This document shows positions 1-64,000 of a stretch of 64,000 nucleotides of DNA, piece by piece. The translations under genes were made by a program, and so were the position numbers. The stretch spans positions 1 to 64,000 of the forward strand of contig JADLFL010000052.1 of assembly GCA_020845575.1 (NCBI GenBank), written 5' to 3'. Within the stretch, counting starts at the first letter, position 1, and every line of letters starts with the position of its first letter. Source of the stretch: Acidobacteriota bacterium (GTDB taxonomy: Bacteria > Acidobacteriota > Vicinamibacteria > Vicinamibacterales > Vicinamibacteraceae). Under the pieces are notes generated by a model. That model was given only the letters and a program-made list of their open reading frames with translations. It had not been told where the DNA came from and did not search any database.

Positions 1-1284
1 CTGCTTCTCCTCGTCGGGGATCTTCAGGCCATCGAGCGCGCGACGCTGCTGTTCCAGGATCAGATCGCTGCCCTTCGTACCGGGCGCGGCGATCGTGACG
101 AGCGCCCTGATGTTCTTGGAGCGCGACGCGGCGATCAGGCCGACAGAACCGCCCTCGCTGTGACCGACGACGACGATGCGTTTCGGATCCACGTCAGGCT
201 GTTTGCGCAGCCACTGCACCACGCTCACCACATCGTCTGCGTAGTCGGCGATGCCTGCTGATTCGGCCCGGCCTCCGCTCTGACCCACACCGCGCTTGTC
301 GTAGCGCACCACGAGCCATCCCGCGTCGGCGAGATGCCCCGCGAGCTGGCCCATCACAGGTACGCCGTATGCGATGCTGTCGCGATCGACGTTGCCCGAC
401 CCGCCGACGAGGATGATCGCCGGCAGGCGCTCGACGTTCTTGTCCTTCTTGCCCGCAGCCACCTTGCCCGCCGGACGCGACACGGTGGCCCCGAGGTTGA
501 AGCCGAGCGCGGGAATGAGCAGCGCCTGATCGTTCTCCCGGTACTCCTTCACCTCGCGCGTGAAGACGCTGGTGAGGTCGTCGCGCACCACGTCGACGTT
601 CGCGGCGGGAATCGAGTAGCGAACCAGTCGCCCCGTCGCCTTCTCGGCCCACAGGAGCAGCACGAGCGGCGTGCCGTTGTTGTCGATGTCGACGGCGTGC
701 CTGCGCACCTCGTACATGCCGTCGGCCGTCTGCATGCGCTCGTCGGCAACGGCAGAAAGCGTTCCCTTGATCTGACCCTGCGGCGCGACGTACAGGGAGA
801 GTGCCGCTCCGGGCTGGAGGCCGATCACGCGGAACGCCAGGCCCTGCGCCGCGGCGAACACGTTGTTGGGCAGGAAGATCGCATCGGCCGCGATGTCGTG
901 CGCCACCTCCGACGTCGTCTCGCCCTGCAGAATCCTGCTGACGCCGCGCCCGCCCGAGACCGTCGTCTCGATGATGAGCGGCTGATCCTTCACGATGGCC
1001 TCGGTGCGCAGCCGCACCGGCGCGCCCGTCGAGTCGTACACGAGCTCGGCGCTCCGCAGCACGAACCCGCCTCCCGTCATGCCGCCGGAGGATCTGACCG
1101 TCGTTCCCGAGGCTTCGCGCAGAACCGCGACCTCCTCCGCTCCCACGCTGCGACCCTGCACGACGATGCGGAACGTGGCATTCCAGATGTCGTCGGCAGG
1201 GGGTTGCGCGCGGCCGGGCAGCGCCGCGGTCACCGACAGGAGGAGGACGATGAGGCACGTACAATGGCGAAGGACTATGGCCAT
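1..1284 (-). CDS. Secreted alpha/beta hydrolase, C-terminus cut by window edge
   Basis: The frame is open from an ATG at 1284 to the left edge (at least 428 codons). The N-terminus is a typical signal peptide (MAIVLRHCTCLIVLLLSVTA..., ending near GRAQ), so the protein is probably periplasmic or exported. A region of about 300 residues without a recognised motif follows, then a serine-hydrolase nucleophile elbow GHSEGG near residue 374. The Asp and His of the triad should lie beyond the edge. This suits an alpha/beta hydrolase of the dipeptidyl-peptidase/BAAT-like type with an N-terminal extension; the substrate is not known. The start is supported by a -10-like TATGCT only 6 bases upstream. 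The gene is divergent from ygfZ with 23 bases between starts. Confidence 0.85.
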   Translation of the reverse strand, partial: MAIVLRHCTCLIVLLLSVTAALPGRAQPPADDIWNATFRIVVQGRSVGAEEVAVLREASGTTVRSSGGMTGGGFVLRSAELVYDSTGAPVRLRTEAIVKDQPLIIETTVSGGRGVSRILQGETTSEVAHDIAADAIFLPNNVFAAAQGLAFRVIGLQPGAALSLYVAPQGQIKGTLSAVADERMQTADGMYEVRRHAVDIDNNGTPLVLLLWAEKATGRLVRYSIPAANVDVVRDDLTSVFTREVKEYRENDQALLIPALGFNLGATVSRPAGKVAAGKKDKNVERLPAIILVGGSGNVDRDSIAYGVPVMGQLAGHLADAGWLVVRYDKRGVGQSGGRAESAGIADYADDVVSVVQWLRKQPDVDPKRIVVVGHSEGGSVGLIAASRSKNIRALVTIAAPGTKGSDLILEQQRRALDGLKIPDEEKQ

Positions 1285-1290
1285 CTGCTC

Positions 1291-1296
1291 AGCATA
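1291..1296 (-). promoter_or_regulatory. -10-like hexamer TATGCT, leaderless start
   Basis: Read on the minus strand, TATGCT lies 6 bases before the ATG at 1284, the usual -10 to +1 distance, so transcription would begin at or next to the start codon. No Shine-Dalgarno sequence fits in between. Confidence 0.4.
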
Positions 1297-1307
1297 ACAG
1301 TGCCCGA

Positions 1308-2300
1308 ATGACCATGACCTTCGACGAGGAGTACCGCGCCCTGCACGCTGCCGCCGTGTGGGCCGATCGATCCGGATGCGATGCGCGCATCGACGTGAGC
1401 GGGCCTGATGCGACCGACTGGTTGCAGGGTCTGCTGACGCAGGACATGAAGGCGCTCCAGCCAGGCCAGGGCGCCGAAGCGGCATACCTCACGCCGCAGG
1501 GACGCATGATCGCGCACCTCGTCGCGCTCCGGCGCGCGGCGTCGTTCCTGCTCGAAGTCCCAGCATCGATCAGCGAGACGGTCCGCACGCGGCTCGATCA
1601 GTTCGTGATCACGGAGGACGTCGCGATTCAGGACGTTTCGGCGTCGTTGGGCTGCCTGACGGTGCTCGGACCACGAGCGAGTGCGACAGTCGCGCAGGTC
1701 ACCGGTCTGGACGCCACGACGCTCGACACGCTGACCGAGTACGCCCACGTTGCGACGGAAGGCGATGCCGCGCTCGTGGTCGCGACGCGCGAGTTCGGCG
1801 TACCCGGCTTCGACCTGCTCGCGGATCCGGCGACGCTCGCGGGATGGCGTGCGGCGGCGGATGCCGCTGGCGTGCGCGAGGCGGAGGCCGGCCTGCTCCA
1901 TACGGCGCGCATCGAGGCGGGCAGGCCGCGCTTCGGCGTCGACATGCACGAAGACACGATCCCGCTCGAGGCCGGTCTCGAATCGCGGGCGATCGGCTTC
2001 GACAAGGGGTGCTACGTGGGGCAGGAGGTGGTCATCCGCATCCTGCACCGCGGGCAGGGCCGCGTGGCGCGTCGTCTCGTGTGGGTCGAGCACACGCCGT
2101 GCGGGCCGGAACGCCAGGTGTGGGAGCCGGGGACCGAGGTCAGGCTCGGCGACAAGATCGTGGGCAAGGTGGGGAGCGCGTGCTGGTCACCCTCGCGCGG
2201 AGGCCTCCTCTGTATCGCGATGGTGCATCGCGACGCGTTCGCGCCCGGCACTGTCGTCACCATCGACGGACTCGACGCGACCGTCAGGGCCCTCCCCTGA
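1308..2300 (+). CDS. ygfZ: YgfZ/GcvT-type folate-binding protein
   Basis: 330 residues, the usual length for the YgfZ family. These proteins bind tetrahydrofolate and support maturation or repair of certain Fe-S enzymes in the cytoplasm. The family signature K-G-C-Y-x-G-Q-E is present as KGCYVGQEV near residue 233, including the conserved Cys. The N-terminal half has the GcvT-like fold pattern (DATDWLQGLLTQDM). The stop overlaps the ATG of the NUDIX gene by one base (TGATG), so the two are co-translated. A DNA-repair gene for an Fe-S enzyme (mutY) lies just beyond, which fits a role in Fe-S upkeep, but that link is inference. Confidence 0.93.
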   Translation: MTMTFDEEYRALHAAAVWADRSGCDARIDVSGPDATDWLQGLLTQDMKALQPGQGAEAAYLTPQGRMIAHLVALRRAASFLLEVPASISETVRTRLDQFVITEDVAIQDVSASLGCLTVLGPRASATVAQVTGLDATTLDTLTEYAHVATEGDAALVVATREFGVPGFDLLADPATLAGWRAAADAAGVREAEAGLLHTARIEAGRPRFGVDMHEDTIPLEAGLESRAIGFDKGCYVGQEVVIRILHRGQGRVARRLVWVEHTPCGPERQVWEPGTEVRLGDKIVGKVGSACWSPSRGGLLCIAMVHRDAFAPGTVVTIDGLDATVRALP

Positions 2301-2680
2301 TGCGCTCCATCATCGTCAGTGCGGCCGTCGTCGAGAGGGACGGGACGTTCCTGCTGACGCGTCGTGCGAAGGATTCGCACCTCGGTGGGAAGTGGGAGTT
2401 CCCGGGTGGAAAGGTCGAACCCGGGGAGAGCGTCGAGGACGCGCTCGTGCGCGAGATCGGCGAGGAGCTCGCGTGTGCCGCGACGATAGGGCAGCACCTC
2501 CTTACCACTCGACACGCCTACGAAGAGGTCCACGTCGAGCTGCACTTCTTCACTGTGACGATCGATGGCGAGCCGGTGCCGCAGCTCGGGCAGGAGATGC
2601 GCTGGGTGCCGAGGCAGGAACTCGGAGTGCTGCCATTGCCCGAGGCGGACGCAGACCTCGTGGCGCTGCTCACCGCGTAG
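2300..2680 (+). CDS. NUDIX hydrolase, MutT-like (8-oxo-dGTP diphosphatase candidate)
   Basis: 126 residues, a single NUDIX domain. The NUDIX box is seen as GGKVEPGESVEDALVREIGE followed by EL (about residues 38-59), with the catalytic R-E-x-x-E-E core intact; the late box Gly is replaced by Ala. The GGKWEFPGGK lead-in matches MutT-type enzymes that remove 8-oxo-dGTP from the nucleotide pool. The start ATG overlaps the ygfZ stop. The gene runs toward mutY, whose protein lacks the NUDIX-like C-terminal domain usual in MutY; pairing of the two in 8-oxoguanine defence is inferred. Other NUDIX substrates cannot be excluded. Confidence 0.88.
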   Translation: MRSIIVSAAVVERDGTFLLTRRAKDSHLGGKWEFPGGKVEPGESVEDALVREIGEELACAATIGQHLLTTRHAYEEVHVELHFFTVTIDGEPVPQLGQEMRWVPRQELGVLPLPEADADLVALLTA

Positions 2681-2714
2681 AGAGACACCCCTTGCCGGTA
2701 GAGGCCCAGCGCAG

Positions 2715-2735
2715 GGGCACCCCGTGTGGGTGCCC
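2715..2735. repeat. Palindromic element GGGCACCC-N5-GGGTGCCC
   Basis: An 8-bp perfect inverted repeat with a 5-base loop sits in the 56 bases between the converging NUDIX and mutY stops. The same arms recur at 50640-50664 and a decayed form at 41951-41969, so it looks like a mobile or amplified hairpin unit; it may also end both transcripts. Confidence 0.55.
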
Positions 2736-2736
2736 G

Positions 2737-3432
2737 TCACCCGGCAGGCCGAGACGTGATGTGGACGCAGTGCCGGCGCATGGGGCACGTCGTGCAGAGC
2801 GGCTTGCGTGCCGTACACACGGTGGCGCCGAAATCCATGAGCGCCTGGTTGAAGTCGAAGACGTGCTTGTGAGGCAACACCGTGCGAGACACCGCCCACA
2901 GGTGTTTGCGCATGGCGTGCGACTTCGGATCGCCCGTGCCGACGAAGACGCGGAAGAGCACGCGCGCCACGTTGGTGTCGAGGATCGCTGCGCGCTTGCC
3001 GAACGCGAAGCTCATGACGGCGCCGGCCGTATAGGCGCCGATGCCCTTGAAGGAGAGCAGCGTCTCTTCGTCGGACGGCAGCTGGCCACCGTACTGCGTC
3101 ACCGCTTCGCGGGCGATCGATTGCAGCCGCCGCGGCCTGATGTTGTAGCCGAGCGGACGCCACGTCTGCACGACGTCGTGCTCGGGCGCCGAAGCGAGCG
3201 CCTCGAACGACGGATACTTCTCCAGCCATTCGAGATACTTGGGCAGCACGCGATCCACCTGCGTCTGCTGGAGCATGATCTCGGAGACAAGGATGTGGTA
3301 CGGGTCGCCGGTCCGCCGCCAGGGAAGGTCGCGGCCCTGCGCGCGGTACCACGTCAGCAACTGCGTCCTGAATCGTCGTCGGGCCGGCGGCGATGGCGTG
3401 TCGAGCATGCGAGGCAGTGAAACCCGACACAT
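2737..3432 (-). CDS. mutY: A/G-specific adenine glycosylase MutY, short form
   Basis: 231 residues; typical MutY has about 350. The glycosylase core is complete: SEIMLQQTQV with the catalytic Glu near residue 51, the helix-hairpin-helix FKGIGAYTAGAV near 131, the catalytic Asp in ILDTNVARV near 152, and the C-x6-C-x2-C-x5-C iron-sulfur ligands at about 203-219. The protein stops 12 residues after the last ligand, so the NUDIX-like domain that recognises 8-oxoguanine is missing. It would remove adenine mispaired with 8-oxoG. The start is uncertain: ATG 3432 overlaps the hpnC start on the other strand; ATG 3408 is an alternative. Confidence 0.9.
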   Translation of the reverse strand: MCRVSLPRMLDTPSPPARRRFRTQLLTWYRAQGRDLPWRRTGDPYHILVSEIMLQQTQVDRVLPKYLEWLEKYPSFEALASAPEHDVVQTWRPLGYNIRPRRLQSIAREAVTQYGGQLPSDEETLLSFKGIGAYTAGAVMSFAFGKRAAILDTNVARVLFRVFVGTGDPKSHAMRKHLWAVSRTVLPHKHVFDFNQALMDFGATVCTARKPLCTTCPMRRHCVHITSRPAG

Positions 3433-4321
3433 GATGCCCCATGACGAGAGCTACGCGCGGTGCCAGGCGATTGCGGCCGCGCACTACGAGAACTTCCCCG
3501 TGGCGTCGCGCCTCGTGCCGGCGCGGATGCGGCCGCACATCGCCGCCGTGTACGCCTTCGCGCGCGCGGCAGACGATTTCGCCGACGAGGGGCGGGCAGG
3601 CGAACAGGAGCGCCTGGCGTGGCTCGAGGCGTGGCGCGGCCTGCGCGAGGCTGGTGCTGGCACCGCGCCGATGGCACCAGCTGTCGGGCACGTGTCTGCC
3701 GCCGACGTGCGGGCGACGTTCGTCGCCGTGCACGACACCATCGCGCGCTGCGGTCTCGATCCGGCACTGTTGGACGACCTCGTGTCCGCTTTCGCGCAGG
3801 ACGTGACCACCACGCGCTACGACACGTGGCGCGCCGTGCTCGACTACTGCCGGCGATCGGCCAATCCGGTGGGCCGCCTGGTGCTCGGTATCGCCGGCGT
3901 CCGCGACGCCGACGCCCTGCGCCAGTCCGACGCCGTGTGTACGGCGCTCCAGTTGACCAACTTCTGGCAGGACCTTGGCGACGACTGGCGCGTGCGCCAG
4001 CGGTTGTACGTGCCTGCCGACGTCATGGCCCGTCACGGCGCGACGACGGCCGCGCTCGATGCCGGTGTCCCCGACCCCGCCTGGCGTGAGGTGCTCGACG
4101 ACCTCGGCGAGAAGACGATGGCGTTGTTTGCGGAGGGCAGGCCCGTATCCGAGGCGGTGCGCGGGCGATTGCGGTACGAACTGCGAGCCACATGGCTTGG
4201 CGGCACCACGATCCTGCGCCGCACGCTCGACGTCCGCCGCCGCTCGCTCGACGAGCGCCCCGCCCTGTCGCGCGGCGACCTCCTCCGTATCGCCATCGCC
4301 GCCTGTCTCCGGACGCCATGA
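3431..4321 (+). CDS. hpnC: Squalene synthase HpnC (presqualene-PP to hydroxysqualene)
   Basis: 296 residues of the trans-isoprenyl diphosphate synthase (squalene/phytoene synthase) fold. Both Asp-rich diphosphate/Mg motifs are present: AADDFADEG near residue 47 and LTNFWQDLGDDW near 176. In the HpnCDE route HpnD makes presqualene diphosphate, HpnC turns it into hydroxysqualene and HpnE reduces that to squalene. Assignment as HpnC rather than HpnD rests on the ADDFADEG and NFWQDLGDD forms and on gene order. ATG 3431 or 3434 is the start; both lie on top of the mutY start, so the two genes share almost no intergenic DNA. Confidence 0.92.
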   Translation: MMPHDESYARCQAIAAAHYENFPVASRLVPARMRPHIAAVYAFARAADDFADEGRAGEQERLAWLEAWRGLREAGAGTAPMAPAVGHVSAADVRATFVAVHDTIARCGLDPALLDDLVSAFAQDVTTTRYDTWRAVLDYCRRSANPVGRLVLGIAGVRDADALRQSDAVCTALQLTNFWQDLGDDWRVRQRLYVPADVMARHGATTAALDAGVPDPAWREVLDDLGEKTMALFAEGRPVSEAVRGRLRYELRATWLGGTTILRRTLDVRRRSLDERPALSRGDLLRIAIAACLRTP

Positions 4322-4352
4322 ACGGGCCCCACCCGTCCTCTGCGCGCGCTGA

Positions 4353-4372
4353 GGGCGACGCATGCGTCGCCC
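4353..4372. repeat. 20-bp perfect palindrome in the hpnC-hpnD gap
   Basis: GGGCGACGCATGCGTCGCCC is fully self-complementary. A related 20-mer (17 of 20 identical) lies at 22983-23002 in the leader of the TonB receptor gene. Both are non-coding. It resembles a dispersed palindromic repeat rather than an operator because its two hosts are unrelated. Confidence 0.5.
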
Positions 4373-4423
4373 CGCGTGTCCGGAGACGTGCCTGCGGCCT
4401 CCGCTCGGGCCACGCCCGCGGGC

Positions 4424-4429
4424 TAGAAT
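4424..4429 (+). promoter_or_regulatory. -10-like TAGAAT before hpnD
   Basis: TAGAAT ends 10 bases before the GTG start of hpnD, with no Shine-Dalgarno between. This suggests a second, internal transcription start for hpnD-hpnE. No convincing -35 was found. Confidence 0.4.
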
Positions 4430-4439
4430 CAGGCGGTCC

Positions 4440-5291
4440 GTGGGTCGCGACACGAATTTCGCCTACTCGTTCCTCGCTCTTGCGCCCGATCGCCGGATGG
4501 CGATCACGGCCGTGTGGGACGTGTGTCGTGCGATAGACGATGAGGTGGACGAGCACGAGGAGCGGCCTCTCGCGGAGCGTCGCGCGGGGCTCGAGCGTTG
4601 GCGCGCGGAGATTGCCGCGTGTTTCGACGGCGGTGAGCCTCTCACGTCGCAGGGGCGCGCGCTGCAAGCGGTGACCCGACAATTTCCCCTGCCACGACAC
4701 GCCTTCGAGGAACTGATCGATGGGTGCGCGATGGACCTCGTGCCGACGCGGTTCGCATCGTTCCCCGAGCTCCGCGTGTACTGCTACAAGGTGGCGTCCA
4801 CCGTCGGCCTCATCTGCATCGAGATTTTCGGCTACGACAACCCGAAGACGCGCGAGTACGCCGAGCAGCTCGGGCTCGCGCTCCAGCTCACGAACATCCT
4901 GCGCGACGTGCCCTCGGACCTCGCGCGCGGCCGGCTGTACCTGCCGCTCGACGAGCTTGCGGCCCACGGCGTCACCGAAGAGGATCTTCGCGAAGGGCGA
5001 CTCACGCCGGCGATTGCGTCGTTGTTCGAGCGGCAGGCCACCCGCGCGCGAGATCAGTTCGCGAGGGCCGAAGCGGCGCTCCCGCCCGAGGACGCGCGTG
5101 GTCTGGTCGCCGCGCGCATCATGGGCGCGATCTACAGGGAATTGCTGAATCGCATCGCGGCCTGCGGGTACGACGTGTTCTCGAGCCGCGTGCGCGTGCC
5201 GCGCTTCCACAAGGCGAGGCTCGCGCTCGCCACGTGGCTGCGCACCGTCCTCTCGTCGCCGGCGTCCGCAGGAGTCGGCGTCGCGAAATGA
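4440..5291 (+). CDS. hpnD: Presqualene diphosphate synthase HpnD
   Basis: 283 residues from the GTG at 4440 (MGRDTNFAYSFLAL); longer in-frame starts upstream add a low-quality Arg/Pro-rich stretch across the palindrome and are rejected. It belongs to the squalene/phytoene synthase family with Asp-rich motifs AIDDEVDE near residue 33 and LTNILRDVPSDLARGR near 150. It would condense two farnesyl diphosphates to presqualene diphosphate, the first committed hopanoid step. Its stop overlaps the hpnE ATG (ATGA), so hpnD and hpnE are translationally coupled. Confidence 0.93.
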   Translation: MGRDTNFAYSFLALAPDRRMAITAVWDVCRAIDDEVDEHEERPLAERRAGLERWRAEIAACFDGGEPLTSQGRALQAVTRQFPLPRHAFEELIDGCAMDLVPTRFASFPELRVYCYKVASTVGLICIEIFGYDNPKTREYAEQLGLALQLTNILRDVPSDLARGRLYLPLDELAAHGVTEEDLREGRLTPAIASLFERQATRARDQFARAEAALPPEDARGLVAARIMGAIYRELLNRIAACGYDVFSSRVRVPRFHKARLALATWLRTVLSSPASAGVGVAK

Positions 5292-6628
5292 CATCGCCTG
5301 ATGCGATCGTGATCGGCGCGGGCTGCGCGGGGCTGTCGGCGGCGTGCGCGCTGGCCGCCCGCGGCGCCCGCGTGCTGGTGCTCGAAGCGCGAGGGCAACT
5401 CGGGGGGCGCGCGACGGCGTTCCTCGATCGCGAATCGGGCGAGTACGTGGACAACGGCCAGCACGTCCTGCTCGGCTGCTATCACCAGACCAAGCACTAC
5501 CTGGCGCGCGTTGGCGCGTCAGACGCGGTGCAGTTCCAGAAGCAGCTCGCGTTCACCTGTGTCGATGCGCATGGCGCGCTGTCGCGGCTCGAGTGTCCCG
5601 ACTGGCGCCCGCCGCTGCACCTGGCGGGCGGGCTCCTGCGCTGGCGCGCGCTGGGCTGGGGCGACAGGCTCGCGGCCACGCGGATCAGGAGAGGCCTGGC
5701 TGCGGCGCGGCGTGCCGTCACGCATGGCGCGCCGCCACCGGTGCTTCCGGGTGAGACCGTGGGCGCATGGCTGGCGCGGCACCGACAGACGCCGCGCCTT
5801 GTGGCGTTGCTGTGGGAGCCGCTGGCCGTTGCGGCGTTGAACCAGTCGGTGGCCGAGGCGCAAGCCGCGCCGTTTGTGCGGATCCTCGGGCAGATCTTCA
5901 GCGACGACCCGTCTGATGCCGCGCTCGGCATGCCCACGCGGCCGTTGCACGAGGTGTTCGGCGAACCGGCTCGCGCATTCATCGAGGCGCGCGGCGGCCA
6001 GGTGAAGCTCGACGCCCTCGCCCGCGTGGTGGTGGCCGGCGACCGCGTCGGCTACGTCGACACGCGAGGCACCTCGATCAGGGCCGCGACGGTCATCGTC
6101 GCCGTGCCGTGGTTCAGCCTGCCGGCCGTGTTCCGGGGCAGCGAGCAGGGCGCGCTGCGCGGGTTGCTGGAGAGCGAGGCCGCGCGTGCCTCGTCATCGA
6201 TCGTCTCGGTGAACCTGTGGCTGGAGCGGGCGGCGCTGCCGTCGCCGCTCGTGGGCCTGCCCCAACGGACCTTCCAGTGGATGTTCGACAAGCGCTGGGC
6301 GTTCGGCGAGTCGGCGAACCATTTCACGCTCGTGGCCAGTGGTGCCGACGCCGTCCTGCGGCGTACCAACGAGGAACTCGCCGACCTCGCGCTGCGGGAG
6401 GCCACCGACGCACTGCCGGAGTTGCGACAGGCGAAAGTTCAGCGTATCCGCGTGGTTCGCGAGCCGAACGCGACGTTCTCGCTGGCGGCGGGCCAACCGT
6501 CGCGACCTGCCTCGCATACGTCGGTGCAGGGGTTGCTGCTCGCGGGCGACTGGACCGATACGGGCCTCCCCGCGACGATCGAAGGGGCCATCGCCTCGGG
6601 TCATGCGGCCGCCGCTGCCGTGGCCTGA
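5288..6628 (+). CDS. hpnE: Hydroxysqualene dehydroxylase HpnE (FAD amine-oxidase fold)
   Basis: 446 residues. The N-terminus carries a dinucleotide-binding motif [20 protein letters not shown] followed by an acidic strand end (VLEAR) and GGRATAF, typical of phytoene desaturase/amine oxidase-like flavoproteins. The C-terminus has the second FAD contact ([19 protein letters not shown] near residue 415). The start ATG 5288 overlaps the hpnD stop. It completes squalene formation from hydroxysqualene. No squalene-hopene cyclase (shc) is in the window, so the cyclisation gene must lie elsewhere. Confidence 0.93.
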
Positions 6629-6639
6629 GGTCCACGCGC

Positions 6640-6645
6640 TACAAT
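6640..6645 (+). promoter_or_regulatory. -10-like TACAAT before the aldolase gene
   Basis: TACAAT lies 54 bases before the aldolase ATG, directly after the hpnE stop, giving the aldolase its own promoter with a short leader. The same TACAAT occurs before the rhodanese gene (12475). Confidence 0.4.
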
Positions 6646-6699
6646 TCCCGGCGGGCCCGTCGTTCTTCGCCCCCAGTTCCTCACGTTCCAGGTACCTTC

Positions 6700-7773
6700 A
6701 TGACCGCGACCATCACACCGACGTCCGAGATCCACGCGCTGCTTGGCGCCGACGCCGAAGCTCTCCTCACATACGAGGCCAAGGGCTTCCCGAAGGACAC
6801 GCTGCACCTGCCGGGTCCCGACTACATCGACCGCGTCTTCGCGCACACGGACCGATCGCCGAGCGTGCTGCGCAACTACGCGCAGATCCTGAACACGGGC
6901 CGCCTGGCCGGCACCGGCTACGTCTCGATCTTCCCCGTCGACCAGGGCGTGGAGCACTCCGCGGGCTCGAGCTTCGCGCTCAACCCCCTGTATTTCGACC
7001 CCGAGAACATCGTGAAGCTGGCGTACGAGGGCGGCTGCAACTGCGTCACCTCCACGCTCGGTGTGCTCGGGTCGGTGGCGCGCAAGTGGGCGCACAAGAT
7101 CCCGTTCATGGTGAAGTTGAACCACAACGAGTTCCTGAGCTACCCGAACCGCTACGACCAGGTGATGTTCGCCACCGTCGAGCAGGCATTCGAGATGGGC
7201 GCGATCGCGGTGGGCGCCACCGTGTACTTCGGGTCGGAGGAGTCGACGCGGCAGATCCAGGAAGTGAGCGCGGCGTTCGCGCGCGCACACGAACTCGGGA
7301 TGCTGACGGTGCTCTGGTGCTACACGCGCAACCCGGCGTTCAAGACCAAGGACGTGGATTACCACGTATCGGCCGACCTCTCGAGTCAGGCCAACCACCT
7401 CGGCGTGACGATCGAGGCCGACATCATCAAGCAGAAGATGCCGGAGAACAACGGCGGCTACAACGCGCTGAAGTTCGGCAAGACGCACCCGAAGGTCTAC
7501 AGCGATCTGATTCCGGGCGATCACCCGATCGAGATGACGCGCTACCAGCTCGCCAACTGCTACATGGGCCGTATCGGCCTCATCAACTCGGGCGGCGCGA
7601 GCACGGCCAACGACTTCGCCGAGTCGGCGAGGACTGCGGTGATCAACAAGCGCGCGGGCGGCATGGGGCTGATCCTCGGCCGTCGCGCCTTCCAGCGCCC
7701 GTTCGCCGACGGCGTCAGGCTGCTCAACCTGCTCCAGGACGTGTACCTGGACAAGGCGATCACGATCGCCTGA
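6700..7773 (+). CDS. fbaB: Class I fructose-bisphosphate aldolase (FbaB/DhnA type)
   Basis: 357 residues, close to E. coli FbaB. It cleaves fructose 1,6-bisphosphate in glycolysis or makes it in gluconeogenesis, using a Schiff-base Lys and no metal. Diagnostic stretches are [11 protein letters not shown] near residue 80, [10 protein letters not shown] near 206, the [14 protein letters not shown] block that should hold the catalytic Lys, and the C-terminal [18 protein letters not shown]. The ATG at 6700 was chosen because the frame upstream is shadow sequence of hpnE. It is a single gene between hpnE and def with its own likely promoter and a small terminator-like hairpin. Confidence 0.96.
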
Positions 7774-7777
7774 TTCT

Positions 7778-7791
7778 GCCGGTTTTCCGGC
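7778..7791 (+). terminator. Short GC hairpin after the aldolase
   Basis: GCCGG-TTTT-CCGGC begins four bases after the aldolase stop. The stem is only 5 bp and no T-run follows, so it is a weak terminator or pause site. Confidence 0.35.
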
Positions 7792-7834
7792 GCGTGCCCT
7801 GAGCGAGTGAAGCGAGTCGACGGGGGCTCTGTAT

Positions 7835-7857
7835 CCGGTTGCCCGTTGCCCGTTGCC
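7835..7857. repeat. Heptamer tandem repeat, CCGGTTG type (3 units)
   Basis: Three 7-base units (CCGGTTG, CCCGTTG, CCCGTTG) plus CC lie between the aldolase and def. The same unit family recurs at 36855, 41131 and 58684. Confidence 0.7.
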
Positions 7858-7870
7858 GAGACGTTCTGCC

Positions 7871-8410
7871 ATGTCCATCCTGAAAGTCGCCCGCATGGGC
7901 CATCCGGTGCTCCGCGCGCGCGCGCGGGCGCTCGATCCGTCGGAAGTGCGGGCGGCGGTGATGCAGAAGTTCATCGACGACATGATGGACACCATGCTCG
8001 AGTACGAGGGCATCGGTCTGGCAGCACCGCAGGTCCATGAAGGCGTGCGCCTGTTTGTCGCCGGTCTTGACGATGGGCAGGGCAAGCTGCGCGTGACGCC
8101 GTTCGTCAACCCGGTGATCACGCCGCTGTCTGACGCGACGGCCGAGGACTGGGAGGGTTGCCTCAGCATCCCCGACATCCGCGGCCGCGTGCCCCGGCAC
8201 GCGCACATCCGCATCGACGCCCTCGATCGCAAGGGCAAGCCGTTCCAGATGGAGCTGCGCGACTTCCAGGCCCGCGTCGTCCAGCACGAGACCGATCACC
8301 TCGACGGCGTGCTGTTCTTCGATCGCATGTCGACGTTCGGGTCGCTGACGTTCCTCGAGGAGTACTCGCGCTACCACCGCAGCCCGGGCGCCGACGAGGA
8401 GGACGAGTAA
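7871..8410 (+). CDS. def: Peptide deformylase
   Basis: 179 residues. Removes the N-formyl group from nascent proteins in the cytoplasm using a catalytic metal. All three family motifs are present: GIGLAAPQV near residue 49, EGCLSIP near 96 with the Cys ligand, and HETDHLDG near 138 with the two His ligands and the catalytic Glu. ATG 7871 (MSILKVARMGHPVLR) is preferred over an upstream in-frame ATG at 7853 that lies inside the heptamer repeat. thyX follows after 3 bases, so the two are probably one transcript, continued by the thioesterase and VOC genes. Confidence 0.96.
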   Translation: MSILKVARMGHPVLRARARALDPSEVRAAVMQKFIDDMMDTMLEYEGIGLAAPQVHEGVRLFVAGLDDGQGKLRVTPFVNPVITPLSDATAEDWEGCLSIPDIRGRVPRHAHIRIDALDRKGKPFQMELRDFQARVVQHETDHLDGVLFFDRMSTFGSLTFLEEYSRYHRSPGADEEDE

Positions 8411-8413
8411 GCC

Positions 8414-9241
8414 ATGGCCTACCATGCCGAGGTCCTGCTCGACAGCGTCAACCCGGCGGGTCAGCGGCTGACGACGTTCGTGCTGCGGTTCCCGCGGTTC
8501 GTGCTGTCGGAGTTCAACACGCACCGCATGTTCTCGCGCAACGCGTCGAGCTCGCGCGCGATTCCCACGACGAAGCTGATGCAGCAGCTCCGCGAGGACC
8601 CCGTCCTGCCGGTGGAATGGGGACGCAACCAGGCGGGGATGCAGGCGCGCGAAGTACTCGATGCCGCCGCCGCGTCGGCCGCCGAAGCCGAGTGGCTTGC
8701 CGCGCGTGACGCGGCGCTCGCGCACGCCGATCGACTCCGCGCCATCGGTGCGCACAAGCAGATCGTCAATCGCGTGCTCGAGCCGTGGATGTGGACGAGC
8801 GTGATCGTGTCGTCCACCACGTACGACAACTTCTTCACGCTGCGCTGCCATCCCGACGCGCAACCCGAGATCAAGCGCCTCGCCGACATGATGCGCGAGC
8901 GCTTCGCGGCGTCGACGCCCGTTCCTCACGCGTCCGGCGAATGGCACCTGCCGTTCATCGGACCTGACGACGAGGTGCTCGCGATCGAGGAGCGCAAGCA
9001 GGTGTCGGTGGCGCGCTGCGCGCGCGTCAGCTACCTGACGCACGTCGGCACGCGCGACATCGACGCCGACATGCGGCTCTATCGCCAGTTGCTCGACGCC
9101 GGACACTGGTCGCCGTTCGAGCATGTTGCCGTTGCGGCGGGCGATGACGCGCGCTTCAACAATTTCAGCGGCTGGCAGGCATATCGCCACCAGATGGAGC
9201 AGGCGCGCACGCTCGTGCTGGGCGAGGTGGCTCCCGCGTGA
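8414..9241 (+). CDS. thyX: Flavin-dependent thymidylate synthase ThyX, variant motif
   Basis: 275 residues. ThyX methylates dUMP to dTMP using methylene-tetrahydrofolate and FAD. The ThyX signature R-H-R-x7-S aligns with THRMFSRNASSS near residue 36, so the first Arg is Thr while His, Arg and Ser are kept; RAIPT follows. The C-terminal half has RYxx-like contacts (SVARCARVSYLTHVG, HWSPFEHVA near 233). The form with NTHRMFSRNASSSRAIP is, from memory, typical of a longer ThyX branch found in phages and some bacteria. A GAGG lies upstream of the ATG. The next gene starts inside its last codons (GTGA). Confidence 0.9.
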   Translation: MAYHAEVLLDSVNPAGQRLTTFVLRFPRFVLSEFNTHRMFSRNASSSRAIPTTKLMQQLREDPVLPVEWGRNQAGMQAREVLDAAAASAAEAEWLAARDAALAHADRLRAIGAHKQIVNRVLEPWMWTSVIVSSTTYDNFFTLRCHPDAQPEIKRLADMMRERFAASTPVPHASGEWHLPFIGPDDEVLAIEERKQVSVARCARVSYLTHVGTRDIDADMRLYRQLLDAGHWSPFEHVAVAAGDDARFNNFSGWQAYRHQMEQARTLVLGEVAPA

Positions 9242-9669
9242 GCACGCGGTCGCCCGGGTTCTCGACCAGCCTTCGCGTGCGATGGGCCGACTGCGACGCG
9301 TTCGGTCACCTCAACAACGCCAGCTACCTCTCGTATTTCGAGGAGGCACGCCTCGACTACTGGAACGCCGTCGTCCCCGACATCCCGTTTCCGGGGATGG
9401 CGCTCGTCCACGCGTCGGTCGATTTCAAGGGACAGGCGTACCCGGGCGACATGCTGACCATTGCTGCGGCGATCACCGAGTTGAAGACAACGAGCTTCTG
9501 GGTGTCGTACGAGGTCAGGCGTGGCGATACCGTCGTGGCCGTGGGCCGGACGGCGCAGCTGTTCTTCGACTACGCGAACCAGACGCCCACGCCGATTCCA
9601 GACGACTTCCGTGCGCGCATCGCCGCGTACGAGGGGATTGCGGCCGGCGGACCCGGTCGCGAGCCGTGA
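9238..9669 (+). CDS. Hotdog-fold acyl-CoA thioesterase (4HBT type)
   Basis: 143 residues. The motif RWADCDAFGHLNNASYLSYFEEAR near residue 14 (split here as RWADCDAFGHLNN and ASYLSYFEEAR) is the Y/W-x-D-x-D-x-x-G-H-x-N-N signature of 4-hydroxybenzoyl-CoA-type thioesterases, with the catalytic Asp present. It would hydrolyse an acyl-CoA; the acyl group is not predictable. GTG 9238 overlaps the thyX stop by four bases, which fixes the start and implies coupling. The short length is normal for the family. Confidence 0.9.
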   Translation: MSTRSPGFSTSLRVRWADCDAFGHLNNASYLSYFEEARLDYWNAVVPDIPFPGMALVHASVDFKGQAYPGDMLTIAAAITELKTTSFWVSYEVRRGDTVVAVGRTAQLFFDYANQTPTPIPDDFRARIAAYEGIAAGGPGREP

Positions 9670-9674
9670 CGCGC

Positions 9675-10079
9675 ATGACACAGGACATCCAGCCAGGCGA
9701 GATCGGGTGGGTCGACCTCACCGTCGACAACGCGACGCAGGTGCGTGACTTCTACAGGGCCGTTGTCGGGTGGGAGTATCGCGACGTGCAGATGGAAGGC
9801 GGCTACGCCGACTACGCGATGACCAACCTCGAAGGCCGCGACGTGACGGGCATCTGTCATGCGAGGGGCATCAACGAGGGCGTTCCGGCGCAATGGCTCG
9901 TGTATTTCACGGTGCTGGATCTGCAGTTCGCCGTCGACGAGACCGTGGCGCGTGGCGGGGCGGTGCTCCGCGGACCGACGGACATGGAGGTGGGCCGATT
10001 CGCCGTGATCCGCGACCCGGCCGGGGCCGTGTGCGCCCTGTTCCAGGCCCCGTCAGGCACGCCGGAAAAAACTCCTTGA
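9675..10079 (+). CDS. VOC (glyoxalase-fold) family protein
   Basis: 134 residues with the paired beta-alpha-beta modules of the vicinal oxygen chelate superfamily: GEIGWVDLTVDNATQVRDFY at the start and GRFAVIRDPAGAVCALFQA at the end, the latter being the common VOC C-terminal strand. The specific reaction is unknown; relatives include glyoxalases, dioxygenases and resistance proteins. ATG 9675 is used; a GTG at 9666 overlapping the thioesterase stop is an alternative. It ends the def-thyX-thioesterase run, and a strong promoter begins within its stop region. Confidence 0.85.
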   Translation: MTQDIQPGEIGWVDLTVDNATQVRDFYRAVVGWEYRDVQMEGGYADYAMTNLEGRDVTGICHARGINEGVPAQWLVYFTVLDLQFAVDETVARGGAVLRGPTDMEVGRFAVIRDPAGAVCALFQAPSGTPEKTP

Positions 10080-10105
10080 CGGCCTTGTGAAAGATTTCAC
10101 ATAAT
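10076..10105 (+). promoter_or_regulatory. Sigma70-like promoter with palindromic operator in the spacer
   Basis: TTGACG (10076-10081), 18 bases, then CATAAT (10100-10105). The spacer and -10 hold an 18-base inverted repeat TTGTGA-AAGATT-TCACAT (10085-10102). Its core TGTGA-N6-TCACA equals the CRP/FNR-superfamily consensus, and the whole also fits the Rex redox-repressor box TTGTGA-N6-TCACAA except for the last base. Lying between -35 and -10, a bound protein would repress. The first plus-strand gene downstream is the MBL hydrolase at 10341, which would have a leader of about 230 bases. Confidence 0.6.
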
Positions 10106-10110
10106 GCGTC

Positions 10111-10290
10111 TCAAGCTGAGGGTCGACGGGCATCCGTTCCAAACACCTTCAAGCCCATCCGGGAAGCGACCTCTTCCGGAAGGGATGGTGAGCCTTCGTA
10201 GTTCAGGCCCGCCTGGTCAAGTACTTCCTCGTAATAATCCTCCATACAGTGCCTGGCGCCCTCAGCTGCTCTTCCTCGCGCCAGCTCCAT
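10111..10290 (-). CDS. Possible small acidic protein, unrecognised
   Basis: 59 residues from ATG 10290 (MELARGRAAEGARHCMEDYY...). The composition is protein-like and acidic in the middle, unlike the Arg-rich shadow frames elsewhere, but GC3 is only about 59 percent against 80-90 percent in neighbouring genes, and no Shine-Dalgarno is visible. It lies antisense to the leader made from the promoter at 10076. It could be a real small gene, possibly acquired, or chance coding in a lower-GC regulatory region. No family is recognised. Confidence 0.35.
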   Translation of the reverse strand: MELARGRAAEGARHCMEDYYEEVLDQAGLNYEGSPSLPEEVASRMGLKVFGTDARRPSA

Positions 10291-10340
10291 CAGCACGCAA
10301 CCATCGCAGGACACTGAACCGCACGACGCGGACGTGATCG

Positions 10341-11141
10341 ATGCGCTACACGCGGCTGACGGCTCCACACGATTCACCATTCGCCCAGGGCTCCGTGCAC
10401 GCGTACCTCGTACACGGTGCCGTGCCCACGCTCGTCGACGCGCCGTCTGCGACGCCCGCGTTCCTGGACGAGATCGCCGATGCGCTCACGGCAGCCGGCG
10501 ACGGTCCGCTCCGGCAGGTGATCGTCACGCACGGCCATCCGGATCACATCGACGGTGCGGCGGGTATCCACGCGCGCTGGCCGCAGGCGGTCTTCCGCAA
10601 GCGCGCGCCGCTGCCTGTTGCCGATGCGATCGCCTGGCAGGTGGTGGAGAAGGAGCCGATGCTCGCCGTTGGCGACACGCAGATGTGGATGATCGCCACG
10701 CCGGGACACGCGCCCGATCATGCGTGCCTGTTCGACGTGCACGAAGGCATCCTGATTGGTGGAGATATCGCGATGAATGGCAGCACCATGGCCATCCCGG
10801 CCGACCATGGCGGCAGCCTGCGCCAGTACATGGCGTCGCTGCACGCCGTACTGGACCTGCAGCCGCGCGTCATCCTGCCCGGCCACGGTGAGCCCATCCT
10901 GCAACCCGCGGCGTTGCTACGTGGCTACATCTCGCACAGGATCGCGCGCGAGCGACAGGTGCTCGAGTGCCTCGCAGCGGGGATTGCGTCGACCGATGCG
11001 ATCGTCGACACGCTGTATGCTGGCCTCGCCGACACCCTGAGACCCGCCGCGCGACAGAACGCGATCGCTCACCTTCGCAAGCTCGAAGAGGACGGCCGCG
11101 TGGCGTGTGCGGGCGATGACTGGCACCTCCGGAGCGCCTGA
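10341..11141 (+). CDS. MBL-fold metallo-hydrolase (LACTB2/glyoxalase II-like)
   Basis: 266 residues. The metal motif H-x-H-x-D-H is [12 protein letters not shown] near residue 64, followed by the second-sphere elements [12 protein letters not shown] near 126, GGDIAMNG near 145 and LPGHGEP near 182, all in the right order for a binuclear metallo-beta-lactamase fold. The C-terminal helical winged part (about 200-266) is typical of the LACTB2 branch. The exact substrate is unknown. The stop overlaps the ATG of the FAH gene by one base. It is the first plus-strand gene after the operator-bearing promoter at 10076. Confidence 0.9.
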
Positions 11142-11968
11142 TGCTGCTGTATCGCACCCCGCAGGGACTCGTCCTGGTCACGGGCGGACGCTCGCTGTCC
11201 CTGCCCACGCTCACGTTCGACGCGCTGCTCCAGGATCCCGATCCGTTCGCGCGGCTCGCATTGCTTGCGACAGACGCCGCTGAAGTCGACGGCGCGACGC
11301 CGCAGGTGATGCTCGCGCCGATCGGATCGCAGGACGTGTGGGCGGCCGGCGTCACGTATTACAGGAGCCGCGACGCGAGGATGGACGAGGCGCGCGAGAG
11401 CGGAGCCGCGACGTTCTACGACCGCGTCTACGAAGCCGAGAGGCCCGAGCTGTTCTTCAAGAGCACGGCGTCCCGCGTGGTGGGGCCCGGCGGCGTGGTG
11501 CGCGTGCGCCGCGACTCGACGTGGTCGGTGCCGGAACCTGAGCTCGTGCTGGTGATCAACGCCGCCGGCACCGTGATCGGGTACACCGTCGGCAACGACA
11601 TGAGCGCGCGCGACATCGAGGGCGAGAATCCGCTGTACCTGCCGCAGGCCAAGATGTACGACGGCAGCTGCGCCATCGGTCCGGCGGTGCTCGTCACGCC
11701 GCGTCCGCTGGACGCGAGTACCGCGATCGGGCTCCGCATCACGCGTGACGGTCGCGTCGCGTTCGACGGCGAGACGACGACAGGACGGATCAAGCGCGGC
11801 TTCGCCGAACTGGTGGGCTGGCTCCGGCGCGAGACGACGTTTTCAGTGGGCGTCTACCTGTTCACCGGCACGGGCATCGTGCCGCCCGACGACTTCACGC
11901 TCGCCAGCGGCGACGAGATCGCCATCACGATCGACGGCATCGGCACCTTGGTCAACGTCGTGGAGTGA
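11141..11968 (+). CDS. Fumarylacetoacetate hydrolase (FAH) family protein
   Basis: 275 residues. The C-terminal FAH fold is shown by the metal-ligand run PEPELVLVI near residue 132, [17 protein letters not shown] near 147 and [11 protein letters not shown] near 168. Family members cleave or dehydrate 2-keto acids. The distinct N-terminus ([14 protein letters not shown]) and length recall the sugar-acid dehydratase branch (2-dehydro-3-deoxy-arabinonate dehydratase), but this is a resemblance only. Coupled to the upstream MBL hydrolase, so the two may act on one catabolic route. Confidence 0.85.
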
Positions 11969-11999
11969 CGGGCCGCGGGGAGGATGCCAGGCCCGTGGA

Positions 12000-12419
12000 T
12001 CAGGCGTCGGCTGCGCGGGCGGCGCTGCCCGCACGCGTGGTGGTGATCAACGCTTCCATGTGGCCCAGGTATCGTTCGAGCGCCACGCGGCCGGCGCGCG
12101 TCAGGACGTACTCGCTGCGCGGCAGGCGCCCTTCGAAGGTCTTCGTGCAGGCGATGTAGCCCGCGTCCTCGAGCTTGCGCGCGTGCACGCTGAGGTTGCC
12201 GTCGGTGGTGCGCAGCAGGATCTTCAGGTCGTTGAACGACAGCTTTTCCTGCACCGCGAGCGTGCTCACGATCGCCAGGCGCAGGCGCTCGTGAATCAGC
12301 TTGTCGAGGTTCAACGGAGACGAAGGGTCGGCATGTGAATCGATCGACCGCACTCGCGGTCGAAAACCACGCAACCGGCCCACAGGCACATCGTCCTGTG
12401 TCCTGAGACGTTCTGTCAT
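12000..12419 (-). CDS. Winged-helix transcriptional regulator
   Basis: 139 residues from ATG 12419; longer starts exist to 12479. The domain (about 38-115) reads LNLDKLIHERLRLAIVSTLA, then LSFNDLKILLRTTDGNLSVH with the recognition helix, and a wing around RLPRSEYVLTRAG. This is the HTH_34/ArsR-like single-domain type that controls a few nearby genes. No metal-binding Cys pair is seen; the single Cys is in the wing. Divergent from the rhodanese gene with 68 bases between starts, which makes rhodanese or its own promoter the likeliest target. Confidence 0.85.
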   Translation of the reverse strand: MTERLRTQDDVPVGRLRGFRPRVRSIDSHADPSSPLNLDKLIHERLRLAIVSTLAVQEKLSFNDLKILLRTTDGNLSVHARKLEDAGYIACTKTFEGRLPRSEYVLTRAGRVALERYLGHMEALITTTRAGSAARAADA

Positions 12420-12474
12420 GGGCATCCGGCGGAAACGCCCGCCGCCTGCATCGTACGCTGCTGTCGCATCCGCA

Positions 12475-12480
12475 TACAAT
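12475..12480 (+). promoter_or_regulatory. -10-like TACAAT, leaderless start of rhodanese
   Basis: TACAAT ends 7 bases before the ATG at 12488, so the transcript should start at the start codon. No Shine-Dalgarno is present. Confidence 0.5.
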
Positions 12481-12487
12481 CACCCGT

Positions 12488-13321
12488 ATGGCCGGCAACC
12501 CGAAGGGCTACGCCAACCCAGACCTCCTGATCGAGGCCGACGACCTGGCCGCCGCGCTCGACGGCCCTGACGCGCCGCTCGTGCTGGATCTGCGTCCTGC
12601 CGAGGCGTATGCCGCGGGTCACGTGCCGACGGCCGTCCATCTCGACCTCTTCGGCATCAGCCTGATCGACACCGACCCCGCGCCCCTGCGCGCGTTCCTC
12701 TGGATCCTGGAGCACCTGCTCGCATCACGCGGTGTCTCTGCCGACCGTCCCGTCGTGGTGTACGACGAGCACTCTGGCATGCGCGCGGCGCGTGCGTTCT
12801 GGGCACTGGAATACTTCGGGCACACGCAGACGCGCCTGTTCGACGGCGGTTTCGGGGCGTGGCGGGCGGGCGGTCATTCCGTGAGCCTGGAACCCGTGTC
12901 GCCGAAGTCGACCACGTGGACGGGTGTGCCCGTGGACGACAGGATGGCCTCGTATCGCGACGTGCTGGCACGACTCGATGCCGCCGACGCCGTGGTCCTC
13001 GACACGCGCTCCGACGGCGAGTATCACGGCACGCTGGTGCGCGCTGCGCGTGGCGGTCGCGTCCCTGGCGCCGTGCACGTCGAGTGGACCACCAACCTCC
13101 GCCCCGACGGCTCGTTCAAGAGCGCCGACCAACTGCGCGCGATGTACGAACCCGCAGGCGTGACGCCGGACAAGGAAGTGTTCACGTACTGCCAGGGCGG
13201 CTACCGCGCCGCACACGGTTACCTGGCGCTCCGTCTCCTGGGCTACCCTCGCGTCCGTAACTACGTCGGATCCTGGAAGGAATGGGGCGACCGCCTCGAA
13301 CTCCCTGTGGAGGTCGACTGA
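12488..13321 (+). CDS. Thiosulfate/3-mercaptopyruvate sulfurtransferase (tandem rhodanese)
   Basis: 277 residues with two rhodanese domains. The C-terminal one has the active-site loop TYCQGGYRAAH near residue 238 with the persulfide-bearing Cys. The N-terminal one (about 15-140) has VYDEHSGMRAARAFW at the same place and no Cys, as usual for the structural domain. It transfers sulfur from thiosulfate or mercaptopyruvate to an acceptor such as cyanide or thioredoxin. It is likely cytoplasmic, as no signal peptide is seen. Translation of the M20 gene begins 5 bases after its stop, suggesting an operon. Confidence 0.92.
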   Translation: MAGNPKGYANPDLLIEADDLAAALDGPDAPLVLDLRPAEAYAAGHVPTAVHLDLFGISLIDTDPAPLRAFLWILEHLLASRGVSADRPVVVYDEHSGMRAARAFWALEYFGHTQTRLFDGGFGAWRAGGHSVSLEPVSPKSTTWTGVPVDDRMASYRDVLARLDAADAVVLDTRSDGEYHGTLVRAARGGRVPGAVHVEWTTNLRPDGSFKSADQLRAMYEPAGVTPDKEVFTYCQGGYRAAHGYLALRLLGYPRVRNYVGSWKEWGDRLELPVEVD

Positions 13322-13326
13322 AGACC

Positions 13327-14706
13327 ATGGCCATGAATCGAGTTCTCGACTACATCCAGACGCACCGCGATCAGTACATCGATCAACTGAAGGGATTCCT
13401 CGCGATCCCCAGCATCAGCGCGTTGCCGGCACACGCGGGAGACGTGCGCCAGTGCGCGGAATGGTGCGTGACGGAGTTGAATCGCATCGGTCTTCGCAAC
13501 GTCGCGCTGCACGAGACGCCGGGCCACCCGATCGTCTACGGCGAATGGCTCGGCGCACCTGGCGCACCGACGATGCTGTTCTACGGGCACTACGACGTGC
13601 AGCCCGTGGATCCGGTGGATCTGTGGGAGTCGCCGCCCTTCGAGCCGACCGTACGTGAAGGCGCCATCTACGCGAGAGGATCCGCCGACGACAAGGGGCA
13701 GATCTTCATGCACCTCAAGGCCATCGAGGCCACGCTGTCGCAGGCGGGTGCACTGCCCATCAACGTGAAGGTGATGCTCGAAGGGGAAGAGGAAGTCGGC
13801 AGCGCCAATCTCGATACCTTCATCGCCGCCAACAGGGATCTGCTCGCGGCAGACGTCGTGGTGATCTCCGACTCGCCGATGTTCGATCGCGACGTGCCAT
13901 CGATCTGTTACGGGTTGCGCGGTCTCGCGTACTTCCAGATCGACGTGCGCGGCAGCAGCACCGATCTGCACTCGGGATCGTACGGAGGCGCCGTCGCCAA
14001 TCCGGCTATCGTGCTCGCACAACTGCTCGCGCAGATGAAGGACAAGAGCGGCAAGATCAGGATCCCGGGGTTCTACGACGCCGTCGTCGACGTTACCGCC
14101 GCCGAGAAGAAGGAGTTCGCGAAGCTCCCGTTCAACGAGAAGCGGTGGGCGCGCGAGATCGGCCTGTCGAAGCCGTCAGGCGAGAGCGGCTACTCCACGC
14201 TCGAACGCAAGTGGGCGCGGCCGACGTTCGAGATCAACGGGCTGCTCGCCGGCTTCACGGGCGAAGGCGCCAAGACCGTCATCCCCGCCACGGCGATGGC
14301 CAAGGTCAGCATGCGCCTCGTGCCCAATCAGGATCCGCAGACCATCGGCAAGCTGTTCGAAGACTACGTGAAGAAGCTTGCGCCGAAGACCGTCGAGGTC
14401 ACCGTCACGCACATGCACGGTGGCAAGCCCTGGACGACCGGGTTCGACAACGCGTGGGTGCAGGCGGCGGGCCGTGCGATCGAGAAGGGGTTCGGCCGTC
14501 CGCCGGTGTTCGTCCGCGAAGGGGGATCGATCCCCGTGGTGTCGACGTTCCAGGACGTGCTCGGCCTGCCGAGCGTGTTGTTCGGCATCGGCCTGCCCGG
14601 CGAGAACGCGCACGCGCCGAACGAGTGGCTCGACCTCTCCAACTTCCACAACGGCGTGTTGGCGTCCGCTTACCTGTACCAGGAACTGGCGGGGGTAGAG
14701 CGGTAG
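13327..14706 (+). CDS. M20 family dipeptidase
   Basis: 459 residues from ATG 13327, with GGAGG 12 bases upstream. Zinc-site elements of M20 peptidases appear in order: FYGHYDVQPVDP near residue 83, ARGSADDKGQ near 116 (bridging Asp), EGEEEVGS near 152 (general base and ligand Glu), ISDSPMF near 180 and ENAHAPNEW near 432 (last His). The insert between them is the lid/dimerisation domain. Cytosolic dipeptidases of this type (PepV/CNDP-like) split Xaa-Xaa peptides. Convergent with the CocE gene, with only 4 bases between stops. Confidence 0.94.
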   Translation: MAMNRVLDYIQTHRDQYIDQLKGFLAIPSISALPAHAGDVRQCAEWCVTELNRIGLRNVALHETPGHPIVYGEWLGAPGAPTMLFYGHYDVQPVDPVDLWESPPFEPTVREGAIYARGSADDKGQIFMHLKAIEATLSQAGALPINVKVMLEGEEEVGSANLDTFIAANRDLLAADVVVISDSPMFDRDVPSICYGLRGLAYFQIDVRGSSTDLHSGSYGGAVANPAIVLAQLLAQMKDKSGKIRIPGFYDAVVDVTAAEKKEFAKLPFNEKRWAREIGLSKPSGESGYSTLERKWARPTFEINGLLAGFTGEGAKTVIPATAMAKVSMRLVPNQDPQTIGKLFEDYVKKLAPKTVEVTVTHMHGGKPWTTGFDNAWVQAAGRAIEKGFGRPPVFVREGGSIPVVSTFQDVLGLPSVLFGIGLPGENAHAPNEWLDLSNFHNGVLASAYLYQELAGVER

Positions 14707-14710
14707 GACA

Positions 14711-16573
14711 TCACCGGGACACCGGCAGCGTGATGTGACTTGCGCGGCCGGTCTGGCGGTACACGGTGTGTGTGGCCGCCACGAAGTCGGACGGCTTCGC
14801 GTTCGGGATGTCCGTGAACGTCTGCGGGTTCCTGTCGATCATCGGCAGCCACGAGCTCTGCACGTGGACCACGATGCGGTGACCCTTGCGGAACGTGTGC
14901 GCCACGTCGGGGAGGTCGAAGCGGACCTCGTCAGGCTGACCGGGCGTGAAGGGGACCGGTGATTCGAACGATCGCCGGTACTTGCCGCGGAACGGCTCGC
15001 CCCGTACGAGGATCTGCGCACCTTCGCCGGTCTGGTCGAGGACCTTCACCACGAAGTCGGCGTCGGTTCCCGTGGTCGAGACGTGCAGCGACACGCCGAT
15101 CGGTCCGAGCACCGTGACGTCCTCGGTGAGCACGGGACTGCGATAGGTCAGTACGTCGGCGCGCCTGCCGGCGAACGTCTGGTCGGACGCCATGTAGTCG
15201 CGCGGCATCCCGATCGCCTCGACGCCGACCAGCGGCACGGGCTGCGCGGGGTCGCTCACGTACGCGTCGTACGCGCTGGTGGCTGCCGGTGCGTCGACGC
15301 CGAGTCCGCGATCGGCGGCGAAGTAGTACGCGCGCGGTATCGTTTCCACCGGCCATGCGTCGGATGAACGCCACCTGTTCGTGCCCGTCTCGAAAATCGA
15401 CACCCCTGCGACGGCGGGGACCGCATCGTCTCGCAACGACCGTGCGAAGAAGCGATGCTCGATCTCCTTCCTGTAGTGCTCGGACGTGGCCTGTCCGAAC
15501 ACCATCTCGCCGGTCCTGGTGCCGTCGCCGCGCGCCCATCCGCCGTGCGTCCACGGACCCATCACGAGGTGACTCTCCGTGGCAGGACTCTGTGATCGCA
15601 GCGTCCTGAACGCCAGCAGCGGGCCGGCGAGATCCTCGGCGTCGTACCAGCCGCCGACGATGAGCACCGCCGGCGTGACGTTGCGCAGGTGACGCCAGAT
15701 CGAGCGGGCCTTCCAGAACTCGTCGTACGTCGTGTGCGCGTGGTTCTGCATCCAGTACGGGTTCTTGTCGAGCCCGTACCGCCGGCTCAGCTCCATCAGC
15801 GATCCCGCATCCCTGTAGAACGCGTAGCCGTCGCGCGTACCGTAGTCGAACGGCTTGCCGCGTTCCGGTGTCACCGGCTGCGGTCCGCGCGGGAGGAAGT
15901 TCACATAGAACGAGAAGTTGTGCGCGAGCAGGAACGCGCCGTTGTGGTACGCGTCGTCGCCGAGGTAATAGTCGGTGACAGGGCCCTGCGGCGAGACGGC
16001 CTTCAACGCCGGATGCGCGTCGATGAGCGCCGCCAGCGCGTAGAAGCCGGGATACGAGATGCCCCACATTCCCACGCGCCCGTTGTTGCACGGCACGTGC
16101 GTCACCAGCCAGTCGATGGTGTCGTACGCGTCGGAGGCCTCGTCGGTCTGTCGTCCCGTCTTGCCCGGCACGTACGGCCGCACTTCCTCCCATTCACCCT
16201 CGGAGAGATATCGTCCGCGCACGTCCTGATACGCGACGATCCACGGTTGGTCGGCGAACTCTCGCGAAGGACCGACCGTCTGCGGGTACGTGTCCGTGCC
16301 GTAAGGGCTCGTGCTGTAGGGTGTGCGCTGAAGCAGGATGGGCGCTCCACCCTCCGGGCACGTGCGCGGCGAATAGACGGCGGTATGGAGCCGTACGCCA
16401 TCGCGCATCGGCACGAGGTGCTCGCTCTTCGCGTGCGTCGCGCGCGCGTCTCGCGCAGGGGTTGCAGGCTGTGCCTGCAGTGAGAGCGACGAGACGGCAA
16501 CGAGCAGGACGAACAGGGACCGGAGAGTCACCGCTGAAGCATGCCACAGCGTACCGACCGCCTGTCGCGCCAT
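14711..16573 (-). CDS. CocE/NonD family hydrolase (X-Pro dipeptidyl-peptidase fold)
   Basis: 620 residues. An N-terminal signal peptide (LRSLFVLLVAVSSLSLQAQ) suggests a periplasmic enzyme. The S15/CocE catalytic domain starts at MRDGVRLHTAVYSP; the nucleophile is the Ser in MWGISYPGFYAL near residue 176. The C-terminal jelly-roll domain is seen in DVTVLGPIGVSLHVSTTGTD and HRIVVHVQSSW. Relatives include cocaine esterase, glutaryl-7-ACA acylase and alpha-amino-acid ester hydrolases. ATG 16573 is the longest start; GTG 16531 puts the signal peptide at the N-terminus and may be the true one. Confidence 0.92.
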   Translation of the reverse strand: MARQAVGTLWHASAVTLRSLFVLLVAVSSLSLQAQPATPARDARATHAKSEHLVPMRDGVRLHTAVYSPRTCPEGGAPILLQRTPYSTSPYGTDTYPQTVGPSREFADQPWIVAYQDVRGRYLSEGEWEEVRPYVPGKTGRQTDEASDAYDTIDWLVTHVPCNNGRVGMWGISYPGFYALAALIDAHPALKAVSPQGPVTDYYLGDDAYHNGAFLLAHNFSFYVNFLPRGPQPVTPERGKPFDYGTRDGYAFYRDAGSLMELSRRYGLDKNPYWMQNHAHTTYDEFWKARSIWRHLRNVTPAVLIVGGWYDAEDLAGPLLAFRTLRSQSPATESHLVMGPWTHGGWARGDGTRTGEMVFGQATSEHYRKEIEHRFFARSLRDDAVPAVAGVSIFETGTNRWRSSDAWPVETIPRAYYFAADRGLGVDAPAATSAYDAYVSDPAQPVPLVGVEAIGMPRDYMASDQTFAGRRADVLTYRSPVLTEDVTVLGPIGVSLHVSTTGTDADFVVKVLDQTGEGAQILVRGEPFRGKYRRSFESPVPFTPGQPDEVRFDLPDVAHTFRKGHRIVVHVQSSWLPMIDRNPQTFTDIPNAKPSDFVAATHTVYRQTGRASHITLPVSR

Positions 16574-16613
16574 GGCGGCCGGGCCCGGAGGGCCGGCCGT
16601 GCCACCGCTTTCT

Positions 16614-19484
16614 CTATCGCGCCCTGATCACGACCACCGTCTGATCGTCATGTTGCGGGGCGCTGCCGGCATGCTCGGCGGCGGCGGCGTTGATGGCCTG
16701 CACGATGCCTTCGACAGGCGTTGCGGCGTTGGCGAGCGACGTGAACAGGTCGACGAGGCGCGTCTCGCCGAACTCTTCCTGATCGTCGCCCTGGCCTTCG
16801 ACGATCCCGTCGGTGACGAGCAGGAAGACGTCGCCCGGTGCATAGGGAATCTGGCGTTCTTCGAGCTCCGACTCGAACAGCGTGCTCGACGACAGGCCGA
16901 GGCCCAGGCCGCGAGGCAGCCAGCGCCTCACCCGAGCCGTCTCCGCTTCGTAGTGGTACAGCGGCAGGTGGCCGGCGCGCGCGATGGTGATCGTCCTCGC
17001 TGTCGTGTCGAAGAAGACACCGAGCGCCGTCACGAAGGAGCGGCGTTCCATGTCTCGTCCGAGCAGCGCGTTGGTGCGGACGAAGAGCTGACGCGGCGTG
17101 AGACCGAAGCCGTGCAGCGACCTGACGACACCCTGCAGCTTCGACATGTAGAGCGCGGCGGACGTCCCCTTGCCGCTCACGTCGCCGATCATCACGGTGA
17201 GGTGGCCCTCGCTGCTCTCGAGGTAGTCGAAGTAGTCGCCGCCGACTTCCTGCGCCGGGATCGACATCCCGAACACCTCGAGCCCCGCGACCGTCGGCGC
17301 GTGCTGCGGGAGCGACTCGAGCTGGATGCGTCGCGCGATGGCGAGTTCCTGCCGCGCGCGTTCCTGCGCGGCGAGGTTCTCGTACAGGAACGCGTTCTCC
17401 ACGAGCAGGCTCGCCTGGCTCGCGATCACGCCGAGGAGCGCCGAATCGTCGGCGTTGTAGGCCGCCTCGGACAGCTTCTCGCCGATGAAGATCACGCCGC
17501 GCAACTCGTCGTGGCCACCGATCGGATAGAGGTGGTGGATCTGCGCGCGCCTCAACGCAAGTCGGAGCCGCGGCGGTGCGTACTCCGCGTCGAGTTCGGC
17601 ACCGCGCGCCGCGCGCAGCACCTGCACGGCCTCCTCGGCGCACGTCCCGCAGAACGCCGCCCAGTCCTCGGGCTCGAAGCCCACTGACCGTTTCGAGCTC
17701 ACGAGGCGCGGGCCCTGCACGAACACGAGCCCCGCGCGCTTGAGCGGCATCAGACGATCGATCACGGTGAGCACGCCGTCGGCGAGGCCGTCGAGATCGA
17801 GCCGCGGCCCCATGATCTCGCCGAGCTCGCGCGTGGCGCGGCGATAGTCATGCCCCTCCTGGTAGTACTGCTCGGCCAGGAACCGGTGCCCGCGCTTGAG
17901 GAGCGATCGGAAGGCATACGCGAACACCACCGCCGCCGCGATGAGCACGCCCTTCTCGACGAGTGCGCGGCGAGCCGGATCGACCGGCGTGGGCAGTACT
18001 TCGATGGCCTCGCTCGTGAGCCGCACGTTGGGCAGGGACAGTTCGAGGTGCATCATCCGCCACCAGAACCACAGGCCCGCCCCCACGACCAGCAGCGTCC
18101 ACGCCGAACTGACGAGCAGGTACTGCACGTTGCGGCGCACGCGCAGGTCCAGTTCGAGCAGGTGATAGCGCCCGATGACGAGCAGGTACACCACCAGGAC
18201 CGCGAGGTACACGAGCGCGTTCAGCCCCTGCGCCACGGACGCCGGAGCGATCCCCAGCGAGAGCCCCATCAGTCTGCCGAGGACACCCACGACGATCGGG
18301 CCGATCATGAAGCCCACGGCGAGGCTCGTGGCGATGGACGTCGGTCGCGAGATCTGCCGGTCTTCCGGACTGTAGCTCCGGTGCGTACCCGCCGACGCAA
18401 TCGCGGCGTACGACACCATGATGATCGCCGTCGCGTACGGCACGCCGTCGATGTTGCTGGGCCGTCCCCATATGAGGGCGAGCCCCACGACGGCCAGCAG
18501 GATCGCGAGCACGTAGCCGCCGGTGATGGCCCAGCGTCGACGCACGAGGCCCGGCCGCTCGCGCGGGAAGTACCGCATCGAGTGCAGCCAGAACGCCACG
18601 CCGAGGCCGGCGGCACACGAGAGCAGGAAGTCCGACGTGAACAGGTACCAGGTCGGCAGCGTCCGCCTCGGACGGTTCAACGCGACGGCGATCGTGTACC
18701 CCGTCCCCATCCACGCGAGCCCGAGGTAGTACGCCGCCTTGATGTGTGTCCTGTACGTCGCCAGCAGCGTCCCGCCCACGATGTAGAGCAGGCCGACGAT
18801 CGCCAGCAGCAGCGCTGCGATGCCGATCCCGAACGCCGACAGTCGCACCTCGAGGGTCAGCGGCTCGCCGTTGCGCAGGACTTCGTACTCGCTCACGCGG
18901 CCCACGTGCGATGCGCGCATCAGGCGGTCGGCGTCGAGGTCGTTCGCGAAGCCCTGGCCGTTGATCCGCGTGATCACGTCGCCGGGCAGCATGCCGGCGC
19001 GATCCGACGCGCCCCCTGGCGTCACCTGCGTGACGACCACGGTCTTGCTGATCGATCGCACGGCATCCATGAAACCGGCGGCCGGCACGATCACCGAGAC
19101 CAGCCTGCGCGTGCTCGCGCGATACGCCGTGACTTCCACGCGGTCCTGGCCGGCGATCCGCTCGCGCGCCTCGTCGGTACCCGACAACATGCGCCTGTTG
19201 ATCTCGGCGAGGATGTCGCCGGGTTCGAGCGACTCGACGGGCTCCACGCCGTCGATGAACCCCGCGACAAGCGCGAACGTCTCGCTGCGCTGCGGTCCGC
19301 GCTCACCCGCGACGTGCTCGACGACGTAGACGGCCGAGAGCGGATTGATGAAGACGTTCTCGTCGGTGGCCGATCGGCCGACGACGAACAGGTTCATCGC
19401 CGCGAGCACGGCAAGACACACGCCCAGCGCGGCCACGGCGGCGCGCAGCAGCGCACGCGGACGGCTGATCGTGGTCGGTGTCAC
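16614..19484 (-). CDS. Membrane PDZ-GAF-PP2C serine phosphatase (SpoIIE/RsbU type)
   Basis: 956 residues from GTG 19484. Order: one N-terminal membrane helix, a periplasmic part with a PDZ-like domain (about 130-200, GGASDRAGMLPGDVITRING), about eight membrane helices (215-525), a GAF-like sensor (about 550-690), and a PP2C/SpoIIE phosphatase. The Mn-binding Asp set is complete: EVGGDYFDY, IGDVSGKGTSAAL, LLVTDGIVEGQ and HDDQTVVVIR. Such enzymes dephosphorylate anti-anti-sigma factors in partner-switching stress pathways. No such partner is adjacent. It lies 13 bases after the PhoPQ-related gene. Confidence 0.92.
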   Translation of the reverse strand: MTPTTISRPRALLRAAVAALGVCLAVLAAMNLFVVGRSATDENVFINPLSAVYVVEHVAGERGPQRSETFALVAGFIDGVEPVESLEPGDILAEINRRMLSGTDEARERIAGQDRVEVTAYRASTRRLVSVIVPAAGFMDAVRSISKTVVVTQVTPGGASDRAGMLPGDVITRINGQGFANDLDADRLMRASHVGRVSEYEVLRNGEPLTLEVRLSAFGIGIAALLLAIVGLLYIVGGTLLATYRTHIKAAYYLGLAWMGTGYTIAVALNRPRRTLPTWYLFTSDFLLSCAAGLGVAFWLHSMRYFPRERPGLVRRRWAITGGYVLAILLAVVGLALIWGRPSNIDGVPYATAIIMVSYAAIASAGTHRSYSPEDRQISRPTSIATSLAVGFMIGPIVVGVLGRLMGLSLGIAPASVAQGLNALVYLAVLVVYLLVIGRYHLLELDLRVRRNVQYLLVSSAWTLLVVGAGLWFWWRMMHLELSLPNVRLTSEAIEVLPTPVDPARRALVEKGVLIAAAVVFAYAFRSLLKRGHRFLAEQYYQEGHDYRRATRELGEIMGPRLDLDGLADGVLTVIDRLMPLKRAGLVFVQGPRLVSSKRSVGFEPEDWAAFCGTCAEEAVQVLRAARGAELDAEYAPPRLRLALRRAQIHHLYPIGGHDELRGVIFIGEKLSEAAYNADDSALLGVIASQASLLVENAFLYENLAAQERARQELAIARRIQLESLPQHAPTVAGLEVFGMSIPAQEVGGDYFDYLESSEGHLTVMIGDVSGKGTSAALYMSKLQGVVRSLHGFGLTPRQLFVRTNALLGRDMERRSFVTALGVFFDTTARTITIARAGHLPLYHYEAETARVRRWLPRGLGLGLSSSTLFESELEERQIPYAPGDVFLLVTDGIVEGQGDDQEEFGETRLVDLFTSLANAATPVEGIVQAINAAAAEHAGSAPQHDDQTVVVIRAR

Positions 19485-19497
19485 GGACGTCAGGGCC

Positions 19498-20928
19498 TCA
19501 CCGTGGCGTGGGCGCGGCGGGCTGACCCGGGCGGGGCGGGGCGAACGGCAGGACGTCCGGCATCACCCGCACGCCCGTCGAGAAAGCCATCGGTGCCGGT
19601 CCACCTGCGTCGAACGTCACTTCGATGAACCCGGCCCGGTAGCCCTTGCCAGGCGCCTCGACACGGGCGCGATAGGTGCCGTCGGCATCCGGCTGCAGGT
19701 CGGTCGACGTCCAGACGGGACCGAGCGACTCGATCCGGAAGTCGCGCGCCGACGGATTCACAGCCTGCCAGAACAGCACCTTCTTCGGTCTGGCCGTGGA
19801 AGTGAGTTCGAGTGACCCGTCGGCGCCGGCTTTCCAATCGAACGTGGGCCTCGGTGTACCTGACACGACCGACGCGTAGAAGGCGAGGATGTCCTCGGCG
19901 ACGCTGGAGTCCTTGAGCGAGTGGTCGGTGTTCGGCAGGTATCGGAGGTACTTCTCGCCCGGCAGTTCGCCGTAGTAGAACTGCCACGAGTCGGGCAGGA
20001 AGAACTGATCGCCGCTCGCGTTGACGATGTACTTCGGGATCGAGAGCCGGCTGCGATAGGAATACGGGTCCTCGATCGCGAGCAGCGCGTCGAAACGCGG
20101 CGCGCTCAGGCGGTCCATGATGCCGTGCGTCACGTAGTCGCCCACGGCTGGCGCCCAGAAGCCGTACGCGCGGTAGTGGTGCGTCATCGAGGTCCGCACA
20201 TTCAGCACGTCGATCACCGCCGGCATGATCGCCACGACGCGGCTGTCCACCGCTGCCGTGGTCCATGTCGTCCAGCCGCGCTTGGACGCACCGGCGACAA
20301 CGAACTTCGTGATGGCGCGCCGGCCGCCTTCCTGCGACTGCGCGAAGGCCTGCACGGTGTCCATCGCGCGCACCGCGGCCTTGGTCATCGGCAGGCGCGC
20401 GAGCCAGCCATCGTCGGCGCCGTCGAGAAACCTGCGCCAGCCATACGCGATGAGGTCGTCTTCCTTGCGCGCCACGCCATCGTTGAAGAAGGTGAGCGGC
20501 TGGTTCGGCACCATGCGCAGCTCGGTCACGATCGTCTTCGTGCGCGTGGCGAGCGCCGCCAGCATCCCGTCGGTCTTCGGCAGCGCCGTGCGATCGTTGG
20601 CCCCGCCGCCGATGAAGAGGAGCGACGTGTCGCTCTCCACCTGCTCTGGCCGCAGCACCGTGAGGTAGTGTTTCCACTCCGTGCGGTCCACTTCACCCTG
20701 CGCGCGCCATGTCTGCGACGTCATCTCGATCGTCGTGACGACGAGCGGGCCTTCCTGGCGCGTGGCGACGACCTGCCAGCGGTACGCGGGATCCGGTGTG
20801 GCGACGTAGCGATCGAGTGCGGTGGCCGCGGCGTCGGACGCAGGAACGCGCAGCGGCTGCGCGCCAACGGACACACCGTGGGCGAGCAGCCCGACGACGA
20901 GGGCAACGGGCAGCAGACGGATGGACAT
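19498..20928 (-). CDS. PhoPQ-activated pathogenicity-related (PqaA) family protein
   Basis: 476 residues with a cleavable signal peptide (MSIRLLPVALVVGLLAHGVS). The family fingerprint VVAGASKRGWTTW near residue 210 is an alpha/beta-hydrolase nucleophile elbow (G-A-S-K-R). TTFFNDG-like and DQFFLPDSW (near 308) and NTDHSLK (near 330) supply the likely Asp and His. Function is not defined biochemically in most members; a secreted hydrolase or peptidase is likely. Downstream of the dienelactone-type hydrolase by 14 bases and upstream of the PP2C gene by 13, so co-transcribed with both. Confidence 0.9.
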   Translation of the reverse strand: MSIRLLPVALVVGLLAHGVSVGAQPLRVPASDAAATALDRYVATPDPAYRWQVVATRQEGPLVVTTIEMTSQTWRAQGEVDRTEWKHYLTVLRPEQVESDTSLLFIGGGANDRTALPKTDGMLAALATRTKTIVTELRMVPNQPLTFFNDGVARKEDDLIAYGWRRFLDGADDGWLARLPMTKAAVRAMDTVQAFAQSQEGGRRAITKFVVAGASKRGWTTWTTAAVDSRVVAIMPAVIDVLNVRTSMTHHYRAYGFWAPAVGDYVTHGIMDRLSAPRFDALLAIEDPYSYRSRLSIPKYIVNASGDQFFLPDSWQFYYGELPGEKYLRYLPNTDHSLKDSSVAEDILAFYASVVSGTPRPTFDWKAGADGSLELTSTARPKKVLFWQAVNPSARDFRIESLGPVWTSTDLQPDADGTYRARVEAPGKGYRAGFIEVTFDAGGPAPMAFSTGVRVMPDVLPFAPPRPGQPAAPTPR

Positions 20929-20942
20929 CGACGGGGACCCTT

Positions 20943-21632
20943 TCAGTCGGGAGTGGCAGGCAGTGTATCAAGCCATCGCGACAGCGTGTCGGCCACGCGC
21001 GCGTACACGTCTGCCTGCTTCGCGTCGCGGACGCGGACCTCGAAGCCGTGCCCGCCGTGCGGCACCTCGACCACCTCGGGCCGTGCGCCGGCGGCGGCGA
21101 AGGCCTGCCTGATCTCGTCTGGCCCGCCGAAGGGGTCGCGCGTTCCCTGCACGACGAGCAGCGGCACGCGGACCGCCGAGAGGTGCGCCACGCGAAGCTG
21201 GTCCGGCTTGCCCGGCGGGTGGAGCGGGTAGCCCAGCGCGACGCACCCGCGCACCGCGCGCGGCGCATCGCCTTCGGCCAGCACCATCGTGGCCATCCGG
21301 CCGCCCATGGACTTGCCGCCGATGGCGAGCAGTTCGGCGGGGAAGCGCGCTGCCACGCCGGCCACCACTGCGCGCCAGGCGTCGAGCAGGACAGGCGTCC
21401 GGTCGGGCACCTTGCGCCCCGAAAACATGTAAGGAAAGTCGAACGTGATGACGCGCGTCCCGCGGGTGGCGAGGTCGCCGGCCCGCGCGCGCATCCAGGG
21501 ATGTCCCTGTCCGGCGCCCGCCCCGTGCGCGAGGATCAGCGTGTGCCGTGCGTCGGCCGCCTCGTACACCGTCGCCCGCAGCGCTCCCGCCGGCCCGGGA
21601 ATCGTGAAATCAGTCACCGAGCCATTGTGCAT
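20943..21632 (-). CDS. Alpha/beta hydrolase (KANL3/Tex30 or dienelactone-like)
   Basis: 229 residues from ATG 21632 (MHNGSVTDF); GTG 21617 is an alternative. It has HGAGAGQGHPWM after strand beta3, the nucleophile elbow GGKSMGGRMA near residue 107, the acid in VQGTRDPFGG near 166 and the His in HGGHGFEV near 195: a complete triad in the order of small cytoplasmic hydrolases with a G-x-S-M-G elbow. The substrate is unknown. It is the first gene of the minus-strand hydrolase cluster and diverges from the phosphotriesterase-like gene; a 38-base dispersed repeat lies between the two starts. Confidence 0.88.
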   Translation of the reverse strand: MHNGSVTDFTIPGPAGALRATVYEAADARHTLILAHGAGAGQGHPWMRARAGDLATRGTRVITFDFPYMFSGRKVPDRTPVLLDAWRAVVAGVAARFPAELLAIGGKSMGGRMATMVLAEGDAPRAVRGCVALGYPLHPPGKPDQLRVAHLSAVRVPLLVVQGTRDPFGGPDEIRQAFAAAGARPEVVEVPHGGHGFEVRVRDAKQADVYARVADTLSRWLDTLPATPD

Positions 21633-21653
21633 CGCCGGTGGGCGGTGCCGGCG

Positions 21654-21691
21654 GGCCTGCCGCGCCGTAGCGCGCAAGCGCGAAGGCGGGC
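21654..21691. repeat. 38-base dispersed element, copy 1
   Basis: 37 of 38 bases match the reverse complement of 39379-39416. It is rich in GCGC and partly self-complementary. It lies between two divergent starts and just before the phosphotriesterase-like ATG. A degraded relative may be at 50588-50628. Confidence 0.7.
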
Positions 21692-21703
21692 GATGATGGC
21701 TTC

Positions 21704-22702
21704 ATGCGAGATCGACGTGAATTCCTGAGCTTGATGGTGGCCATGGCTGCCGTCCCGACAGTGGTGGGAGCGCAGGAGGGGACTGTCTCCACGGTGACAG
21801 GCGACGTGCCGGTGCGCGACCTTGGCATGGTGCTCATGCACGAGCACGTCATGGTCGACTTCATCGGCGCCGACAAGGTGAGCCGGAGCCGCTACGACGC
21901 CGACGCCGTCGTGCGTGCCGCGCTGCCGCACCTGCAGCGGGCGAAGGAACTGGGCTGCCGCACGCTGGTGGAGTGCACGCCGGCGTTCCTCGGCCGCAAC
22001 GTGGCGCTGTTACGGCGGCTGTCGGAGGAGTCGGGACTGCGCATCATCTCGAACACGGGTTACTACGGCGCGGCTGGCGACAAGCACCTGCCAGCGCACG
22101 CGTTCAAGGACTCGGCGCAGCAGATTGCGCAGCGCTGGATAGACGAGCGGCGGCGCGGCATCGACGGCACCGACGTGCTCCCGGGGTTCATGAAGATCGG
22201 CGTCGACGCGGGGCCGCTGTCCGAGGTGGACCGCAAGCTGGTCGAGGCGGCTGGCCTGACGCACAAGGCGACGGGGTTGCCGATCGCCTCGCATACGCCT
22301 GGCGCCGAGGCCGCGCACCAGTCGCTCGACGTCCTGGCGTCGCAGGGCGTGCCGCTCGACGCGTTCATCTGGGTGCACGCGCAGGACGAGGGCGATGACG
22401 AACAGGTGCGTCGCGCGGCCGAGCGTGGGGCGTGGGTGGAATTGGACGGTATCGCGCCGGACTCCGTGGATCGCCACGTGCAGCGCGTGAAGATGATGGC
22501 CGACGCCGGACATCTCGGCCGGGTCCTCGTGTCGCAGGACGCCGGCTGGTACCACGTTGGCGAAGAGGGCGGCGGGACATTCCGCCCGTACGACACGCTC
22601 TTCACCGAGTTCGTGCCGGCGCTGCGCGCGGCACTCGGCGACGCGGCTGTCTCGCAGGTCCTCGTCACCAACCCCGCCCACGCCCTCGCGCGCAGGGGAT
22701 AG
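21704..22702 (+). CDS. Phosphotriesterase-family (PTE/lactonase-like) metal hydrolase, Tat-type leader
   Basis: 332 residues. The leader MRDRREFLSLMVAMAAVPTV has an R-R-x-F-L core, so export by the Tat pathway is likely. The amidohydrolase metal site is seen as MHEHVMVDF near residue 45 (H-x-H), GFMKIGVD near 163 (bridging Lys), ASHTPGAEA near 195, WVHAQDEG near 223 and SQDAGW near 277. Family members act as lactonases or phosphotriesterases; the natural substrate is not evident. The gene stands alone, followed by a 685-base gap before the TonB receptor. Confidence 0.9.
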   Translation: MRDRREFLSLMVAMAAVPTVVGAQEGTVSTVTGDVPVRDLGMVLMHEHVMVDFIGADKVSRSRYDADAVVRAALPHLQRAKELGCRTLVECTPAFLGRNVALLRRLSEESGLRIISNTGYYGAAGDKHLPAHAFKDSAQQIAQRWIDERRRGIDGTDVLPGFMKIGVDAGPLSEVDRKLVEAAGLTHKATGLPIASHTPGAEAAHQSLDVLASQGVPLDAFIWVHAQDEGDDEQVRRAAERGAWVELDGIAPDSVDRHVQRVKMMADAGHLGRVLVSQDAGWYHVGEEGGGTFRPYDTLFTEFVPALRAALGDAAVSQVLVTNPAHALARRG

Positions 22703-23387
22703 GGGTTGCGTGGCGCCCGACGGGGGGCCGGTCCTCCGAGCCCGGCCGCAGCGTTCGGTCGCGGCCATCGGACATGCTCTGCATGGACGAGTGGAATCTC
22801 AGCTCACGTGTCAGCGCCAGGTTACTGGAGTCTGACGCGGGTTTCGTCGGCGCGCTGGATCGGCTGGCCCAGTCAGATTCGCCTGACGGCAACTGACCCT
22901 CTACATGTGGAGGCACGCCTGGTGGGTGTCCGGTCCGACGGACGATTCCGCCGGCCTCCCGGAGGCGCGCCAGCCGTTGTCGGGGCGGCATATGCGTCGC
23001 CCTTGCGGACCGTAGCCCGCTGTGTGGCAATGTGCTTTGTTGTTTGAAGTGTCCTGGCAGATGAGCCGGGCGGATCCGTTCAGCCGGATCGATGCCATCC
23101 AACGAATCGGATCGACGACTCCGCTGGCGCCCGTGGCATGGCCTGAACGCGCAGGATTTCGCCTCCAGCACGGCTTCGTCGTGCTGGCAGGAAGGTTGCT
23201 GTGTGACCACCGCATCGGTCCGGTTCAACCCGGCAGGCATCCGGTCGGTCCCGGGCCTGCCCCGCGCGCGGCGAAGCAGTCCTGTCGTGATGGCGACAGG
23301 TGTCGCGAGCGGTCCCGGGCCGTATGCAGGACCGAGCTCACGGCGCGTCTTGGCGTCGTGGCTCCTTGAACATTCAGGAGGAACCGG
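22703..23387 (+). other. 685-base gap without a gene (leader of the TonB receptor)
   Basis: Open frames here are short, Arg/Ser-rich and unlike proteins. Visible structure: a 16-base near-palindrome CCTCTACATGTGGAGG (22898-22913), a 20-base near-palindrome at 22983-23002 related to 4353-4372, and a strong Shine-Dalgarno AGGAGG 8 bases before the receptor ATG. No cobalamin, TPP or other riboswitch core was recognised. It may be a long 5' leader, hold an RNA gene, or be decayed sequence. Confidence 0.6.
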
Positions 23388-26318
23388 ATGAGAGGCAACT
23401 TGCTCGCCTTCGTGGCGACGCTGTGCATGATGTTTGGAGCAGGTTCGGCGATGGCGCAGGCACCAACCGGCGACATCGTGGGTCGCGTGGTGGACTCGTC
23501 CGGCGCCGTCCTGCCGGGCGTGGCGGTGAGCGCCAGCGGCGGCGCGCTACTGCAGCCGATGTCGGCCGTCACGGGCGACACGGGTACCTACCTTTTCCCT
23601 GGCCTCCAGCCGGGTCTGTACACCGTCAGGTTCGAACTCACCGGTTTCAGGACGGTGATCGTCGAACGCGTGCAGGTGAACGTCGGCGCCAGCACGACCA
23701 CGAACATCACGCTCGAGGTGTCGGCGCTCGAGGAGAGTGTCACCGTCACGAGCGAGGCGCCGCTGGTCGACACGCGCAAGGCGGGTACGAAGACCAATTT
23801 CACGCAGGAACAGCTGCAGAACGTGCCGTCGGCGCGCGACCCGTGGGTGATGCTTGAGCGCACGCCCGGCATCACGATGGACCGCACGAACGTGGGCGGC
23901 AGCCAGTCGGGGCAGCAGTCGGGGTACATCTCGCGTGGCGCGACGACCACCAACAACAAGTGGCTGCTCGACGGCGTGGACATCACCGACCAGGCCGCGA
24001 CGGGCGCCTCGGCGGTGTACTACGACTTCGACATGCTCGAAGAGTTGCAGATCAGCACGGGCGGCAATGACGTCACGCAGCAGACCGGCGGGGTGGGCAT
24101 CAACCTGGTGACCAAGAGCGGCAGCGACCAGTTCCGCGGGTCCGGCCGCTACTACGTGACCGACGACAAGTTCGGCTCGGTCAACCTCACCGACGACCTG
24201 CGCAAGCAGGGCGCGCGTTCCGGCGCTCCGGTTCAGAGCATCAAGGACTACGGCATCGAGGGCGGCGGCCCGATCTGGCGCAGCCGCGCATGGTTCTGGG
24301 GTTCCTATTCCAAGCAGGACGTCAACGTCGGCGTGGTGAACTTCTTCAAGAAGGTCTCGGGGTGCCCGGTCAACGCCGCGGATCCGCTGGCGAACTCGAT
24401 GTCGGTCGCCGACCTGAACGCCTGCCTGAACCCCGACACGACGACGCTGGACAACTACAACATCAAGGGCAGCGCGCTGCTCTTCTCGGGCAACACGTTC
24501 ACCTGGCACAGCAACTTCGCCGACAAGGTCCGCAACGCTCGCGACGCGAGCGACACGCGACCGATCGAGACCACGTACATCCAGGAAGGTCCCGTGTGGA
24601 CGCACAAGGCCAGCGACCGCCACGTGTTCAGCGACAGGTGGATCGCCGAGGCCGCGTGGGCGCACGTGGGTGGCGGCTTCGGGCTGCTCTTCAACCAGCC
24701 CGGCAACATCGACGTCCAGCCCCTCCAGGAGATCACGACAGGCCGCTACGAGCGTTCGTACAACCAGTCCGAGTTCAACAGGCCCGCCACGAGCATCCAG
24801 CTCACGTCCACGTACTTCAAGCCGGCGATGTGGGGCGGCGACCACGCCTTCAAGGTGGGGTACGTGTTCCGCGACACGCCGAGCGAGTCCGGCACCGTGT
24901 ACGGCGGCGATGTCTTCGTCTTCGAGCGCAACGGTGTCGCCGAGCGCGCGCAGTTCTATCGCAGTTCGTCGACGGCGTACGACATGACGACGCACAGCGC
25001 CTTCATCTCGGACACGTTCACGAAGGGCAAGCTGACGTTGAGCGCGGGCATCCGCTGGGATCGTCAGGACGACTCGGCGCGCGCGTCCTCGGTGCCGGCC
25101 AATCGCCTCATCCCGCAGTGGCTGCCCGGCGTGACCTTCGATGGCGCGGATGGCGGCATCGTGTTCTCCAACTGGTCGCCGCGCCTGAACGCGGGCTACG
25201 ACATCTTCGGCACGGGCCGCACCGTGGCGCGGTCGTCGTTCTCGGTGTACTACGGCCAGATTGCGCCGGGTTCGCTGTCTGCCATCCTCAACCCGCTCAC
25301 GGCGGCCAGCATCACGTTCCCGTGGACCGACCTCAACCGCGACCGCGTCGTCTCGGTCAACGAGATCGACCAGACGCGCATCCTCGCCTTCAGCGGGAAC
25401 TACAACCCGAACAACCCGTCCGCACTCGGCACGCCCAATTCGGTCGACACGAACACGAGGAACGACAAGACCGTCGAGTGGACCGCCACCATCGATCACC
25501 AGCTCGGCCGGCGGATGGCCGTGTCGCTCAGTTACATCTACCGGCACTACTCGGACTTCCGCTTCGACAAGCGTGTCGGCATCACCGCCGCCGACTGGAC
25601 CGAGGCCACGTTCACGCCGAACTGCCCGGTGTCGGGGACGACGTGCTCGCCGCTCAGGTACTACCAGCCCAACTTCCAGATCCCGGCGGCCCAGCGCACG
25701 ATGAACCGGGATGGCTACACGAGGTCGTTCAACGGCATCGAAGCCGTGTTCACCAAGCGGATGGCCAACAGGTGGATGTTCGACGGCAGCTACGCGTTCA
25801 ACAGCGCGGTGGACAAGTTCGCCAGCATCGAGGGTTACAGCACGACGTCGGATCCCACCAACTACGCGATCTACAACGGTGGCCAGTACGCGCCTGAGGC
25901 CGGCGGCAGCGGCATCGACAACGTCTTCCCGAACGCCAAGCACCTCGTCAAGCTCTCGGGTGTCTATACCGCCCCGTGGGACATCAACGTCGGTGCGTTC
26001 TACAACGCGCGGCAGGGCTATATCTATCCTCGCCGCGTGCTGACGCTGCCGCGCATCAACGCGGCCGGTACGGTGAACCTGTACTACGACACGTGGGGCG
26101 ACACCCGCTACGACACGCTCCAGACCATCGACCTGCGCGTCTCGAAGCGCTTCGTGTTCGGCCGTCGCAGCGTGGAAGGCAGCATGGACGTGTTCAACGT
26201 GGGTAACGTGAACACCGTGCTCACGCGCAGCCTGAACCAGACGTCGGCCAACGCCAACTTCGTGACTGGCATCGTGGCACCGCGCATCCTCCGCTTCGGC
26301 GTCCGCGTGGTGTTCTGA
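23388..26318 (+). CDS. TonB-dependent receptor, Oar type with carboxypeptidase-regulatory domain
   Basis: 976 residues. The signal peptide ends near AMAQA (23). A carboxypeptidase-regulatory-like beta-sandwich follows (28-110; GDIVGRVVDSSGAVLPGVAV, GFRTVIVERVQV), then the plug (about 130-240; DGVDITDQA, GINLVTKSGS) and a beta-barrel ending in LRFGVRVVF with the terminal Phe used for outer-membrane insertion. It would import or bind large ligands such as oligosaccharides or peptides at the outer membrane. No surface lipoprotein of the SusD type follows, as is usual in Acidobacteria. The start is set by AGGAGG. A hairpin terminator ends the unit. Confidence 0.95.
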   Translation: MRGNLLAFVATLCMMFGAGSAMAQAPTGDIVGRVVDSSGAVLPGVAVSASGGALLQPMSAVTGDTGTYLFPGLQPGLYTVRFELTGFRTVIVERVQVNVGASTTTNITLEVSALEESVTVTSEAPLVDTRKAGTKTNFTQEQLQNVPSARDPWVMLERTPGITMDRTNVGGSQSGQQSGYISRGATTTNNKWLLDGVDITDQAATGASAVYYDFDMLEELQISTGGNDVTQQTGGVGINLVTKSGSDQFRGSGRYYVTDDKFGSVNLTDDLRKQGARSGAPVQSIKDYGIEGGGPIWRSRAWFWGSYSKQDVNVGVVNFFKKVSGCPVNAADPLANSMSVADLNACLNPDTTTLDNYNIKGSALLFSGNTFTWHSNFADKVRNARDASDTRPIETTYIQEGPVWTHKASDRHVFSDRWIAEAAWAHVGGGFGLLFNQPGNIDVQPLQEITTGRYERSYNQSEFNRPATSIQLTSTYFKPAMWGGDHAFKVGYVFRDTPSESGTVYGGDVFVFERNGVAERAQFYRSSSTAYDMTTHSAFISDTFTKGKLTLSAGIRWDRQDDSARASSVPANRLIPQWLPGVTFDGADGGIVFSNWSPRLNAGYDIFGTGRTVARSSFSVYYGQIAPGSLSAILNPLTAASITFPWTDLNRDRVVSVNEIDQTRILAFSGNYNPNNPSALGTPNSVDTNTRNDKTVEWTATIDHQLGRRMAVSLSYIYRHYSDFRFDKRVGITAADWTEATFTPNCPVSGTTCSPLRYYQPNFQIPAAQRTMNRDGYTRSFNGIEAVFTKRMANRWMFDGSYAFNSAVDKFASIEGYSTTSDPTNYAIYNGGQYAPEAGGSGIDNVFPNAKHLVKLSGVYTAPWDINVGAFYNARQGYIYPRRVLTLPRINAAGTVNLYYDTWGDTRYDTLQTIDLRVSKRFVFGRRSVEGSMDVFNVGNVNTVLTRSLNQTSANANFVTGIVAPRILRFGVRVVF

Positions 26319-26328
26319 AGTCCCGAGC

Positions 26329-26362
26329 GCGGAATCGGCCGACCGATGTTGGCCGATTCCGT
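26329..26362. terminator. Bidirectional hairpin between convergent genes
   Basis: GGAATCGGCC (26331-26340) pairs perfectly with GGCCGATTCC (26351-26360), extended by one C-G and one G-U pair; the loop is 10 bases. It lies between the TonB receptor stop and the RNA methyltransferase stop. No T-run follows. Confidence 0.65.
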
Positions 26363-26392
26363 GTCGAACGGAAGTCGTGACTGTGAACAGGG

Positions 26393-27181
26393 TCAGCCCA
26401 TGGGCTGGCCCTGTCTGCGTTGAAAGGCCACGTACAGCGCGATCGCCGCTGCCGTGGCGACGTTCAGGGAATCCGCGGCAGGCGACATCGGGATGCGCGC
26501 GAGGCGGTCGCAGCGGACGAGTGTCTCGGCGGACAGTCCATCTCCCTCGTTGCCGACGAGCACGGCGATCGACGCATCACCCGCCATGTCAGCATGAACA
26601 CGCTCGATCGAATCCGTCGCACGAGGCGTCAGCCCGATCGTCACGATGCCGCGCGCGGTGAGCGCGTCGAGCAGTTCGTCGATCGGTGCCTGCGCCCAGG
26701 ACATGTCGAGCACGTGTCCCGTCGACGTGCGAACCGCCTTCCGATAGAGCGGGTCGGCGGATCGGTCGTCGACAAGCACGCACGTCGCGCCGAACGCGCG
26801 TGCGTTGCGAAAGCAACTGCCGACATTGTCGGCGTCCGCAAGACGCTCGATGAGGAGCACGCGACGCGGACCGCCGCTGTCGAGGGCCTCGTCGACAGCC
26901 AGCGGTCGAGGCCGGCGCACGAGCGCCAACACGCCGCGATGGAACGAGAAGCCCGTGATCGCGGCCATCTCGGCTGGCGTGCGGACGTCGAGGCAATCCC
27001 CGAGTCGCCCTTCGAGGTCGAGTGCGCTGACAGCCGCCGGAACCGCCATCACCGACACGATCGCCTCTGGCCCACCGGCCGCGCCGTCGAGAATCCGCTG
27101 CACCACCATGCGACCTTCTGCAACGAAGAGCCCCTGCGTACGCAACGCACCTGGATCGGTGAGGGCGGTGGGCCAGTTCAT
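26393..27181 (-). CDS. TrmH/SpoU-family RNA 2'-O-methyltransferase
   Basis: 262 residues from ATG 27181 (MNWPTALTDPGAL). An N-terminal substrate-binding part is followed by the SPOUT domain with its three motifs: ERLADADNVGSCFRNARAFG near residue 112 (motif 1, catalytic Arg), VLVGNEGDGLS near 210 (motif 2) and IPMSPAADSLNVATAAAIAL near 233 (motif 3), which form the SAM-binding knot. It methylates a ribose in rRNA or tRNA; the site is not known. A longer frame to 27244 exists but runs through a GAATGAC heptamer repeat and is not preferred. Confidence 0.92.
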   Translation of the reverse strand: MNWPTALTDPGALRTQGLFVAEGRMVVQRILDGAAGGPEAIVSVMAVPAAVSALDLEGRLGDCLDVRTPAEMAAITGFSFHRGVLALVRRPRPLAVDEALDSGGPRRVLLIERLADADNVGSCFRNARAFGATCVLVDDRSADPLYRKAVRTSTGHVLDMSWAQAPIDELLDALTARGIVTIGLTPRATDSIERVHADMAGDASIAVLVGNEGDGLSAETLVRCDRLARIPMSPAADSLNVATAAAIALYVAFQRRQGQPMG

Positions 27182-27183
27182 GG

Positions 27184-27204
27184 GAATGACGAATGACGAA
27201 TGAC
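27184..27204. repeat. Heptamer tandem repeat, GAATGAC type (3 perfect units)
   Basis: Three exact GAATGAC units end 2 bases before the methyltransferase ATG on the minus strand, so they form its immediate 5' end. The complement (GTCATTC, GGCATTC) recurs at 39460-39487. Confidence 0.75.
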
Positions 27205-27265
27205 GAACAGCTTGCCAAAGACGCGGAGCGGGACGAAGGCCCAAGGCCGAGGGGCGAGGGCCACC

Positions 27266-28162
27266 TCAGTTGAGTGAGGCGACGCGGCGGCGCAGTTGCT
27301 TGACGTGCTCCCAGAGCGCCTCGAACTCCTCCCGCTCGTCCGACTCGTCATCGCCCTCGTCGCGGCGCGGACGACGGGAGGTGAGGGCGAGATAGCGCTC
27401 GAGGTCGGCGAGCGCCACGCCGAAGTGGCCCATCTGGTAGGAGAGCAGGCCCCTGTCGCGGAGCTCGGTCAGCGACGTCGGGTCGAGGGCCAGCAACAGA
27501 TCGGAGACGTCGCGAGCCCGCGCGAACGATCGAAGCTTCGCGTAGGCTCGCTTCAGGTTCACGAGCATCCGCACCAGGATCTGCGCCTTGAACGCCGGCG
27601 CCAGCAGCACGCGATCGAACCGTGAGTCCGATCCGGCGTGCTTCGAGAGCAACCGCGCGCAGTCACGTTCGGTGAGCACGATGCCGCCGTGGAACGGATC
27701 GAGGATCAGGTCCTCGGTCGGTGCCGCGTCGCCGAGCAGGCCCTTGCAGCGCACGAGGAAATGGCCCGGGAAATTCACGCCTTCGAGCCACAGCCCGGCG
27801 CGCCTGCCCACGTGCATGTAGACCACCGACAGGGTGATGGGAATGCCGGTGCGCCGCGTCAGGACGTCGTTGAGGAAGCTGTTCCGAGGGTCGTCGTAGT
27901 CGTCGGGACTGCCGGAAAAGCCCTCGTCGTCGAAGAGGAACTGGCCGAGACTCTGAAGGTGGCCCAGCACGTCCCCGTGCGTTGCCGACGACTGCACGTG
28001 TAGGCGCGCGCGCTCCGACAGTACCTGCAACTGCGCAAGCGTGTCGGTGGTCCGCAGCGCCGGATACTCGAGCCGCGCAAGATGCAGCGCGGCTTCCGCC
28101 AGGTCGTCCTCGCCCGGCCGCTGCGCCAGCGTCAGGAACGCCGAGACCTCGTCGGGTGTCAC
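27266..28162 (-). CDS. SirB1-type transglutaminase-like protein with TPR segment
   Basis: 298 residues from GTG 28162, whose bases overlap the HAD gene stop (GTGA). The SirB1 N-terminal domain (about 30-190) has the transglutaminase-like core NSFLNDVLTRRTGIPITLSV, then GVNFPGHFLVRC and LILDPFHGG. The rest has two TPR-like helix pairs (LVNLKRAYAKLRSFARARDV, GLLSYQMGHFGVALADLERY). The Cys usual in active transglutaminases is not evident before GIPITL, so a binding rather than enzymatic role is possible. A charged tail ends the protein. Last gene of a three-gene operon. Confidence 0.88.
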   Translation of the reverse strand: MTPDEVSAFLTLAQRPGEDDLAEAALHLARLEYPALRTTDTLAQLQVLSERARLHVQSSATHGDVLGHLQSLGQFLFDDEGFSGSPDDYDDPRNSFLNDVLTRRTGIPITLSVVYMHVGRRAGLWLEGVNFPGHFLVRCKGLLGDAAPTEDLILDPFHGGIVLTERDCARLLSKHAGSDSRFDRVLLAPAFKAQILVRMLVNLKRAYAKLRSFARARDVSDLLLALDPTSLTELRDRGLLSYQMGHFGVALADLERYLALTSRRPRRDEGDDESDEREEFEALWEHVKQLRRRVASLN

Positions 28163-28857
28163 GTCGTAGCCCTCGCGCGCGACACCACCTCGTCGAGGAC
28201 GTCGAGCGTGACGTCGGCGATCGACGGCAGCCACGCGTCGGCGCTCGGCAGCTTGTCGCGCTGATACGAGGTCAGCACCGCCACCGTCCGCAGGCCCGCG
28301 CCGCGCGCGGCTTGCAGGCCCCATTCGGAGTCCTCGATCGCCACGACGTCGGCAGGTGTTGCACCGGCGCGCAGCGCGCCTGACTCGCGAAGCAGTTCGA
28401 ACGCACGGGCATAGGGATCGGGCGCCGGCTTGCTGCGCGGCGTCTCGCCGGCGGCGACGATCACCGGGAAGCGATCGCGGAGTCCGCTCCGATCGAGAAT
28501 CAGCTCGATCTCCTGGCGCAGCGCGCCGGACGCGATCGCGATCGGCACGCGCCCCGCCACGCGCGCCACGCACGCCGCCGCGCCGGCGTACAGGGTGTGA
28601 TCGCCGATTGCCCGCGGAAACAGGCCCTTCTTGCGTTCCAGCAGTGCCTCGATCTCCGCGGCGTCCATCGTCACGCCCCTGTCGCGGAACACTTCCGCGA
28701 AGGCGTCCCTGTCGCTGTAACCGAGGTATCGCTCGTAGTACTCCTCGGCCGTCAGCGTGATGCCGATCTGGTCGAGCACGTCCTGGAAGACCTGCAGGTG
28801 GACGGGCTCGCTGTCCGCGAGCACGCCATCGAAGTCGAAGATCACACCTGCGAGCAT
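28159..28857 (-). CDS. HAD-superfamily phosphatase/phosphomutase (beta-PGM-like)
   Basis: 232 residues. Motif I is IFDFDGVLADSEPVH at the N-terminus (nucleophile Asp and acid/base Asp), motif II the Ser in IAIASGALR near residue 109, motif III the Lys in TPRSKPAPDPY near 141 and motif IV the acidic pair in VVAIEDSEWG near 170. The alpha-helical cap between I and II (E-rich) is the type seen in beta-phosphoglucomutase and phosphoglycolate phosphatase. Substrate unknown. It starts one base after the DUF1684 stop and overlaps the SirB1 start, so all three are translated together. Confidence 0.92.
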   Translation of the reverse strand: MLAGVIFDFDGVLADSEPVHLQVFQDVLDQIGITLTAEEYYERYLGYSDRDAFAEVFRDRGVTMDAAEIEALLERKKGLFPRAIGDHTLYAGAAACVARVAGRVPIAIASGALRQEIELILDRSGLRDRFPVIVAAGETPRSKPAPDPYARAFELLRESGALRAGATPADVVAIEDSEWGLQAARGAGLRTVAVLTSYQRDKLPSADAWLPSIADVTLDVLDEVVSRARATT

Positions 28858-28858
28858 G

Positions 28859-29488
28859 TCACCGTTCCAGTTTCAGGCTGTCGCGCATTCGCTCCCCGGC
28901 CCTGATGGGCACCGCGAGACGGTTCTCGGGTGGAGGGATGGGGCAATCGTACGTCGGGTCGTAGTAGCAGTACGGCTGATAGGCCGCGTTGAAGTCGATG
29001 TCGTAGAGGCCCGTCGGCGTGCGATCGAGATCGAGGTACCGGCCGGAGGGATATGTCTCGATCCCGGCTGTCGTGTCGCGGAAGGGCACGAAGAGCCGCT
29101 GGCGTGTGCTGTCGTCGGCGCTCACGAACGCGGTGAGCACGTACGTCTCGCCGTGGATCGAGAAGCGCAGCTTGCCGGCCCTGCGCATCTGACGACGCTG
29201 GCCTGTCGAGGTGGGCATCTCGAAGGCGGGCGATTCGGCGTCAGACAGCGGTGCGAGGGATGCGGGCGTGCGCCACGCCGCATCGATCGGGTAGTACGCG
29301 AGCGGCAGGAAGCGCGCGCGGTTCTCCGGCTGTACGGGCGAATCGGCCGCCTGCGCGAACATCGCGTCCTTGGCGGCGCGCTGTGCGGCGAGGCTGGCGG
29401 TGTGATCGACCTGCGGCGGCTGCGTCGAGCAGCCGTACAGCAGGCACGCCGCGATCATCGCCCCGGTCGATCGGAGAGAAAGACTCAC
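28859..29488 (-). CDS. DUF1684 lipoprotein
   Basis: 209 residues from GTG 29488. This start gives a proper lipoprotein signal (MSLSLRSTGAMIAACLLYGC) with lipobox L-Y-G-C and is supported by TATTCT 6 bases upstream; ATG 29503 is the alternative. DUF1684 features are LVRLSLP-free but clear: YPSGRYLDLDRTPTGLYDID, YQPYCYYDPTYDCPIPPPEN and LAVPIRAGER at the C-terminus. The domain is of unknown function; the conserved Cys and Pro-rich end are typical. It would sit in the periplasm, anchored to a membrane. First gene of the operon with HAD and SirB1. Confidence 0.88.
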   Translation of the reverse strand: MSLSLRSTGAMIAACLLYGCSTQPPQVDHTASLAAQRAAKDAMFAQAADSPVQPENRARFLPLAYYPIDAAWRTPASLAPLSDAESPAFEMPTSTGQRRQMRRAGKLRFSIHGETYVLTAFVSADDSTRQRLFVPFRDTTAGIETYPSGRYLDLDRTPTGLYDIDFNAAYQPYCYYDPTYDCPIPPPENRLAVPIRAGERMRDSLKLER

Positions 29489-29494
29489 GAGGCA

Positions 29495-29500
29495 AGAATA
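29495..29500 (-). promoter_or_regulatory. -10-like TATTCT, leaderless start of DUF1684 gene
   Basis: On the minus strand TATTCT ends 6 bases before GTG 29488. This both suggests a leaderless mRNA and decides between the two candidate starts. Confidence 0.4.
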
Positions 29501-29515
29501 CATGCTGCTCGTCGG

Positions 29516-31207
29516 CTACAGCGATGCGGCCAATGCGCGGCGCCAGGGGCGTTGGTCTACCGGCGGGAGCTTCAGCAGGCGCCTGGCGCCGGAGAGGGCG
29601 ATGCGGAGGACGTCGCCGTCGAGCACGGCTGGCAGCGCGCGCCGCAGGAGCGTGTCGGCACGCAGCGCGGCTTCGGTGGCGGCGATGAGCGCCGCGTGGC
29701 GATGTGTGTCCACAGACGCGTCGCCACGCGCGATGGCACGCGCCGCGCGGATCGCCGTGCTGTCGATGGCGTACGCGTCGATGGCGAGGTCCGCGATCCA
29801 CATCAGGACCTCCTGCTCGTCGGCGAGCCGCTCCTGGTAGCGCTGCATCGCCGCCCCGGCAAGCAGGATCGTGGCCTGCCTGAGCCCGGACGCGACGTGC
29901 GCCAGCAGTGCGACAGGTTCCTCTGGCGGCGTGAGCGGCAGCAACGGGAACTGGCCCGGCAGCGCTTTCGCGGCGGCGATCAGCGGAATCTCGCCCTTCG
30001 CCGCCGCGCGGACGATCTGACCCGCGAGCAGCAGCCTGTTGATCTCGTTGGTCCCCTCGAAGATGCGGTTCACGCGCGCGTCGCGATACGCCCCTTCGGC
30101 CGGATAGTCGCGAACGAAGCCGTTCCCGCCGTGGATCTGGACGTCCTCGTCGAGCACGTACTGCAGCGTCTCGCTCGCGAGCACCTTCAGGATCGACGCC
30201 TCGACGGCATGCTGCTCGAACACACGCGCGCGCGACTCATGCGGCAGTTCCGTGTCATCGAGCGAGCCCGCGAGTCGATACAGCGCGCTCTCCGCGGCGT
30301 AGGTACGCGCCGCCATCTCGGACAGCTTCATCCTGATCGCACCGAAGTTCGCGATGGGCTGCCCGAACTGCCGTCGCTCCGCCGCGTACCGAGCGGCGTC
30401 CTTCAGCATGAACTTCGCCCCGCCCGTCGTCATGGCGCCGAGCTTGAAGCGGCCGTAGTTGAGGACCGTGAACGCGACCTTGTGTCCCTTGCCGACCTCA
30501 CCGAGCACGGCGTCGGCTCCGACGCGTGCGCCCTGCAACAGCAGCGGCGCCGTCGACGATCCGTGCAGCCCCATCTTGTGTTCCTCGCGTCCGGGCGTCA
30601 CGCCGGGCGTCGTGCGCGGCACGAGGAATGCGGTGAAGTGCTCGCCGTCGACCTTGGCGAAGACGACGAAGAGATCGGCGAACCCGCAGTTGGTGATCCA
30701 GAGCTTCTCGCCGTTGAGCTCGTAACCGCCATCGGGCAGTCGCGTGGCAGTGGCACGCGCGCCGAGCGCGTCGGATCCCGACGCCGCCTCGCTCAATCCG
30801 TAAGCGCCCACCATCGTACCCGCCGTGAGTTGCGGCAGGTATGCCGCGCGCTGCTCCGGCGTGCCGAACCACAGAATCGGGATGACGCACAGTCCCATGT
30901 GCGCACCTGTCGTCGTGGCGAACGACGCGTAGCGGCCCATCGCTTCGGAGACGATGACGGAGCTGACGACGTCGAGTCCCACGCCGCCGAACGCCTCCGG
31001 GACGTCGACGCCGAGCAGGCCGAGTTCGCCGCATTGGTGTACGAGCGACCGCGCGAGCGCCCAGTCCTTCGCCTCGAGTGCCTCCCGGCGCGTCCACACC
31101 TCCTGCTCGACGAACGCTGCCGCCGTCGACCCGATCATGCGGTGCTCGTCGCCGCAATCCTCAGGAGTGAACACCCTTGCCGAATCAGTGCTGAAGAGCC
31201 AGTTCAT
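29516..31207 (-). CDS. Acyl-CoA dehydrogenase (long/very-long-chain type)
   Basis: 563 residues, longer than the 380-400 of short-chain enzymes, with an extra C-terminal helical domain (about 430-563) like VLCAD/FadE-type proteins. FAD and substrate motifs are YGLSEAASGSDALG near residue 135, WITNCGFADLF near 170 and VQIHGGNGFVRDYPAEGAYR near 353; the catalytic Glu lies in RIFEGTNEINR near 377. It performs the first oxidation of beta-oxidation, passing electrons to ETF. It begins 15 bases after mqnD and is the last gene of the beta-oxidation/menaquinone operon. Confidence 0.94.
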   Translation of the reverse strand: MNWLFSTDSARVFTPEDCGDEHRMIGSTAAAFVEQEVWTRREALEAKDWALARSLVHQCGELGLLGVDVPEAFGGVGLDVVSSVIVSEAMGRYASFATTTGAHMGLCVIPILWFGTPEQRAAYLPQLTAGTMVGAYGLSEAASGSDALGARATATRLPDGGYELNGEKLWITNCGFADLFVVFAKVDGEHFTAFLVPRTTPGVTPGREEHKMGLHGSSTAPLLLQGARVGADAVLGEVGKGHKVAFTVLNYGRFKLGAMTTGGAKFMLKDAARYAAERRQFGQPIANFGAIRMKLSEMAARTYAAESALYRLAGSLDDTELPHESRARVFEQHAVEASILKVLASETLQYVLDEDVQIHGGNGFVRDYPAEGAYRDARVNRIFEGTNEINRLLLAGQIVRAAAKGEIPLIAAAKALPGQFPLLPLTPPEEPVALLAHVASGLRQATILLAGAAMQRYQERLADEQEVLMWIADLAIDAYAIDSTAIRAARAIARGDASVDTHRHAALIAATEAALRADTLLRRALPAVLDGDVLRIALSGARRLLKLPPVDQRPWRRALAASL

Positions 31208-31222
31208 GGGAATGTCCGAGCC

Positions 31223-32032
31223 CTACACGGCGATCAATCGCTGGATCGCTTCGTATCCATCGTCGCCGATGTCGAGGCTGTGTTGGTTGACGTAGAGCGC
31301 GATGTGCTGCGCGCAGACTTCGGGCGACATCTCCTGTGCGTGCGCGCTGACGTACGCGCGGCTCGCGCCGGGGTGATCGAACGCGTGGCGCACCGACGCG
31401 CGAATCGCGCGCTCGACGTTGGCGCGTGTCGTGTCATCCACGTCGTTGCGCACGCAGATGCCCGCGAGCGGTACCGGCAGCCCGGTCTCGCCTTCCCACC
31501 ACGTGCCGAGGTCGATCACCTGCACGAGACCATGGTCGCGATACGTGAAGCGGCTCTCGTGGATGATGAGGCCGGCATCGACGATGCCGGCGGCGACGGC
31601 GCGGAGGATGCGGTCGTAGCGCATCTCCACGAACTCGGGAAGTTCCGGTTCGCCGCGCAGGGACCCGCCCTGTCGTTCCAGCGCGAGGCGCAGCAACCGA
31701 TACGCCGTCGTCTCGCGGCCGGGTATCGCCACGCGCCCGCGTGCGGCATCGGCGAGCGACATCGCCGCGCGCGCCACGACGAGCGGCCCCACGCCACGGC
31801 CGAGCGCCGCGCCGCTGCGAAGCAGGCGATACCGATCGCCGACGGCCGCGAACGCGCCGACGCTCAGCTTCGTGAGGTCGAACTCACCGTCGTGCGCGCG
31901 CCGGTTCAGTTCCTCGATGTCGAGCAGCACGGGCTTCACGCGGAACGGTGCATCGACGAGCCCGAACGTGAGCGCGTGGAACGCGAACGTGTCGTTCGGA
32001 CACGGCGAATACCCGAACGTCAGATCACGCAT
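31223..32032 (-). CDS. mqnD: 1,4-dihydroxy-6-naphthoate synthase MqnD (futalosine pathway)
   Basis: 269 residues from ATG 32032 ([20 protein letters not shown]). The periplasmic-binding-protein-like fold of MqnA/MqnD is shown by YSPCPNDTFAFHAL, GEFDLTKLSVGAF and IPGRETTAYRLLRLAL; the SPCPNDT start is the usual MqnD form. It turns cyclic dehypoxanthine futalosine into 1,4-dihydroxy-6-naphthoate in menaquinone synthesis. The start lies inside the 3' end of mqnB (13-base overlap). mqnA, mqnC and mqnE are not in the window. Confidence 0.93.
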   Translation of the reverse strand: MRDLTFGYSPCPNDTFAFHALTFGLVDAPFRVKPVLLDIEELNRRAHDGEFDLTKLSVGAFAAVGDRYRLLRSGAALGRGVGPLVVARAAMSLADAARGRVAIPGRETTAYRLLRLALERQGGSLRGEPELPEFVEMRYDRILRAVAAGIVDAGLIIHESRFTYRDHGLVQVIDLGTWWEGETGLPVPLAGICVRNDVDDTTRANVERAIRASVRHAFDHPGASRAYVSAHAQEMSPEVCAQHIALYVNQHSLDIGDDGYEAIQRLIAV

Positions 32033-32582
32033 CGCGCCACCTCGTGCACGACACGCGGCGTGGCGCTGGCGATCGCCGCGATCGCCGCGTCGAAGTGCCA
32101 CAGTGCCCGGTCCGCCTCTTCGATCTCGTTCGAGATCGCCCGGATCTCGACAGCGGGAACACCCGCCTGCCGTGCGGCGCGCAGCACCGCGAAACCCTCC
32201 ATCGCTTCGACGTCCTCGCCCGTCGTGCCGCCCACGCGTGCGCTGGTGCCGATCGCCAGACGCGGTGCCGACGGGAGCGCGCGAGCCGCAGCGTCGACCA
32301 GTTGTGGAGACGCCGCCACGATCGACGGCGCGAAGCGTTCCGGTACGCCGAGGTCCACGTATCGCGCTTCGGTGCCGATCACGAGCGTGGCCGGTGCGAG
32401 CGCCGCACGTCGACGTGCACCGGCGATACCGACGAGGACGATCGCCGCAGGCTTGTCGGTGGCAAGCGCTGTCGCCGTCGCCACGGCCGCGTCGACGGGG
32501 CCTACTCCGCACACGAGCGTGCGCCATCCTGCGGGTGGGGCGAGCTCCATCGCCGTCGCCGCGACGACGAGAATGTGCGGCG

Positions 32583-32586
<4 letters not shown>
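32020..32586 (-). CDS. mqnB: Futalosine hydrolase MqnB
   Basis: 188 residues from GTG 32586, somewhat shorter than the usual 200-230. It has the nucleoside phosphorylase/hydrolase fold: [11 protein letters not shown] at the start, [10 protein letters not shown] near residue 54 and the catalytic-site stretch [20 protein letters not shown] with [14 protein letters not shown] near 150. It removes hypoxanthine from futalosine. The GTG overlaps the thiolase stop (GTGA), and the gene overlaps mqnD, so it is locked into this operon. Related MTA/SAH nucleosidases are excluded by the mqnD neighbour. Confidence 0.9.
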
Positions 32587-33742
<1,156 letters not shown>

Positions 33743-33746
<4 letters not shown>

Positions 33747-34510
33747 GGTATTGTCTCCACGAAGCGCGCCACCTCCTCGGCGAACACGTCACGACGCGTC
33801 ACGCAGCCCCAGTGTCCCGTGCGGTCGAGCGTCACGTGTCGCGCGTTGGGCAGCCAGTCCATCATCCGGCAACTCGCCTCGGCCGGCACGATGCGATCGA
33901 GTCCACGCTCACCGGTGACCAGCAGCGTCGGCTGGTGAACCTGCCGGCAGTCATGCACGAGGTTCTCGCCGGCAAGGAGGTGCAGCCGGTGCGCCATGCG
34001 TCCGGGCGACTGTGGCGCCTGCACGGCGAGCCCGAGCATCGCCAGCGCCCGTGTGTGCCACGCACCGCCGTACGCAGCGCGCAACTCCGGCATGACGCGA
34101 CGGGGTGATCCGCCGAAGAACACCGGGGCGAGCAGGTACGGGTGGTTCGCCATGCGGCTGATGCGCGCGTCTGGCGTGTAGTCGGCGTTGAGAGGCGACG
34201 CCAGCACGAGCGCCCGCACGCGTTCGGGAAATCGCGCGGCCAGCCTGATGGCCACCAGCCCGCCATACGAGATGCCGCACGCGATCGCCGGGCCGCTCGT
34301 GACGCGGTTGAGCGCGTTGATCGCCTGCCGGACGAGGTCGTCGAACGACGCGGGCGCGAGGGGCGGCACCGTCCCGTGTTCGCCCGCGAGCGAGTAGCTC
34401 ACCACGCGATGGCGGCGCGCGAGAGCCTCGACCGCCGGACGTATCCACTCCCAGCGTCCCTGGATGCCGGGGATCACCAGCAGCGTGGGTCCGTGTCCCG
34501 TGACGATCAT
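33743..34510 (-). CDS. Alpha/beta hydrolase in the beta-oxidation operon
   Basis: 255 residues. Strand beta3 and oxyanion region [13 protein letters not shown]; nucleophile elbow [10 protein letters not shown] near residue 90 (G-x-S-Y-G); acid region [11 protein letters not shown] near 203 and the His in [10 protein letters not shown] near 233. No signal peptide. A thioesterase-like or ester-cleaving role feeding acyl groups to the neighbouring thiolase and dehydrogenase is a reasonable guess from context only. The ATG overlaps the HADH/ECH stop (TGATG), and the stop overlaps the thiolase start. Confidence 0.87.
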
Positions 34511-36816
34511 CAGTTCCGGAGCGTCTTGCCCGTTTCGAGCGTGTACGCGATGCGGGCCTGGGTCTTGGGTTCGCCACACAGGCTCAGGAACGCCTCGCGT
34601 TCGAGATCGAGCAGGGACGCTTCGCTGACCTCCGTGGCGTGCGGCACGTCGCCACCGGCGAGGATCCACGCGAGCCTGCGGCCGATCGTCGCGTCGTGGT
34701 CGCTGATCCGCCCGGCCCGGTGTGCCAGGTGGACGCCGAGGTCGAGCGCCGCCCGCACATCGGGACCGCCGACGGGAATCGCCGCGGGCGCGTGACCCGG
34801 CGCGTACGAGGCGGCGCGCGCTTTCACGAGCTCGCGTGCATCGGCGTGCAGGCGCGTGCGATGCATGCTCACCGCATCGCCCTGACGCAGGTACCCCAGC
34901 GCGCGTGCGTGCGCCGCGCTCGTCGAGACGAGACCGAAGCCGATCGTCTCGAACACGCGCTGCACGAACGGCAGCACGTCGGCCTGCGTCGACGGCCGCT
35001 GCTGCATTGCACGCCACAGCATTTCCTTGGTGCCGCAGCCGGCAGGGATGACGCCGACACCAACCTCGACGAGCCCCATGTACGTCTCGGCCGCGGCCTG
35101 CACGCCCGACGCGTGCAGCGCCATCTCGGTTGCGCCACCGAGCGTGAGCCCGTTGATCGCCGTCACGACGGGCACCTGCGCGTCGCGCAGCCGCAGCACC
35201 GTGCGCTGGAACGTCCGCACCATCGCGTCGAGCGCATCCCACTCGCCATCCTGCGCTTCCATCAGCACGAGCAGCAGGTTGGCGCCCGCCGAGAACACGG
35301 GGCCCTGCGTGCCGATCACGAGGCCGATACCCTCTCGCTCGGCGCGATCGAGGCCCTCCTGGATCATCGCGAGCGTGTCACCGCCGATGGCGTTCATCTT
35401 CGAGTGCAGTTCGACGGCGAAGACGCCGTCGCCGGTGTCGAGGATCGACCCCGCGGTGTTGGACGCCACGACAGCCTGCCGTTCGCGCGCACTGGCGAGA
35501 ATCAACAGCTCGGCGGGTTCCGCGCGGAAGGCACCCCGTTCGCGAACCGTATCGCGCCCCGCGGCACGGGCGTCGGCGAGGATCGGCGGGAGGTCGTCGG
35601 ACGTTCCCGACTCGCCGCGCATCGCACCGATCAGCGCCTCGATTCCGATCGCGTCGATGATCTCGAACGGGCCCAGGTCCCAGCCGAACCCCCATCGCAT
35701 CGCCCTGTCCACATCGTCGATGTGGTGGGCGATCTGCGGCCAGACGCGCGCGGTGTAGAGCAGCGTCCCGCCGAGCGTGGCGCGCGTGAACGCCGACTCC
35801 TCCGAGGAACCCAGCATCAGCGCCTTGATGCGTCCGGCGGCACCGCCCCGTGCGTCGCGCAATGCGTCGAGCGCCGGGCGTACGACGGGTATGCGCGGCA
35901 CGTACTCGAACGTGGCCGGATCGAGGACGAGGATCTCGGACGCCCCGCCCGGGCCCTTCACGCGCTTGAAGAAGCCCTGGCCGGCCTTCTCGCCGATCCA
36001 TCCACGCTCGAGCAGGCCGGCGATGCGGGGACCCACAGTGAACAACTCGCGCAGCGCGGGATCCGTGGTGCGCTCGACGAAGTTGCGTGCCACCTGGACC
36101 GCGACGTCGAGGCCCGTGATGTCGAGCGTCCTGAACGTCGCGCTCTTCGGTCTGCCGATCGCGGGACCCGTCATCGCGTCGATCGTGTCGATGTCGAACG
36201 GCCCCAGTTCCCAGGCGCGCAGTACCGCGAAGAGGCCGTACAGGCCGATGTGGTTCGCGATGAAGTTGGGCGAGTCCTTCGCCACCACCACGCTACGCCC
36301 GAGCCTGACGTCGAGCCAGTGCCGCACGCGCGCCACCGTGTCGTCGCTCGTCGCGGCAACGGGGATCACTTCGACAAGCGGCATGTAGCGCGGCGGATTG
36401 AAGAAGTGCGTGCCGACGAAATGGCTCGCGAACGCGTCGGATCGTCCCTCGACGAGGCTCGTCAGCGGCAGGCCAGACGTGTTCGAGCTGACGATCGTCT
36501 CGGACCCGCGTTCGGCGTCGATCCGCTCGAACAACGTGCGTTTGGGCTCGATCCGCTCGACGATGGCTTCGATGATCCAGTCGGCACTGCCGAAATCACC
36601 ATCGTCGATGGCACCGGTGCGCACGAGCGCACCCTGCTCCGCGGTGAAGAGCGGGTCAGGCTTCAGCGCCTGCGCGCGCTTCCAGCCGGCTGCCGCCGCG
36701 GCGGCGTCGACATCGAGCAGGTGGACCGGGACGCCGGCATTGGCCAGATGCGCGGCGATCTGCGCACCCATCGTCCCGGCGCCGACCACGATGGCGTTGC
36801 GAAGGGGCTTCGACAC
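34510..36816 (-). CDS. 3-hydroxyacyl-CoA dehydrogenase/enoyl-CoA hydratase fusion
   Basis: 768 residues from GTG 36816. The order is dehydrogenase first (AIVVGAGTMGAQIAAHLANA NAD motif; SSNTSGLPLT; HFFNPPRYMPLVEVI), C-terminal 3HCDH repeats (200-450), then an enoyl-CoA hydratase domain (about 480-680; GPVFSAGANL, NGLTLGGATEMALHAS and VEVGVGVIPAGCGT with the two catalytic Glu). This arrangement matches FadN-like rather than FadB-like proteins, where the hydratase comes first. It hydrates and oxidises acyl-CoA in beta-oxidation. First gene of the operon; its GTG has AATAAT 8 bases upstream. Confidence 0.94.
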   Translation of the reverse strand: MSKPLRNAIVVGAGTMGAQIAAHLANAGVPVHLLDVDAAAAAAGWKRAQALKPDPLFTAEQGALVRTGAIDDGDFGSADWIIEAIVERIEPKRTLFERIDAERGSETIVSSNTSGLPLTSLVEGRSDAFASHFVGTHFFNPPRYMPLVEVIPVAATSDDTVARVRHWLDVRLGRSVVVAKDSPNFIANHIGLYGLFAVLRAWELGPFDIDTIDAMTGPAIGRPKSATFRTLDITGLDVAVQVARNFVERTTDPALRELFTVGPRIAGLLERGWIGEKAGQGFFKRVKGPGGASEILVLDPATFEYVPRIPVVRPALDALRDARGGAAGRIKALMLGSSEESAFTRATLGGTLLYTARVWPQIAHHIDDVDRAMRWGFGWDLGPFEIIDAIGIEALIGAMRGESGTSDDLPPILADARAAGRDTVRERGAFRAEPAELLILASARERQAVVASNTAGSILDTGDGVFAVELHSKMNAIGGDTLAMIQEGLDRAEREGIGLVIGTQGPVFSAGANLLLVLMEAQDGEWDALDAMVRTFQRTVLRLRDAQVPVVTAINGLTLGGATEMALHASGVQAAAETYMGLVEVGVGVIPAGCGTKEMLWRAMQQRPSTQADVLPFVQRVFETIGFGLVSTSAAHARALGYLRQGDAVSMHRTRLHADARELVKARAASYAPGHAPAAIPVGGPDVRAALDLGVHLAHRAGRISDHDATIGRRLAWILAGGDVPHATEVSEASLLDLEREAFLSLCGEPKTQARIAYTLETGKTLRN

Positions 36817-36824
36817 GTCTGCGC

Positions 36825-36830
36825 ATTATT
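36825..36830 (-). promoter_or_regulatory. -10-like AATAAT before the beta-oxidation operon
   Basis: AATAAT on the minus strand ends 8 bases before GTG 36816, with no Shine-Dalgarno between; a leaderless start for the six-gene operon. Confidence 0.4.
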
Positions 36831-36854
36831 CATCAGGAGCGCAGGAAACAAGGA

Positions 36855-36887
36855 CCGGCAACCGGCAATGGGCAACCGGCAACCGGT
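36855..36887. repeat. Heptamer repeat, left arm of a perfect 33-base inverted pair
   Basis: Units CCGGCAA, CCGGCAA, TGGGCAA, CCGGCAA, CCGGT. The 33 bases are the exact reverse complement of 41131-41163. It sits between the divergent starts of the beta-oxidation operon and the AmiE/NamZ-like gene. Confidence 0.85.
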
Positions 36888-36929
36888 TGGAGCAGTGGGA
36901 GGCCACGCCTCACCGGCGGTGTTCGGGTA

Positions 36930-36935
36930 GATAAT
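36930..36935 (+). promoter_or_regulatory. -10-like GATAAT, leaderless start of AmiE/NamZ-like gene
   Basis: GATAAT ends 8 bases before the ATG at 36944, with no Shine-Dalgarno. Together with 36825-36830 it makes a divergent leaderless pair around the heptamer repeat. Confidence 0.45.
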
Positions 36936-36943
36936 GCCGAGTC

Positions 36944-39376
36944 ATGTCGCGACCGTTCACCTTGTATGTTGCCTGCCTGCTGATCGGCGTTCTTGCGCAT
37001 GCGCCTGCCGTCAGCGCCCAGACGCCGGCGCGGCGCGCACGCCCCGCGTCGGCGTCGAGCCGGTTCGACCTGCCGCGGCTCGCCCGCATCCCGGCGCTCG
37101 TCGAAGAGGCCGTCGCACGCAAGGAACTGCCCGGCGCCGTGGTAGCCGTGGGCACGGAGACGGGGATCGCCTGGCAGGCGTCGATCGGCCAGCGCTCGCT
37201 GCAGCCGGCGCCGGAGAAGATGACGGCCGACACCATCTTCGATGCCGCGTCGCTCACCAAGGTCGTCGCCACGACAACGGCCATCATGATGCTGGTCGAG
37301 CAGGGAAGGCTTCGACTTACCGATCGGGTGGCGCTGCACATCCCGGGCTTCGAGCGCTACGGCAAGCGCGATATCACGATCCGTCACCTGATGACGCACA
37401 CGTCCGGACTCAGGCCAGACCTCGAGTTCAACCCGGAATGGAACGGCTACGACACCGCCATCTCGAAAGCCACGGACGAAGTGCCCGTGGCAGGCCTCGA
37501 CGTGCGCGTCATCTATTCGGACATCAACTATTTCCTCCTCGGCCACATCGTCCGCGTGGTGTCCGGTGAGCCGCTCGACGAGTTCACGCGCAAGCGCATC
37601 TTCATCCCGCTCGGGATGAAGGACACGATGTTCAAGCCGCCCGCGTCGCTCGCACGCCGCATCGCGCCGACGGAGAAGTGCCTGCCGATCTCGTATCCGT
37701 GCGGCCAGGACGGCGGCACGTGGCTGCGTGGCGTGGTCCACGACCCGACGGCGCGGCGCATGGACAACGTGGCGGGTCATGCAGGACTGTTCACCACGGC
37801 CGCCGATCTCGCGCGGTTCGCGCGCATGCTGCTCAACGGCGGCCAGCTCGAAGGCGTGCGCATCATGTCGCCGCTGACTGTTGCGCGCATGACGTCGCCG
37901 TCGACGCCCCCGGGACAGCGCAACGTGCGCGGGCTCGGCTGGGACATCAACTCCAGTTTCTCGGCCAACAAAGGTGACCTGACGCCGACGCTGTCGTTCG
38001 GCCACACGGGCTTCACCGGCACGTCGCTGTGGATCGACCCCGGTACGCGGACGTTCGTCGTGTTCCTGTCCAATCGCGTGCATCCCGACGGCAAGGGCGA
38101 CGTCACGGCCCTGCGCGCGAAGGTCGCCAACATCGCTGGCGGTGCGATTCGTGTCGCGCCGACGCCCGTGGTGAGCACGCACGGTTTCTCGCAGACACCC
38201 GCGTCGGGAGTGATTCCGGCGCGACCCGCGATGCGAACCATGACGGGCATCGACGTGCTGCAGGCCGAGTCGTTCGCGCGGATCGCCGGCAGGAAGATCG
38301 GCCTGCTCACCAATCACACCGGCCGCACGCGCGGCGGGCAGTCCACCATCGATGCGTTCGCGGCCGCGAAGAACCTCACGCTCGTGGCGCTCTTCAGTCC
38401 CGAACACGGCATCCGCGGCATCCTCGACGAGGAAGTGCCGTCATCTGTCGACGAGAAGACGGGGCTCGCGATCCACTCCCTCTACGGCAAGACGCGCCGC
38501 GTCACGCCCGAGACGATGAAGGGCATCGACACGATGGTGGTGGACCTGCAGGACATCGGCAGCCGCTTCTACACGTACATGTCCGCGCTCGGCTACCTTC
38601 TCGAGGATGCGGCGGCGCAGAACTTCGAAGTGGTCGTCCTCGACCGTCCGAACCCGGTCAACGGCTGGCAGGTCGAGGGACCGAAGCCGGACCCGAGTCC
38701 CGCGGGCGAACAGCGGCCGTACATCGCCTACTGGCCGACGATGCCGGTACGGCACGGGATGACACTGGGCGAACTGGCGAGGCTGTTCAACGAAGAGGGG
38801 AAGATTGGCGCAACGCTCACGGTGGTGCCGCTGCAGCACTGGTCGCGCGAGTCGTGGTGGGACGAGACGGCGCTTATGTGGGTGAATCCGTCGCCGAACA
38901 TGCGCAACGTGACGCAGGCCACGCTGTATCCGGGCATCGGCGCCGTAGAGTACGCGAACCTCTCGGTGGGGCGCGGCACTGACGCGCCGTTCGAGCGGAT
39001 CGGCGCGCCGTGGATCGATGGCCTGCTGCTCGCCGAGGCGCTCAACGCACGGAACCTGCCCGGCATCCGCTTCTACCCGATCACCTTCACGCCCAACGCG
39101 AGCGTGTACAAGGACGAGGAGTGCCAGGGCGTGTACTTCATCGTCACCGATCGCACGGCGCTGCGTCCGGTGCGCGTGGGGCTGGAGATCGTGAGCGCGC
39201 TTGGCCGCCTGTTTCCCGGCAAGCTCGATCTGAAGCGCACGGCCATCCTGTATGGATCGGCCGATCAACTCGCGCGCGCGCTCACGGGCGAAGATCCGGC
39301 ACTCCTCGCAGAACAGTGGTCCACCGACGAAGTCGCCTGGCACACGCTGCGCGCGAAATACCTGATGTACAAGTAG
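36944..39376 (+). CDS. Fused serine beta-lactamase-fold (AmiE-like) and NamZ-like (DUF1343) exported enzyme
   Basis: 810 residues with a signal peptide ending near VSAQ (26). Residues about 45-400 are a class C beta-lactamase/AmiE-type domain: S-x-x-K as SLTK at 103-106, Y-S-D near 190, and HTG in SFGHTGFTG. Residues about 430-810 are DUF1343: GRKIGLLTNHTGR, LFSPEHGIRG, VDLQDIGSRFYTYMSALGY and LDRPNPVNG. DUF1343 includes NamZ, an exo-N-acetylmuramidase (GH171), which in Bacillus subtilis is encoded beside the amidase AmiE. The fusion would strip peptide and MurNAc from wall fragments. The beta-lactamase domain might instead be an esterase or peptidase. Confidence 0.9.
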   Translation: MSRPFTLYVACLLIGVLAHAPAVSAQTPARRARPASASSRFDLPRLARIPALVEEAVARKELPGAVVAVGTETGIAWQASIGQRSLQPAPEKMTADTIFDAASLTKVVATTTAIMMLVEQGRLRLTDRVALHIPGFERYGKRDITIRHLMTHTSGLRPDLEFNPEWNGYDTAISKATDEVPVAGLDVRVIYSDINYFLLGHIVRVVSGEPLDEFTRKRIFIPLGMKDTMFKPPASLARRIAPTEKCLPISYPCGQDGGTWLRGVVHDPTARRMDNVAGHAGLFTTAADLARFARMLLNGGQLEGVRIMSPLTVARMTSPSTPPGQRNVRGLGWDINSSFSANKGDLTPTLSFGHTGFTGTSLWIDPGTRTFVVFLSNRVHPDGKGDVTALRAKVANIAGGAIRVAPTPVVSTHGFSQTPASGVIPARPAMRTMTGIDVLQAESFARIAGRKIGLLTNHTGRTRGGQSTIDAFAAAKNLTLVALFSPEHGIRGILDEEVPSSVDEKTGLAIHSLYGKTRRVTPETMKGIDTMVVDLQDIGSRFYTYMSALGYLLEDAAAQNFEVVVLDRPNPVNGWQVEGPKPDPSPAGEQRPYIAYWPTMPVRHGMTLGELARLFNEEGKIGATLTVVPLQHWSRESWWDETALMWVNPSPNMRNVTQATLYPGIGAVEYANLSVGRGTDAPFERIGAPWIDGLLLAEALNARNLPGIRFYPITFTPNASVYKDEECQGVYFIVTDRTALRPVRVGLEIVSALGRLFPGKLDLKRTAILYGSADQLARALTGEDPALLAEQWSTDEVAWHTLRAKYLMYK

Positions 39377-39378
39377 GG

Positions 39379-39416
39379 GCCCGCCTTCGCGCTGGCGCGC
39401 TACGGCGCGGCAGGCC
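39379..39416. repeat. 38-base dispersed element, copy 2
   Basis: Starts 2 bases after the NamZ-like stop. Its reverse complement matches 21654-21691 in 37 of 38 bases. Confidence 0.7.
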
Positions 39417-39417
39417 A

Positions 39418-39442
39418 CCGGGCACCGATCGCCGGGCACCGG
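39418..39442. repeat. Heptamer repeat, CCGGGCA type
   Basis: Units CCGGGCA, CCGATCG, CCGGGCA, CCGG in strict 7-base phase. The same pattern is at 42411-42435. The last unit provides the left arm of the terminator at 39435. Confidence 0.65.
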
Positions 39443-39458
39443 AACGTGGTGCCTTTTT
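39435..39458 (+). terminator. Rho-independent terminator of the AmiE/NamZ-like gene
   Basis: GGCACC (39435-39440), loop of 7, GGTGCC (39448-39453), then TTTTT. The best classical terminator in the window. Confidence 0.75.
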
Positions 39459-39459
39459 C

Positions 39460-39487
39460 GTCATTCGGCATTCGTCATTCGGCATTC
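39460..39487. repeat. Heptamer repeat, GTCATTC/GGCATTC type (4 units)
   Basis: GTCATTC, GGCATTC, GTCATTC, GGCATTC. It is the complement of the GAATGAC repeat at 27184. On the minus strand it supplies the last codons and the TGA stop of the esterase gene. Confidence 0.75.
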
Positions 39488-41103
39488 ACCCCGATCACCC
39501 CCCGCAGCCAGGCGGCGACCTCCCGCTCCCAGATGCGCCAGCGAGGCTGGTCGTGCCAGGCTTCCATGCCGTGCGGGGCGCCATCGATTTCGACGGCCGT
39601 GACGCGGGCGCCGGCGGATCGCACCGTGGCGACGTACGCGCGCTGCTGATCGATCAGGCGATCCGACGTGCCGGCGACGAGCAGGAGCGGTGGCATCTCC
39701 TTCGCAGCGTGACGCACGGGCGAGAACGCGCGCAGCGTCTCGCGTGCGGGGTCGTCGAGCGAGGTCAGGCCGAACAGCCGGCGCGCCAGGGAGCGCGGGT
39801 TGGCCGGATCGCCCGCCATCGCCTCGATGTCGTACACCCCGTAGAAGGACACCACGCCGGCGAGTGAGCGCTCCGTTGCGGCGAGATGCGTCACGATCTG
39901 TCCACTGGCGGATTCGCCGACGAGGATCAGCTTCGACGGATCGATCCGCAGCGGACGGCCGTGTTCGCGCAGCCACGCCAGCGCCGTCGCGACGTCAGTC
40001 ATCTGTTCGCGATTGGTGACCCGTGGCGTGAGCCTGTAGTCGATCGACACCCACGCGATGTCGAGCGACGAGGCCAGCTGCACCATCGGTGTTGCGTACG
40101 TGACGCGGTCGCCGGCTTCCCATCCGCCGCCATGCACGATCACGACGGCTGCGTGCGGTGTCTCTCCGGCCGGGACCCACGCATCGAGCGTGAGCCCGTT
40201 CACGGCGTCGAACACGACGCGCTTGTGCAGGCCGCCTGCGGGCGACGGATGTGCGGCTTCGGGGACCGCGCCGATGCGCGCGTCCAGTGCGCGCAGCATC
40301 GCCGCCTTGTAGCCCCACTGCGACGGCCACCAGTTCTCCACGCGATGGCTCGCCCCGGCGACCTCCACGACGTCGCATGCAGCAGTAGCGCCCGTGCACG
40401 CTGCGCGCGCCCGGGCGAGCGGCACGTCACTGTCACTGCCACCGTGCACGATGTATGTCGGGACGACGGGGGGAACGACGTTGTCGAAGCGCCCTCCGGC
40501 AATCACGACAGCCGCGGGTGCCTGAGGCGCGCCGCCGAATCGTCCGAGCCGCAGCCGGTGCAGCGTGTCCGCGAGATGCAACGCGACGGGCGCCGCGCTG
40601 TCTTCGGCAACCAGCACCGTCCTCCTGGCATCCACGTGCAGCGCTGTCGCGTGACACATCGTCAGCATCGCCAGCGCGCGCTGCACATCGTCGGCCGCGG
40701 TGCTCACGACGCCGAAACGATAGTCGGCGGTGGCCACGACGTACCCGGCGTCGCCGAACGTCTCGATCAACTGGCCGACGTACGACGAGCGCTGACCGAC
40801 GGTGCCCGCGCCGCCGCGCAGCACGAGTGCGAGCGGCCGGGCGGGCCGGGCAAGCCCGGCCTCTACACCCATCTCGTCGGAGGGGCCGGGCTTGCCAGGC
40901 CCGTCGGCGTGGGGATACACGTCGAGCCGCAGCGGTTCACGCGACGTGCCGCCGTAGCGCACGTTCATCAACCCGCCAGGCAGCAATGCCGCGCCCTGGC
41001 TGCCGTCGGGCGTGAGCGGCAGGCAGTCCTCGCCCCGCACCTGTGTCTGACAGGCCGAACCTGTGAGCGCACACATCAGCGGTAACAAGACCAGCAGTCG
41101 CAA
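39475..41103 (-). CDS. Tandem alpha/beta hydrolase lipoprotein (esterase), first module degenerate
   Basis: 542 residues from TTG 41103, chosen because GGAG precedes it and it yields MRLLVLLPLMCALTGSAC, a lipoprotein-like signal; ATG 41169 would translate the heptamer repeat. Module 2 (about 255-542) is an HSL-type esterase: VHGGGWEAGD, nucleophile GESASGQ, Asp in AGTSDRLID, His in DGAPHGME. Module 1 (about 30-240) has the same layout (RGGAGTVGQ, VAEDSAAPV) but lacks the G-x-S-x-G elbow, so it is probably inactive. An in-frame palindromic insert lies in module 1. The stop falls in a heptamer repeat. Confidence 0.85.
   Translation of the reverse strand: MRLLVLLPLMCALTGSACQTQVRGEDCLPLTPDGSQGAALLPGGLMNVRYGGTSREPLRLDVYPHADGPGKPGPSDEMGVEAGLARPARPLALVLRGGAGTVGQRSSYVGQLIETFGDAGYVVATADYRFGVVSTAADDVQRALAMLTMCHATALHVDARRTVLVAEDSAAPVALHLADTLHRLRLGRFGGAPQAPAAVVIAGGRFDNVVPPVVPTYIVHGGSDSDVPLARARAACTGATAACDVVEVAGASHRVENWWPSQWGYKAAMLRALDARIGAVPEAAHPSPAGGLHKRVVFDAVNGLTLDAWVPAGETPHAAVVIVHGGGWEAGDRVTYATPMVQLASSLDIAWVSIDYRLTPRVTNREQMTDVATALAWLREHGRPLRIDPSKLILVGESASGQIVTHLAATERSLAGVVSFYGVYDIEAMAGDPANPRSLARRLFGLTSLDDPARETLRAFSPVRHAAKEMPPLLLVAGTSDRLIDQQRAYVATVRSAGARVTAVEIDGAPHGMEAWHDQPRWRIWEREVAAWLRGVIGVNAE
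40844..40902. repeat. Paired palindromes inserted in frame in the esterase gene
   Basis: GGCCGGGC-AA-GCCCGGCC (40844-40861, perfect) and a second 20-base palindrome with one mismatch (40883-40902), 21 bases apart. Translated it gives a Gly/Pro/Lys-rich stretch (DGPGKPGPSDEMGVEAGLAR) between two beta-strands, looking like inserted repeat DNA that keeps the frame. Confidence 0.6.
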
Positions 41104-41130
41104 CGCCGCTCCATCGAATGCCGAAGGCGG

Positions 41131-41163
41131 ACCGGTTGCCGGTTGCCCATTGCCGGTTGCCGG
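41131..41163. repeat. Heptamer repeat, right arm of the perfect 33-base inverted pair
   Basis: Units (A)CCGGTTG, CCGGTTG, CCCATTG, CCGGTTG, CCGG. Exact reverse complement of 36855-36887. Lies between the SDR stop and the esterase start. Confidence 0.85.
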
Positions 41164-41168
41164 ACTCA

Positions 41169-41909
41169 TCACCTCACGTGCCTGCCGCCGTCGACGCGGA
41201 CCGTTTCTCCAGTGACGAATGCCGTCGTGACGAGGAACAGGACGGCGCGCGCGACTTCCATCTCGCCGCCCCATCGCTGGAGCGGTGTGGCGGCGGCGAC
41301 GATGTCGATTTCCTCCGCGTCCATGTCCGGCGGCGCGACGATGGGGCCGGGGGCGATGGCGTTGACGAGGATGCCGGCCGGCGCGAGTTCGAGCGCCAGC
41401 GCTTCGGTGAGTGCCTTCACGCCCGCCTTCGCGACGTAGTACGCCACATAGCCCGTGTACGCGGGACGTCCGCTCGCGGGCAGCCAGTCGGTGAAGTGGA
41501 CGACGTGCGCGGGCCGCTGGCGGCCAAGCAGCGGCAGCATCGCGTGCGTGACGTAGAAGGCCGACGACAGGTTCGCGTCGATGTCGGCCCGCCACGCCGC
41601 CTCGTCGATCGATTCGAGTTGTCTGGAGACGTACGTCGACGCCATGTTGACGAGGATGTCGAGCGCGCCCATCTCCGACGCAATCACGTCGGCGAGCCGC
41701 GCGCAGTCGTCGGGGCGACTCACGTCAGCCTGCACCACCAGCGCCCGCGCCCCGAGCGCTCGCACGCGCGACGCCGTCGCTTCCGCTTCCTGCCGTGACG
41801 AGCGGTACGACAGCACGACGTCGGCACCCGCACGGGCGAGCTCCTCGGCCACCACCTGACCGATACGTCGCCCTCCGGTGACGAGCGCCACTCTGTTTGT
41901 CAGCGACAC
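41169..41909 (-). CDS. Short-chain dehydrogenase/reductase, pteridine-reductase-like
   Basis: 246 residues from GTG 41909. The NADPH motif is VTGGRRIGQ; an Arg after the glycines and RSS at the end of beta2 indicate NADP(H). Then DILVNMASTY (N-x-A-S), the catalytic Tyr-Lys pair in GYVAYYVAKAG near residue 158, and PGPIVAPP. The usual catalytic Ser is replaced by Thr or Asp (HFTDWLP). The TGGxRRIG and NxAS-x-Y forms recall FolM/pteridine reductases, so a dihydropteridine or folate substrate is possible; this is not certain. Confidence 0.87.
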   Translation of the reverse strand: MSLTNRVALVTGGRRIGQVVAEELARAGADVVLSYRSSRQEAEATASRVRALGARALVVQADVSRPDDCARLADVIASEMGALDILVNMASTYVSRQLESIDEAAWRADIDANLSSAFYVTHAMLPLLGRQRPAHVVHFTDWLPASGRPAYTGYVAYYVAKAGVKALTEALALELAPAGILVNAIAPGPIVAPPDMDAEEIDIVAAATPLQRWGGEMEVARAVLFLVTTAFVTGETVRVDGGRHVR

Positions 41910-41950
41910 CGCGAGGTCTCCATTCGCACGTCGGTTCTCCGCCGGATTCC

Positions 41951-41969
41951 AGCACCCACAATGGATGCT
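41951..41969. repeat. Decayed copy of the GGGCACCC-type palindrome
   Basis: AGCACCC-ACAAT-GGATGCT, one mismatch in a 7-bp stem; the loop and flanks resemble the element at 50640-50664. It lies in the gap between DUF420 and SDR. Confidence 0.3.
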
Positions 41970-41970
41970 C

Positions 41971-42384
41971 CTACATCCTGTACAGCATCAGGTAGACCAC
42001 CACGCCTGTCACCGAGACGTACATCCACAACGGCCATGTGATGCGTGCGATGCGCCTGTGGGCGTCGAACCTGCGCGAGAGCGCCCGCGAGACGGTGACG
42101 AGCACCAGCGGCACGATCGCCGTGGCGAGTATCACGTGAGAGATCAAGACCGAGAAGTAGACGACGCGAATCGGTCCCGTCCCGGTGAACGGTCGCGATC
42201 CCGCGTTGGCGTGGTAGATGACGTAGCTGACGAGAAAGAGCGCGGACATCGTCAGCGCGCCCACCATGCACGCGCGGTGCGCGTTCACCTGCTTGCGCTT
42301 CACGAAGACATAGCCGGCGAGCAGGAAGCACGTCGCCAGCGTATTGAGCGTTGCGTTCAGCGCAGGCAGATCGGAAACAGCCAC
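41971..42384 (-). CDS. DUF420 membrane protein (CtaM-like, cytochrome oxidase assembly)
   Basis: 137 residues from GTG 42384 with four predicted membrane helices (about 10-27, 40-57, 76-95, 113-133). DUF420 features are the conserved His residues in KQVNAHRACM and ISHVILA and the ending WPLWMYVSVTGVVVYLML. Family members such as CtaM/YozB help assemble or mature haem-copper oxidases. The location just after ctaB supports this, though the oxidase subunits are not in the window. A CCGGGCA heptamer repeat lies between the two genes. Confidence 0.85.
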   Translation of the reverse strand: MAVSDLPALNATLNTLATCFLLAGYVFVKRKQVNAHRACMVGALTMSALFLVSYVIYHANAGSRPFTGTGPIRVVYFSVLISHVILATAIVPLVLVTVSRALSRRFDAHRRIARITWPLWMYVSVTGVVVYLMLYRM

Positions 42385-42410
42385 GTCAGATCATGTATCA
42401 CGGCCTGCGG

Positions 42411-42435
42411 CCGGGCACCGGTAGCCGGGCACCGG
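42411..42435. repeat. Heptamer repeat, CCGGGCA type
   Basis: CCGGGCA, CCGGTAG, CCGGGCA, CCGG in 7-base phase, in the 86-base gap between ctaB and the DUF420 gene. Same family as 39418-39442. Confidence 0.65.
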
Positions 42436-42470
42436 ATGGAGCGCGAGCTGTAGGCCCTGTGCCGCCTGCG

Positions 42471-43361
42471 TCACGGCACCCGCGTGGCGATCATGAAGAT
42501 CCAGATCAGAGGCAGATAGATCAGCGAGCCGAGGAACAGGCGTCGCGCGGTGGTGCGGTGGAGGTCGCGGGCGAACCGCGCGGCGAGCCACAGGAACGCC
42601 ACGCCCAATACCAGTGCGACGGCGAAATACAGGGGGCCGGCCAGCCCGGTGAGCGCCGGCGCGAGGCTCACGGGAATCAGCGCCGCCGTGTACATCACCG
42701 TCTGCCGCGCCGTACTGCGACCCGTGGGCTCGACCACAGGCAGCACGGGGAAGCCCGCGCGTTCGTATTCCTCGCGCAACAGCCACGCCAGCGAGAGGAA
42801 GTGCGGCATCTGCCACAGGAACAGGATCGCGAAGAGCAGCCACGCCTCCCGGCTCACGGTGCCCGTCGCGGCGGCCCAGCCGATCACCGGCGGCAGCGCG
42901 CCTGGAATCGCGCCGACGACGGTGGCCAGCGAAGAGCGGCGCTTCATCGGCGTGTACCACACGACGTAGGAGACGAGGGTGGCGTAGGCGACGACGGCGC
43001 TCAGCAGGTTGACGCCGAACGCGAGTTGCGCGAGGCCGATCGTGCACAGCACCATGCCGAACACGAACGCGCGCCACGGTGTCACGCGGCCATCGGGGAG
43101 TGGACGAAGCCGCGTACGCGCCATCAGGGCGTCCACGTCGGGTTCGTACAACTGGTTGAAGACGCCCGACCCCCCGGCGACCAGTGCCGTACCGACCACT
43201 GTGTGGAACAGCACGGCGGGACTCACATGGCCGGCGACGCCGAGCCAGTAGCCCACGCCCGTCGAGAAGACGACGAGCAGGTTCAGCCGCGGCTTGGTGA
43301 GCTGGAGGTAGTCGGCGAACCGACTCGAGACGACGGGGTAGGCGATCGCTTCAGGTTGCAT
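42471..43361 (-). CDS. ctaB: Protohaem IX farnesyltransferase (haem O synthase)
   Basis: 296 residues from ATG 43361 (MQPEAIAYPVV). A UbiA-fold prenyltransferase with about nine membrane helices. The Asp-rich motif is NQLYEPDVDALMARTRLRPL near residue 67 (split: NQLYEPDVDALM, ARTRLRPL); YTPMKRRSS near 130 and LWQMPHFLSLAWLLREEYE near 182 are typical for CtaB/COX10. It adds farnesyl to haem B to make haem O for a terminal oxidase. The gene begins 4 bases after the M23 peptidase stop and precedes the DUF420 assembly factor. Confidence 0.95.
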   Translation of the reverse strand: MQPEAIAYPVVSSRFADYLQLTKPRLNLLVVFSTGVGYWLGVAGHVSPAVLFHTVVGTALVAGGSGVFNQLYEPDVDALMARTRLRPLPDGRVTPWRAFVFGMVLCTIGLAQLAFGVNLLSAVVAYATLVSYVVWYTPMKRRSSLATVVGAIPGALPPVIGWAAATGTVSREAWLLFAILFLWQMPHFLSLAWLLREEYERAGFPVLPVVEPTGRSTARQTVMYTAALIPVSLAPALTGLAGPLYFAVALVLGVAFLWLAARFARDLHRTTARRLFLGSLIYLPLIWIFMIATRVP

Positions 43362-43365
43362 CGCT

Positions 43366-44766
43366 CTAGGGCGCTCCGGCCGGTGTCGATGCCGCGGCCG
43401 GCGCACCGGCGGCGCGCAGCTTCCGCATCACGCGATCCTCGATCCACTGCGCACTCCACCAGTCCACGGGTGTCACGAACTCGCCGTGCAGCACCGTGGT
43501 GAAGTGCAGGTGGTCGCCGCCCGCCAGGCCCGTCTGCCCGCTGCGTCCGAGCTCGGCGTTCATCTCGACGGCCTGTCCTTCCTGTACGCCGATCGAACTG
43601 AGGTGTGCATAGAGCGTCTGCAGGCCCATGCCGTGATCGACGATCACGCAGTTGCCATAAATCCCGAGATAACCGGCATACACCACCACGCCGCGGTTGG
43701 CAGCGAGGATCGGGGCGTGCTGCGTGGAGGCGAGGTCGAACCCGAGATGCGTCTGCCGATCCACGGACTTGCCCTGGTAGACGTACGTGCGGTCGTCGGC
43801 GAACCCGGCTTCGACCGCCGAGTTCATCATCTGACGGAACGGCCCGCGCCACAGAATCTCCTTCGCGGACTTCGTGACGCCGATCTGCCGGATCGTCTCG
43901 TTGTTCCGCCGGCGCAGCTCGCGATTGATCGCCAGGTAACTCGCGAGCAGATCGTTCGGATCGTCCACGCGCAGGTCCGGCGTGGCCTGCAGGATGGCCG
44001 GCACCACCTTCTGCAGGAACGCATCGTCGAGCGGAATCGTGCTCCTGCGGAACTGCTTGACGTTCACCCTGGAATCGAGACCCGCCTGACCGGTATTGCC
44101 CGCTTCGTCTCGTGCCCACAGCGCCACAGGCGTGTTCGGCGTCCGGTCGTACGTGAACGGGAAGAACGCCACGCGCAGGCCTGGCGCGGCGTTCGCGATG
44201 CCCGCGCCCGACGCGGGCAGGCCGGCATACTCCGTCTCGCCCACGCGCACGCCCGATTCGACGTCGGCGGGGTTCACCTGATAGACGACGACTTCCGCGC
44301 CGCCCTGGTTGATGAAGTGGAACTGCGAGAGCACCGAGAGCGTCGGCGGCGTGAGGCGCACCTGGACGTCCTTGCGCAGGGTGGACGCGACCTCGCGCAG
44401 CCCGAACAGCACGGGGCGCGTGGCCCGCACGACGATCGTCGCCGCGCCGCTCTGGAGCGCGGGTGCCGACTGTCTCCCGATCTCGCCCGTCACAGTGACC
44501 TTGTCGGCACCGGGCGTGAGCGCCAGCCCCTGCGGTGCGGCCAGCGTACCAATCGACTGCGCCTGTCCGTTCTGTTCGACGCTCACGTCCAGATCCGTGA
44601 GCGTGCCACCCGGCGAGAAGACGTCCACCTTCAACGGCGTCCTGACGCCGACGACAGCGGCGGGCGCGTCAACGGCGATCGTGGGACCTGCCGCACGACC
44701 CGCGAGGAACCACACGAGGGCCGCGGCAATCAGGACCCCCACGACGATCGACAGCAGCGTACGCAT
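43366..44766 (-). CDS. M23 family (LytM) endopeptidase, membrane-anchored
   Basis: 466 residues. One N-terminal membrane helix (about 4-24), a long periplasmic beta-rich region (25-330) and a C-terminal LytM domain: H-x3-D ligands in THLGFDLAS near residue 345, VVYAGYLGIYGNCVIVDHGMG, and the H-L-H in GGDHLHFTTV near 423. All zinc ligands are present, so it can be active on peptidoglycan cross-bridges or peptides. The Ala/Pro tail is low complexity. First gene before ctaB; a weak -10-like TACCAT lies 7 bases from the ATG. Confidence 0.92.
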   Translation of the reverse strand: MRTLLSIVVGVLIAAALVWFLAGRAAGPTIAVDAPAAVVGVRTPLKVDVFSPGGTLTDLDVSVEQNGQAQSIGTLAAPQGLALTPGADKVTVTGEIGRQSAPALQSGAATIVVRATRPVLFGLREVASTLRKDVQVRLTPPTLSVLSQFHFINQGGAEVVVYQVNPADVESGVRVGETEYAGLPASGAGIANAAPGLRVAFFPFTYDRTPNTPVALWARDEAGNTGQAGLDSRVNVKQFRRSTIPLDDAFLQKVVPAILQATPDLRVDDPNDLLASYLAINRELRRRNNETIRQIGVTKSAKEILWRGPFRQMMNSAVEAGFADDRTYVYQGKSVDRQTHLGFDLASTQHAPILAANRGVVVYAGYLGIYGNCVIVDHGMGLQTLYAHLSSIGVQEGQAVEMNAELGRSGQTGLAGGDHLHFTTVLHGEFVTPVDWWSAQWIEDRVMRKLRAAGAPAAASTPAGAP

Positions 44767-44792
44767 CTGCGCGATGGTAGCCGAATGGCGGG

Positions 44793-44821
44793 TTGACAGC
44801 CACGGGCGCTGCCCGTAGTCT
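44793..44821 (+). promoter_or_regulatory. Promoter of tRNA-Glu
   Basis: TTGACA (44793-44798), 17 bases, TAGTCT (44816-44821). The expected start is near 44829, about 14 bases before the mature tRNA. It has the only exact -35 consensus noted in the window. Confidence 0.65.
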
Positions 44822-44842
44822 TGAGAGTCTGTGTGCCCGGGC

Positions 44843-44917
44843 GGCGGTATCGTCTAGGGGTTAGGACACGTGGTTCTCAGCCACGGGACCGGGGTTCGAA
44901 TCCCCGTACCGCTACCA
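44843..44917 (+). tRNA. tRNA-Glu (CTC)
   Basis: 75 bases including encoded CCA. The acceptor stem GGCGGTA pairs with TACCGCT (G1-U72 wobble, common in tRNA-Glu), the D-arm is TCGTCTAGGGGTTAGGAC, the anticodon stem is CGTGG/CCACG with loop TTCTCAG (anticodon CTC at 44876-44878), and the T-arm is CCGGGGTTCGAATCCCCG. It reads GAG codons, the dominant Glu codon in this GC-rich DNA. Confidence 0.95.
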
Positions 44918-44936
44918 ACCATGGCACGCAGTCTGC

Positions 44937-44973
44937 CGGCAGCCCGGCGCCGCTTCCGCGGTTGGGGCTGCCG
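44937..44973 (+). terminator. Hairpin after tRNA-Glu
   Basis: CGGCAGCCC (44937-44945) pairs perfectly with GGGCTGCCG (44965-44973) across a 19-base loop. No T-run. It also lies just past the stop of the convergent gene, so it may end both. Confidence 0.45.
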
Positions 44974-44978
44974 ACGAG

Positions 44979-45587
44979 TCACCGCCCGTCCCTGTATCCG
45001 CTGTCGTAGCCGTCCCTGAACGCCTGGCGGTACTCGATCTTGTACCGTTCCCGGGACCCGAAGCGGTTGCTGTAACCCTCGTCGCCGTTGCGATACTTCT
45101 TCTTGCGCAGCGGCTCGTACCGATCGCCGTCGCGGGCGTCGTTGCGGCCGTCGCGGTAGCCATCGTCGAATCCGCGCTGGGCTGCCGGCGAGTAGGCGTA
45201 CCCGCCGCGCGGCGGTGCCACCACTCCCGGGCGGCGGTAGCTCGGATGACCCGGACGAACGGAGATGCGCACGCGGTCGTAGCCGTCGCCATATCCGCGT
45301 GCGAACCCGCGGCGGAACGCGTCGCCGCCGGCCGAGTTGTCGTGGCCCCAGCCCCTCGTTCCTCGGCGGTAGTCGGCATGCAGGCGGAAGTCGGGCCGGC
45401 GGCCACTGCGTGCGTCGCGTTCGCCGCTCCGGAGGCCTGACCTGTATCCCTCGTCGAAACTCCGCTGGAACGGTCCGCGTGCGACACCGAACTGCACGGT
45501 CGCCATGACAGGCTGTGCCAATGACAGGGCAGGCGTTCCAAGGGTGAGGAGCGAGACGAGCGAGACGACTGGCAGTGTGCGATTCAT
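44979..45587 (-). CDS. Secreted Gly/Arg/Asp-rich repeat protein, unrecognised
   Basis: 202 residues from ATG 45587, with GGAAGGGGG upstream. A signal peptide (MNRTLPVVSLVSLLTLGTPA) ends near SLAQ. The mature protein has four spaced repeats of the pattern F-x-x-G-Y-x-x-G-x-x-x-G or F-x-x-G-[YF]-x-x-G: SFDEGYRSGLRSGERDAR, AFRRGFARGYGDGYDR, GFDDGYRDGRNDARDGDRY and AFRDGYDSGYRDGR. The rest is basic and Pro/Gly-rich. No enzyme motif is seen. It is probably a periplasmic or surface protein; similar GYxxGxxDA repeats occur in unnamed acidobacterial proteins as far as I recall. Confidence 0.8.
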   Translation of the reverse strand: MNRTLPVVSLVSLLTLGTPALSLAQPVMATVQFGVARGPFQRSFDEGYRSGLRSGERDARSGRRPDFRLHADYRRGTRGWGHDNSAGGDAFRRGFARGYGDGYDRVRISVRPGHPSYRRPGVVAPPRGGYAYSPAAQRGFDDGYRDGRNDARDGDRYEPLRKKKYRNGDEGYSNRFGSRERYKIEYRQAFRDGYDSGYRDGR

Positions 45588-45676
45588 GGTGTCCCCCTTC
45601 CGGCGACACCTACCCATGAATCAAACGTCGTGCCAGTCCGGGTGTCCGCGGTGAAGGACAGCCCGGGCCGCGCGTG

Positions 45677-46171
45677 TCACTCGGTCCAGACGAGGACGTG
45701 CGAATCCTTGTGCGAACGGACGTAGAGCGGCCCGGGGCCCGCGAGCTCGAGGTCGGAGATGGACAAGTGGACCTTGTCGAAGTCGAGCTCGTCGCTCTTG
45801 AAGTCCACGCTTCCGTCGGGCGACATGCGCAGGAGCCACATTGGTAGCGACAACCGCACGAGTTTGTGCTCGTGCGTGGAGAACACAAGGATGCGCATGT
45901 GAGCGACGGCACCGCCGTGCTTGCTGCGAGCCGCGAGGGCTTTTCGCGAGACGGCCGGGCCAGCCGGCCCGTCTTCGATCAATGGCGGCACGTCCTTGAA
46001 TCGCGCGAGGACACCGGCGGCCTCGTGTTCGAAGTCGGCGAGCGATGAGGAGGGAGTGACTCGCACCTGCTGACGGACGACGTAGGCACAACTGCCGGCG
46101 AGCGCAACCACACCCACAGCCAGCAGGAGCAGTACGCCCACGAGACAGGTGACCCAGCGTCGCTTCGCCAT
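45677..46171 (-). CDS. Single-pass membrane protein, unrecognised
   Basis: 164 residues from ATG 46171 (MAKRRWVTCLVGVLLLLAVG). One membrane helix (about 7-29) with a basic N-terminus, then an extracytoplasmic part without recognised motifs (SSSLADFEHEAAGVLARFKD, ARILVFSTHEHKLVRLSLP-like beta-strands, KVHLSISDLELAGPGPLYV). The C-terminal repeated strands suggest a small beta-sandwich. Longer in-frame starts up to 46312 are less likely because they cross the divergent promoter region. Divergent from the small basic protein gene; convergence or co-transcription with the secreted repeat protein downstream is possible (89-base gap). Confidence 0.75.
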   Translation of the reverse strand: MAKRRWVTCLVGVLLLLAVGVVALAGSCAYVVRQQVRVTPSSSLADFEHEAAGVLARFKDVPPLIEDGPAGPAVSRKALAARSKHGGAVAHMRILVFSTHEHKLVRLSLPMWLLRMSPDGSVDFKSDELDFDKVHLSISDLELAGPGPLYVRSHKDSHVLVWTE

Positions 46172-46391
46172 CGGACAGGGAGACGTTATCCGCGACCCGG
46201 CCGTTCGGGCAACCGGTCGCCCTGTGACAGGACCGATACCCGGGTTGACCATGCGTCGTAGGTGGGTGGTAAGCCGGACGCTATCTCGATTCGTGGTGAG
46301 GACTCTGAGCACATATGGCGGGCCACATACGGAAAAGCACGCTATGCTTGTCGGCGCGAAAACCTATCATCTCTCTCACGGAGTCCAGTAC

Positions 46392-46688
46392 ATGGCAAAG
46401 TCCCGCAAATCGGCGAAGGCAGCATCCGGCAGCAACGAACTGGTGACGTGGGCGCTCCACGGTCTCGAACAACTGATCGAGAGCACGCGCGAGCGTCTGC
46501 GCGAGCTCGAGGCACACGCGCGCAAGCTGCGTGGCGACGGGAAGGCCACCGTGGCCGCATCGGCGGCCGAGTCGACTGCCAAGGCACCGAAGGCTCGCAA
46601 GAAGCGCAAGCTCAGCGCCGACGCGCGTCGCCGCATCGCCGAGGCGCAGAAGCGCCGGTGGGCCAAGGTGCGGGCCGCCAAGGGGTAG
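46392..46688 (+). CDS. Small basic Lys/Ala-rich protein, likely nucleic-acid binding
   Basis: 98 residues from ATG 46392, with GGAG 8 bases upstream and a -10-like TATGCT at 46343-46348. The N-terminus is Lys/Ser-rich, residues 16-45 form a charged amphipathic helix (HGLEQLIESTRERLRELEAH), and the tail KARKKRKLSADARRRIAEAQ with KRRWAKVRAAKG resembles the histone H1-like or S-A-x-A-R-x-R-I-A-x-A-Q-K-x-R-W tail found in small DNA-associated proteins of several phyla. The function is inferred from composition only. The 220-base upstream gap is relatively AT-rich for this window. Confidence 0.8.
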   Translation: MAKSRKSAKAASGSNELVTWALHGLEQLIESTRERLRELEAHARKLRGDGKATVAASAAESTAKAPKARKKRKLSADARRRIAEAQKRRWAKVRAAKG

Positions 46689-46708
46689 CCATCATGACGG
46701 GCCGCGTG

Positions 46709-48007
46709 TCACCCTCGACGCGCGGCCTTGAATGCCTTGTGCGCGGCGCGAATCGTTTCCTCCACGTGCCGCCGCGTGTGCGCGCCGCTCAGGAACCACG
46801 CCTCGAATTGCGACGGCGGCAGATAGATGCCCTGCGCCAGCATCGCCCGGAAGAACCTGCCGTACGCCCCCGCGTCGGCCATCCGCGCATCGTCGTAGTT
46901 CATCACCGGGCGATCGGTGAAGAACACGGTGAGTAGTGACCCCACCCTGTTGATGCTCACGTCGACACCCGCGCGCTGCGCGGCGTCGACCAGTCCTTCC
47001 GCTAGCCGTGCGCCCAGGCGTTCGAGCTTCAGATACAACGCGTCGCTCAGGTGCGACAGGGTCCAGAGGCCCGCCGTCATCGCCAGCGGGTTACCCGAGA
47101 GTGTGCCTGCCTGATAGACGGGACCGTCCGGTGCCACCTGGCGCATCAGATCCTCGCGTCCGCCGTACGCGCCGACAGGCAGGCCGCCGCCGATGATCTT
47201 GCCGAGACAAGTCAGGTCGGGTCGCACGCCGAGCAGGTGCTGCGCGCCACCGCGCGAGGCCCTGAACCCGCTGATCACTTCGTCGAACACGAGCAGCGCC
47301 CCTGTGCGATCGCACAGCGCGCGGAGGCCTTCGAGGAAACCGGGCTCCGGCGGCACGAGTCCCATGTTGCCGGCGATCGGCTCGACGAGGACTGCGGCCA
47401 CGCCGCGCTTCGTTCGCTTGACGATGGCTTCGACAGACGCGAGGTCGTTGTAGCGGGCCGTCAGCGTGAGTGCGGCGATGGCGGGAGGCACGCCGGGCGA
47501 CGTCGGCACGCCGAGCGTGATCGCGCCGCTGCCTGCCTCCACGAGGAATCCGTCGGCATGCCCGTGATAACAGCCGGCGAACTTCACGATCGCATCGCGG
47601 CCCGTTGCCGCGCGCGCCACGCGCAGCGCGCTCATCGTGGCTTCGGTCCCCGAACTCGTGAATCGCACCACTGCCATCGACGGCACGAGTGTGCGGACCG
47701 TCTCGGCCATCTCGATCTCGAGCCGCGTCGGTGCGCCGAAGCTCGTGCCGTGCCTTGCGGCAGTCGCCAGTGCGTCGAGCAGACCCTTCGGGGCGTGCCC
47801 GAGAATCAGCGGTCCCCACGACATCACGTAGTCGAGGTACGTGCGCCCATCCTCGTCGGTGATGCGCGCGCCCTTCGCCCGCCTGATGAATCGCGGCGTG
47901 CCGCCAACCGCCTTGAACGCCCGCACGGGGCTGTTCACCCCTCCGGGCATCACCTGTCGCGCGCGTGCGAACAACTGCGCGGATCGCACAGACTTTCCTG
48001 CTGACAT
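46709..48007 (-). CDS. hemL: Glutamate-1-semialdehyde 2,1-aminomutase
   Basis: 432 residues, typical length. Class III aminotransferase fold with PLP: MPGGVNSPVRAFKAVGG at the start (family signature), TSSGTEATMSALR (phosphate contact), YHGHADGFL, LVFDEVISGFR and the PLP Lys in CLGKIIGGGLPVGAYGG near residue 268. It converts glutamate-1-semialdehyde to 5-aminolevulinate, following HemA in the C5 pathway. AGAGGT precedes the ATG. It is the last gene of the minus-strand heme run, 21 bases after hemB. Confidence 0.96.
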   Translation of the reverse strand: MSAGKSVRSAQLFARARQVMPGGVNSPVRAFKAVGGTPRFIRRAKGARITDEDGRTYLDYVMSWGPLILGHAPKGLLDALATAARHGTSFGAPTRLEIEMAETVRTLVPSMAVVRFTSSGTEATMSALRVARAATGRDAIVKFAGCYHGHADGFLVEAGSGAITLGVPTSPGVPPAIAALTLTARYNDLASVEAIVKRTKRGVAAVLVEPIAGNMGLVPPEPGFLEGLRALCDRTGALLVFDEVISGFRASRGGAQHLLGVRPDLTCLGKIIGGGLPVGAYGGREDLMRQVAPDGPVYQAGTLSGNPLAMTAGLWTLSHLSDALYLKLERLGARLAEGLVDAAQRAGVDVSINRVGSLLTVFFTDRPVMNYDDARMADAGAYGRFFRAMLAQGIYLPPSQFEAWFLSGAHTRRHVEETIRAAHKAFKAARRG

Positions 48008-48028
48008 GAGACCTCTATCGAGTGTGGG

Positions 48029-49012
48029 TCACGACCGGCGCGTGAGCTGCCGTGCCGCGTCCCTGGCGTAGTACGTGATGATGGCGTCGGCTCCGGCGCG
48101 CCTGATGGCGATGAGGGACTCCATCATCGCGCGCGGTTCGTCGATCCATCCGTTGGCGCCCGCGGCCTTCACCATCGAGTACTCGCCGCTCACGTGATAG
48201 GCCACCGTCGGCAGGCCGAACGTGTCCTTCACGCGCCAGAGAATGTCGAGATAAGGCAGCGCGGGCTTGACCATCACCATGTCCGCACCCTGATCGACGT
48301 CGAGCGCCACCTGCCTCAACGCTTCACGCGCGTTGGCCGGATCCATCTGATGACTGCGGCGATCGCCGAAGGCGGGCGTCGAATCGGCAGCATCCCTGAA
48401 CGGTCCATAGAACGCCGACGCATACTTGGCGGCGTAACTCATCACCGCCGTGCCTGCATGCCCCGCCGCGTCGAGCGCCTCGCGGATGGCGCCGATACGC
48501 CCGTCCATCATGTCCGACGGCGCCACGATGTCGGCACCGGCTTTGGCGTGCGACAGCGCTTCCAGCACGAGTAACTCCACGGTCGGGTCGTTCTCCACGA
48601 CGCCGTTGGTGACGATGCCGCAGTGACCGTGGGATGTGTATTCGCAGAGACACACGTCGGTGACGATGACGGTGTCCGGATGTGTTGCGCGGATGGCACG
48701 CACCGCCTCCTGGACGGGGCCGTGCGGATCGCTCGCGCTCGTCCCGCGTTCATCCTTGTGCGCGGGAAGGCCGAAGAGCAGGACCGACGTCACGCCATCG
48801 CCCGCCGCCGCGCCGACCTCCTCCACGATCGTGTCGACCGACATCTGCGCCACACCTGGCATCGATGCGATCGGCTTGCGCACGCCTTCACCGAAACAGA
48901 CAAACAGCGGATAGATGAGCTGCGACGGCTCCAGGTGCGTCTCGCGCACGAGTGCGCGAATCCCGGGCGTGCGCCGGAGCCGCCGGGGGCGGTGCGTCAG
49001 ATCGAGAGGCAT
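48029..49012 (-). CDS. hemB: Porphobilinogen synthase (ALA dehydratase)
   Basis: 327 residues. Condenses two 5-aminolevulinates to porphobilinogen. The Cys cluster [15 protein letters not shown] near residue 120 is the zinc-dependent form of the active site. The two Schiff-base lysines lie in [18 protein letters not shown] near 197 and [13 protein letters not shown] near 248. QLIYPLFV near the N-terminus is the usual start of the barrel. It follows the cobA-hemD fusion by 6 bases and precedes hemL. Zn use distinguishes it from Mg-type enzymes. Confidence 0.96.
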
Positions 49013-49018
49013 GCAGTC

Positions 49019-50551
49019 TCAGCGCCGCGCGCGCACGTGCGCCACGATGGCGTCGGCGAGCGAGGCGATGGTGTACGGCGCGCCGGGCATGATGCTCGTG
49101 GCGACGCCGAGTTGCTGGGCGGCTTCTGCCGTCACCGGCCCGATCGAGGCGACGGCCACCTGCCGCAGCAGGTCGGCTGCCTGGTCCTCGCCGAGGTTGG
49201 TCACGAAGTGCCGCACGCTCGACGCGCTCGTGAACGTCACGATGTCCACGTCGCCTTCGAGCAGTTGCTTGTAGATATCGGGCTGGCCTTCCTGGCCCCA
49301 CGTGGCGCGCACCGTGCGATACGCCGCGATGTCGTCGACGTGCGCACCGGCCCTGCGCAGTTCATCGGGCAGGATCTCGCGCGCGATGTCGGCGCGCGGC
49401 AGCAACATGCGCAACCCGTCGAGGTGCCCCGTGACTTTCAGCGCCGCGATCACGCCTTCCGCCCGATCCTCCTCCGGCGTGACGTCGACGCGCAGGTGCA
49501 GGCGTTGCAGGCGCTCGGCCGTCGCGGGACCGACGGCGCAGAGACGCGGGCCGTGCAGGTCGCGGATGTCGCGCACGCGCGACAGCGCGCGTCTCATGAA
49601 ATGGTCGACGCCGTTGGCGCTCGTGAACACCAGCCAGTGGTACCGCGAGATGTCGGCGATGGCGGCGTCGATTTCGGTGTAGTCATCGAGTGGTTCGATG
49701 CGGATCGACGGCGCCTGGATGACGTCGGCACCCAGATCGACAAGCCGATCCACGAACTCGCCAGCCTGTTCGCGCGATCGCGTGACGACGATGCGCGTGC
49801 CGAAGAGAGGGCGCTCATCGAACCAGCGGAGATGTTCACGCAGGCCGCACGACGGGCCGACCACGAGGACCGCCGGTGCTTGCGGCGGTTGTGCCTCGAA
49901 CTGGCGCGCGAGTTCCCCGAGTGTGCCGGCCGTGGTGCGCTGCCGCGGCGTGGTGCCGTCGTACACCACTGCCGCCGAGTCGTCGGCGGGTCTGCCATGC
50001 AGGAGCAGCTGCGACGCCACGCGCGCGAGTTGGCGCGGCCCGGCGTAGCAGACCAGCGTGCCGTCGACGCGCGCGAGTTGGCTCCAGTCCAGCTCGGGCG
50101 CCTTCTGGTCGCCGTCTTCGTAGCCGCGGATGAACGTCAGCGTGTTGCCCGATCCGGGATACGTGACGGGGATGCCTGCATACGCCGGGATGCCCACGAG
50201 CGCGGGCACGCCAGGCACCACTTCGAAGCCGATGCCCTGCTCGTGCAGGAACAGCGCTTCCTTGCCGCCGCTGTCGAACACGAAGGGGTCACCCCACTTC
50301 AGGCGGACCACGGACTTGCCCTCGCGGGCCTTCTCGGCAAGCAGCAGGCAGATCGCATTCTGCGCCGGTTCATCTGGCGCCGCGTTGCCCACCTCGATGC
50401 ACTCGGCGTCGGGGCGTGCCATCCGTAGCAGCCGCGGATGGATCAGCGCGTCGTGGACGACAACGTCAGCGCTGGCGAGACAGCGCAGCCCACGCACCGA
50501 GATCAGGGATGGATCCCCCGGGCCGGCGCCCACGATGGACACGGGAGTCAT
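49019..50551 (-). CDS. cobA-hemD: Uroporphyrinogen-III C-methyltransferase/uroporphyrinogen-III synthase fusion
   Basis: 510 residues from ATG 50551. Residues 1-240 are a SUMT (CobA/CysG-A) domain: VSIVGAGPGDPSLISVRG, VVHDALIHPRL, RLKWGDPFVFDSGGKEALF and VPGVPALVGIPAYAGIPVT (SAM binding). Residues about 255-510 are HemD: TRIVVTRSREQAGEFVDRL, VFTSANGVDHFM, CAVGPATAERL and TFTSASSVRHFV. One chain would close the uroporphyrinogen III ring and methylate it to precorrin-2 for siroheme or cobalamin. TAAGAT 7 bases before the ATG suggests its own leaderless start inside the hem run. Confidence 0.94.
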   Translation of the reverse strand: MTPVSIVGAGPGDPSLISVRGLRCLASADVVVHDALIHPRLLRMARPDAECIEVGNAAPDEPAQNAICLLLAEKAREGKSVVRLKWGDPFVFDSGGKEALFLHEQGIGFEVVPGVPALVGIPAYAGIPVTYPGSGNTLTFIRGYEDGDQKAPELDWSQLARVDGTLVCYAGPRQLARVASQLLLHGRPADDSAAVVYDGTTPRQRTTAGTLGELARQFEAQPPQAPAVLVVGPSCGLREHLRWFDERPLFGTRIVVTRSREQAGEFVDRLVDLGADVIQAPSIRIEPLDDYTEIDAAIADISRYHWLVFTSANGVDHFMRRALSRVRDIRDLHGPRLCAVGPATAERLQRLHLRVDVTPEEDRAEGVIAALKVTGHLDGLRMLLPRADIAREILPDELRRAGAHVDDIAAYRTVRATWGQEGQPDIYKQLLEGDVDIVTFTSASSVRHFVTNLGEDQAADLLRQVAVASIGPVTAEAAQQLGVATSIMPGAPYTIASLADAIVAHVRARR

Positions 50552-50558
50552 GCGGGGC

Positions 50559-50564
50559 ATCTTA
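50559..50564 (-). promoter_or_regulatory. -10-like TAAGAT before cobA-hemD
   Basis: On the minus strand TAAGAT ends 7 bases before ATG 50551. With the hairpin at 50640 upstream it could start a new transcript for cobA-hemD, hemB and hemL. Confidence 0.35.
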
Positions 50565-50639
50565 CAGCGAACGCCCGCCGGCCATGGGGCCTGCCCTCCG
50601 TAGCTGTGCAGCAGCAGAGAGGGTGGCCGCCCGCTCGGA

Positions 50640-50664
50640 TCGGGCACCCACAACGGGTGCCCGA
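50640..50664. repeat. Strong palindrome between hemC and cobA-hemD
   Basis: A 10-bp perfect stem TCGGGCACCC/GGGTGCCCGA with loop ACAAC. Shares the arms GGGCACCC and GGGTGCCC with 2715-2735. In the 159-base gap it may attenuate read-through from hemC. Next to it, 50588-50628 looks like a decayed copy of the 38-base element (GGCCTGCC...CCGTAGC). Confidence 0.6.
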
Positions 50665-50710
50665 CATCTTCGGGCGAGGCGCGTGCAACTCCTTCGTCGG
50701 ACCGCGGAGA

Positions 50711-51688
50711 TTAGTCGTGTCCGGGCAGCGGGCCGTCGTATTCGCGGACCGCGTCGAGGATGGTGCCGGCGCCGTCGGCGAGGAGACGGTCGGCGACCTG
50801 TTCCCCGAGTGCTTCCGGATCCGACGCCTGTCCGAAGCCGATCGCGCGCACTTCCGTGTCGCTCTCGATCGACGTGACGCACGCGAGCATCTCGAGGCCG
50901 CCGTCTGCCGTCGCGCGGCAATGCGCGCCGAGAGGAAGCTGGCATCCGCCGCCGAGGGCCACGACGAGCGCGCGTTCGGCGCGCAGCGCCACATCGGCAG
51001 CCGGATCGGCGATCGCCACCAGCGTCTGCGTGACGTCGTCGGCATCCTCGCGACATTCGATGGCCACGATGCCCTGGCCTGGCGCCGGGATGCACACGTC
51101 GATGGGAAGGCAGCCGCTGATGCGATCGCCGCGATCGAGCCGCTGTAGTCCGGCGGCGGCCAGGACGAGCGCGTCGTATTCGCCGCTGTCGAGCTTGCGT
51201 AGCCGAGTGTCCACGTTGCCGCGCACGGGCAGGAACTCGGCACCGGGCAGTTGCCTGTGCAGTTGAGCCACGCGCCGCACGCTGCTCGTGCCGATCCGCG
51301 GCGTGTCGCCGAGCGCGCCGCGCAACTGGGCGACGCGCGCATCGCCGAGCGTCCGTCCGTCGGGCAGCACCACGGCGTCGCGTGCGTCGGCGCGCGGCAG
51401 CACACCGGCGATGTGCAGGCCGTCGGGCAACGTCACGGCCATGTCCTTCGCGCTGTGGACGGCGACGTCGATCTCGCCGGCGAGCAGCGCGTCCTCGATC
51501 TCCTTGACGAAGAGCCGCTTGCCGCCGATGTCCGAGAGCGGCGCGTCCTGGAGGCGGTCGCCGTCCGTCCTGATGACGACGATCTCGCACGGCGCCACGC
51601 CGAGGGCGTCGAGACGCGCCTTGACGGTGTTGGCCTGCCACAGCGCCAGCGCGCTCCCGCGCGTGCCGATCCGCCACGCGAGGCTCAT
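50711..51688 (-). CDS. hemC: Hydroxymethylbilane synthase (porphobilinogen deaminase)
   Basis: 325 residues. Links four porphobilinogens into hydroxymethylbilane. Motifs: RIGTRGSALALWQA at the start, EIDVAVHSAKDMAV near residue 74 (catalytic Asp), GTSSVRRVAQL near 127, VRGNVDTRLRKLDSGEYDA near 146 and the dipyrromethane cofactor Cys in LGGGCQLPLG near 240. The ATG overlaps the hemA stop by four bases (ATGA), so hemA and hemC are coupled. Confidence 0.96.
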   Translation of the reverse strand: MSLAWRIGTRGSALALWQANTVKARLDALGVAPCEIVVIRTDGDRLQDAPLSDIGGKRLFVKEIEDALLAGEIDVAVHSAKDMAVTLPDGLHIAGVLPRADARDAVVLPDGRTLGDARVAQLRGALGDTPRIGTSSVRRVAQLHRQLPGAEFLPVRGNVDTRLRKLDSGEYDALVLAAAGLQRLDRGDRISGCLPIDVCIPAPGQGIVAIECREDADDVTQTLVAIADPAADVALRAERALVVALGGGCQLPLGAHCRATADGGLEMLACVTSIESDTEVRAIGFGQASDPEALGEQVADRLLADGAGTILDAVREYDGPLPGHD

Positions 51689-53007
51689 CGTGGCGTCTCC
51701 GTCGTGTCGGCCGTGGCGTCGGCGGTCGACCCGGTCTCGCCTTCGCCGTCCTCGTCGAGTGCGAACAGGCGGCGCAACGCCGTCGAGCACGCGTCCATCG
51801 TCTCGCGGTCGTCGATCGACTTGAGCTGCTCTGTCGGCGTGAGCAGCAGCTTCTCGATCATCAGCCGCGTGACCTCGTCGACGCGCGCGCGTGCCTCGGG
51901 TCCGAGGCCCGTGAACTTCGGGGCGAGACGTTCGAGCTCCGCCTGGCGCACGCGTTCGAACCGGCTGCGCAGCGCGACGACGGTGGGGATCGCGGCGCGC
52001 GAGCGCAGCCAGCCGTGCCAGACCGTGACCTCGTCGTTCACGAGACGTTCGGCCTTCTCCACCGACTGCCTGCGCCGCGCGAGGTTCTCTTCGACGATGC
52101 CGCGGAGGTCGTCGATGTTGTAGAGGAAGACCTCTTCGATCGCCGCGACGTCTGCGGCCACGTCGCGCGGCACGGCGAGATCCACGATGAAGAGCGGACG
52201 TCCGCGGCGCGCGTCCTGAATGGCCCTGATGTCGGCACTGGTGAGCACGACATCCGCCGCGCCCGTGGCCGCGACGAGGATGTCCACCTCCGCGAGCGTG
52301 TCGAGCCGCGACTCCCACGCCACGCCGCGCCCCGTCACCTCGGCCGCGAGCGCGTCGCCGCGATCGCGACTGCGTGCGGCGATCGTCAGGCTCGCGACCT
52401 GCTCCTGGAAGTGTTGCGCGCAGAGCCGCGCCATCTCGCCCGCGCCGAACACCATCATGTGCAGCTGCGAGAGGTCGCCGAAGATCTTGCGTGCCAGGGT
52501 GCGCGCGGCATGGCTCAGCGAGACGGCGCCCTCCGAGAGCCCTGTATCAGTACGTACACGCTTACCTATTGCGAACGCGCCGTGGAAGAGCCTGTTGATG
52601 ACGGCACCGGTTCCGCGCTCTTCGCTCGCCACCTTGTACGCGTCCTTCACCTGGCCCAGGATCTCCGGCTCGCCCACGACGAGCGAGTCGAGGCCGGCGG
52701 CCACGCGGAAGAGGTGCCGCGCCGCGTCGGCGTCGGTGCGCACGTACAGCGACGCGTCGATCTCGTCGCGCGGCACGCCGCGGTACTCGGCCAGGCAGTC
52801 GATGATGCGCTGACCCATCGCCGACGGGTCGTCGGCCACCGCGTAGACCTCCGTGCGGTTGCACGTGGAGAGCAGGACGGCGTCCTCGCAGCCATCGTTG
52901 GCGAGCCGATCGAGCGCGGCAGGCACCATGGATCGGCTGATCCCGATCCGTTCGCGCACGTCGACGGGCGCCGTGTGGTGACTGAGGCCGACGAGGACGA
53001 GGTGCAT
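51685..53007 (-). CDS. hemA: Glutamyl-tRNA reductase
   Basis: 440 residues from ATG 53007 (MHLVLVGLSHHTAPVDVRE). The catalytic Cys is in LLSTCNRTEVY near residue 49. GEPEILGQVKDAY near 112 and the NADPH domain VFGAGEMARLCAQHF near 180 are typical, followed by a helical dimerisation domain; the acidic Thr-rich tail (about 415-440) is an addition. It reduces Glu-tRNA to glutamate-1-semialdehyde, the first and usually controlled step of the C5 pathway. Start overlaps the HemX/CcsA stop by one base. A tRNA-Glu gene is 7 kb away but reads GAG with CTC. Confidence 0.96.
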   Translation of the reverse strand: MHLVLVGLSHHTAPVDVRERIGISRSMVPAALDRLANDGCEDAVLLSTCNRTEVYAVADDPSAMGQRIIDCLAEYRGVPRDEIDASLYVRTDADAARHLFRVAAGLDSLVVGEPEILGQVKDAYKVASEERGTGAVINRLFHGAFAIGKRVRTDTGLSEGAVSLSHAARTLARKIFGDLSQLHMMVFGAGEMARLCAQHFQEQVASLTIAARSRDRGDALAAEVTGRGVAWESRLDTLAEVDILVAATGAADVVLTSADIRAIQDARRGRPLFIVDLAVPRDVAADVAAIEEVFLYNIDDLRGIVEENLARRRQSVEKAERLVNDEVTVWHGWLRSRAAIPTVVALRSRFERVRQAELERLAPKFTGLGPEARARVDEVTRLMIEKLLLTPTEQLKSIDDRETMDACSTALRRLFALDEDGEGETGSTADATADTTETPR

Positions 53008-53828
53008 CAGGAGAAGTTGTGGCTCCGGGCGAAGAAGTACGCCACGGGCAGGAAATTGAGCAGCACGAGGGCGAAGCCGATGACAGACAGCCACGCCGCG
53101 CGCCGTGGCGTGAGGCCGCCCCAGCGGCGGGTCGCCAGCAAGAAACCGTACAGCAGCCAGGTCGCGAGCGCCATCAGGATCTTCGGGTCGGTCAGGGTCA
53201 TGTGCGGCAGGCGCGGGTCGTCGACCATCTCGGCGCCCGCGGTGCGCAGCCATGCCGCGCCGCCGGCCAGGCCGAGCGTGAGCAGCACCCAGCCGATCGT
53301 GATCGCGCGCATGTTCATGCGGTCGAGCACCTGGAGCGACGGCAGCCGCTGGAAGAACATGCCGGGCGAGCGACGCTTGAGTTCACGGAACAGCAGGACG
53401 TACGTGATGCCGATGACGCACGCGAGCGCGAAGCCCGCGTAGGCGAACAGCGCCGCGCCGACGTGGAGGGCGACAAACGGGCCGTCGAAGAACGCCGGCA
53501 CCGTGGTGGGCATCTCGCCGTGCGCGACGAGCCCCTGGAGCGCCACCATCAGCGGCGTGACGAAGATGCCGATGCCCCGTTCGTCGGTCGAGACCTCGAT
53601 CGACAGGTACGATACGGCCAGCATCCAGACGAACGTGGACACCGCGCCGGTGCGGCCCGTCATCGGCGGCATGCCGAGCTCCATGGTGTACATCCCGAGC
53701 ACGAACGTGTGCACGAGCACCGCCAGCATCAGACACCCGGTGGCCACGCGTCCTGCCAGTCCGCGTCGCGTGACGAAATGCCACACGTATGCCGAGAAGG
53801 CGGCAAAGTAGAGCAGCGCGAGTGTCAT
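53007..53828 (-). CDS. Cytochrome c assembly protein, HemX/CcsA family
   Basis: 273 residues with eight predicted membrane helices. The tryptophan-rich region typical of heme handling proteins is reduced; FDGPFVALHVGAALFAYAGF near residue 112 with a conserved His, and the C-terminal ATWLLYGFLLATRRWGG are typical of the HemX/YpjD branch of CcsA/ResC proteins. HemX is linked with control of HemA levels in Bacillus, and CcsA-like proteins export heme for cytochrome c. Its stop overlaps hemA, which favours the HemX reading. It begins 12 bases after the VWA gene stop. Confidence 0.87.
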   Translation of the reverse strand: MTLALLYFAAFSAYVWHFVTRRGLAGRVATGCLMLAVLVHTFVLGMYTMELGMPPMTGRTGAVSTFVWMLAVSYLSIEVSTDERGIGIFVTPLMVALQGLVAHGEMPTTVPAFFDGPFVALHVGAALFAYAGFALACVIGITYVLLFRELKRRSPGMFFQRLPSLQVLDRMNMRAITIGWVLLTLGLAGGAAWLRTAGAEMVDDPRLPHMTLTDPKILMALATWLLYGFLLATRRWGGLTPRRAAWLSVIGFALVLLNFLPVAYFFARSHNFS

Positions 53829-53840
53829 CGCTGGCGGCGG

Positions 53841-54830
53841 CTACTCGGTGGGGCCGTAGTAGCCCTGCTTGGTGCGGGCCAGGGTGTTGGGTCGTTCCAC
53901 GCGCACGACGATGCGGCGCCAGCGCCCGTCACGGCGCTGATTGCGCGATGCGTAGCCCACCGTGTACTGCGCCGCCAGTTCGTCGGCGACGGATCCGTAG
54001 ATGGCCGGGAGTTCGTTGGCGCTCGTCGGAAAGAACGACTTGGCGCCGGTTTCCTGCGAGAACTGCTTCAGCACGAAATCGGCTTCCGAGAACCCGCCCA
54101 GCGGCCGACTCTTCGCATTGCCGTCCTTCAGGCCGATCGTGTAGACGGCCACTTCGGAGCGCTTCGCGAGTTCCAGCACCTCCTCGAACGGCACGAGGCT
54201 CGACGTGTCTTCGCCGTCGGAGAGCACGACGATCGCCTGGCGCCGCACGTCCTGCTGCACGCTGGCGCGCATCCGCTTGAACTCGTTCAGCGCGATGTAG
54301 ACGGCGTTGTACAGCGAGGTGGACCCGCCCGCGGTCGTGCGCCGGACGGCGGTCACCAGCCTGTCGCGTTCCGACGTGAACGTCTGCAGGATCTCGGCGC
54401 GGCTGTCGAAGTCGACGATGGTCATGATGTCGTCGCCGCGCATGCGCTCGATGAACCCGACGGCGGCCTGCTGCGCGATGGGCAGCTTGTCCACCATGCT
54501 GGCGCTCGTGTCCACGAGCAGGCCCAACGCGGTCGGCAACTGCGTCCCGGAGAAGAACATGACCTCCTGCTTGACGCCGTCCTCGAACACCGAGAACGCC
54601 TCACGCGGCAGGCCCGTGACGAACCGGCCGTCCTTCTCCGTGACGGTGACGTTGAGCGACACGACTTCGACGCCCGATCGGAACGTCGGCTGATCGGCCG
54701 GCTGAGACCCGGGGGGCAGCAGGATCTCCGTCTCCGGCGGCTGCGCCGGCGGCACCCGCTCCTGCGTGTCCACGCGTACCGTCAGCACGACGAGCGCCGC
54801 CACGCCGGCGGCCAGGAACTGACGCGTCAT
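53841..54830 (-). CDS. Secreted VWA-domain protein 1
   Basis: 329 residues from ATG 54830 with a signal sequence (MTRQFLAAGVAALVVLTVRV). An N-terminal segment (SGVEVVSLNVTVTEKDGRFV, LPREAFSVFEDGVKQEV) is the acidobacterial VWFA-related module; the VWA domain follows with the MIDAS motif D-x-S-x-S in LLVDTSASM near residue 110, the Thr in TTAGGSTSLYNAV and the Asp in VVLSDGEDTSS near 205. Metal-dependent adhesion or complex assembly outside the cytoplasm is the general role. Overlaps VWA protein 2 by four bases. Confidence 0.88.
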   Translation of the reverse strand: MTRQFLAAGVAALVVLTVRVDTQERVPPAQPPETEILLPPGSQPADQPTFRSGVEVVSLNVTVTEKDGRFVTGLPREAFSVFEDGVKQEVMFFSGTQLPTALGLLVDTSASMVDKLPIAQQAAVGFIERMRGDDIMTIVDFDSRAEILQTFTSERDRLVTAVRRTTAGGSTSLYNAVYIALNEFKRMRASVQQDVRRQAIVVLSDGEDTSSLVPFEEVLELAKRSEVAVYTIGLKDGNAKSRPLGGFSEADFVLKQFSQETGAKSFFPTSANELPAIYGSVADELAAQYTVGYASRNQRRDGRWRRIVVRVERPNTLARTKQGYYGPTE

Positions 54831-55723
54831 CGCGGCGCCCGGTTGTCCGGCAGCGTGTTTCCACGCACCTTCAGGGTGGGGCGCGCCGAGGACACTTCGA
54901 CCTTGCGAGGAGGAATCAGCCGGTCGGGGCGGCCGTACACGACGAGGAACTGCGTGGTCGCCGCGCGTCCGACCTTCTGCAGCGCATCGGACATGCTCAG
55001 GTTGGTGATGAGCAGTTCGCGCAGTCCGCCGGTCTCCGTCGTGCCGCGATCGATCACGATGTTGCGATCGCGGACGCTCTGGCTCTGCGTGTCGGCGCGT
55101 GTGGTGTCCTGGAGTTCCAGCACGTGCAGGACGGCTCCCGCTTTGGCGAGCGTGTCGAGGGCGAGGTCGTACGGGCGGTCGCTGAACTCGCTGCCCATGC
55201 TCGTGACGACGATGAGCGCGGCACGCGCGGGGTGGCGTTTTTCGATCGCACGCGACGCCTCGATGATTCCCTCGACCGTCGTCGCGCCCGACGACGGCTG
55301 GATGAAGAGCCGTTTCACGCCGCGCAGCAGTTGCGCCTGGCTCGTCGTGGAGGGGACCTGCACGGTCGGCCTGTCTGCGACGGTCATGAGCGTGATCGGG
55401 TTCGGCCCGGCGAATGCCGTGACGAACTTCTCGAGGCCGATGCGCATGTCCTGGAGGGCGCGCGTCGACGCCACGCTGTTGTCCACGAGCAGCGTGATGT
55501 CCACGGGTTCGGTGGCGCGCGTGACACTCACCACCTCGCGGGCCATGCCGTCTTCGCGCACGATCACGTCGTTGGCCGAGAGGGTCTCGACCGGCGTGTC
55601 GTTCTCGCCGACGGCGGTGACGAGGAGCGTGCGTTGACGGGGGTTGGCCTGCCCATGGGCGTCTGCGACGCCCGTGGCGGAACCGAGCAGACCAGCAACG
55701 ACGAGGGTGAAGAGATGGCGCAT
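54827..55723 (-). CDS. Secreted VWA-domain protein 2
   Basis: 298 residues. Signal peptide MRHLFTLVVAGLLGSATGVA. The same overall plan as its downstream neighbour but diverged: LSANDVIVREDGMAREVVSV, then LLVDNSVASTRAL with the MIDAS as D-N-S-V-A-S, and IVVTSMGSEFSD where the later MIDAS Asp of the partner (SDGED) is missing. Metal binding may therefore be weakened. GGAG lies 8 bases before the ATG and TATACT further upstream at 55760-55765, so this gene heads the eight-gene run into heme synthesis. Confidence 0.86.
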   Translation of the reverse strand: MRHLFTLVVAGLLGSATGVADAHGQANPRQRTLLVTAVGENDTPVETLSANDVIVREDGMAREVVSVTRATEPVDITLLVDNSVASTRALQDMRIGLEKFVTAFAGPNPITLMTVADRPTVQVPSTTSQAQLLRGVKRLFIQPSSGATTVEGIIEASRAIEKRHPARAALIVVTSMGSEFSDRPYDLALDTLAKAGAVLHVLELQDTTRADTQSQSVRDRNIVIDRGTTETGGLRELLITNLSMSDALQKVGRAATTQFLVVYGRPDRLIPPRKVEVSSARPTLKVRGNTLPDNRAPR

Positions 55724-55759
55724 CGGGGTGTCTCCGTCGCGGCAGGGGCCCGCCCATGG

Positions 55760-55767
55760 AGTATAGT
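55760..55767. promoter_or_regulatory. Overlapping divergent -10 sequences
   Basis: AGTATAGT reads TATAGT on the plus strand (55762-55767, 10 bases before the atpZ TTG) and TATACT on the minus strand (55760-55765, 36 bases before the VWA-2 ATG). Polymerase could bind only one direction at a time. Confidence 0.45.
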
Positions 55768-55777
55768 CGAGGGTCCG

Positions 55778-56011
55778 TTGACCCCTTCACCCCGCCCTCC
55801 GGACTACTGGCGGACCGTTGGCGAACTCGGTTCGCTCGGGCTGTCGTTCGTGCTGGCGATCGTCATCGGCACGTGGGCGGGCCTCTGGATCGATCGCACG
55901 TTCACCACGAGCCCATGGGGCATGTTCGCCGGATTCTGCCTGGGCTTTGCCGCCGCCGTGCTCAACGTGGTGCGGATCACGCGCCGGGCGCTCGGCAATG
56001 GCAAGTCCTGA
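55778..56011 (+). CDS. atpZ: AtpZ/AtpI-like small membrane protein
   Basis: 77 residues from TTG 55778, the only start in this frame that suits the promoter position and gives a normal AtpZ: two membrane helices (about 18-36 GLSFVLAIVIGTWAGLWID and 45-66 GMFAGFCLGFAAAVLNVVRI) joined by a short loop with a conserved Asp (WIDRTF). AtpZ proteins are encoded with AtpI at the head of F-ATP synthase clusters and assist assembly or Mg/Ca uptake. The end overlaps atpI by 14 bases. Confidence 0.8.
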   Translation: MTPSPRPPDYWRTVGELGSLGLSFVLAIVIGTWAGLWIDRTFTTSPWGMFAGFCLGFAAAVLNVVRITRRALGNGKS

Positions 56012-56399
56012 CCCCGCCAATCCCATCGGATCGCGCGCCGTGGCGCGGCGACTCGGCAGGGACACGCTCATCGTCCTGGCGCTGAGCGCGCTGGCCGCGT
56101 GGTTGCTGAGCGGCGTCCGGATGGCGGGCGGCGTGGTCGGTGGAGGCGTGCTCTCGGCCCTCAGCGGCGTCGTCCTCTACAGGGCTGTCGTCGCGCTGGG
56201 ACCGCCAGCGGCGGATGAGGCGTACAGGCGTCCGTCATCTGCCAGGGTGGCGGTGGGACTGGTTCTGCGCCACGCGTTGCTGCTCGGAGCGGGCTACGTT
56301 ATCATTGGCCGTTTGCACCTGCACCCGCTGGGGGTGCTGGTGGGCGTCTCCGCCGTGGTCGTTGCCGCAATGATGGAGACCGCCAGGTCCTGGCGCTAG
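55998..56399 (+). CDS. atpI: ATP synthase assembly protein AtpI-like
   Basis: 133 residues from ATG 55998. Four hydrophobic helices (about 20-40, 43-65, 88-105, 108-127) and the position between atpZ and atpB identify it as the poorly conserved AtpI, which helps c-ring assembly. There is little sequence motif to rely on; the call leans on context. The start lies inside atpZ, so translation is coupled. It is followed after 14 bases by atpB. Confidence 0.75.
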   Translation: MASPDPANPIGSRAVARRLGRDTLIVLALSALAAWLLSGVRMAGGVVGGGVLSALSGVVLYRAVVALGPPAADEAYRRPSSARVAVGLVLRHALLLGAGYVIIGRLHLHPLGVLVGVSAVVVAAMMETARSWR

Positions 56400-56413
56400 C
56401 CGGCCGAAGTCTC

Positions 56414-57223
56414 ATGGAACATCACACACTCTGGATCGTCGAGGCCGTCAACCGCCTGCTCGGGCCGTTCGTGGCGTCGCTCCTCGGCAAGACCTACACA
56501 CCCGGCCTGCAGGTGATTCCGGATCATCTCGTCATGTGCGCGTTGATCGTGCTGGCCGTCACGGTGTTCTGCCTGGCCGTGCGGTCCACGTTCAGCGTGG
56601 ACAATCCCGGCCGGCTCCAGATCGTGCTCGAAGACATCGTCGGCTTCCTCGACGGCCTCCTGAAGGAGCACATCGGACCGCAGGGCTCGAAGTTCCTCCC
56701 GCTCGTCGGCTCCATCTTCGTGTTCATCTTCCTGGCCAACGCGATCGGCAAGGTGCCCGGCCTGATGTCGCCGACGGCCAACATCAGCACCACGCTCGGC
56801 TGCGCGCTCACGGTGTGGGTCTACTACCACCTGCAGGGTATCAAGGCGCAGGGCATCGTCGCGTACATCAAGCACTTCATCATTCCGCCGGGCGTGCCGC
56901 TGTTCGTGGCGCCGATCATGGCGCCCATCGAGCTGATCAGCCACGTGTCGCGCGTGATGTCGCTCTCGCTGCGTCTGTTCGGCAACGTGTACGGCGAAGA
57001 GCTCGTCGTGTTGATCATGGCCAGCATCATCCCGTTCCTCGTGCCGCTGCCGATGATGTTCCTCGGCGTGGTCACCGGGTCGCTGCAGGCCTACATCTTC
57101 ACGCTGCTGACGATCATCTATCTGGCTGGCGCGGTCCACGTCGAGCACGGGCATGACGATGCCCATCACGACGATGGGCATGCGCACGGCGACTCGCCTG
57201 CGCACGCGCACGCCGCGGCGTAG
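56414..57223 (+). CDS. atpB: F-type ATP synthase subunit a
   Basis: 269 residues. Forms the proton or sodium half-channels beside the c-ring. The essential Arg lies in MSLSLRLFGNVYGEELV near residue 187, with VPLPMMFLGVVTGSLQAYIF as the last conserved helix. The N-terminus (WIVEAVNRLLGPF) and the membrane helices are normal. The C-terminal tail is unusual: a His/Asp-rich run (HGHDDAHHDDGHAHGDSPAH) that could bind metal. 149 bases separate it from atpE, including an inverted repeat CAGAC...GTCTG that may tune the high atpE level needed. Confidence 0.94.
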   Translation: MEHHTLWIVEAVNRLLGPFVASLLGKTYTPGLQVIPDHLVMCALIVLAVTVFCLAVRSTFSVDNPGRLQIVLEDIVGFLDGLLKEHIGPQGSKFLPLVGSIFVFIFLANAIGKVPGLMSPTANISTTLGCALTVWVYYHLQGIKAQGIVAYIKHFIIPPGVPLFVAPIMAPIELISHVSRVMSLSLRLFGNVYGEELVVLIMASIIPFLVPLPMMFLGVVTGSLQAYIFTLLTIIYLAGAVHVEHGHDDAHHDDGHAHGDSPAHAHAAA

Positions 57224-57372
57224 GCATCGGGTCGGCAGACTTCGGCAACCGTCGGGCCCCGGTCTGCATCGTCGACCCCAGGCGCGCCACAGGCGACGCC
57301 CGCGACCACATGGTCGTGTATCCGTGTAATGCCGACGAAGACGTGATTGAAGGGCCTCGAGGAGGCATGCAC

Positions 57373-57720
57373 ATGATGAAGAAGTTTTCCGTGATTCTCG
57401 CGATGGTGATGGCCGCCGGTTTCGTTTCGCCGGCGTACGCGCAGGAAGTGGCCGGCGGTGGTGTGGCGGCCGGCGTCACGCAGTGGGCCGTGGTGACGGC
57501 CGGATTCGCGCTCGCCATCGCGGCGGCGTTCGGCGCACTGGCGCAGGGCAAGGCCGTGAGCGCGGCCGCCGAAGGCATCGCGCGCAACCCGGGCGCGGCA
57601 GACCAGATCCGCGGCGCGCTGCTGCTCGGCCTCGTGCTGATCGAGTCGCTGGTGATCTACGTGCTGCTCGTCTCGCTGATCATCTTCTTCGTTCGTAACG
57701 GCGCACTCGGCCTGGCGTAA
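57373..57720 (+). CDS. atpE: F-type ATP synthase subunit c, with leader peptide and sodium-type site
   Basis: 115 residues from ATG 57373 (GGAGG 7 bases upstream); ATG 57367 is possible. About 22 residues (KKFSVILAMVMAAGFVSPAYA) form a signal-peptide-like leader ahead of the normal two-helix c subunit (about 80 residues). Helix 1 has ALAQGK and helix 2 has LIESLVIY. The Gln-to-Glu distance is 33, as between Gln32 and Glu65 of the sodium-translocating Ilyobacter c-ring, and Ser66 and Tyr70 match too; Thr67 is Leu. The carboxylate is Glu. GIARNPGA is the polar loop. Confidence 0.94.
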   Translation: MMKKFSVILAMVMAAGFVSPAYAQEVAGGGVAAGVTQWAVVTAGFALAIAAAFGALAQGKAVSAAAEGIARNPGAADQIRGALLLGLVLIESLVIYVLLVSLIIFFVRNGALGLA

Positions 57721-57789
57721 CGAGTCGATGTCTCACCGGCGGTGCGGCTCCGTGCCGCCCGCCGGCCCACCCGCCCCGCGGACCCACCG

Positions 57790-58680
57790 ATGTCTCGCGT
57801 CGACGTCTACCTCCTGTTGACAGCGATCATCTGGGGGAGCAACTACAGCGTCATCAAGTTCGTGGTCCAGGATGTGCCCGGCCGGGCCTTCAATGGACTG
57901 CGGCTCGCCATTGCCTCGGCGGTCTTCCTGTCGGTCATCGCCGCGCGCCGCATGGATCACGTGCGGAGGCTCTCGCGTCGCGACTGGGCCGTCGTGGTCC
58001 TGCTCGGCATCGTCGGGCAGTTCATGTACCAGATTCTGTTCATCGACGGGCTCGAGCGCACGAGCGCGATGAACGCGTCGATCATCATCGCCTGTACACC
58101 GATCGCCGTGAGCGTGGTGTCTGCCGCGTTGGGGCACGAGCGACTGCCGCTCGCGCACTGGCTGGGCACGGCCCTGTCGTTCGTGGGCGTCACGCTCATC
58201 GTCGGCGGAGGTGCGGTGAGCGGTGTGTCGTCGCCGGTGGGCGACATCATGATGATCGCGTGCGTGCTGTGCTGGACGGTCTACACCGTTGCCGCGCGCC
58301 CGTTGCTCGTGTCGTATTCACCCATCGTGATCACCGGCCTGTCGATGGCGATCGGCACGGTGCTGTTCATGCCGTTCGCCGTGGGAGACTTCGCGCGGAC
58401 GGCATGGCGCGACGTGCGCGTCGTCGCGTGGGTGTGCCTGGTGTTCTCGTCGCTGCTCGCGCTCAACTTCTCGTACACGTCGTGGTATCTCGGCGTGCGG
58501 CAACTCGGGTCGTCGCGTACCTCGCTGTATTCGAACGTGGTTCCCGTGGCTGCGCTCGTCGTGGCGATGGTCTGGCTCGGCGAACGCCTCGCCGGCGTGC
58601 GCCTCCTCGGCGCCGCTCTCGTCGCCGTCGGCGTGCTCGTCACGCGGTGGACGGGTTCCCGCTCCACGCCGTTCCGTTGA
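57790..58680 (+). CDS. EamA-family (DMT) transporter
   Basis: 296 residues from ATG 57790 (MSRVDVYLLLTAIIWGSNYS). Ten membrane helices arranged as two EamA repeats of about 140 residues: repeat 1 starts at AIIWGSNYSVIKF, repeat 2 at MMIACVLCWTVYTVAARPLL; each ends in a conserved hydrophobic pattern (LSFVGVTLIVGGG; LVAVGVLVTRW). Exporters of amino acids, nucleobases or other metabolites belong here; the substrate cannot be told. It follows atpE by 69 bases on the same strand but belongs to no ATP synthase set. Confidence 0.92.
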   Translation: MSRVDVYLLLTAIIWGSNYSVIKFVVQDVPGRAFNGLRLAIASAVFLSVIAARRMDHVRRLSRRDWAVVVLLGIVGQFMYQILFIDGLERTSAMNASIIIACTPIAVSVVSAALGHERLPLAHWLGTALSFVGVTLIVGGGAVSGVSSPVGDIMMIACVLCWTVYTVAARPLLVSYSPIVITGLSMAIGTVLFMPFAVGDFARTAWRDVRVVAWVCLVFSSLLALNFSYTSWYLGVRQLGSSRTSLYSNVVPVAALVVAMVWLGERLAGVRLLGAALVAVGVLVTRWTGSRSTPFR

Positions 58681-58683
58681 GCC

Positions 58684-58713
58684 CCGGTTGCCTGTTGCCG
58701 GTTGCCCGTTGCC
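58684..58713. repeat. Heptamer repeat, CCGGTTG type (4 units)
   Basis: CCGGTTG, CCTGTTG, CCGGTTG, CCCGTTG, CC fill the gap between the convergent transporter and YfiR stops almost completely. Confidence 0.75.
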
Positions 58714-58716
58714 GTC

Positions 58717-59262
58717 TCAATTCACGATCTGCGCGTGCCTGAGCAGGCGGGCGCTGATGCTGACGCCGGCGCGGGCGGCTTCGGCGGGGTTGACGGTGAA
58801 GCGGAAGCGCGGGCCGTCGGCCACGAGGTTCAGCACGAGGCCTGACTGATCGGCGCAGTTGCCGTCCCCTACCGTCACCACTCCCTGATCCGCAAGCTTG
58901 CGTGCGATGGCCGCGGTGCCCGCGCCGAGCACCACGACGGACGCGTCCACGTGGGCCAGGGCGGTGGCCGAGGGCACATCCACCACGGTGATGGTCCGGA
59001 CGCCGGGCTGCTGAGCGTACGCCGCGCGCAACGCCGCACCCAGCGGCGTATTGGCCACGACGGCAATCGTGATCCTGGTCCCTGCCGTGAGAGCGGGCCA
59101 CTCCACGAACCGCAGCATGCCCACGATTGTCGTAACGCGTGCCGTGTCGGGTACCTCAGCGGCAGCAACGGCCGGATTCCCGGCCACGGCGCCCAGGCAC
59201 AGGGCGACCGCCAGCAGGGTGGAAGTGATCCGGGCCGGCGCGCGAGGGTCCTGCGTCGTCAT
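58717..59262 (-). CDS. YfiR-family (DUF4154) periplasmic protein
   Basis: 181 residues. Signal peptide with cleavage near AVAAAEV (about 36). YfiR features: [13 protein letters not shown] (the F-x-x-W-P start), [32 protein letters not shown] and the C-terminal [20 protein letters not shown] followed by LRHAQIV. YfiR-like proteins bind and restrain a membrane signalling partner in the periplasm. The divergent hybrid kinase, whose N-terminus has a periplasmic sensor, is the obvious partner, as in many Gram-negative YfiR-kinase pairs. Cys residues (one in ALCLG, one in GNCAD) do not suggest the YfiR disulfide pattern. Confidence 0.87.
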
Positions 59263-59360
59263 GTTCGGGGAATCGGCGGTGGTCGCGTGGACTTGAATGG
59301 CGGGTTCAATTGCCGCGCCAGCGTGCCGATTCAGGGAAAAGGGGCGCTCCCGCCTGTTCG

Positions 59361-61682
59361 ATGCTTCGCCACTCGCTCCGTCGTCAGCTCACCCTGGTTC
59401 TCATCGCCGCCATCACGTGTGCGCTTGCGCTCACGGGAATCGGTATCGCCGTGTATGACCAGGCCACCGCGCGCGCGTCGCTCGTCCAGGAGATCGAGGC
59501 GGTGGCCGACGTCGTGGGCGAAGGCAGCGCCGCTGCCCTGACCTTCGAGGACCCGTCGTTTGCCGACGACACGCTTGGCGTCCTGCGTGCTCGTGCGGAC
59601 CTCCGGGTCGCCGCGCTGTACGGTCTCGACGGCCGTCTCTTCGCGCAGGTGCCCGGTGGCAACCTCGCGCCAGACCGCGTGCCGCCCGTCGGGGCCGAGG
59701 CCGTCGGAGACGTGGTGCGCGTGGTGAGGCCGGTCTGCCTGCCCGATGGCTGCGTCGGGTCGATTCTCGTCGAAACGGACCTGCGCCGCATCGCGGCCAG
59801 GAGCCGCGACACGCTCGCCATCTTCCTTGCCGTCTTTGTCGCCTCCCTGGGCCTTGCGTACGTCCTCGGCGCCACGCTGCAGCGGCCGATCGTGACGCCG
59901 CTGCGCCAGTTGTCGATCGCCGCCGACGAGGTGATGCGGACCGAGCGCTTCGACGTTCGGCTCCCCGATCGCGTCACCGACGACGAAGTCGGCGTACTGG
60001 TGCGCGCGTTCAACGGGATGCTGTCGCACCTGGCCGCGCGCGACGTCGAACTGCAGCGCCATCGCGACGAGCTCGAACAGAAGGTCGCCCGCCGCACCGC
60101 CCAGCTGCGCGAAGCGAAGGAGCGCGCCGAGAGCGCCAACCGCTTCAAGAGCCAGTTCGTGGCCACGATGAGCCATGAGATCCGCACGCCGATGAACGGC
60201 GTACTCGGCATGACCGAGCTCGCGCTCGACTCGGACCTCACGCCCCGGCAGCGCGAGTACCTGGAGACCATCCGCCGTTCGTCGGAGCACCTCATGACGG
60301 TGATCGACGACGTGATGGACCTCTCGACGATCGAGGCCGGCCGCATCGAGCTGCACGAGGGGCCGTTCGACCTCGCGGCGCAGGTCCACGACGCGCTTGC
60401 CGCGGTGGCCATCCGCGCGCACCAGAAGGATCTGGACGTGGTCTGGGCGCAGGAAGTGCCGCTGCCGGCAAGCGTCACGGCCGACGCCGCACGCTTCCGC
60501 CAGGTGCTCAACAACCTGCTCGGCAACGCCGTCAAGTTCACGAACGTGGGTTCCGTGCGTGTGACGGTCGAGGTCGATCGCACCGATACACCGGGCCGGG
60601 CCGTGCTTCGCGTGAGCGTGGCCGACACTGGCGTCGGCATCTCGCAGACGCAGCTCGACGCGATTCGCCGGATGCTGCGCGAGGCAGCGACGGGCCAGCC
60701 CCAGCTCTTCGAAGGCAACGGCCTCGGTCTGCCGATCTGCGGACGTCTCGTCCATCTGATGGGCGGCGCGCTCGTCGTCGAGAGCCGGGAAGGTCAGGGC
60801 ACGACCGTCACCTTCACCATGCCCGTCGCGTCGCCGAACGAGGACGCGCCCGCCGAGACGCTGCCGCAGGCGCTCGCCGGCCGAGAGGTCCTCCTCGCCG
60901 ATCGCCTGACGGCGTCGCGCGACGTGCTGGCGGCATGGCTGACGGGGTGGGGGGCGGAGGTCACGTGCGCTGCCGACGACGCGGCGATCGGACCCCTGAT
61001 GCGCGAGCGGCGGTGGGGGCTGGTGCTCATCGATCGCGAATCGCTCGAGGGCGCGGAGCTGGACGTGGCGCAGGCGGCACGGTCGGGGATCCCCGTTGTC
61101 GAGCTCCTTCTTGCGACGGAGAGCTCCGTCTCGGGAGGGACGTCGCCGTACCCGTCGCTGGCCCGCCCGCTGCGCCGTCATGCCGCAGGCGCCGTGCTCG
61201 CGGCAGCGGCCAGTGAGCCACTCGACGACGCGACGCGTGCGCCGTCTGGCGCGCTGGCGATCGTGCCGCGCTTGGTCCACACACCCCGCGTGCTGGCCGT
61301 CGACGACAACGAGCTGAACCTGCGCATCGTGCGTGAACTGCTGGAGGCGCGCGGCTGCGACGTGGCGCTCGCGCGCAACGGCCGCGAGGCCGTCGCCGCG
61401 TGGCACGCCGAACGCTACGACCTCGTGCTGATGGACGTGCAGATGCCGGAGCTCGACGGCCTGCAGGCGTGCGAGGAGATCCGCGACGTGGAGACGCGCC
61501 GGCGCGTGCGCCGACGGACGCCCATCGTGGCGCTCACGGCGCACGCCCTGGCCGGCGACCGCGAGCGGTGTCTCGCCGCGGGCATGGACGATTACCTGTC
61601 GAAGCCCCTGCGCCGGTCGGCGCTCTACGACCTGATGGACCGCCTCGGCATCGTCACCAGAGCCCTCGGCAAACCCGCGTGA
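59361..61682 (+). CDS. Hybrid sensor histidine kinase with two receivers
   Basis: 773 residues from ATG 59361 ([17 protein letters not shown]). Helix 1 (about 11-31), periplasmic CHASE8-like sensor (35-150), helix 2 (153-173), HAMP (175-230), short coiled coil, HisKA with [10 protein letters not shown] near 272, HATPase ([32 protein letters not shown]). Receiver 1 (about 513-620) is degraded: LIDRES keeps an Asp but the acidic pair and the Lys are lost. Receiver 2 (about 635-765) is intact: [17 protein letters not shown]. Probably signals to an unlinked output. Divergent from YfiR. Confidence 0.92.
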
Positions 61683-63515
61683 TCAATCGCGGCGCGGGCG
61701 CTGGTTGGCGGCGAGGATCTTCTTGCGCAGACGGATGGCCTTCGGCGTGATCTCGACGAGCTCATCGTCGTTGATGAACTCGATGGCGACCTCGAGACCG
61801 AGCTTGCGCGGCGGGATGATGCGGATGGCTTCGTCGGCCGTCGACGCCCGCATGTTGGTCTGCTTCTTCTCCTTGGTCACGTTGACGTCGAGATCGTTGT
61901 TGCGCGAGTTCTCGCCGATCAGCATGCCCTCGTAGACCTCGGCGGCGGGGTCGATGAAGATCTCGCCGCGGTCCTGGAGGTTGGAGATCGCGAACGCCGT
62001 GGCCACTCCCGTGCGATCGGCCACCAGGGCGCCCGTCGGACGCGCCGGGATCGGGCCCGCCCACGGTTCCCAGCCAGCGAAGATGTGGTTCATGATCCCG
62101 GTGCCCTTCGTGTCGGTGAGGAACTGGGAGCGCAACCCGATCAAGCCGCGGGCCGGCACACGGAACTCCAGCCGTACGCGTCCGCTGCCGTTGTTCACCA
62201 TCTTGGTCATCGTGCCCTTGCGCGTCCCGAGCGCGGCGATGACCACGCCCTGGAACTCCTCTGGAACGTCGATCACCACGTCCTCGACGGGCTCGAGCCG
62301 GCCCTCGGCCGTCTCCCGCGTGACGATCTCGGGGCGCGAGACCTGCAGTTCGTAGCCTTCGCGCCGCATCATCTCGATCAGGATCGAGAGCTGCAGCTCG
62401 CCACGTCCGATGACGCGCATCTGTTCGGGCGTGTCGGTCGGCTCCACGCGCAGCGACACGTTGCCGAGCAACTCCTTCTCGAGGCGCTCCTTGATCTGCC
62501 GCGACGTGACGAACGTGCCGTCGCGCCCCGCCATCGGCGACGTGTTCACGCCGAAGATCATCGACACCGTCGGCTCGTCCACCGCGATGGGCGGGATGGG
62601 CTTGGGGTGCTCGGCGCTGGTCACCGTCTCGCCGATGGTGATGTCCTCGATGCCCGCGAGGCACACGATGTCGCCGGCGGCAGCATCCTCCACGTCGACG
62701 CGCTTGAGGCCGTCGAACGCGAACAGCTTGGTGACGCGCGTCTGCTGGATCGAACCATCGAGCTTGGCCACGCCCACGAAGTCGCCAACCTTCACGCGGC
62801 CGTTGAAGATGCGGCCGATCGCGATGCGCCCGAGGTACTCGGATGCGTCGAGGTTCGCGATCAGGATCTGCAGGATGCCGTCGACGTCGCCCTTCGGCGG
62901 CGGGATGTGATCGATGATCGCGTCGAAGAGTGGTCGCAGGTCCTCGCCGCGCACGCTCGCGTCGGTGCTGGCCTGCCCGTCGCGCGCGACGGCATAGATG
63001 ATCGGGAACTCCAACTGCTCCTCGTCGGCGTCGAGGTCGATGAACAGGTCGTACACCTCGTTCAGCACTTCCTGCACGCGCGCGTCCGGCCTGTCGATCT
63101 TATTGATGACGACGATGGGGGAGAGACGGCGTTCGAGGGCCTTGCGGAGCACGAACCGCGTCTGCGGCAGCGGGCCTTCCGACGCATCGACCAGCAGCAC
63201 CACGCCGTCGACCATCGACAGCGTGCGCTCCACCTCGCCGCCGAAGTCCGCGTGGCCCGGCGTGTCGCAGATGTTGATCACGTGGTCCAGGTACCGGACC
63301 GCGGTGTTCTTGGCCAGGATGGTGATGCCGCGCTCGCGCTCCAGGTCCATCGAGTCCATGGCGCGCTCAGCCACGCGCTCGTTGGACCGGAAGGTGCCGG
63401 CCTGCCCGAACATCGCGTCGACCAGCGTGGTCTTGCCATGGTCCACGTGGGCGATGATGGCGACGTTGCGCCGGTGAGGATTGGCAATCTGTCGGGCGTG
63501 TTCGGCAGCAGACAT
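61683..63515 (-). CDS. typA: Ribosome-associated GTPase TypA/BipA
   Basis: 610 residues from ATG 63515. Translational GTPase with G1 AHVDHGKTT, switch/G2 region [12 protein letters not shown]3 [15 protein letters not shown]4 [11 protein letters not shown], then domains II, III, V and the BipA-specific C-terminal domain ([31 protein letters not shown]). It acts in 50S assembly and stress or cold adaptation. TATACT lies 6 bases before the ATG with GGTGGG between, so it may be leaderless. Its TGA and that of the convergent kinase sit back to back in one TGATCA. Confidence 0.97.
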
Positions 63516-63521
63516 CCCACC

Positions 63522-63527
63522 AGTATA
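63522..63527 (-). promoter_or_regulatory. -10-like TATACT before typA
   Basis: On the minus strand TATACT ends 6 bases before ATG 63515. The intervening GGTGGG could act as a weak ribosome site, but the spacing equals that of other leaderless candidates here. Confidence 0.5.
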
Positions 63528-63641
63528 CCGGGCACCGGCCCGCCTCCGCCCGATGTCGCGCCCCCGCGCGCCATCGGGGCCATGGCCCGGCAGGCCCGAG
63601 AATAGCCGCGCCCGACCTGCCGTAGAATCACCCCTCCGACG

Positions 63642-64000
63642 ATGACAGATCTCCGGCAGGCCAAGAGGTCCATAGCCCTCCTGAACTGGGTCGACCACGT
63701 CCTGGGCGCCACGCTGCGGCTGGCCTTCAACCTGGTGGTGGTCACCGGGCTTTACCTGTTGTCGGCACATCTCATCGGCCTCGATGACCCCGAAGCGCCC
63801 AAGGCGGGCTACGCCATCCGTGTCGTGGCGTCGTTCTGGTTGTACATCGCCGTCTGGAGCTGGCTCGTGCGCGGGCTGCTGCGACGTCCCGCGAAAACGT
63901 CGACAGACAGGAAGCTGACCGCGGCGCAAGCGGCCAAAGGCCTTGGCGGCTGCCTGCTGAATCTCATCCCCATCCCGTTCCTCCTCGTGTTCGTGGGCCG
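63642..64000 (+). CDS. Membrane protein, C-terminus cut by window edge, unrecognised
   Basis: 119 codons are visible from ATG 63642 ([20 protein letters not shown]). Three hydrophobic segments are seen: about 22-46 ([20 protein letters not shown]), 60-80 ([19 protein letters not shown]) and 103-119 ([16 protein letters not shown]), the last continuing past the edge. The linker is basic. No family is recognised. TAGAAT at 63623-63628 is 13 bases before the ATG and no Shine-Dalgarno is present. It is divergent from typA with 126 bases between starts. Confidence 0.75.

Follow-up and report, generated by a model that had tools for sequence, protein, structure and literature searches.

What would be transcribed from a promoter whose spacer is occupied by an inverted repeat, and which regulator would sit on that repeat? 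The question is raised by positions 10076–10105 of the window, the 64,000-nt stretch of Acidobacteriota DNA analyzed here. The original prediction described a promoter (TTGACG, 18 bases, CATAAT) enclosing a repeat that fits the CRP/FNR core exactly and the Rex box with one end base off, and had it control an MBL-fold/FAA_hydrolase gene pair through a leader "or an RNA."

Promoter and Operator

On the forward strand, the −35 hexamer TTGACG (10076–10081) overlaps the stop codon of the 5′ neighbor, a glyoxalase-like gene (9675–10079), and is followed after 18 bases of window sequence by the −10 hexamer CATAAT (10100–10105). Between them lies TTGTGAAAGATTTCACAT (10085–10102), a Rex-type operator of the form TTGTGAA-N4-TTCACA, recognized from the sequence and from order-wide pattern searches, which shares bases with the −10 hexamer and ends, at this merger, in T instead of A. 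The hexamers were located by sequence and by a promoter scan of 9000–13000, in which 10076–10105 was the single site while shuffles lead to an expectation of 0.3; moreover, TTGAC stands at a near-fixed distance 5′ of the operator in relatives. Promoter and repeat, including the exact fit to the CRP/FNR core and the one deviating end base of the Rex box, are thus confirmed at the level of sequence.

In the 4.57 Mb genome, the string TTGTGA-N6-TCACAT has a single occurrence and its control has none. Within the window, TGTGA-N6-TCACA with at most one mismatch also occurs once, an exact match, against a shuffle mean of 1.18; this count alone is not unusual. The evidence that decides against a chance origin of the promoter-operator arrangement is comparative, resting on sequences across genomes. 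Region 10076–10105 is best read as a sigma-70-type promoter with a spacer filled by a predicted Rex operator, and we put the probability of the whole explanation, including the RNA leader described below, at about 0.7.

Recurrence in the Order

The pattern TTGACN{3,6}TGTGAN6TCACA, which leaves six inner operator bases free, matches at 76 places spread over 54 of the order's 162 genomes (counting the own genome), and its reversed-pattern control matches in none of the 162. TTGAC and TGTGA are separated by four bases at 42 places and by five at 33, together 75 of 76, the exception (G038:C37) probably being due to chance. The inner bases left free in the search turned out to be nearly fixed, with TGTGAA at 76/76 and TTCACA at 74/76 places. 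A second search, which included the −10 hexamer and allowed one mismatch, returned 77 places in 55/162 genomes and no controls. The operator-only pattern with at most one mismatch matched in 145/162 genomes and its control in 11/162, each palindromic site being given on both strands. At the promoter-type sites, the operator occupies the −35/−10 spacer, as had been proposed for the window, and its right end is mostly CACAT, merging with the −10 hexamer.

The first downstream tblastn match at the 77 promoter-type places is a multihaem cytochrome (31), a LolA-like protein (20), an ABC ATPase (11), an MBL protein (10) or a rhodanese (1), with none of the queries matching at the remaining four. The cytochrome and a following molybdopterin gene are both present at 30 of the 77. 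In one example each, the cytochrome gene corresponds to PF14522 and the TAT-variant molybdopterin protein to TIGR04519; we take the pair to be ActA/ActB of alternative complex III (ACIII), the nearest named NCBIfam models being QrcA/QrcB, below cut-off. This ACIII-type cytochrome operon is preceded by the operator in the window's genus and in others, and the box leading it (L141 and 30 further loci) is the commonest of the promoter type. In family f5 (L095–L102, L104, L070, and L063), the box lies directly 5′ of the ABC ATPase gene and not of lolA-MMPL, and an FtsX/MacB-like permease comes next where read.

Among the matches listed for families f15 and f5 (28 loci, L272–L299), operator sites lie 5′ of nuoA, atpB, atpH, and nadA, whose protein families were confirmed on one example each (PF00507, PF00119, PF00213, and PF02445, respectively). 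These nuo, atp, and nadA sites are known from relatives in the two families, not from the own genome. In the window's genus (G001–G004), the located sites are the cytochrome and RNA promoters only, and a search of the own genome at up to one mismatch revealed no second operator site; its sites at up to two mismatches lie, by eye, within coding sequence and look like chance occurrences. In relatives, then, the box does precede respiration genes (nuoA, atp, and the ACIII-type operon), and in the own genome the window site stands alone at up to one mismatch.

Rex as the Probable Regulator

It is very probable that the redox-sensing repressor Rex docks at the box in the promoter. An excerpt of the Staphylococcus aureus study gives the Rex operator consensus as TTGTGAAW4TTCACAA (PMC2883068), and one on Streptomyces avermitilis gives TTGTGAANNNNTTCACAA, with atp and nuo among the targets and, at nuoA1 and atpI, an operator that lies in the −35/−10 interval and extends to the −35 element (PMC5355995). 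The sites of the order resemble these in sequence, in targets (nuoA and atp genes in families f15 and f5), and, at the promoter-type places, in position, which upholds, from sequence data, the Rex-type operator and the placement in the spacer that were originally suggested.

Both candidate regulators had been named, and genes for both are encoded in the own genome. Its Rex, encoded on C41, is clear: a profile search finds the domains PF06971 and PF02629, the protein scores 234 bits against NF003995 (cut-off 126), and it matches the PDB Rex structure 3ikv with an E-value of 5e-44. In addition, three Crp-type helix-turn-helix proteins exceed the Pfam cut-off, one of them, by eye, beside nos-like genes. 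Together with the exact match to the CRP core TGTGA-N6-TCACA, these proteins would allow a CRP/FNR-family regulator to repress from the spacer. We regard this reading as improbable. The inner A found at 76/76 and the inner TT found at 74/76 promoter-type sites are a requirement of Rex, not of CRP, and some sites of the order precede nuoA, atp, and nadA genes. Furthermore, the Crp-type recognition helices (TLYTVSR, TIETCIR, and TIETAIR, by eye) lack the RETVGR of the E. coli CRP recognition helix. Rex is strongly favored over CRP/FNR because of the fixed inner bases, the targets in the order, and the Rex gene in the genome.

The distribution of Rex itself contributes little, as the protein was found in 138 of the 162 genomes, including families devoid of the promoter-type box, so that co-occurrence of Rex and box barely discriminates. 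The site is absent in 7 of 24 Rex-less genomes as opposed to 10 of 138 with Rex (Fisher p 0.005), a comparison in which four members of the Rex-less set were assigned by subtraction and which is confounded by genome incompleteness. Four genomes have the box and no Rex match (G017, G065, G068, and G083; completeness 81–88%). No exact TTGTGA-N6-TCACA was found near rex at 30 rex loci across the order or at the own rex locus, where 297 bases of contig precede the domain match.

A Conserved Structured RNA Downstream of the Promoter

The promoter is followed by a conserved structured RNA element, a leader or a small RNA, at 10112–10267 (forward strand), as indicated by conservation, a covariance model, and covariation. 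Its 5′ end was placed from the −10 hexamer, and the match to the covariance model (R1) spans 10120–10262 with an E-value of 8.5e-18, the window copy being part of the training set. The ends of the element pair in a closing stem, P1, with its 5′ arm at 10114–10133 (AGCTGAGGG..CG..CGGGCAT) and its 3′ arm at 10249–10267 (GTGCCTGGCGCCCTCAGCT); the stem emerges from the fold and from covariation, which for the 5′ arm concerns the core. Enclosed by P1 are an inner GC-rich hairpin, P2 (10154–10184), predicted in the fold of the window copy, with a hairpin in this region discernible by eye in many of 24 single-sequence folds, and a pyrimidine-rich segment (10210–10248) evident in the alignments, which precedes the 3′ arm and contains TTCCTC and TCCTCC, resembling the 16S anti-Shine-Dalgarno core.

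When the upstream regions of MBL relatives are aligned, similarity continues beyond the promoter. A search of 60 genomes (own included) with 10070–10330 found the region in each of the four remaining members of the genus, the matches covering 10075–10267 in two of them and reaching a little beyond in the others. Identity over 10112–10267 amounts to 90, 84, 77, and 89%, compared with 70–80% for the four flanking genes, the margin of the RNA over the FAA_hydrolase gene being less than one point in G003. The 73-nt spacer 3′ of 10267 finds no match in the same-genus genomes. Short matches to the leader DNA in five genomes outside the genus comprise the box and the start of the RNA in G011, G042, and G052, one of the two in G052 being the cytochrome promoter. 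Two further places (L046, G023:C59:4110-4144; L050, G033:C304:1346-1382) match only the 3′ part of the leader (window 10249–10297) at 85–94% and differ in position from the RNA copies of the same two genomes.

In other families, the same promoter is followed by a different sequence with a common fold: paired ends (P1), a GC-rich hairpin, and a pyrimidine-rich segment. Model R1 identifies 26 copies, one each in 26 of the 162 genomes and 24 of them from the training set; under the stricter filters used, at least 26 genomes thus carry the RNA. In the 24 copies, the P1 core is paired at 90.6%, and 10 of its 13 pairs have changed on both sides. Over all 26 copies, pairing reaches 91.3% compared with at most 58.8% in slid controls, and cells with double changes number 65 as opposed to 23.1 in shuffles, one of the alignments used having been trimmed to the stem ends and another fitted to the stem, which favors P1. 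The number of further pair types in P1 is not above shuffles (106/500 as high). RNAalifold had returned no pairs on the first 24-row alignment, apparently with the 5′ arms one column out of register, after which the rows were trimmed to the stem ends and realigned. G059 and G015, whose copies did not belong to the training set, serve as a check on this bias, each showing 13/13 P1 pairs. A second box in G052 (L051/L131), part of the first alignment, was dropped from the RNA set since it leads the cytochrome gene. Judged from this covariation, the closing stem P1 is maintained by compensatory changes across 26 genomes.

Considered alone, the window copy folds moderately better than its shuffles (z −1.9, 6/200 as good). 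Two core positions of its P1 are mismatched, and within the window's genus the core stem, taken alone, does not stand out from shuffled arms, of which 12 to 65 in 300 were as good. Directly after the P1 core the RNA is richer in T, with a mean of 5.4 in the first 14 nt compared with 2.0 in nt 21–34 over the 26 copies; this holds for 22/26 copies, three having fewer. A terminator scan of the window copy gave no terminator-like site near 10267.

The copies in G059 (L246, C22:3823-3956) and G015 (L250, C30:12784-12914) retain the RNA together with a TTGACA promoter and are devoid of the operator. By sequence comparison, the absence of the operator in this one lineage would be a natural escape from the regulator, with the RNA as the more constant part there. 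A copy in family f2 (G102:C25, L136/L239) is very similar in both RNA and lolA to family f10, possibly as a result of transfer or misbinning.

Candidate Identities of the RNA

Searches against Rfam (release 15), which holds an RsaE family, gave no match at E-values up to 1 either for the element in the window or for the element at 20 of the 26 RNA loci, RoxS/RsaE included. Among those 20 loci, Rfam gave one match, asX3 in L236, which stays under its gathering score and falls outside the element. The element is similar to 6S RNA in length and in having a long closing stem with a large bulged interior. The housekeeping 6S RNA is, however, a separate gene in the same genomes: an RF00013 match above the gathering score occurs in 39/40 genomes, in the own genome at C24:50166-50351, and none falls on the element. 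That the element is a 6S RNA has next to no chance of being correct, and an identity with the housekeeping 6S RNA is already refuted by these matches.

Small open reading frames of the leader (89 aa on the minus and 77 aa on the plus strand) have no Pfam match, and the plus-strand frame is broken by single-base indels in relatives. A protein encoded within 10112–10267 is disfavored because of these indels. A leader is favored over a free sRNA gene with random neighbors, given the same-strand neighbors and the lolA-MMPL operon.

Downstream Genes and Operon Context

The first gene downstream encodes an MBL-fold hydrolase with a BLACT_WH domain (10341–11141, forward strand; PF00753 and PF17778), which was matched in 36/40 genomes (own included). 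An FAA_hydrolase-family protein follows (11141–11968, forward strand; PF01557); its start shares one base with the MBL stop, and the two genes are presumably co-transcribed. The FAA_hydrolase gene is convergent with a winged-helix regulator gene (HTH_34; 12000–12479, reverse strand), which is 83–89% identical and occupies the same place in the four same-genus genomes.

Among the 26 RNA copies, the next gene is MBL in 13 (including G093, counted on a weak match at a contig end), and LolA-like in 11; G091 has a rhodanese there and G044 an AMP-ligase. The downstream gene lies on the strand of the RNA in all 26. The suggested leader proved to be a conserved structured RNA with same-strand genes downstream. 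G002, G004, G025, and G095 share the order RNA, LolA-like, MMPL, room for one gene, and MBL, the intervening gene being DUF1302-like where scanned (G004 and G025). Compared with this arrangement, the window locus appears to have shed LolA-MMPL-DUF1302 while the RNA stayed. The box of G029 and that of G106 lie directly 5′ of the LolA-like gene with no RNA match. Additional elements between RNA and MBL include an extra GC-rich hairpin in G006 (L149) and G042 (L105), with a T-run in G006, and a short repeat in G008 (L256).

Since the lolA reading frame extends through the 3′ part of the RNA, its second half, in the 11 copies with lolA next, the element might be the 5′ end of the lolA-like gene, consisting of a leader plus signal-peptide codons, and the window copy a relic of a deletion of lolA-MMPL-DUF1302. 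The frame is indeed signal-peptide-like in family f10 (MSRL..FLI.LFLN), and lolA-MMPL is still present between RNA and MBL in G002 and G004. In these same two genomes, however, the sole in-frame ATG before or within the RNA lies in the −10 hexamer, leaving an inner GTG as a possible start. Furthermore, of the 13 copies followed by MBL, 10 have the first 10 P1 pairs intact, and 8/10 are preserved in the three MBL-next copies of the window's genus. The window RNA is 90% identical to that of the lolA-free G001 while the spacer that follows finds no match, and single-base indels between the two break the frame. We therefore consider a lolA origin quite unlikely and retain the reading of a structured RNA leader.

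Proposed Mechanism

At high NAD+, Rex would occupy 10085–10102 and block RNA polymerase. A rise in NADH under limitation of oxygen or another acceptor would release Rex, and transcription would start near 10112. The transcript would open with the conserved RNA of about 155 nt, closed by the long stem P1, and run on into MBL-FAH or, in some relatives, into lolA-like, MMPL, DUF1302, and MBL genes. It is this model as a whole, combining a Rex-filled promoter spacer, relief by NADH, and a structured RNA leader into MBL-FAH, that carries the probability of about 0.7 given above. Its individual parts draw on different sources: promoter, operator type, kinds of targets, and the conserved RNA with its stem on comparison across genomes, relief by NADH on analogy with known Rex systems, and a transcript that starts at about 10112 and passes through the RNA to MBL-FAH on the anatomy of the locus. 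We infer that Rex itself binds the operator, that the promoter is active, and that control is by repression; the RNA may in turn act on expression.

In the working model, the RNA is a leader that would limit read-through, because P1 and the T-richer stretch behind it resemble an intrinsic terminator; it may also be freed as a small RNA. A role of P1 and the T-richer stretch as a leaky terminator or as a source of small RNA is speculative. Alternatively, the element could be a trans-acting small RNA like RoxS which happens to lie upstream of an operon. Its persistence beside four different downstream genes, the pyrimidine-rich segment with TTCCTC and TCCTCC, the T enrichment after P1 in 22/26 copies, and, by eye, the GC hairpin and T-run before MBL in G006 would suit such an RNA, and an excerpt on Bacillus subtilis RoxS documents a Rex-repressed sRNA (PMC5419742). 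A same-strand downstream gene in 26/26 copies, many of which are related by descent, is expected of a leader, and the scan of the window copy detected nothing terminator-like near 10267. A purely trans-acting RNA thus appears rather unlikely, and the leader remains our preferred reading.

Discussion and Comparison With Known Systems

The data provide a first predicted Rex target set for an Acidobacteriota order, comprising complex I, ATP synthase, and NAD synthesis in some families and an ACIII-type complex in many. No paper on Rex targets or on the RNA element in this order was found in the open-licence literature. The operator belongs to a known kind, that of Rex operators, and what is new is its combination with an RNA unmatched in Rfam, for which there is now a covariance model as well as a clear hypothesis on its regulator. 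It is tempting, if still on the doubtful side of even, to go further and propose a new class of structured RNA, present in one Acidobacteriota order and under Rex control, which would itself be a regulator (a riboswitch-like attenuator or a trans-acting sRNA) and tie the NADH/NAD+ state to an envelope-transport/MBL operon, alongside Rex-controlled respiratory complexes. Should the RNA prove to be regulatory, it would add another example of a regulatory RNA under the control of Rex, here one without an Rfam match to RoxS.

The closest parallel for the promoter is found in the Rex operators of Streptomyces at nuoA1 and atpI, which, as far as the excerpted study describes them, have the consensus TTGTGAANNNNTTCACAA, the nuo and atp targets, and the −35/−10 position in common with those described here (PMC5355995). 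Unlike these, the operators of the present order also precede an ACIII-type operon and a structured RNA. The RNA, in turn, resembles structured mRNA leaders such as riboswitches and attenuators in its conserved fold, its 5′ position, the T-richer stretch after the stem, and the occurrence of several different same-strand genes downstream, and differs from known ones in having no Rfam match.

For a Rex-repressed RNA promoter, the closest precedent is RoxS/RsaE of Bacillus and Staphylococcus. The available part of the B. subtilis study reports that the RoxS promoter is repressed by Rex from a site just downstream of the transcription start, whereas the operator described here, where repression is predicted, lies in the −35/−10 spacer (PMC5419742). 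A further difference from RoxS/RsaE is that the element lacks an Rfam match and lies on the operon strand in 26/26 copies. Among the features of RsaE are C-rich motifs. Pyrimidine-rich segments are thus common to RsaE and to the element.

Follow-up and report, generated by a model that had tools for sequence, protein, structure and literature searches.

A perfect pair of inverted 33-mers on either side of two hydrolase genes raises the question of whether the segment between them has been inverted, or whether the two sites have been made identical by copying or gene conversion. The pair lies in a window of 64,000 nt, the whole stretch of DNA that was analysed (contig C52, positions 1-64000), in a 4.57-Mb draft genome (G000) of 78 contigs that is about 96% complete. 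Direct comparison confirmed the statement of a first-pass annotation that the two 33-nt arms, separated by 4243 nt, are exact reverse complements (Table 1); no other exact inverted repeat in the window is as long. Because the longest inverted repeats in 20 first-order Markov resamples of the window reached 16-21 nt, the pair is real, is not a product of base composition and far exceeds what chance would give in unstructured DNA. The arms are very probably two copies of a dispersed four-heptad repeat with a common haplotype, and the inversion of the alpha/beta-hydrolase gene that they enclose was a separate event.

Table 1. Features of the block between the 33-mers and of its neighbours (window coordinates)
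Feature	Position	Strand	Basis or remark
3-hydroxyacyl-CoA dehydrogenase/enoyl-CoA hydratase (3HCDH), fixed left neighbour	34510..36816	-	Pfam, congener gene order
Left arm: array of four GGCAAYN heptamers (CC-TG-CC-CC haplotype)	36855..36887	+	between divergent genes
Beta-lactamase (serine hydrolase) + NamZ fusion	36944..39376	+	Pfam PF00144, PF07075, PF20732
Heptamer array, GGGCACC type, after NamZ stop	39416..39442		TRF
Heptamer array, GAATGCC/GAATGAC type, holds hydrolase stop codon	39457..39488		TRF + direct reading
Alpha/beta-hydrolase (BD-FAE/Abhydrolase_3)	39475..41103	-	Pfam; start taken as TTG 41103
GAATGCCGAA, upstream of hydrolase start	41117..41126		direct reading; inverted match to 39479-39488
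Right arm: haplotype CC-TG-CC-CC, exact reverse complement of left arm	41131..41163	-	
Short-chain dehydrogenase (SDR), fixed right neighbour	41169..41909	-	Pfam, congener gene order

The gene content given earlier for the block proved right in substance, since Pfam domains identify a gene that fuses beta-lactamase with NamZ and, convergent with it, an esterase of the BD-FAE/Abhydrolase_3 type. The start of the latter gene was placed at TTG 41103 from the congener alignment and an upstream GGAG; a coding right arm, read from the in-frame ATG 41169, was rejected because the congener proteins begin at about the TTG. Many of the 60 relatives searched carry the fusion over all or nearly all of its length, at identities of about 54-82%, and to judge from that distribution it looks old in this order. 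A structured RNA was rejected, as the one match in an Rfam scan was a tRNA gene (44843-44914, plus strand).

The arms do not stand alone in the genome. The search for further copies that the first-pass annotation had called for returned the exact 33-mer at three places only, namely the two arms and a third copy on contig C67, and its 30-nt core at 14 sites, that is, 12 beyond the arms. The TG-bearing unit (TGGGCAA), earlier regarded as odd, is contained in this core and so belongs to a common haplotype. The two arms are members of a dispersed (GGCAAYN)n family, for which a strict four-unit pattern gave 207 matches in the genome versus 0 for the reversed control pattern. The family repeat is roughly 32 bp long and consists of four heptads (CC GGCAAC. 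GGCAA.. GGCAAC. GGCAACC GG), and the arms read, by unit, CC GGCAACC GGCAATG GGCAACC GGCAACC GG. The flanks of the 14 core copies are unrelated to one another and most arrays end cleanly; a mobile element extending beyond the array was rejected, because these flanks, and likewise the loops of the inverted pairs inspected, were unrelated. G000 is the only genome of the genus in which the family is expanded, with 207 strict matches versus 0, 0, 0 and 1 in the congeners G001-G004; these are about 80% identical in protein, no closer relative was found, and at this distance orthologous array sites could not be aligned, nor did any empty site come to light.

The arrays are regular in both length and internal order. 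In 682 kb of sampled sequence, made up of 20-kb stretches of which some were picked near known arrays, the commonest TRF period was 7, and exactly four units were present in 38 of the 65 arrays with at least two units. Among the sites listed, which span about half of the 207 four-unit matches, T-bearing units stood at unit 2 in 21/23 (permutation maximum 14/23), the TG unit was the second unit, with CC units on both sides, in each of the eight cases, and unit 4 was nearly always CC. A quadruplex-aware RNA fold predicted a hairpin for this array and a quadruplex for GGGAATC x4; on this model the four-unit preference seems not to need a GGG quadruplex, a two-tetrad DNA quadruplex lying outside the fold. 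A second dispersed repeat, CGCTGRCGCRCTACGGCGSGGCAGGCC, occurs in the window at 39390-39416 and 21654-21680 and at seven places in the genome with at most two mismatches, and it adjoins heptamer arrays at at least two of them.

Placement relative to genes accounts for the facing of the two arms. Arrays were intergenic in 45/61, in a genome in which heuristic gene calls assign 89% of bases to coding sequence. With the same calls, 31% of arrays lay antisense just upstream of a start, versus 12% of random intergenic points, and 27% lay in sense orientation just after a stop, versus 10%. The left arm is antisense to the 3HCDH gene, 38 nt from its start codon and 56 nt from the NamZ start, and the right arm is sense to the SDR gene, 5 nt past its stop; the arms face each other because both genes lie on the minus strand. 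If 14 copies are placed at random, one or more pairs of inverted neighbours no further than 4.3 kb apart are expected with a probability of about 0.08; when every non-homogeneous haplotype is admitted and the figure is scaled to the genome, the chance is 0.33. The facing of the arms 4.2 kb apart is thus not far from chance expectation, with the reservation that 0.08 is not a negligible surprise and leaves a small probability to a copying event specific to the pair. At closer range (<200 bp) in the sampled sequence, nine inverted neighbours were plus-minus (convergent) and none was minus-plus.

Gene order in the congeners bears on the proposed inversion. The window is colinear with two complete congener genomes (G001 and G002) over orthologous genes at about 28.9-46 kb, except for the hydrolase. 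The divergent arrangement of NamZ and 3HCDH is kept in G001, G002 and G003, the G003 contig ending inside NamZ. Since this junction is conserved, the block as a whole was not inverted, and the inversion put forward in the first-pass annotation is contradicted by the comparison of gene orientation in relatives. The alpha/beta-hydrolase gene alone is flipped: it is co-directional with NamZ in G001, G002 and G004 and opposite in the window. The sequence identities point to orthology of the hydrolase genes; among the congeners G000 diverges most in this gene, as it does in the genes beside it. Gene order shows a real single-gene inversion inside the block. As the neighbours of the hydrolase are unflipped, its breakpoints fall in 39377-39475 and at about 41103-41169; a long distance separates the left breakpoint from the left 33-mer, and the 33-mer pair therefore cannot have mediated the flip.

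These observations weigh differently on the events that could have linked the arms or turned the gene. Perfect arms 4.2 kb apart, enclosing convergent hydrolases with predicted export, would suit recombination or invertase sites at which the block flips, either as a phase switch or once. However, turning the entire block would have reversed NamZ too, which is not seen at the kept 3HCDH junction, the 30-nt core recurs at its 12 further sites, and Pfam found no recombinase among the ten genes in and around the block, so that such a switch is highly improbable. If one of the two sites had recently been copied onto the other, or converted by it, this could explain why all 33 nt, the TG unit included, are exactly identical, but it is judged quite unlikely. 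The left arm is identical to the C67 copy over 38 nt and to the right arm over 33 nt, so the local pair is not the closest pair, and the arms have no sequence in common beyond the arrays. Among the 76 arrays listed, moreover, none of 13 inverted pairs within 5 kb was identical, nor, among the sites listed, was any of the five at 55-83 bp; local homogenisation is accordingly not usual for these arrays, and a recent event linking the two arms, as earlier envisaged, is not borne out. For the hydrolase flip itself, recombination between GAATGCC-type arrays at the two ends of the gene is a candidate, because a 10-nt inverted match of this type (39479-39488 and 41117-41126) borders the gene and a longer array of the type lies at its left end. 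Against it, the match is just 10 nt, congener intergenic DNA is too diverged to align, so that the breakpoints are located no more closely than about 100 bp, the arrays may postdate the flip, and the hydrolase tree, with support of 47-82%, is too weak to place the flip on a branch or to give its polarity; this route is thus regarded as doubtful.

How the arrays themselves arise may be approached from their turnover among congeners. After the NamZ stop, G001 carries TAACGGG units grading into ACACGGG and CACCGGG in an array that starts with the stop codon itself, G002 carries GGGAGTC, G004 carries GGAAACC and the window carries the GGGCACC and GAATGCC types. At this site, place and period 7 persist while the unit sequence changes. 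Other heptamer units also occupy the same intergenic places at five congener loci (L144, L145, L148, L196 and L197 in G001, G002 and G004), and some arrays at loci of these three genomes begin at a stop codon. Such replacement, and the G001 array that incorporates a stop codon, would be compatible with arrays that grow site by site through polymerase slippage, a process proposed for heptamers in passages of PMC4692102; identical haplotypes would then be convergent, under strong constraint on the variants that persist. The fixed position of the TG unit and of T-bearing units among the sites listed and the sharp length peak at four units speak against slippage, and it is considered rather unlikely, if less than remote. 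Tentatively, and with somewhat less than even confidence, the four-heptad arrays may instead be an interspersed element of fixed length (about 32 bp), spreading one copy at a time with its haplotype kept and without a known transposase, and not slipping microsatellites, its heptamer families being replaced between species of the genus while period 7 and the place at the stop codon are retained. If this were true, the four-unit rule would not be caused by GGG-quadruplex formation.

According to the preferred explanation, that of a dispersed repeat and a separately inverted hydrolase, a four-heptad repeat of ~32 bp has multiplied in this lineage, mostly between genes and preferentially antisense just upstream of starts or sense just after stops. 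Both arms carry the common haplotype CC-TG-CC-CC of the 14 sites, and their inverted orientation would result from two favoured placements beside the minus-strand 3HCDH and SDR genes. Their identity would stem from site-to-site copying of complete arrays within the family and not from an event linking both sites, and the hydrolase was inverted on its own, with breakpoints that exclude the 33-mer pair. Among the routes first suggested, copying is retained at the level of the family, with its 14 sites and unrelated flanks; a pair-specific event and the 4.2-kb inversion are not.

Comparison with known repeats places the arrays in a familiar setting. REP/BIME sequences are similar in that they are short (about 30 bp), lie between genes, often form inverted pairs and are dispersed in one lineage, but the present arrays are built of direct heptads. 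A RAYT/REP origin was rejected, as no Y1_Tnp domain (PF01797, RAYT-type) was matched in G000 by a search that was positive in 5/14 control genomes. Cyanobacterial STRR heptamers have unit sequences other than GGCAAYN. They share with these arrays the arrangement of tandem heptanucleotides between genes, and are cited in passages of PMC4692102 for Calothrix. In Beggiatoaceae, TAACTGA direct repeats are described, in a part of PMC4679880, as abundant intergenic heptamers of one bacterial group, and they differ in consisting of one other heptamer. The closest parallel is with the GGGNATC-type heptameric repeats of Xanthomonas and Nostoc, for which passages of Rehm et al. 2015 (PMC4692102) describe genome-wide, mostly intergenic heptamer arrays (GGGAATC in Xanthomonas) that prefer four units, pair convergently when inverted, and lie either upstream of starts on the antisense strand or past stops on the sense strand; all of this is shared here. 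The present unit is GGCAAYN, with GG and not GGG, and its position-tied variants and its haplotypes recurring at unrelated sites are not described in those passages. The same passages report 83% of sites common to two Xanthomonas species, whereas in the congeners considered here, more distant relatives than those two species, the corresponding places are occupied by other heptamers. On their sequence, the arrays fit the known kind of heptamer array but not its G4-forming subclass, in that the units hold GG only and the RNA fold gives a hairpin. A search on heptamers in Acidobacteria or Luteitalea found nothing relevant among the papers covered. Unusual features of this family are the GG-based units, the recurring positional haplotypes, the lineage-specific expansion and the fact that congeners have different heptamers in the corresponding positions.

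A perfect inverted repeat, striking as it is, is thus no sure mark of an inversion switch, since it can come about as a by-product of a dispersed repeat family. A GG-based family with a four-unit preference also argues against GGG-quadruplex formation as the sole cause of that preference, and the position-fixed variants and recurring haplotypes provide a handle on how period-7 arrays multiply in bacteria.

What the first reader, a model, noticed from the sequence alone, without database searches (positions are those of the whole stretch)
57373..57720. ATP synthase c subunit with sodium-binding residues and a signal-peptide-like leader
Gln in ALAQGK and Glu in LIESLVIY are 33 residues apart, as Gln32 and Glu65 in Ilyobacter; Ser66 and Tyr70 equivalents are also there, while Thr67 is Leu. 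Known: Gln, Glu, Ser/Thr and Tyr at these places form the sodium site. Also, about 22 residues of leader precede the two helices. Inference: the enzyme may be sodium-driven, and the leader may guide membrane insertion.
Basis: partly seen in the sequence, partly recalled or inferred. Interest (0 to 1): 0.55.

Follow-up and report, generated by a model that had tools for sequence, protein, structure and literature searches.

The report
Ordinary proton-type ATP synthase rotor subunit
This gene encodes a normal rotor-ring subunit of the cell's main ATP synthase; its ion site lacks a residue that predicted sodium enzymes carry, so it most likely runs on protons, and it starts with a signal peptide that most sampled relatives of its type also have.

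Summary
At 57373-57720 lies atpE (Pfam PF00137, E 1e-13), with Gln58 and Glu91 33 residues apart, Ser92, Leu93, Tyr96 and a 23-residue leader. Gln58-Glu91 align without gaps with Ilyobacter Gln32-Glu65, but score higher against proton-driven cyanobacterial and chloroplast c subunits, so Gln, Glu and Tyr do not mark sodium use. The discriminating position, 67, is Leu. Published rules require Ser/Thr/Gln/Arg there for Na+, and a measured N-type ring with Glu/Glu/Thr/Met/Tyr is H+-specific. The same genome holds a second, N-type ATPase whose c subunit does carry the full Na+ set. In all 4 AtpR-bearing genomes of 106 in the order, the AtpR-linked c has polar 67 and the other c is QESLY. So the window enzyme is most likely the proton-driven housekeeping synthase. 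The leader is real: SD 7 nt upstream of the start, pN/pS 0.44 in frame against about 1 in other frames and upstream, and a leader rule met by 88 of 95 Q-type c subunits sampled in the phylum (72 of 76 in a second set reaching other phyla). It is ordinary. Measured ion specificity and leader cleavage stay open.

The parts
55778..56011 (+). atpZ/atpQ-like small membrane protein (start codon uncertain)
   Evidence: Pfam PF09527 E 1.2e-15 on 55778-56008
55998..56399 (+). atpI
   Evidence: Pfam PF03899 E 6.5e-9
56414..57223 (+). atpB, subunit a
   Evidence: Pfam PF00119 E 5e-54
57360..57365 (+). Shine-Dalgarno AGGAGG, 7 nt before ATG 57373
   Evidence: sequence read directly; also seen in same-genus relatives
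57373..57720 (+). atpE, subunit c precursor (115 aa)
   Evidence: Pfam PF00137 E 1e-13; AlphaFold model three helices 2-28, 33-71, 73-108, mean pLDDT 85.2
57373..57441 (+). signal-peptide-like leader, predicted cleavage AYA|QE after residue 23 (cleavage site inferred)
   Evidence: pattern in relatives; pN/pS test
57532..57534 (+). Gly54 = position 28 (Pro in Ilyobacter)
   Evidence: alignment
57544..57546 (+). Gln58 = Gln32
   Evidence: alignment to 1yce 32-76
57643..57645 (+). Glu91 = Glu65, ion-binding carboxylate
   Evidence: alignment to 1yce; invariant in 54-sequence alignment A3
57646..57651 (+). Ser92 = 66 and Leu93 = 67 (Leu where sodium rings have a polar residue)
   Evidence: rule in PMC2359735
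57658..57660 (+). Tyr96 = Tyr70

Best explanation
atpE of the housekeeping F-type ATP synthase of a Vicinamibacterales acidobacterium (same family as a MAG titled Luteitalea sp.). It is made as a precursor. A Sec-type signal peptide inserts N-in and is cut at AYA|QE, which leaves the mature N-terminus in the periplasm, the topology of a c hairpin (inferred). The mature two-helix hairpins form a ring whose Glu91 carries protons, with Gln58, Ser92 and Tyr96 tuning its hydrogen bonds, as in 'mixed' proton rings (inferred from sequence). Sodium export in this cell, if done by a rotary enzyme, would fall to the separate N-type ATPase (inferred). Shown: family, residues, reading frame, selection on the leader, second operon. 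Inferred: ion, cleavage, export pathway.
For: Position 67 is Leu: predicted Na+ c subunits have Ser/Thr/Gln/Arg there and predicted H+ ones Leu/Ile/Val (PMC2359735 section 6); a site with a missing Na+ residue is scored H+ (PMC11738941 section 5). The measured H+-specific B. pseudomallei N-ring has Glu30, Glu61, Thr62, Met63, Tyr66, i.e. polar 66 and non-polar 67 (PMC5376962). Best solved relatives are proton rings: chloroplast 22vl (its printed alignment reads Q...ESL..Y) 50.1 bits, Spirulina 2wie 48.9, against 1yce 27.8; Foldseek 45% identity to 2wie, 30% to 1yce. Leu67 in 94 of 110 sampled rows with Gln/Glu/Asp at 32. In 4 of 4 AtpR-bearing genomes the AtpR-linked c has Ser/Thr67 and the other c is QESLY. 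No NQR/RNF (PF03116) match in the genome. Leader: pN/pS 0.44 in frame, 0.99 and 0.97 in wrong frames, 1.05 upstream; rule met at the auto-chosen start in 88 of 95 Q-type rows and 72 of 76 loci of the second set.
Against: Ser at 66 is retained, which Spirulina and three of the four other chloroplast alignments printed do not show as the same set; it is a direct Na+ ligand in I. tartaricus, so weak Na+ binding is not excluded. No ion was measured here. Cleavage and mature N-terminus are not shown. Only one Na+-pump family (PF03116) was searched, in a 95.84% complete genome, so other sodium pumps were not tested. The structural model is a monomer; the Gln-Glu distance was not measured.
Confidence: 0.88

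Rival explanations
1. The window enzyme is sodium-driven: Gln58, Glu91, Ser92 and Tyr96 suffice for Na+ and Leu93 is tolerated.
For: Four of the five side-chain positions match Ilyobacter; Ser66 is a direct ligand in Na+ rings (PMC3692424).
Against: Leu at 67 removes the side chain that holds the coordinating water (PMC3692424; PMC2359735); the same motif class dominates the phylum sample; a separate N-type enzyme has the complete set; a measured ring with Met at 67 is H+-specific.
Confidence: 0.06
2. The ring is proton-coupled in normal conditions but binds Na+ at high pH or high Na+, because Gln, Ser and Tyr remain.
For: The retained ligands; Na+-type rings can move H+ without Na+ (PMC2359735).
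Against: The same paper states that H+ enzymes cannot translocate Na+; whether the host lives at high Na+ was not tested.
Confidence: 0.06
3. The leader is a mis-called start and the protein begins further down.
For: No cleavage data exist; a later start without leader is possible in principle.
Against: SD AGGAGG at 7 nt from ATG 57373; in-frame purifying selection in the leader only in this frame; the same pattern in 88 of 95 Q-type rows.
Confidence: 0.03

Closest known systems
Proton-driven c rings of cyanobacteria and chloroplasts (Spirulina 2wie, spinach 6tqj, chloroplast 22vl)
   Same: Gln, Glu, aliphatic Leu at 67, Tyr; 22vl also has Ser at 66 in the printed alignment; best sequence and Foldseek matches
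   Different: Window protein has Gly at position 28 where they have Pro, and carries a leader; Spirulina has Ala at 66
Sodium c rings of Ilyobacter tartaricus (1yce) and Fusobacterium nucleatum (3zk1)
   Same: Gln (Glu in Fusobacterium), Glu, Ser, Tyr at 32, 65, 66, 70; no gap between Gln and Glu against 1yce
   Different: Leu instead of Thr at 67, Gly instead of Pro at 28; 30% and 32% identity
N-type ATPase c subunit, here the second operon of the same genome (contig C40:161631-161909)
   Same: Same Pfam family, two-helix hairpin
   Different: Pro28, Glu32, Glu65, Thr66, Ser67, Tyr70, no leader, next to AtpR and AtpQ
Aquifex aeolicus c subunit with an N-terminal signal peptide (recalled: Zhang et al., FEBS J 2013; nothing of it seen here)
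   Same: A c subunit made with a signal peptide (recalled)
   Different: Not compared here

Membership tests
F-type ATP synthase subunit c | Match to the c-subunit family over its cut-off | tested here: met
   PF00137 51.7 bits, cut-off 24
F-type ATP synthase subunit c | Two-helix hairpin with polar loop and carboxylate in helix 2 | tested here: met
   ARNP loop and Glu91; model helices 33-71 and 73-108
F-type ATP synthase subunit c | Partner subunits in the genome | tested here: met
   atpI and atpB adjacent, atpZ; two b-type, delta, alpha, gamma and most of beta on contig C27; end of beta and a likely epsilon at the start of C51 (epsilon read from sequence, not scanned)
Sodium-specific c subunit (Mulkidjanian 2008 set) | Gln/Glu at 32, Glu at 65, Ser/Thr at 66 | tested here: met
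   Gln58, Glu91, Ser92
Sodium-specific c subunit (Mulkidjanian 2008 set) | Polar residue (Ser, Thr, Gln, Arg) at 67 | tested here: not met
   Leu93
Sodium-specific c subunit (Mulkidjanian 2008 set) | Na+ protects against carbodiimide labelling | not testable with these tools
   bench assay
N-type ATPase | Operon beta-epsilon-Q-R-a-c-(b delta)-alpha-gamma with AtpR | tested here: not met
   Window locus is atpZ-I-B-E then an EamA transporter; the N-type operon lies on C40
Sec signal peptide | Positive n-region, hydrophobic core, small residues at -3 and -1 | tested here: met
   KK, core up to 2.88 mean Kyte-Doolittle over 9 residues, A-Y-A before QE
Sec signal peptide | Cleaved by signal peptidase I | not testable with these tools
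   needs N-terminal sequencing or intact mass

The most novel reading that the evidence does not exclude
A c ring that keeps Gln, Ser and Tyr but has Leu at 67 and Gly at 28 is a dual-ion ring: proton-coupled at neutral pH and able to bind Na+ when protons are scarce, in a cell that also keeps a dedicated sodium N-ATPase.
Probability: 0.06. Interest if true: 0.5.

Novelty: new member of a known kind. Interest (0 to 1): 0.12.

Why it matters
It corrects a likely mis-reading: a Gln-Glu-Ser-Tyr set alone does not make a sodium ATP synthase. The genome offers a within-cell contrast between a Leu67 F-type ring and a Ser67 N-type ring, usable to test what position 67 does. The leader survey suggests that a signal peptide on subunit c is the rule in one large branch of c subunits.

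Tried and rejected
Sodium coupling of the window enzyme: weighed and rejected on position 67, relatives and the second operon. Pro28 as a sodium mark: rejected, because Pro is also found in proton rings (Pro25 in Spirulina, PMC2914638 passages); inside the phylum sample Pro28 and Ser/Thr67 go together (6 of 7 Pro28 rows, 1 of 97 others, which left out 6 rows with Tyr at 67), but rows are related, so the Fisher p value there is not a clean test. A laxer leader rule (any Met/Val/Leu residue as start) was rejected as uninformative: it also fires in 3 of 8 N-like and 6 of 7 V-like rows. Gln-Glu distance in the AlphaFold model: not measured, since the coordinates were not among the files held in the script box. 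VIA-align rows mixed c rings with unrelated helical hairpins (top row 6swg, Z 8.9), so they were given no weight. Promoter scan gave 0 hits, terminator scan 1 at chance level. A paper on a c-subunit signal peptide in Aquifex is recalled; five searches did not bring it up.

Full report
What is there. The ORF 57373-57720 encodes a 115-residue c subunit (PF00137 E 1e-13). It follows an atpZ-like gene (PF09527), atpI (PF03899) and atpB (PF00119) and is followed by an EamA transporter, not by F1 genes. The rest of the housekeeping enzyme is elsewhere in the 78-contig genome: two b-type subunits, delta, alpha, gamma and most of beta on contig C27, with the end of beta and a likely epsilon at the start of contig C51 (epsilon read from the sequence). 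A split between c and b is described for acidobacteria in PMC4154653 (passages read). The host: its family includes G370, whose contig of 105,103 bases is titled Luteitalea sp..

The residues. A 45-residue piece that starts at Gln58 aligns over its full length with 1yce 32-76 and with Spirulina 2wie 29-73. Position 28 is Gly54.

Which ion. Mulkidjanian et al. 2008 (PMC2359735, section 6 read) state that predicted Na+ enzymes have Ser, Thr, Gln or Arg at the Thr67 position and that predicted H+ enzymes have Leu, Ile or Val. ProAD (PMC11738941, section 5 read) calls a site H+ if one residue of the set is missing. In the F. nucleatum ring Thr67 holds the water that coordinates Na+ (PMC3692424, passages). 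The N-type ring of B. pseudomallei, with Glu30, Glu61, Thr62, Met63 and Tyr66, was measured as H+-specific against an earlier prediction (PMC5376962, parts of the results read). PMC2914638 (passages) calls proton rings with some Na+ ligands 'mix'. The window protein belongs there. Its best solved relatives by sequence are chloroplast and cyanobacterial rings (50.1 to 45.2 bits) against 29.2 for 3zk1 and 27.8 for 1yce. The printed alignment of 22vl, a chloroplast c, shows Gln, Glu, Ser, Leu and Tyr at the five places. Against this reading: Ser66 is kept, and no ion was measured.

The second enzyme. Contig C40 carries beta, epsilon, Q, R, a, c, fused b-delta, alpha and gamma in the N-type order (PF12966 AtpR E 6.9e-16 and PF09527; PF00231; beta, b-delta and alpha; epsilon not scanned). 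Its c subunit has Pro28, Glu32, Glu65, Thr66, Ser67 and Tyr70 and no leader. AtpR was found in 4 of 106 genomes of the order searched: G000, G183, G345 and G351. In 4 of 4 the neighbouring c has Ser or Thr at 67 (EETSY, EESTY, QESTY, EESTY) and the other c is QESLY. None of the 4 other genomes of the genus has AtpR and each has one c match, so the N-type operon is probably a horizontal gain (inference). ProAD gives H+-F with Na+-N as the commonest F plus N pair, 164 genera (section 7 read). PF03116 (NQR/RNF) had no match in this genome; other sodium pumps were not searched. The N-type ring's own ion is likewise only predicted.

Survey. From (297 genomes of the phylum, 285 with a match; 106 of the order, 101 with a match) I took the automatic loci and 119 stretches of my choice: nearly all order matches without a locus (two partial ones left out), and about 40 phylum genomes picked from the listed matches for spread. 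My profile found a c-type ORF in 175 loci; I dropped 5 that repeat G000, which leaves 170 rows. Some loci with Pfam matches were missed by my profile (L021, L024, L031, L032, L033, L174). Of 110 rows with Gln, Glu or Asp at 32, 94 have Leu at 67, 6 Thr, 1 Ser, 2 Val, 1 Ile and 6 Tyr. The Gln-Ser-Leu class of the window is the commonest, 83 of 170.

The leader. SD AGGAGG lies 7 nt before ATG 57373. In five same-genus genes, the window's included, the leader has pS 0.385 and pN 0.168 (ratio 0.44); the same bases read in the two wrong frames give 0.99 and 0.97 and the 60 bases upstream 1.05. The helices give 0.12, so the leader is constrained in kind more than in letter, as signal peptides are. 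A simple rule (positive start, hydrophobic core, small residues at -3 and -1) is met at the automatically chosen start in 88 of 95 Q-type rows without Pro28, 12 of 60 rows with Ile or Val at 32, 0 of 8 N-like and 0 of 7 V-like rows. For the 7 Q-type misses a leader exists at another start by the laxer rule. In 76 loci fetched by a pattern scan that favours this type, 72 meet the rule, including records titled Deltaproteobacteria, Myxococcales, Mailhella and Planctomycetota. SignalP was not on hand.

Verdict. A true observation of an ordinary thing. The sodium inference is not supported; the leader is real and widespread. Cleavage and measured ion stay open.

Noticed in passing
G000 contig C40:158216-165125 (L003:5217-12126): An N-type ATPase operon with AtpR and a c subunit that has the full predicted sodium set; AtpR absent from the four other genomes of the genus searched.
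   Followed up: partly
L014:3981-4646 (contig C27, minus strand): One b-type subunit of the housekeeping synthase also begins with a signal-peptide-like leader (its PF00430 match starts at residue 70).
   Followed up: no
phylum sample: There are two main kinds of F-type c: Gln-type with leader and no b gene found within about 640 nt downstream (0 of 90 testable rows), and Ile/Val-Glu-Gly type, mostly leaderless, with b just downstream in 47 of 59 testable rows. It looks like two operon lineages.
   Followed up: partly
L053 (G309:C105) and L044 (G241:C5): L053 c has Glu-Glu-Ser-Thr-Phe though its genome had no AtpR match; L044 has Pro28 with Leu67, an N-like c of predicted proton type.
   Followed up: no
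G000 contigs C27:1, C51:1, C15:1, C58:1: The beta gene is broken by a contig end (C27 and C51); short PF00006 stretches also sit at the ends of C15 and C58 and were not explained.
   Followed up: no
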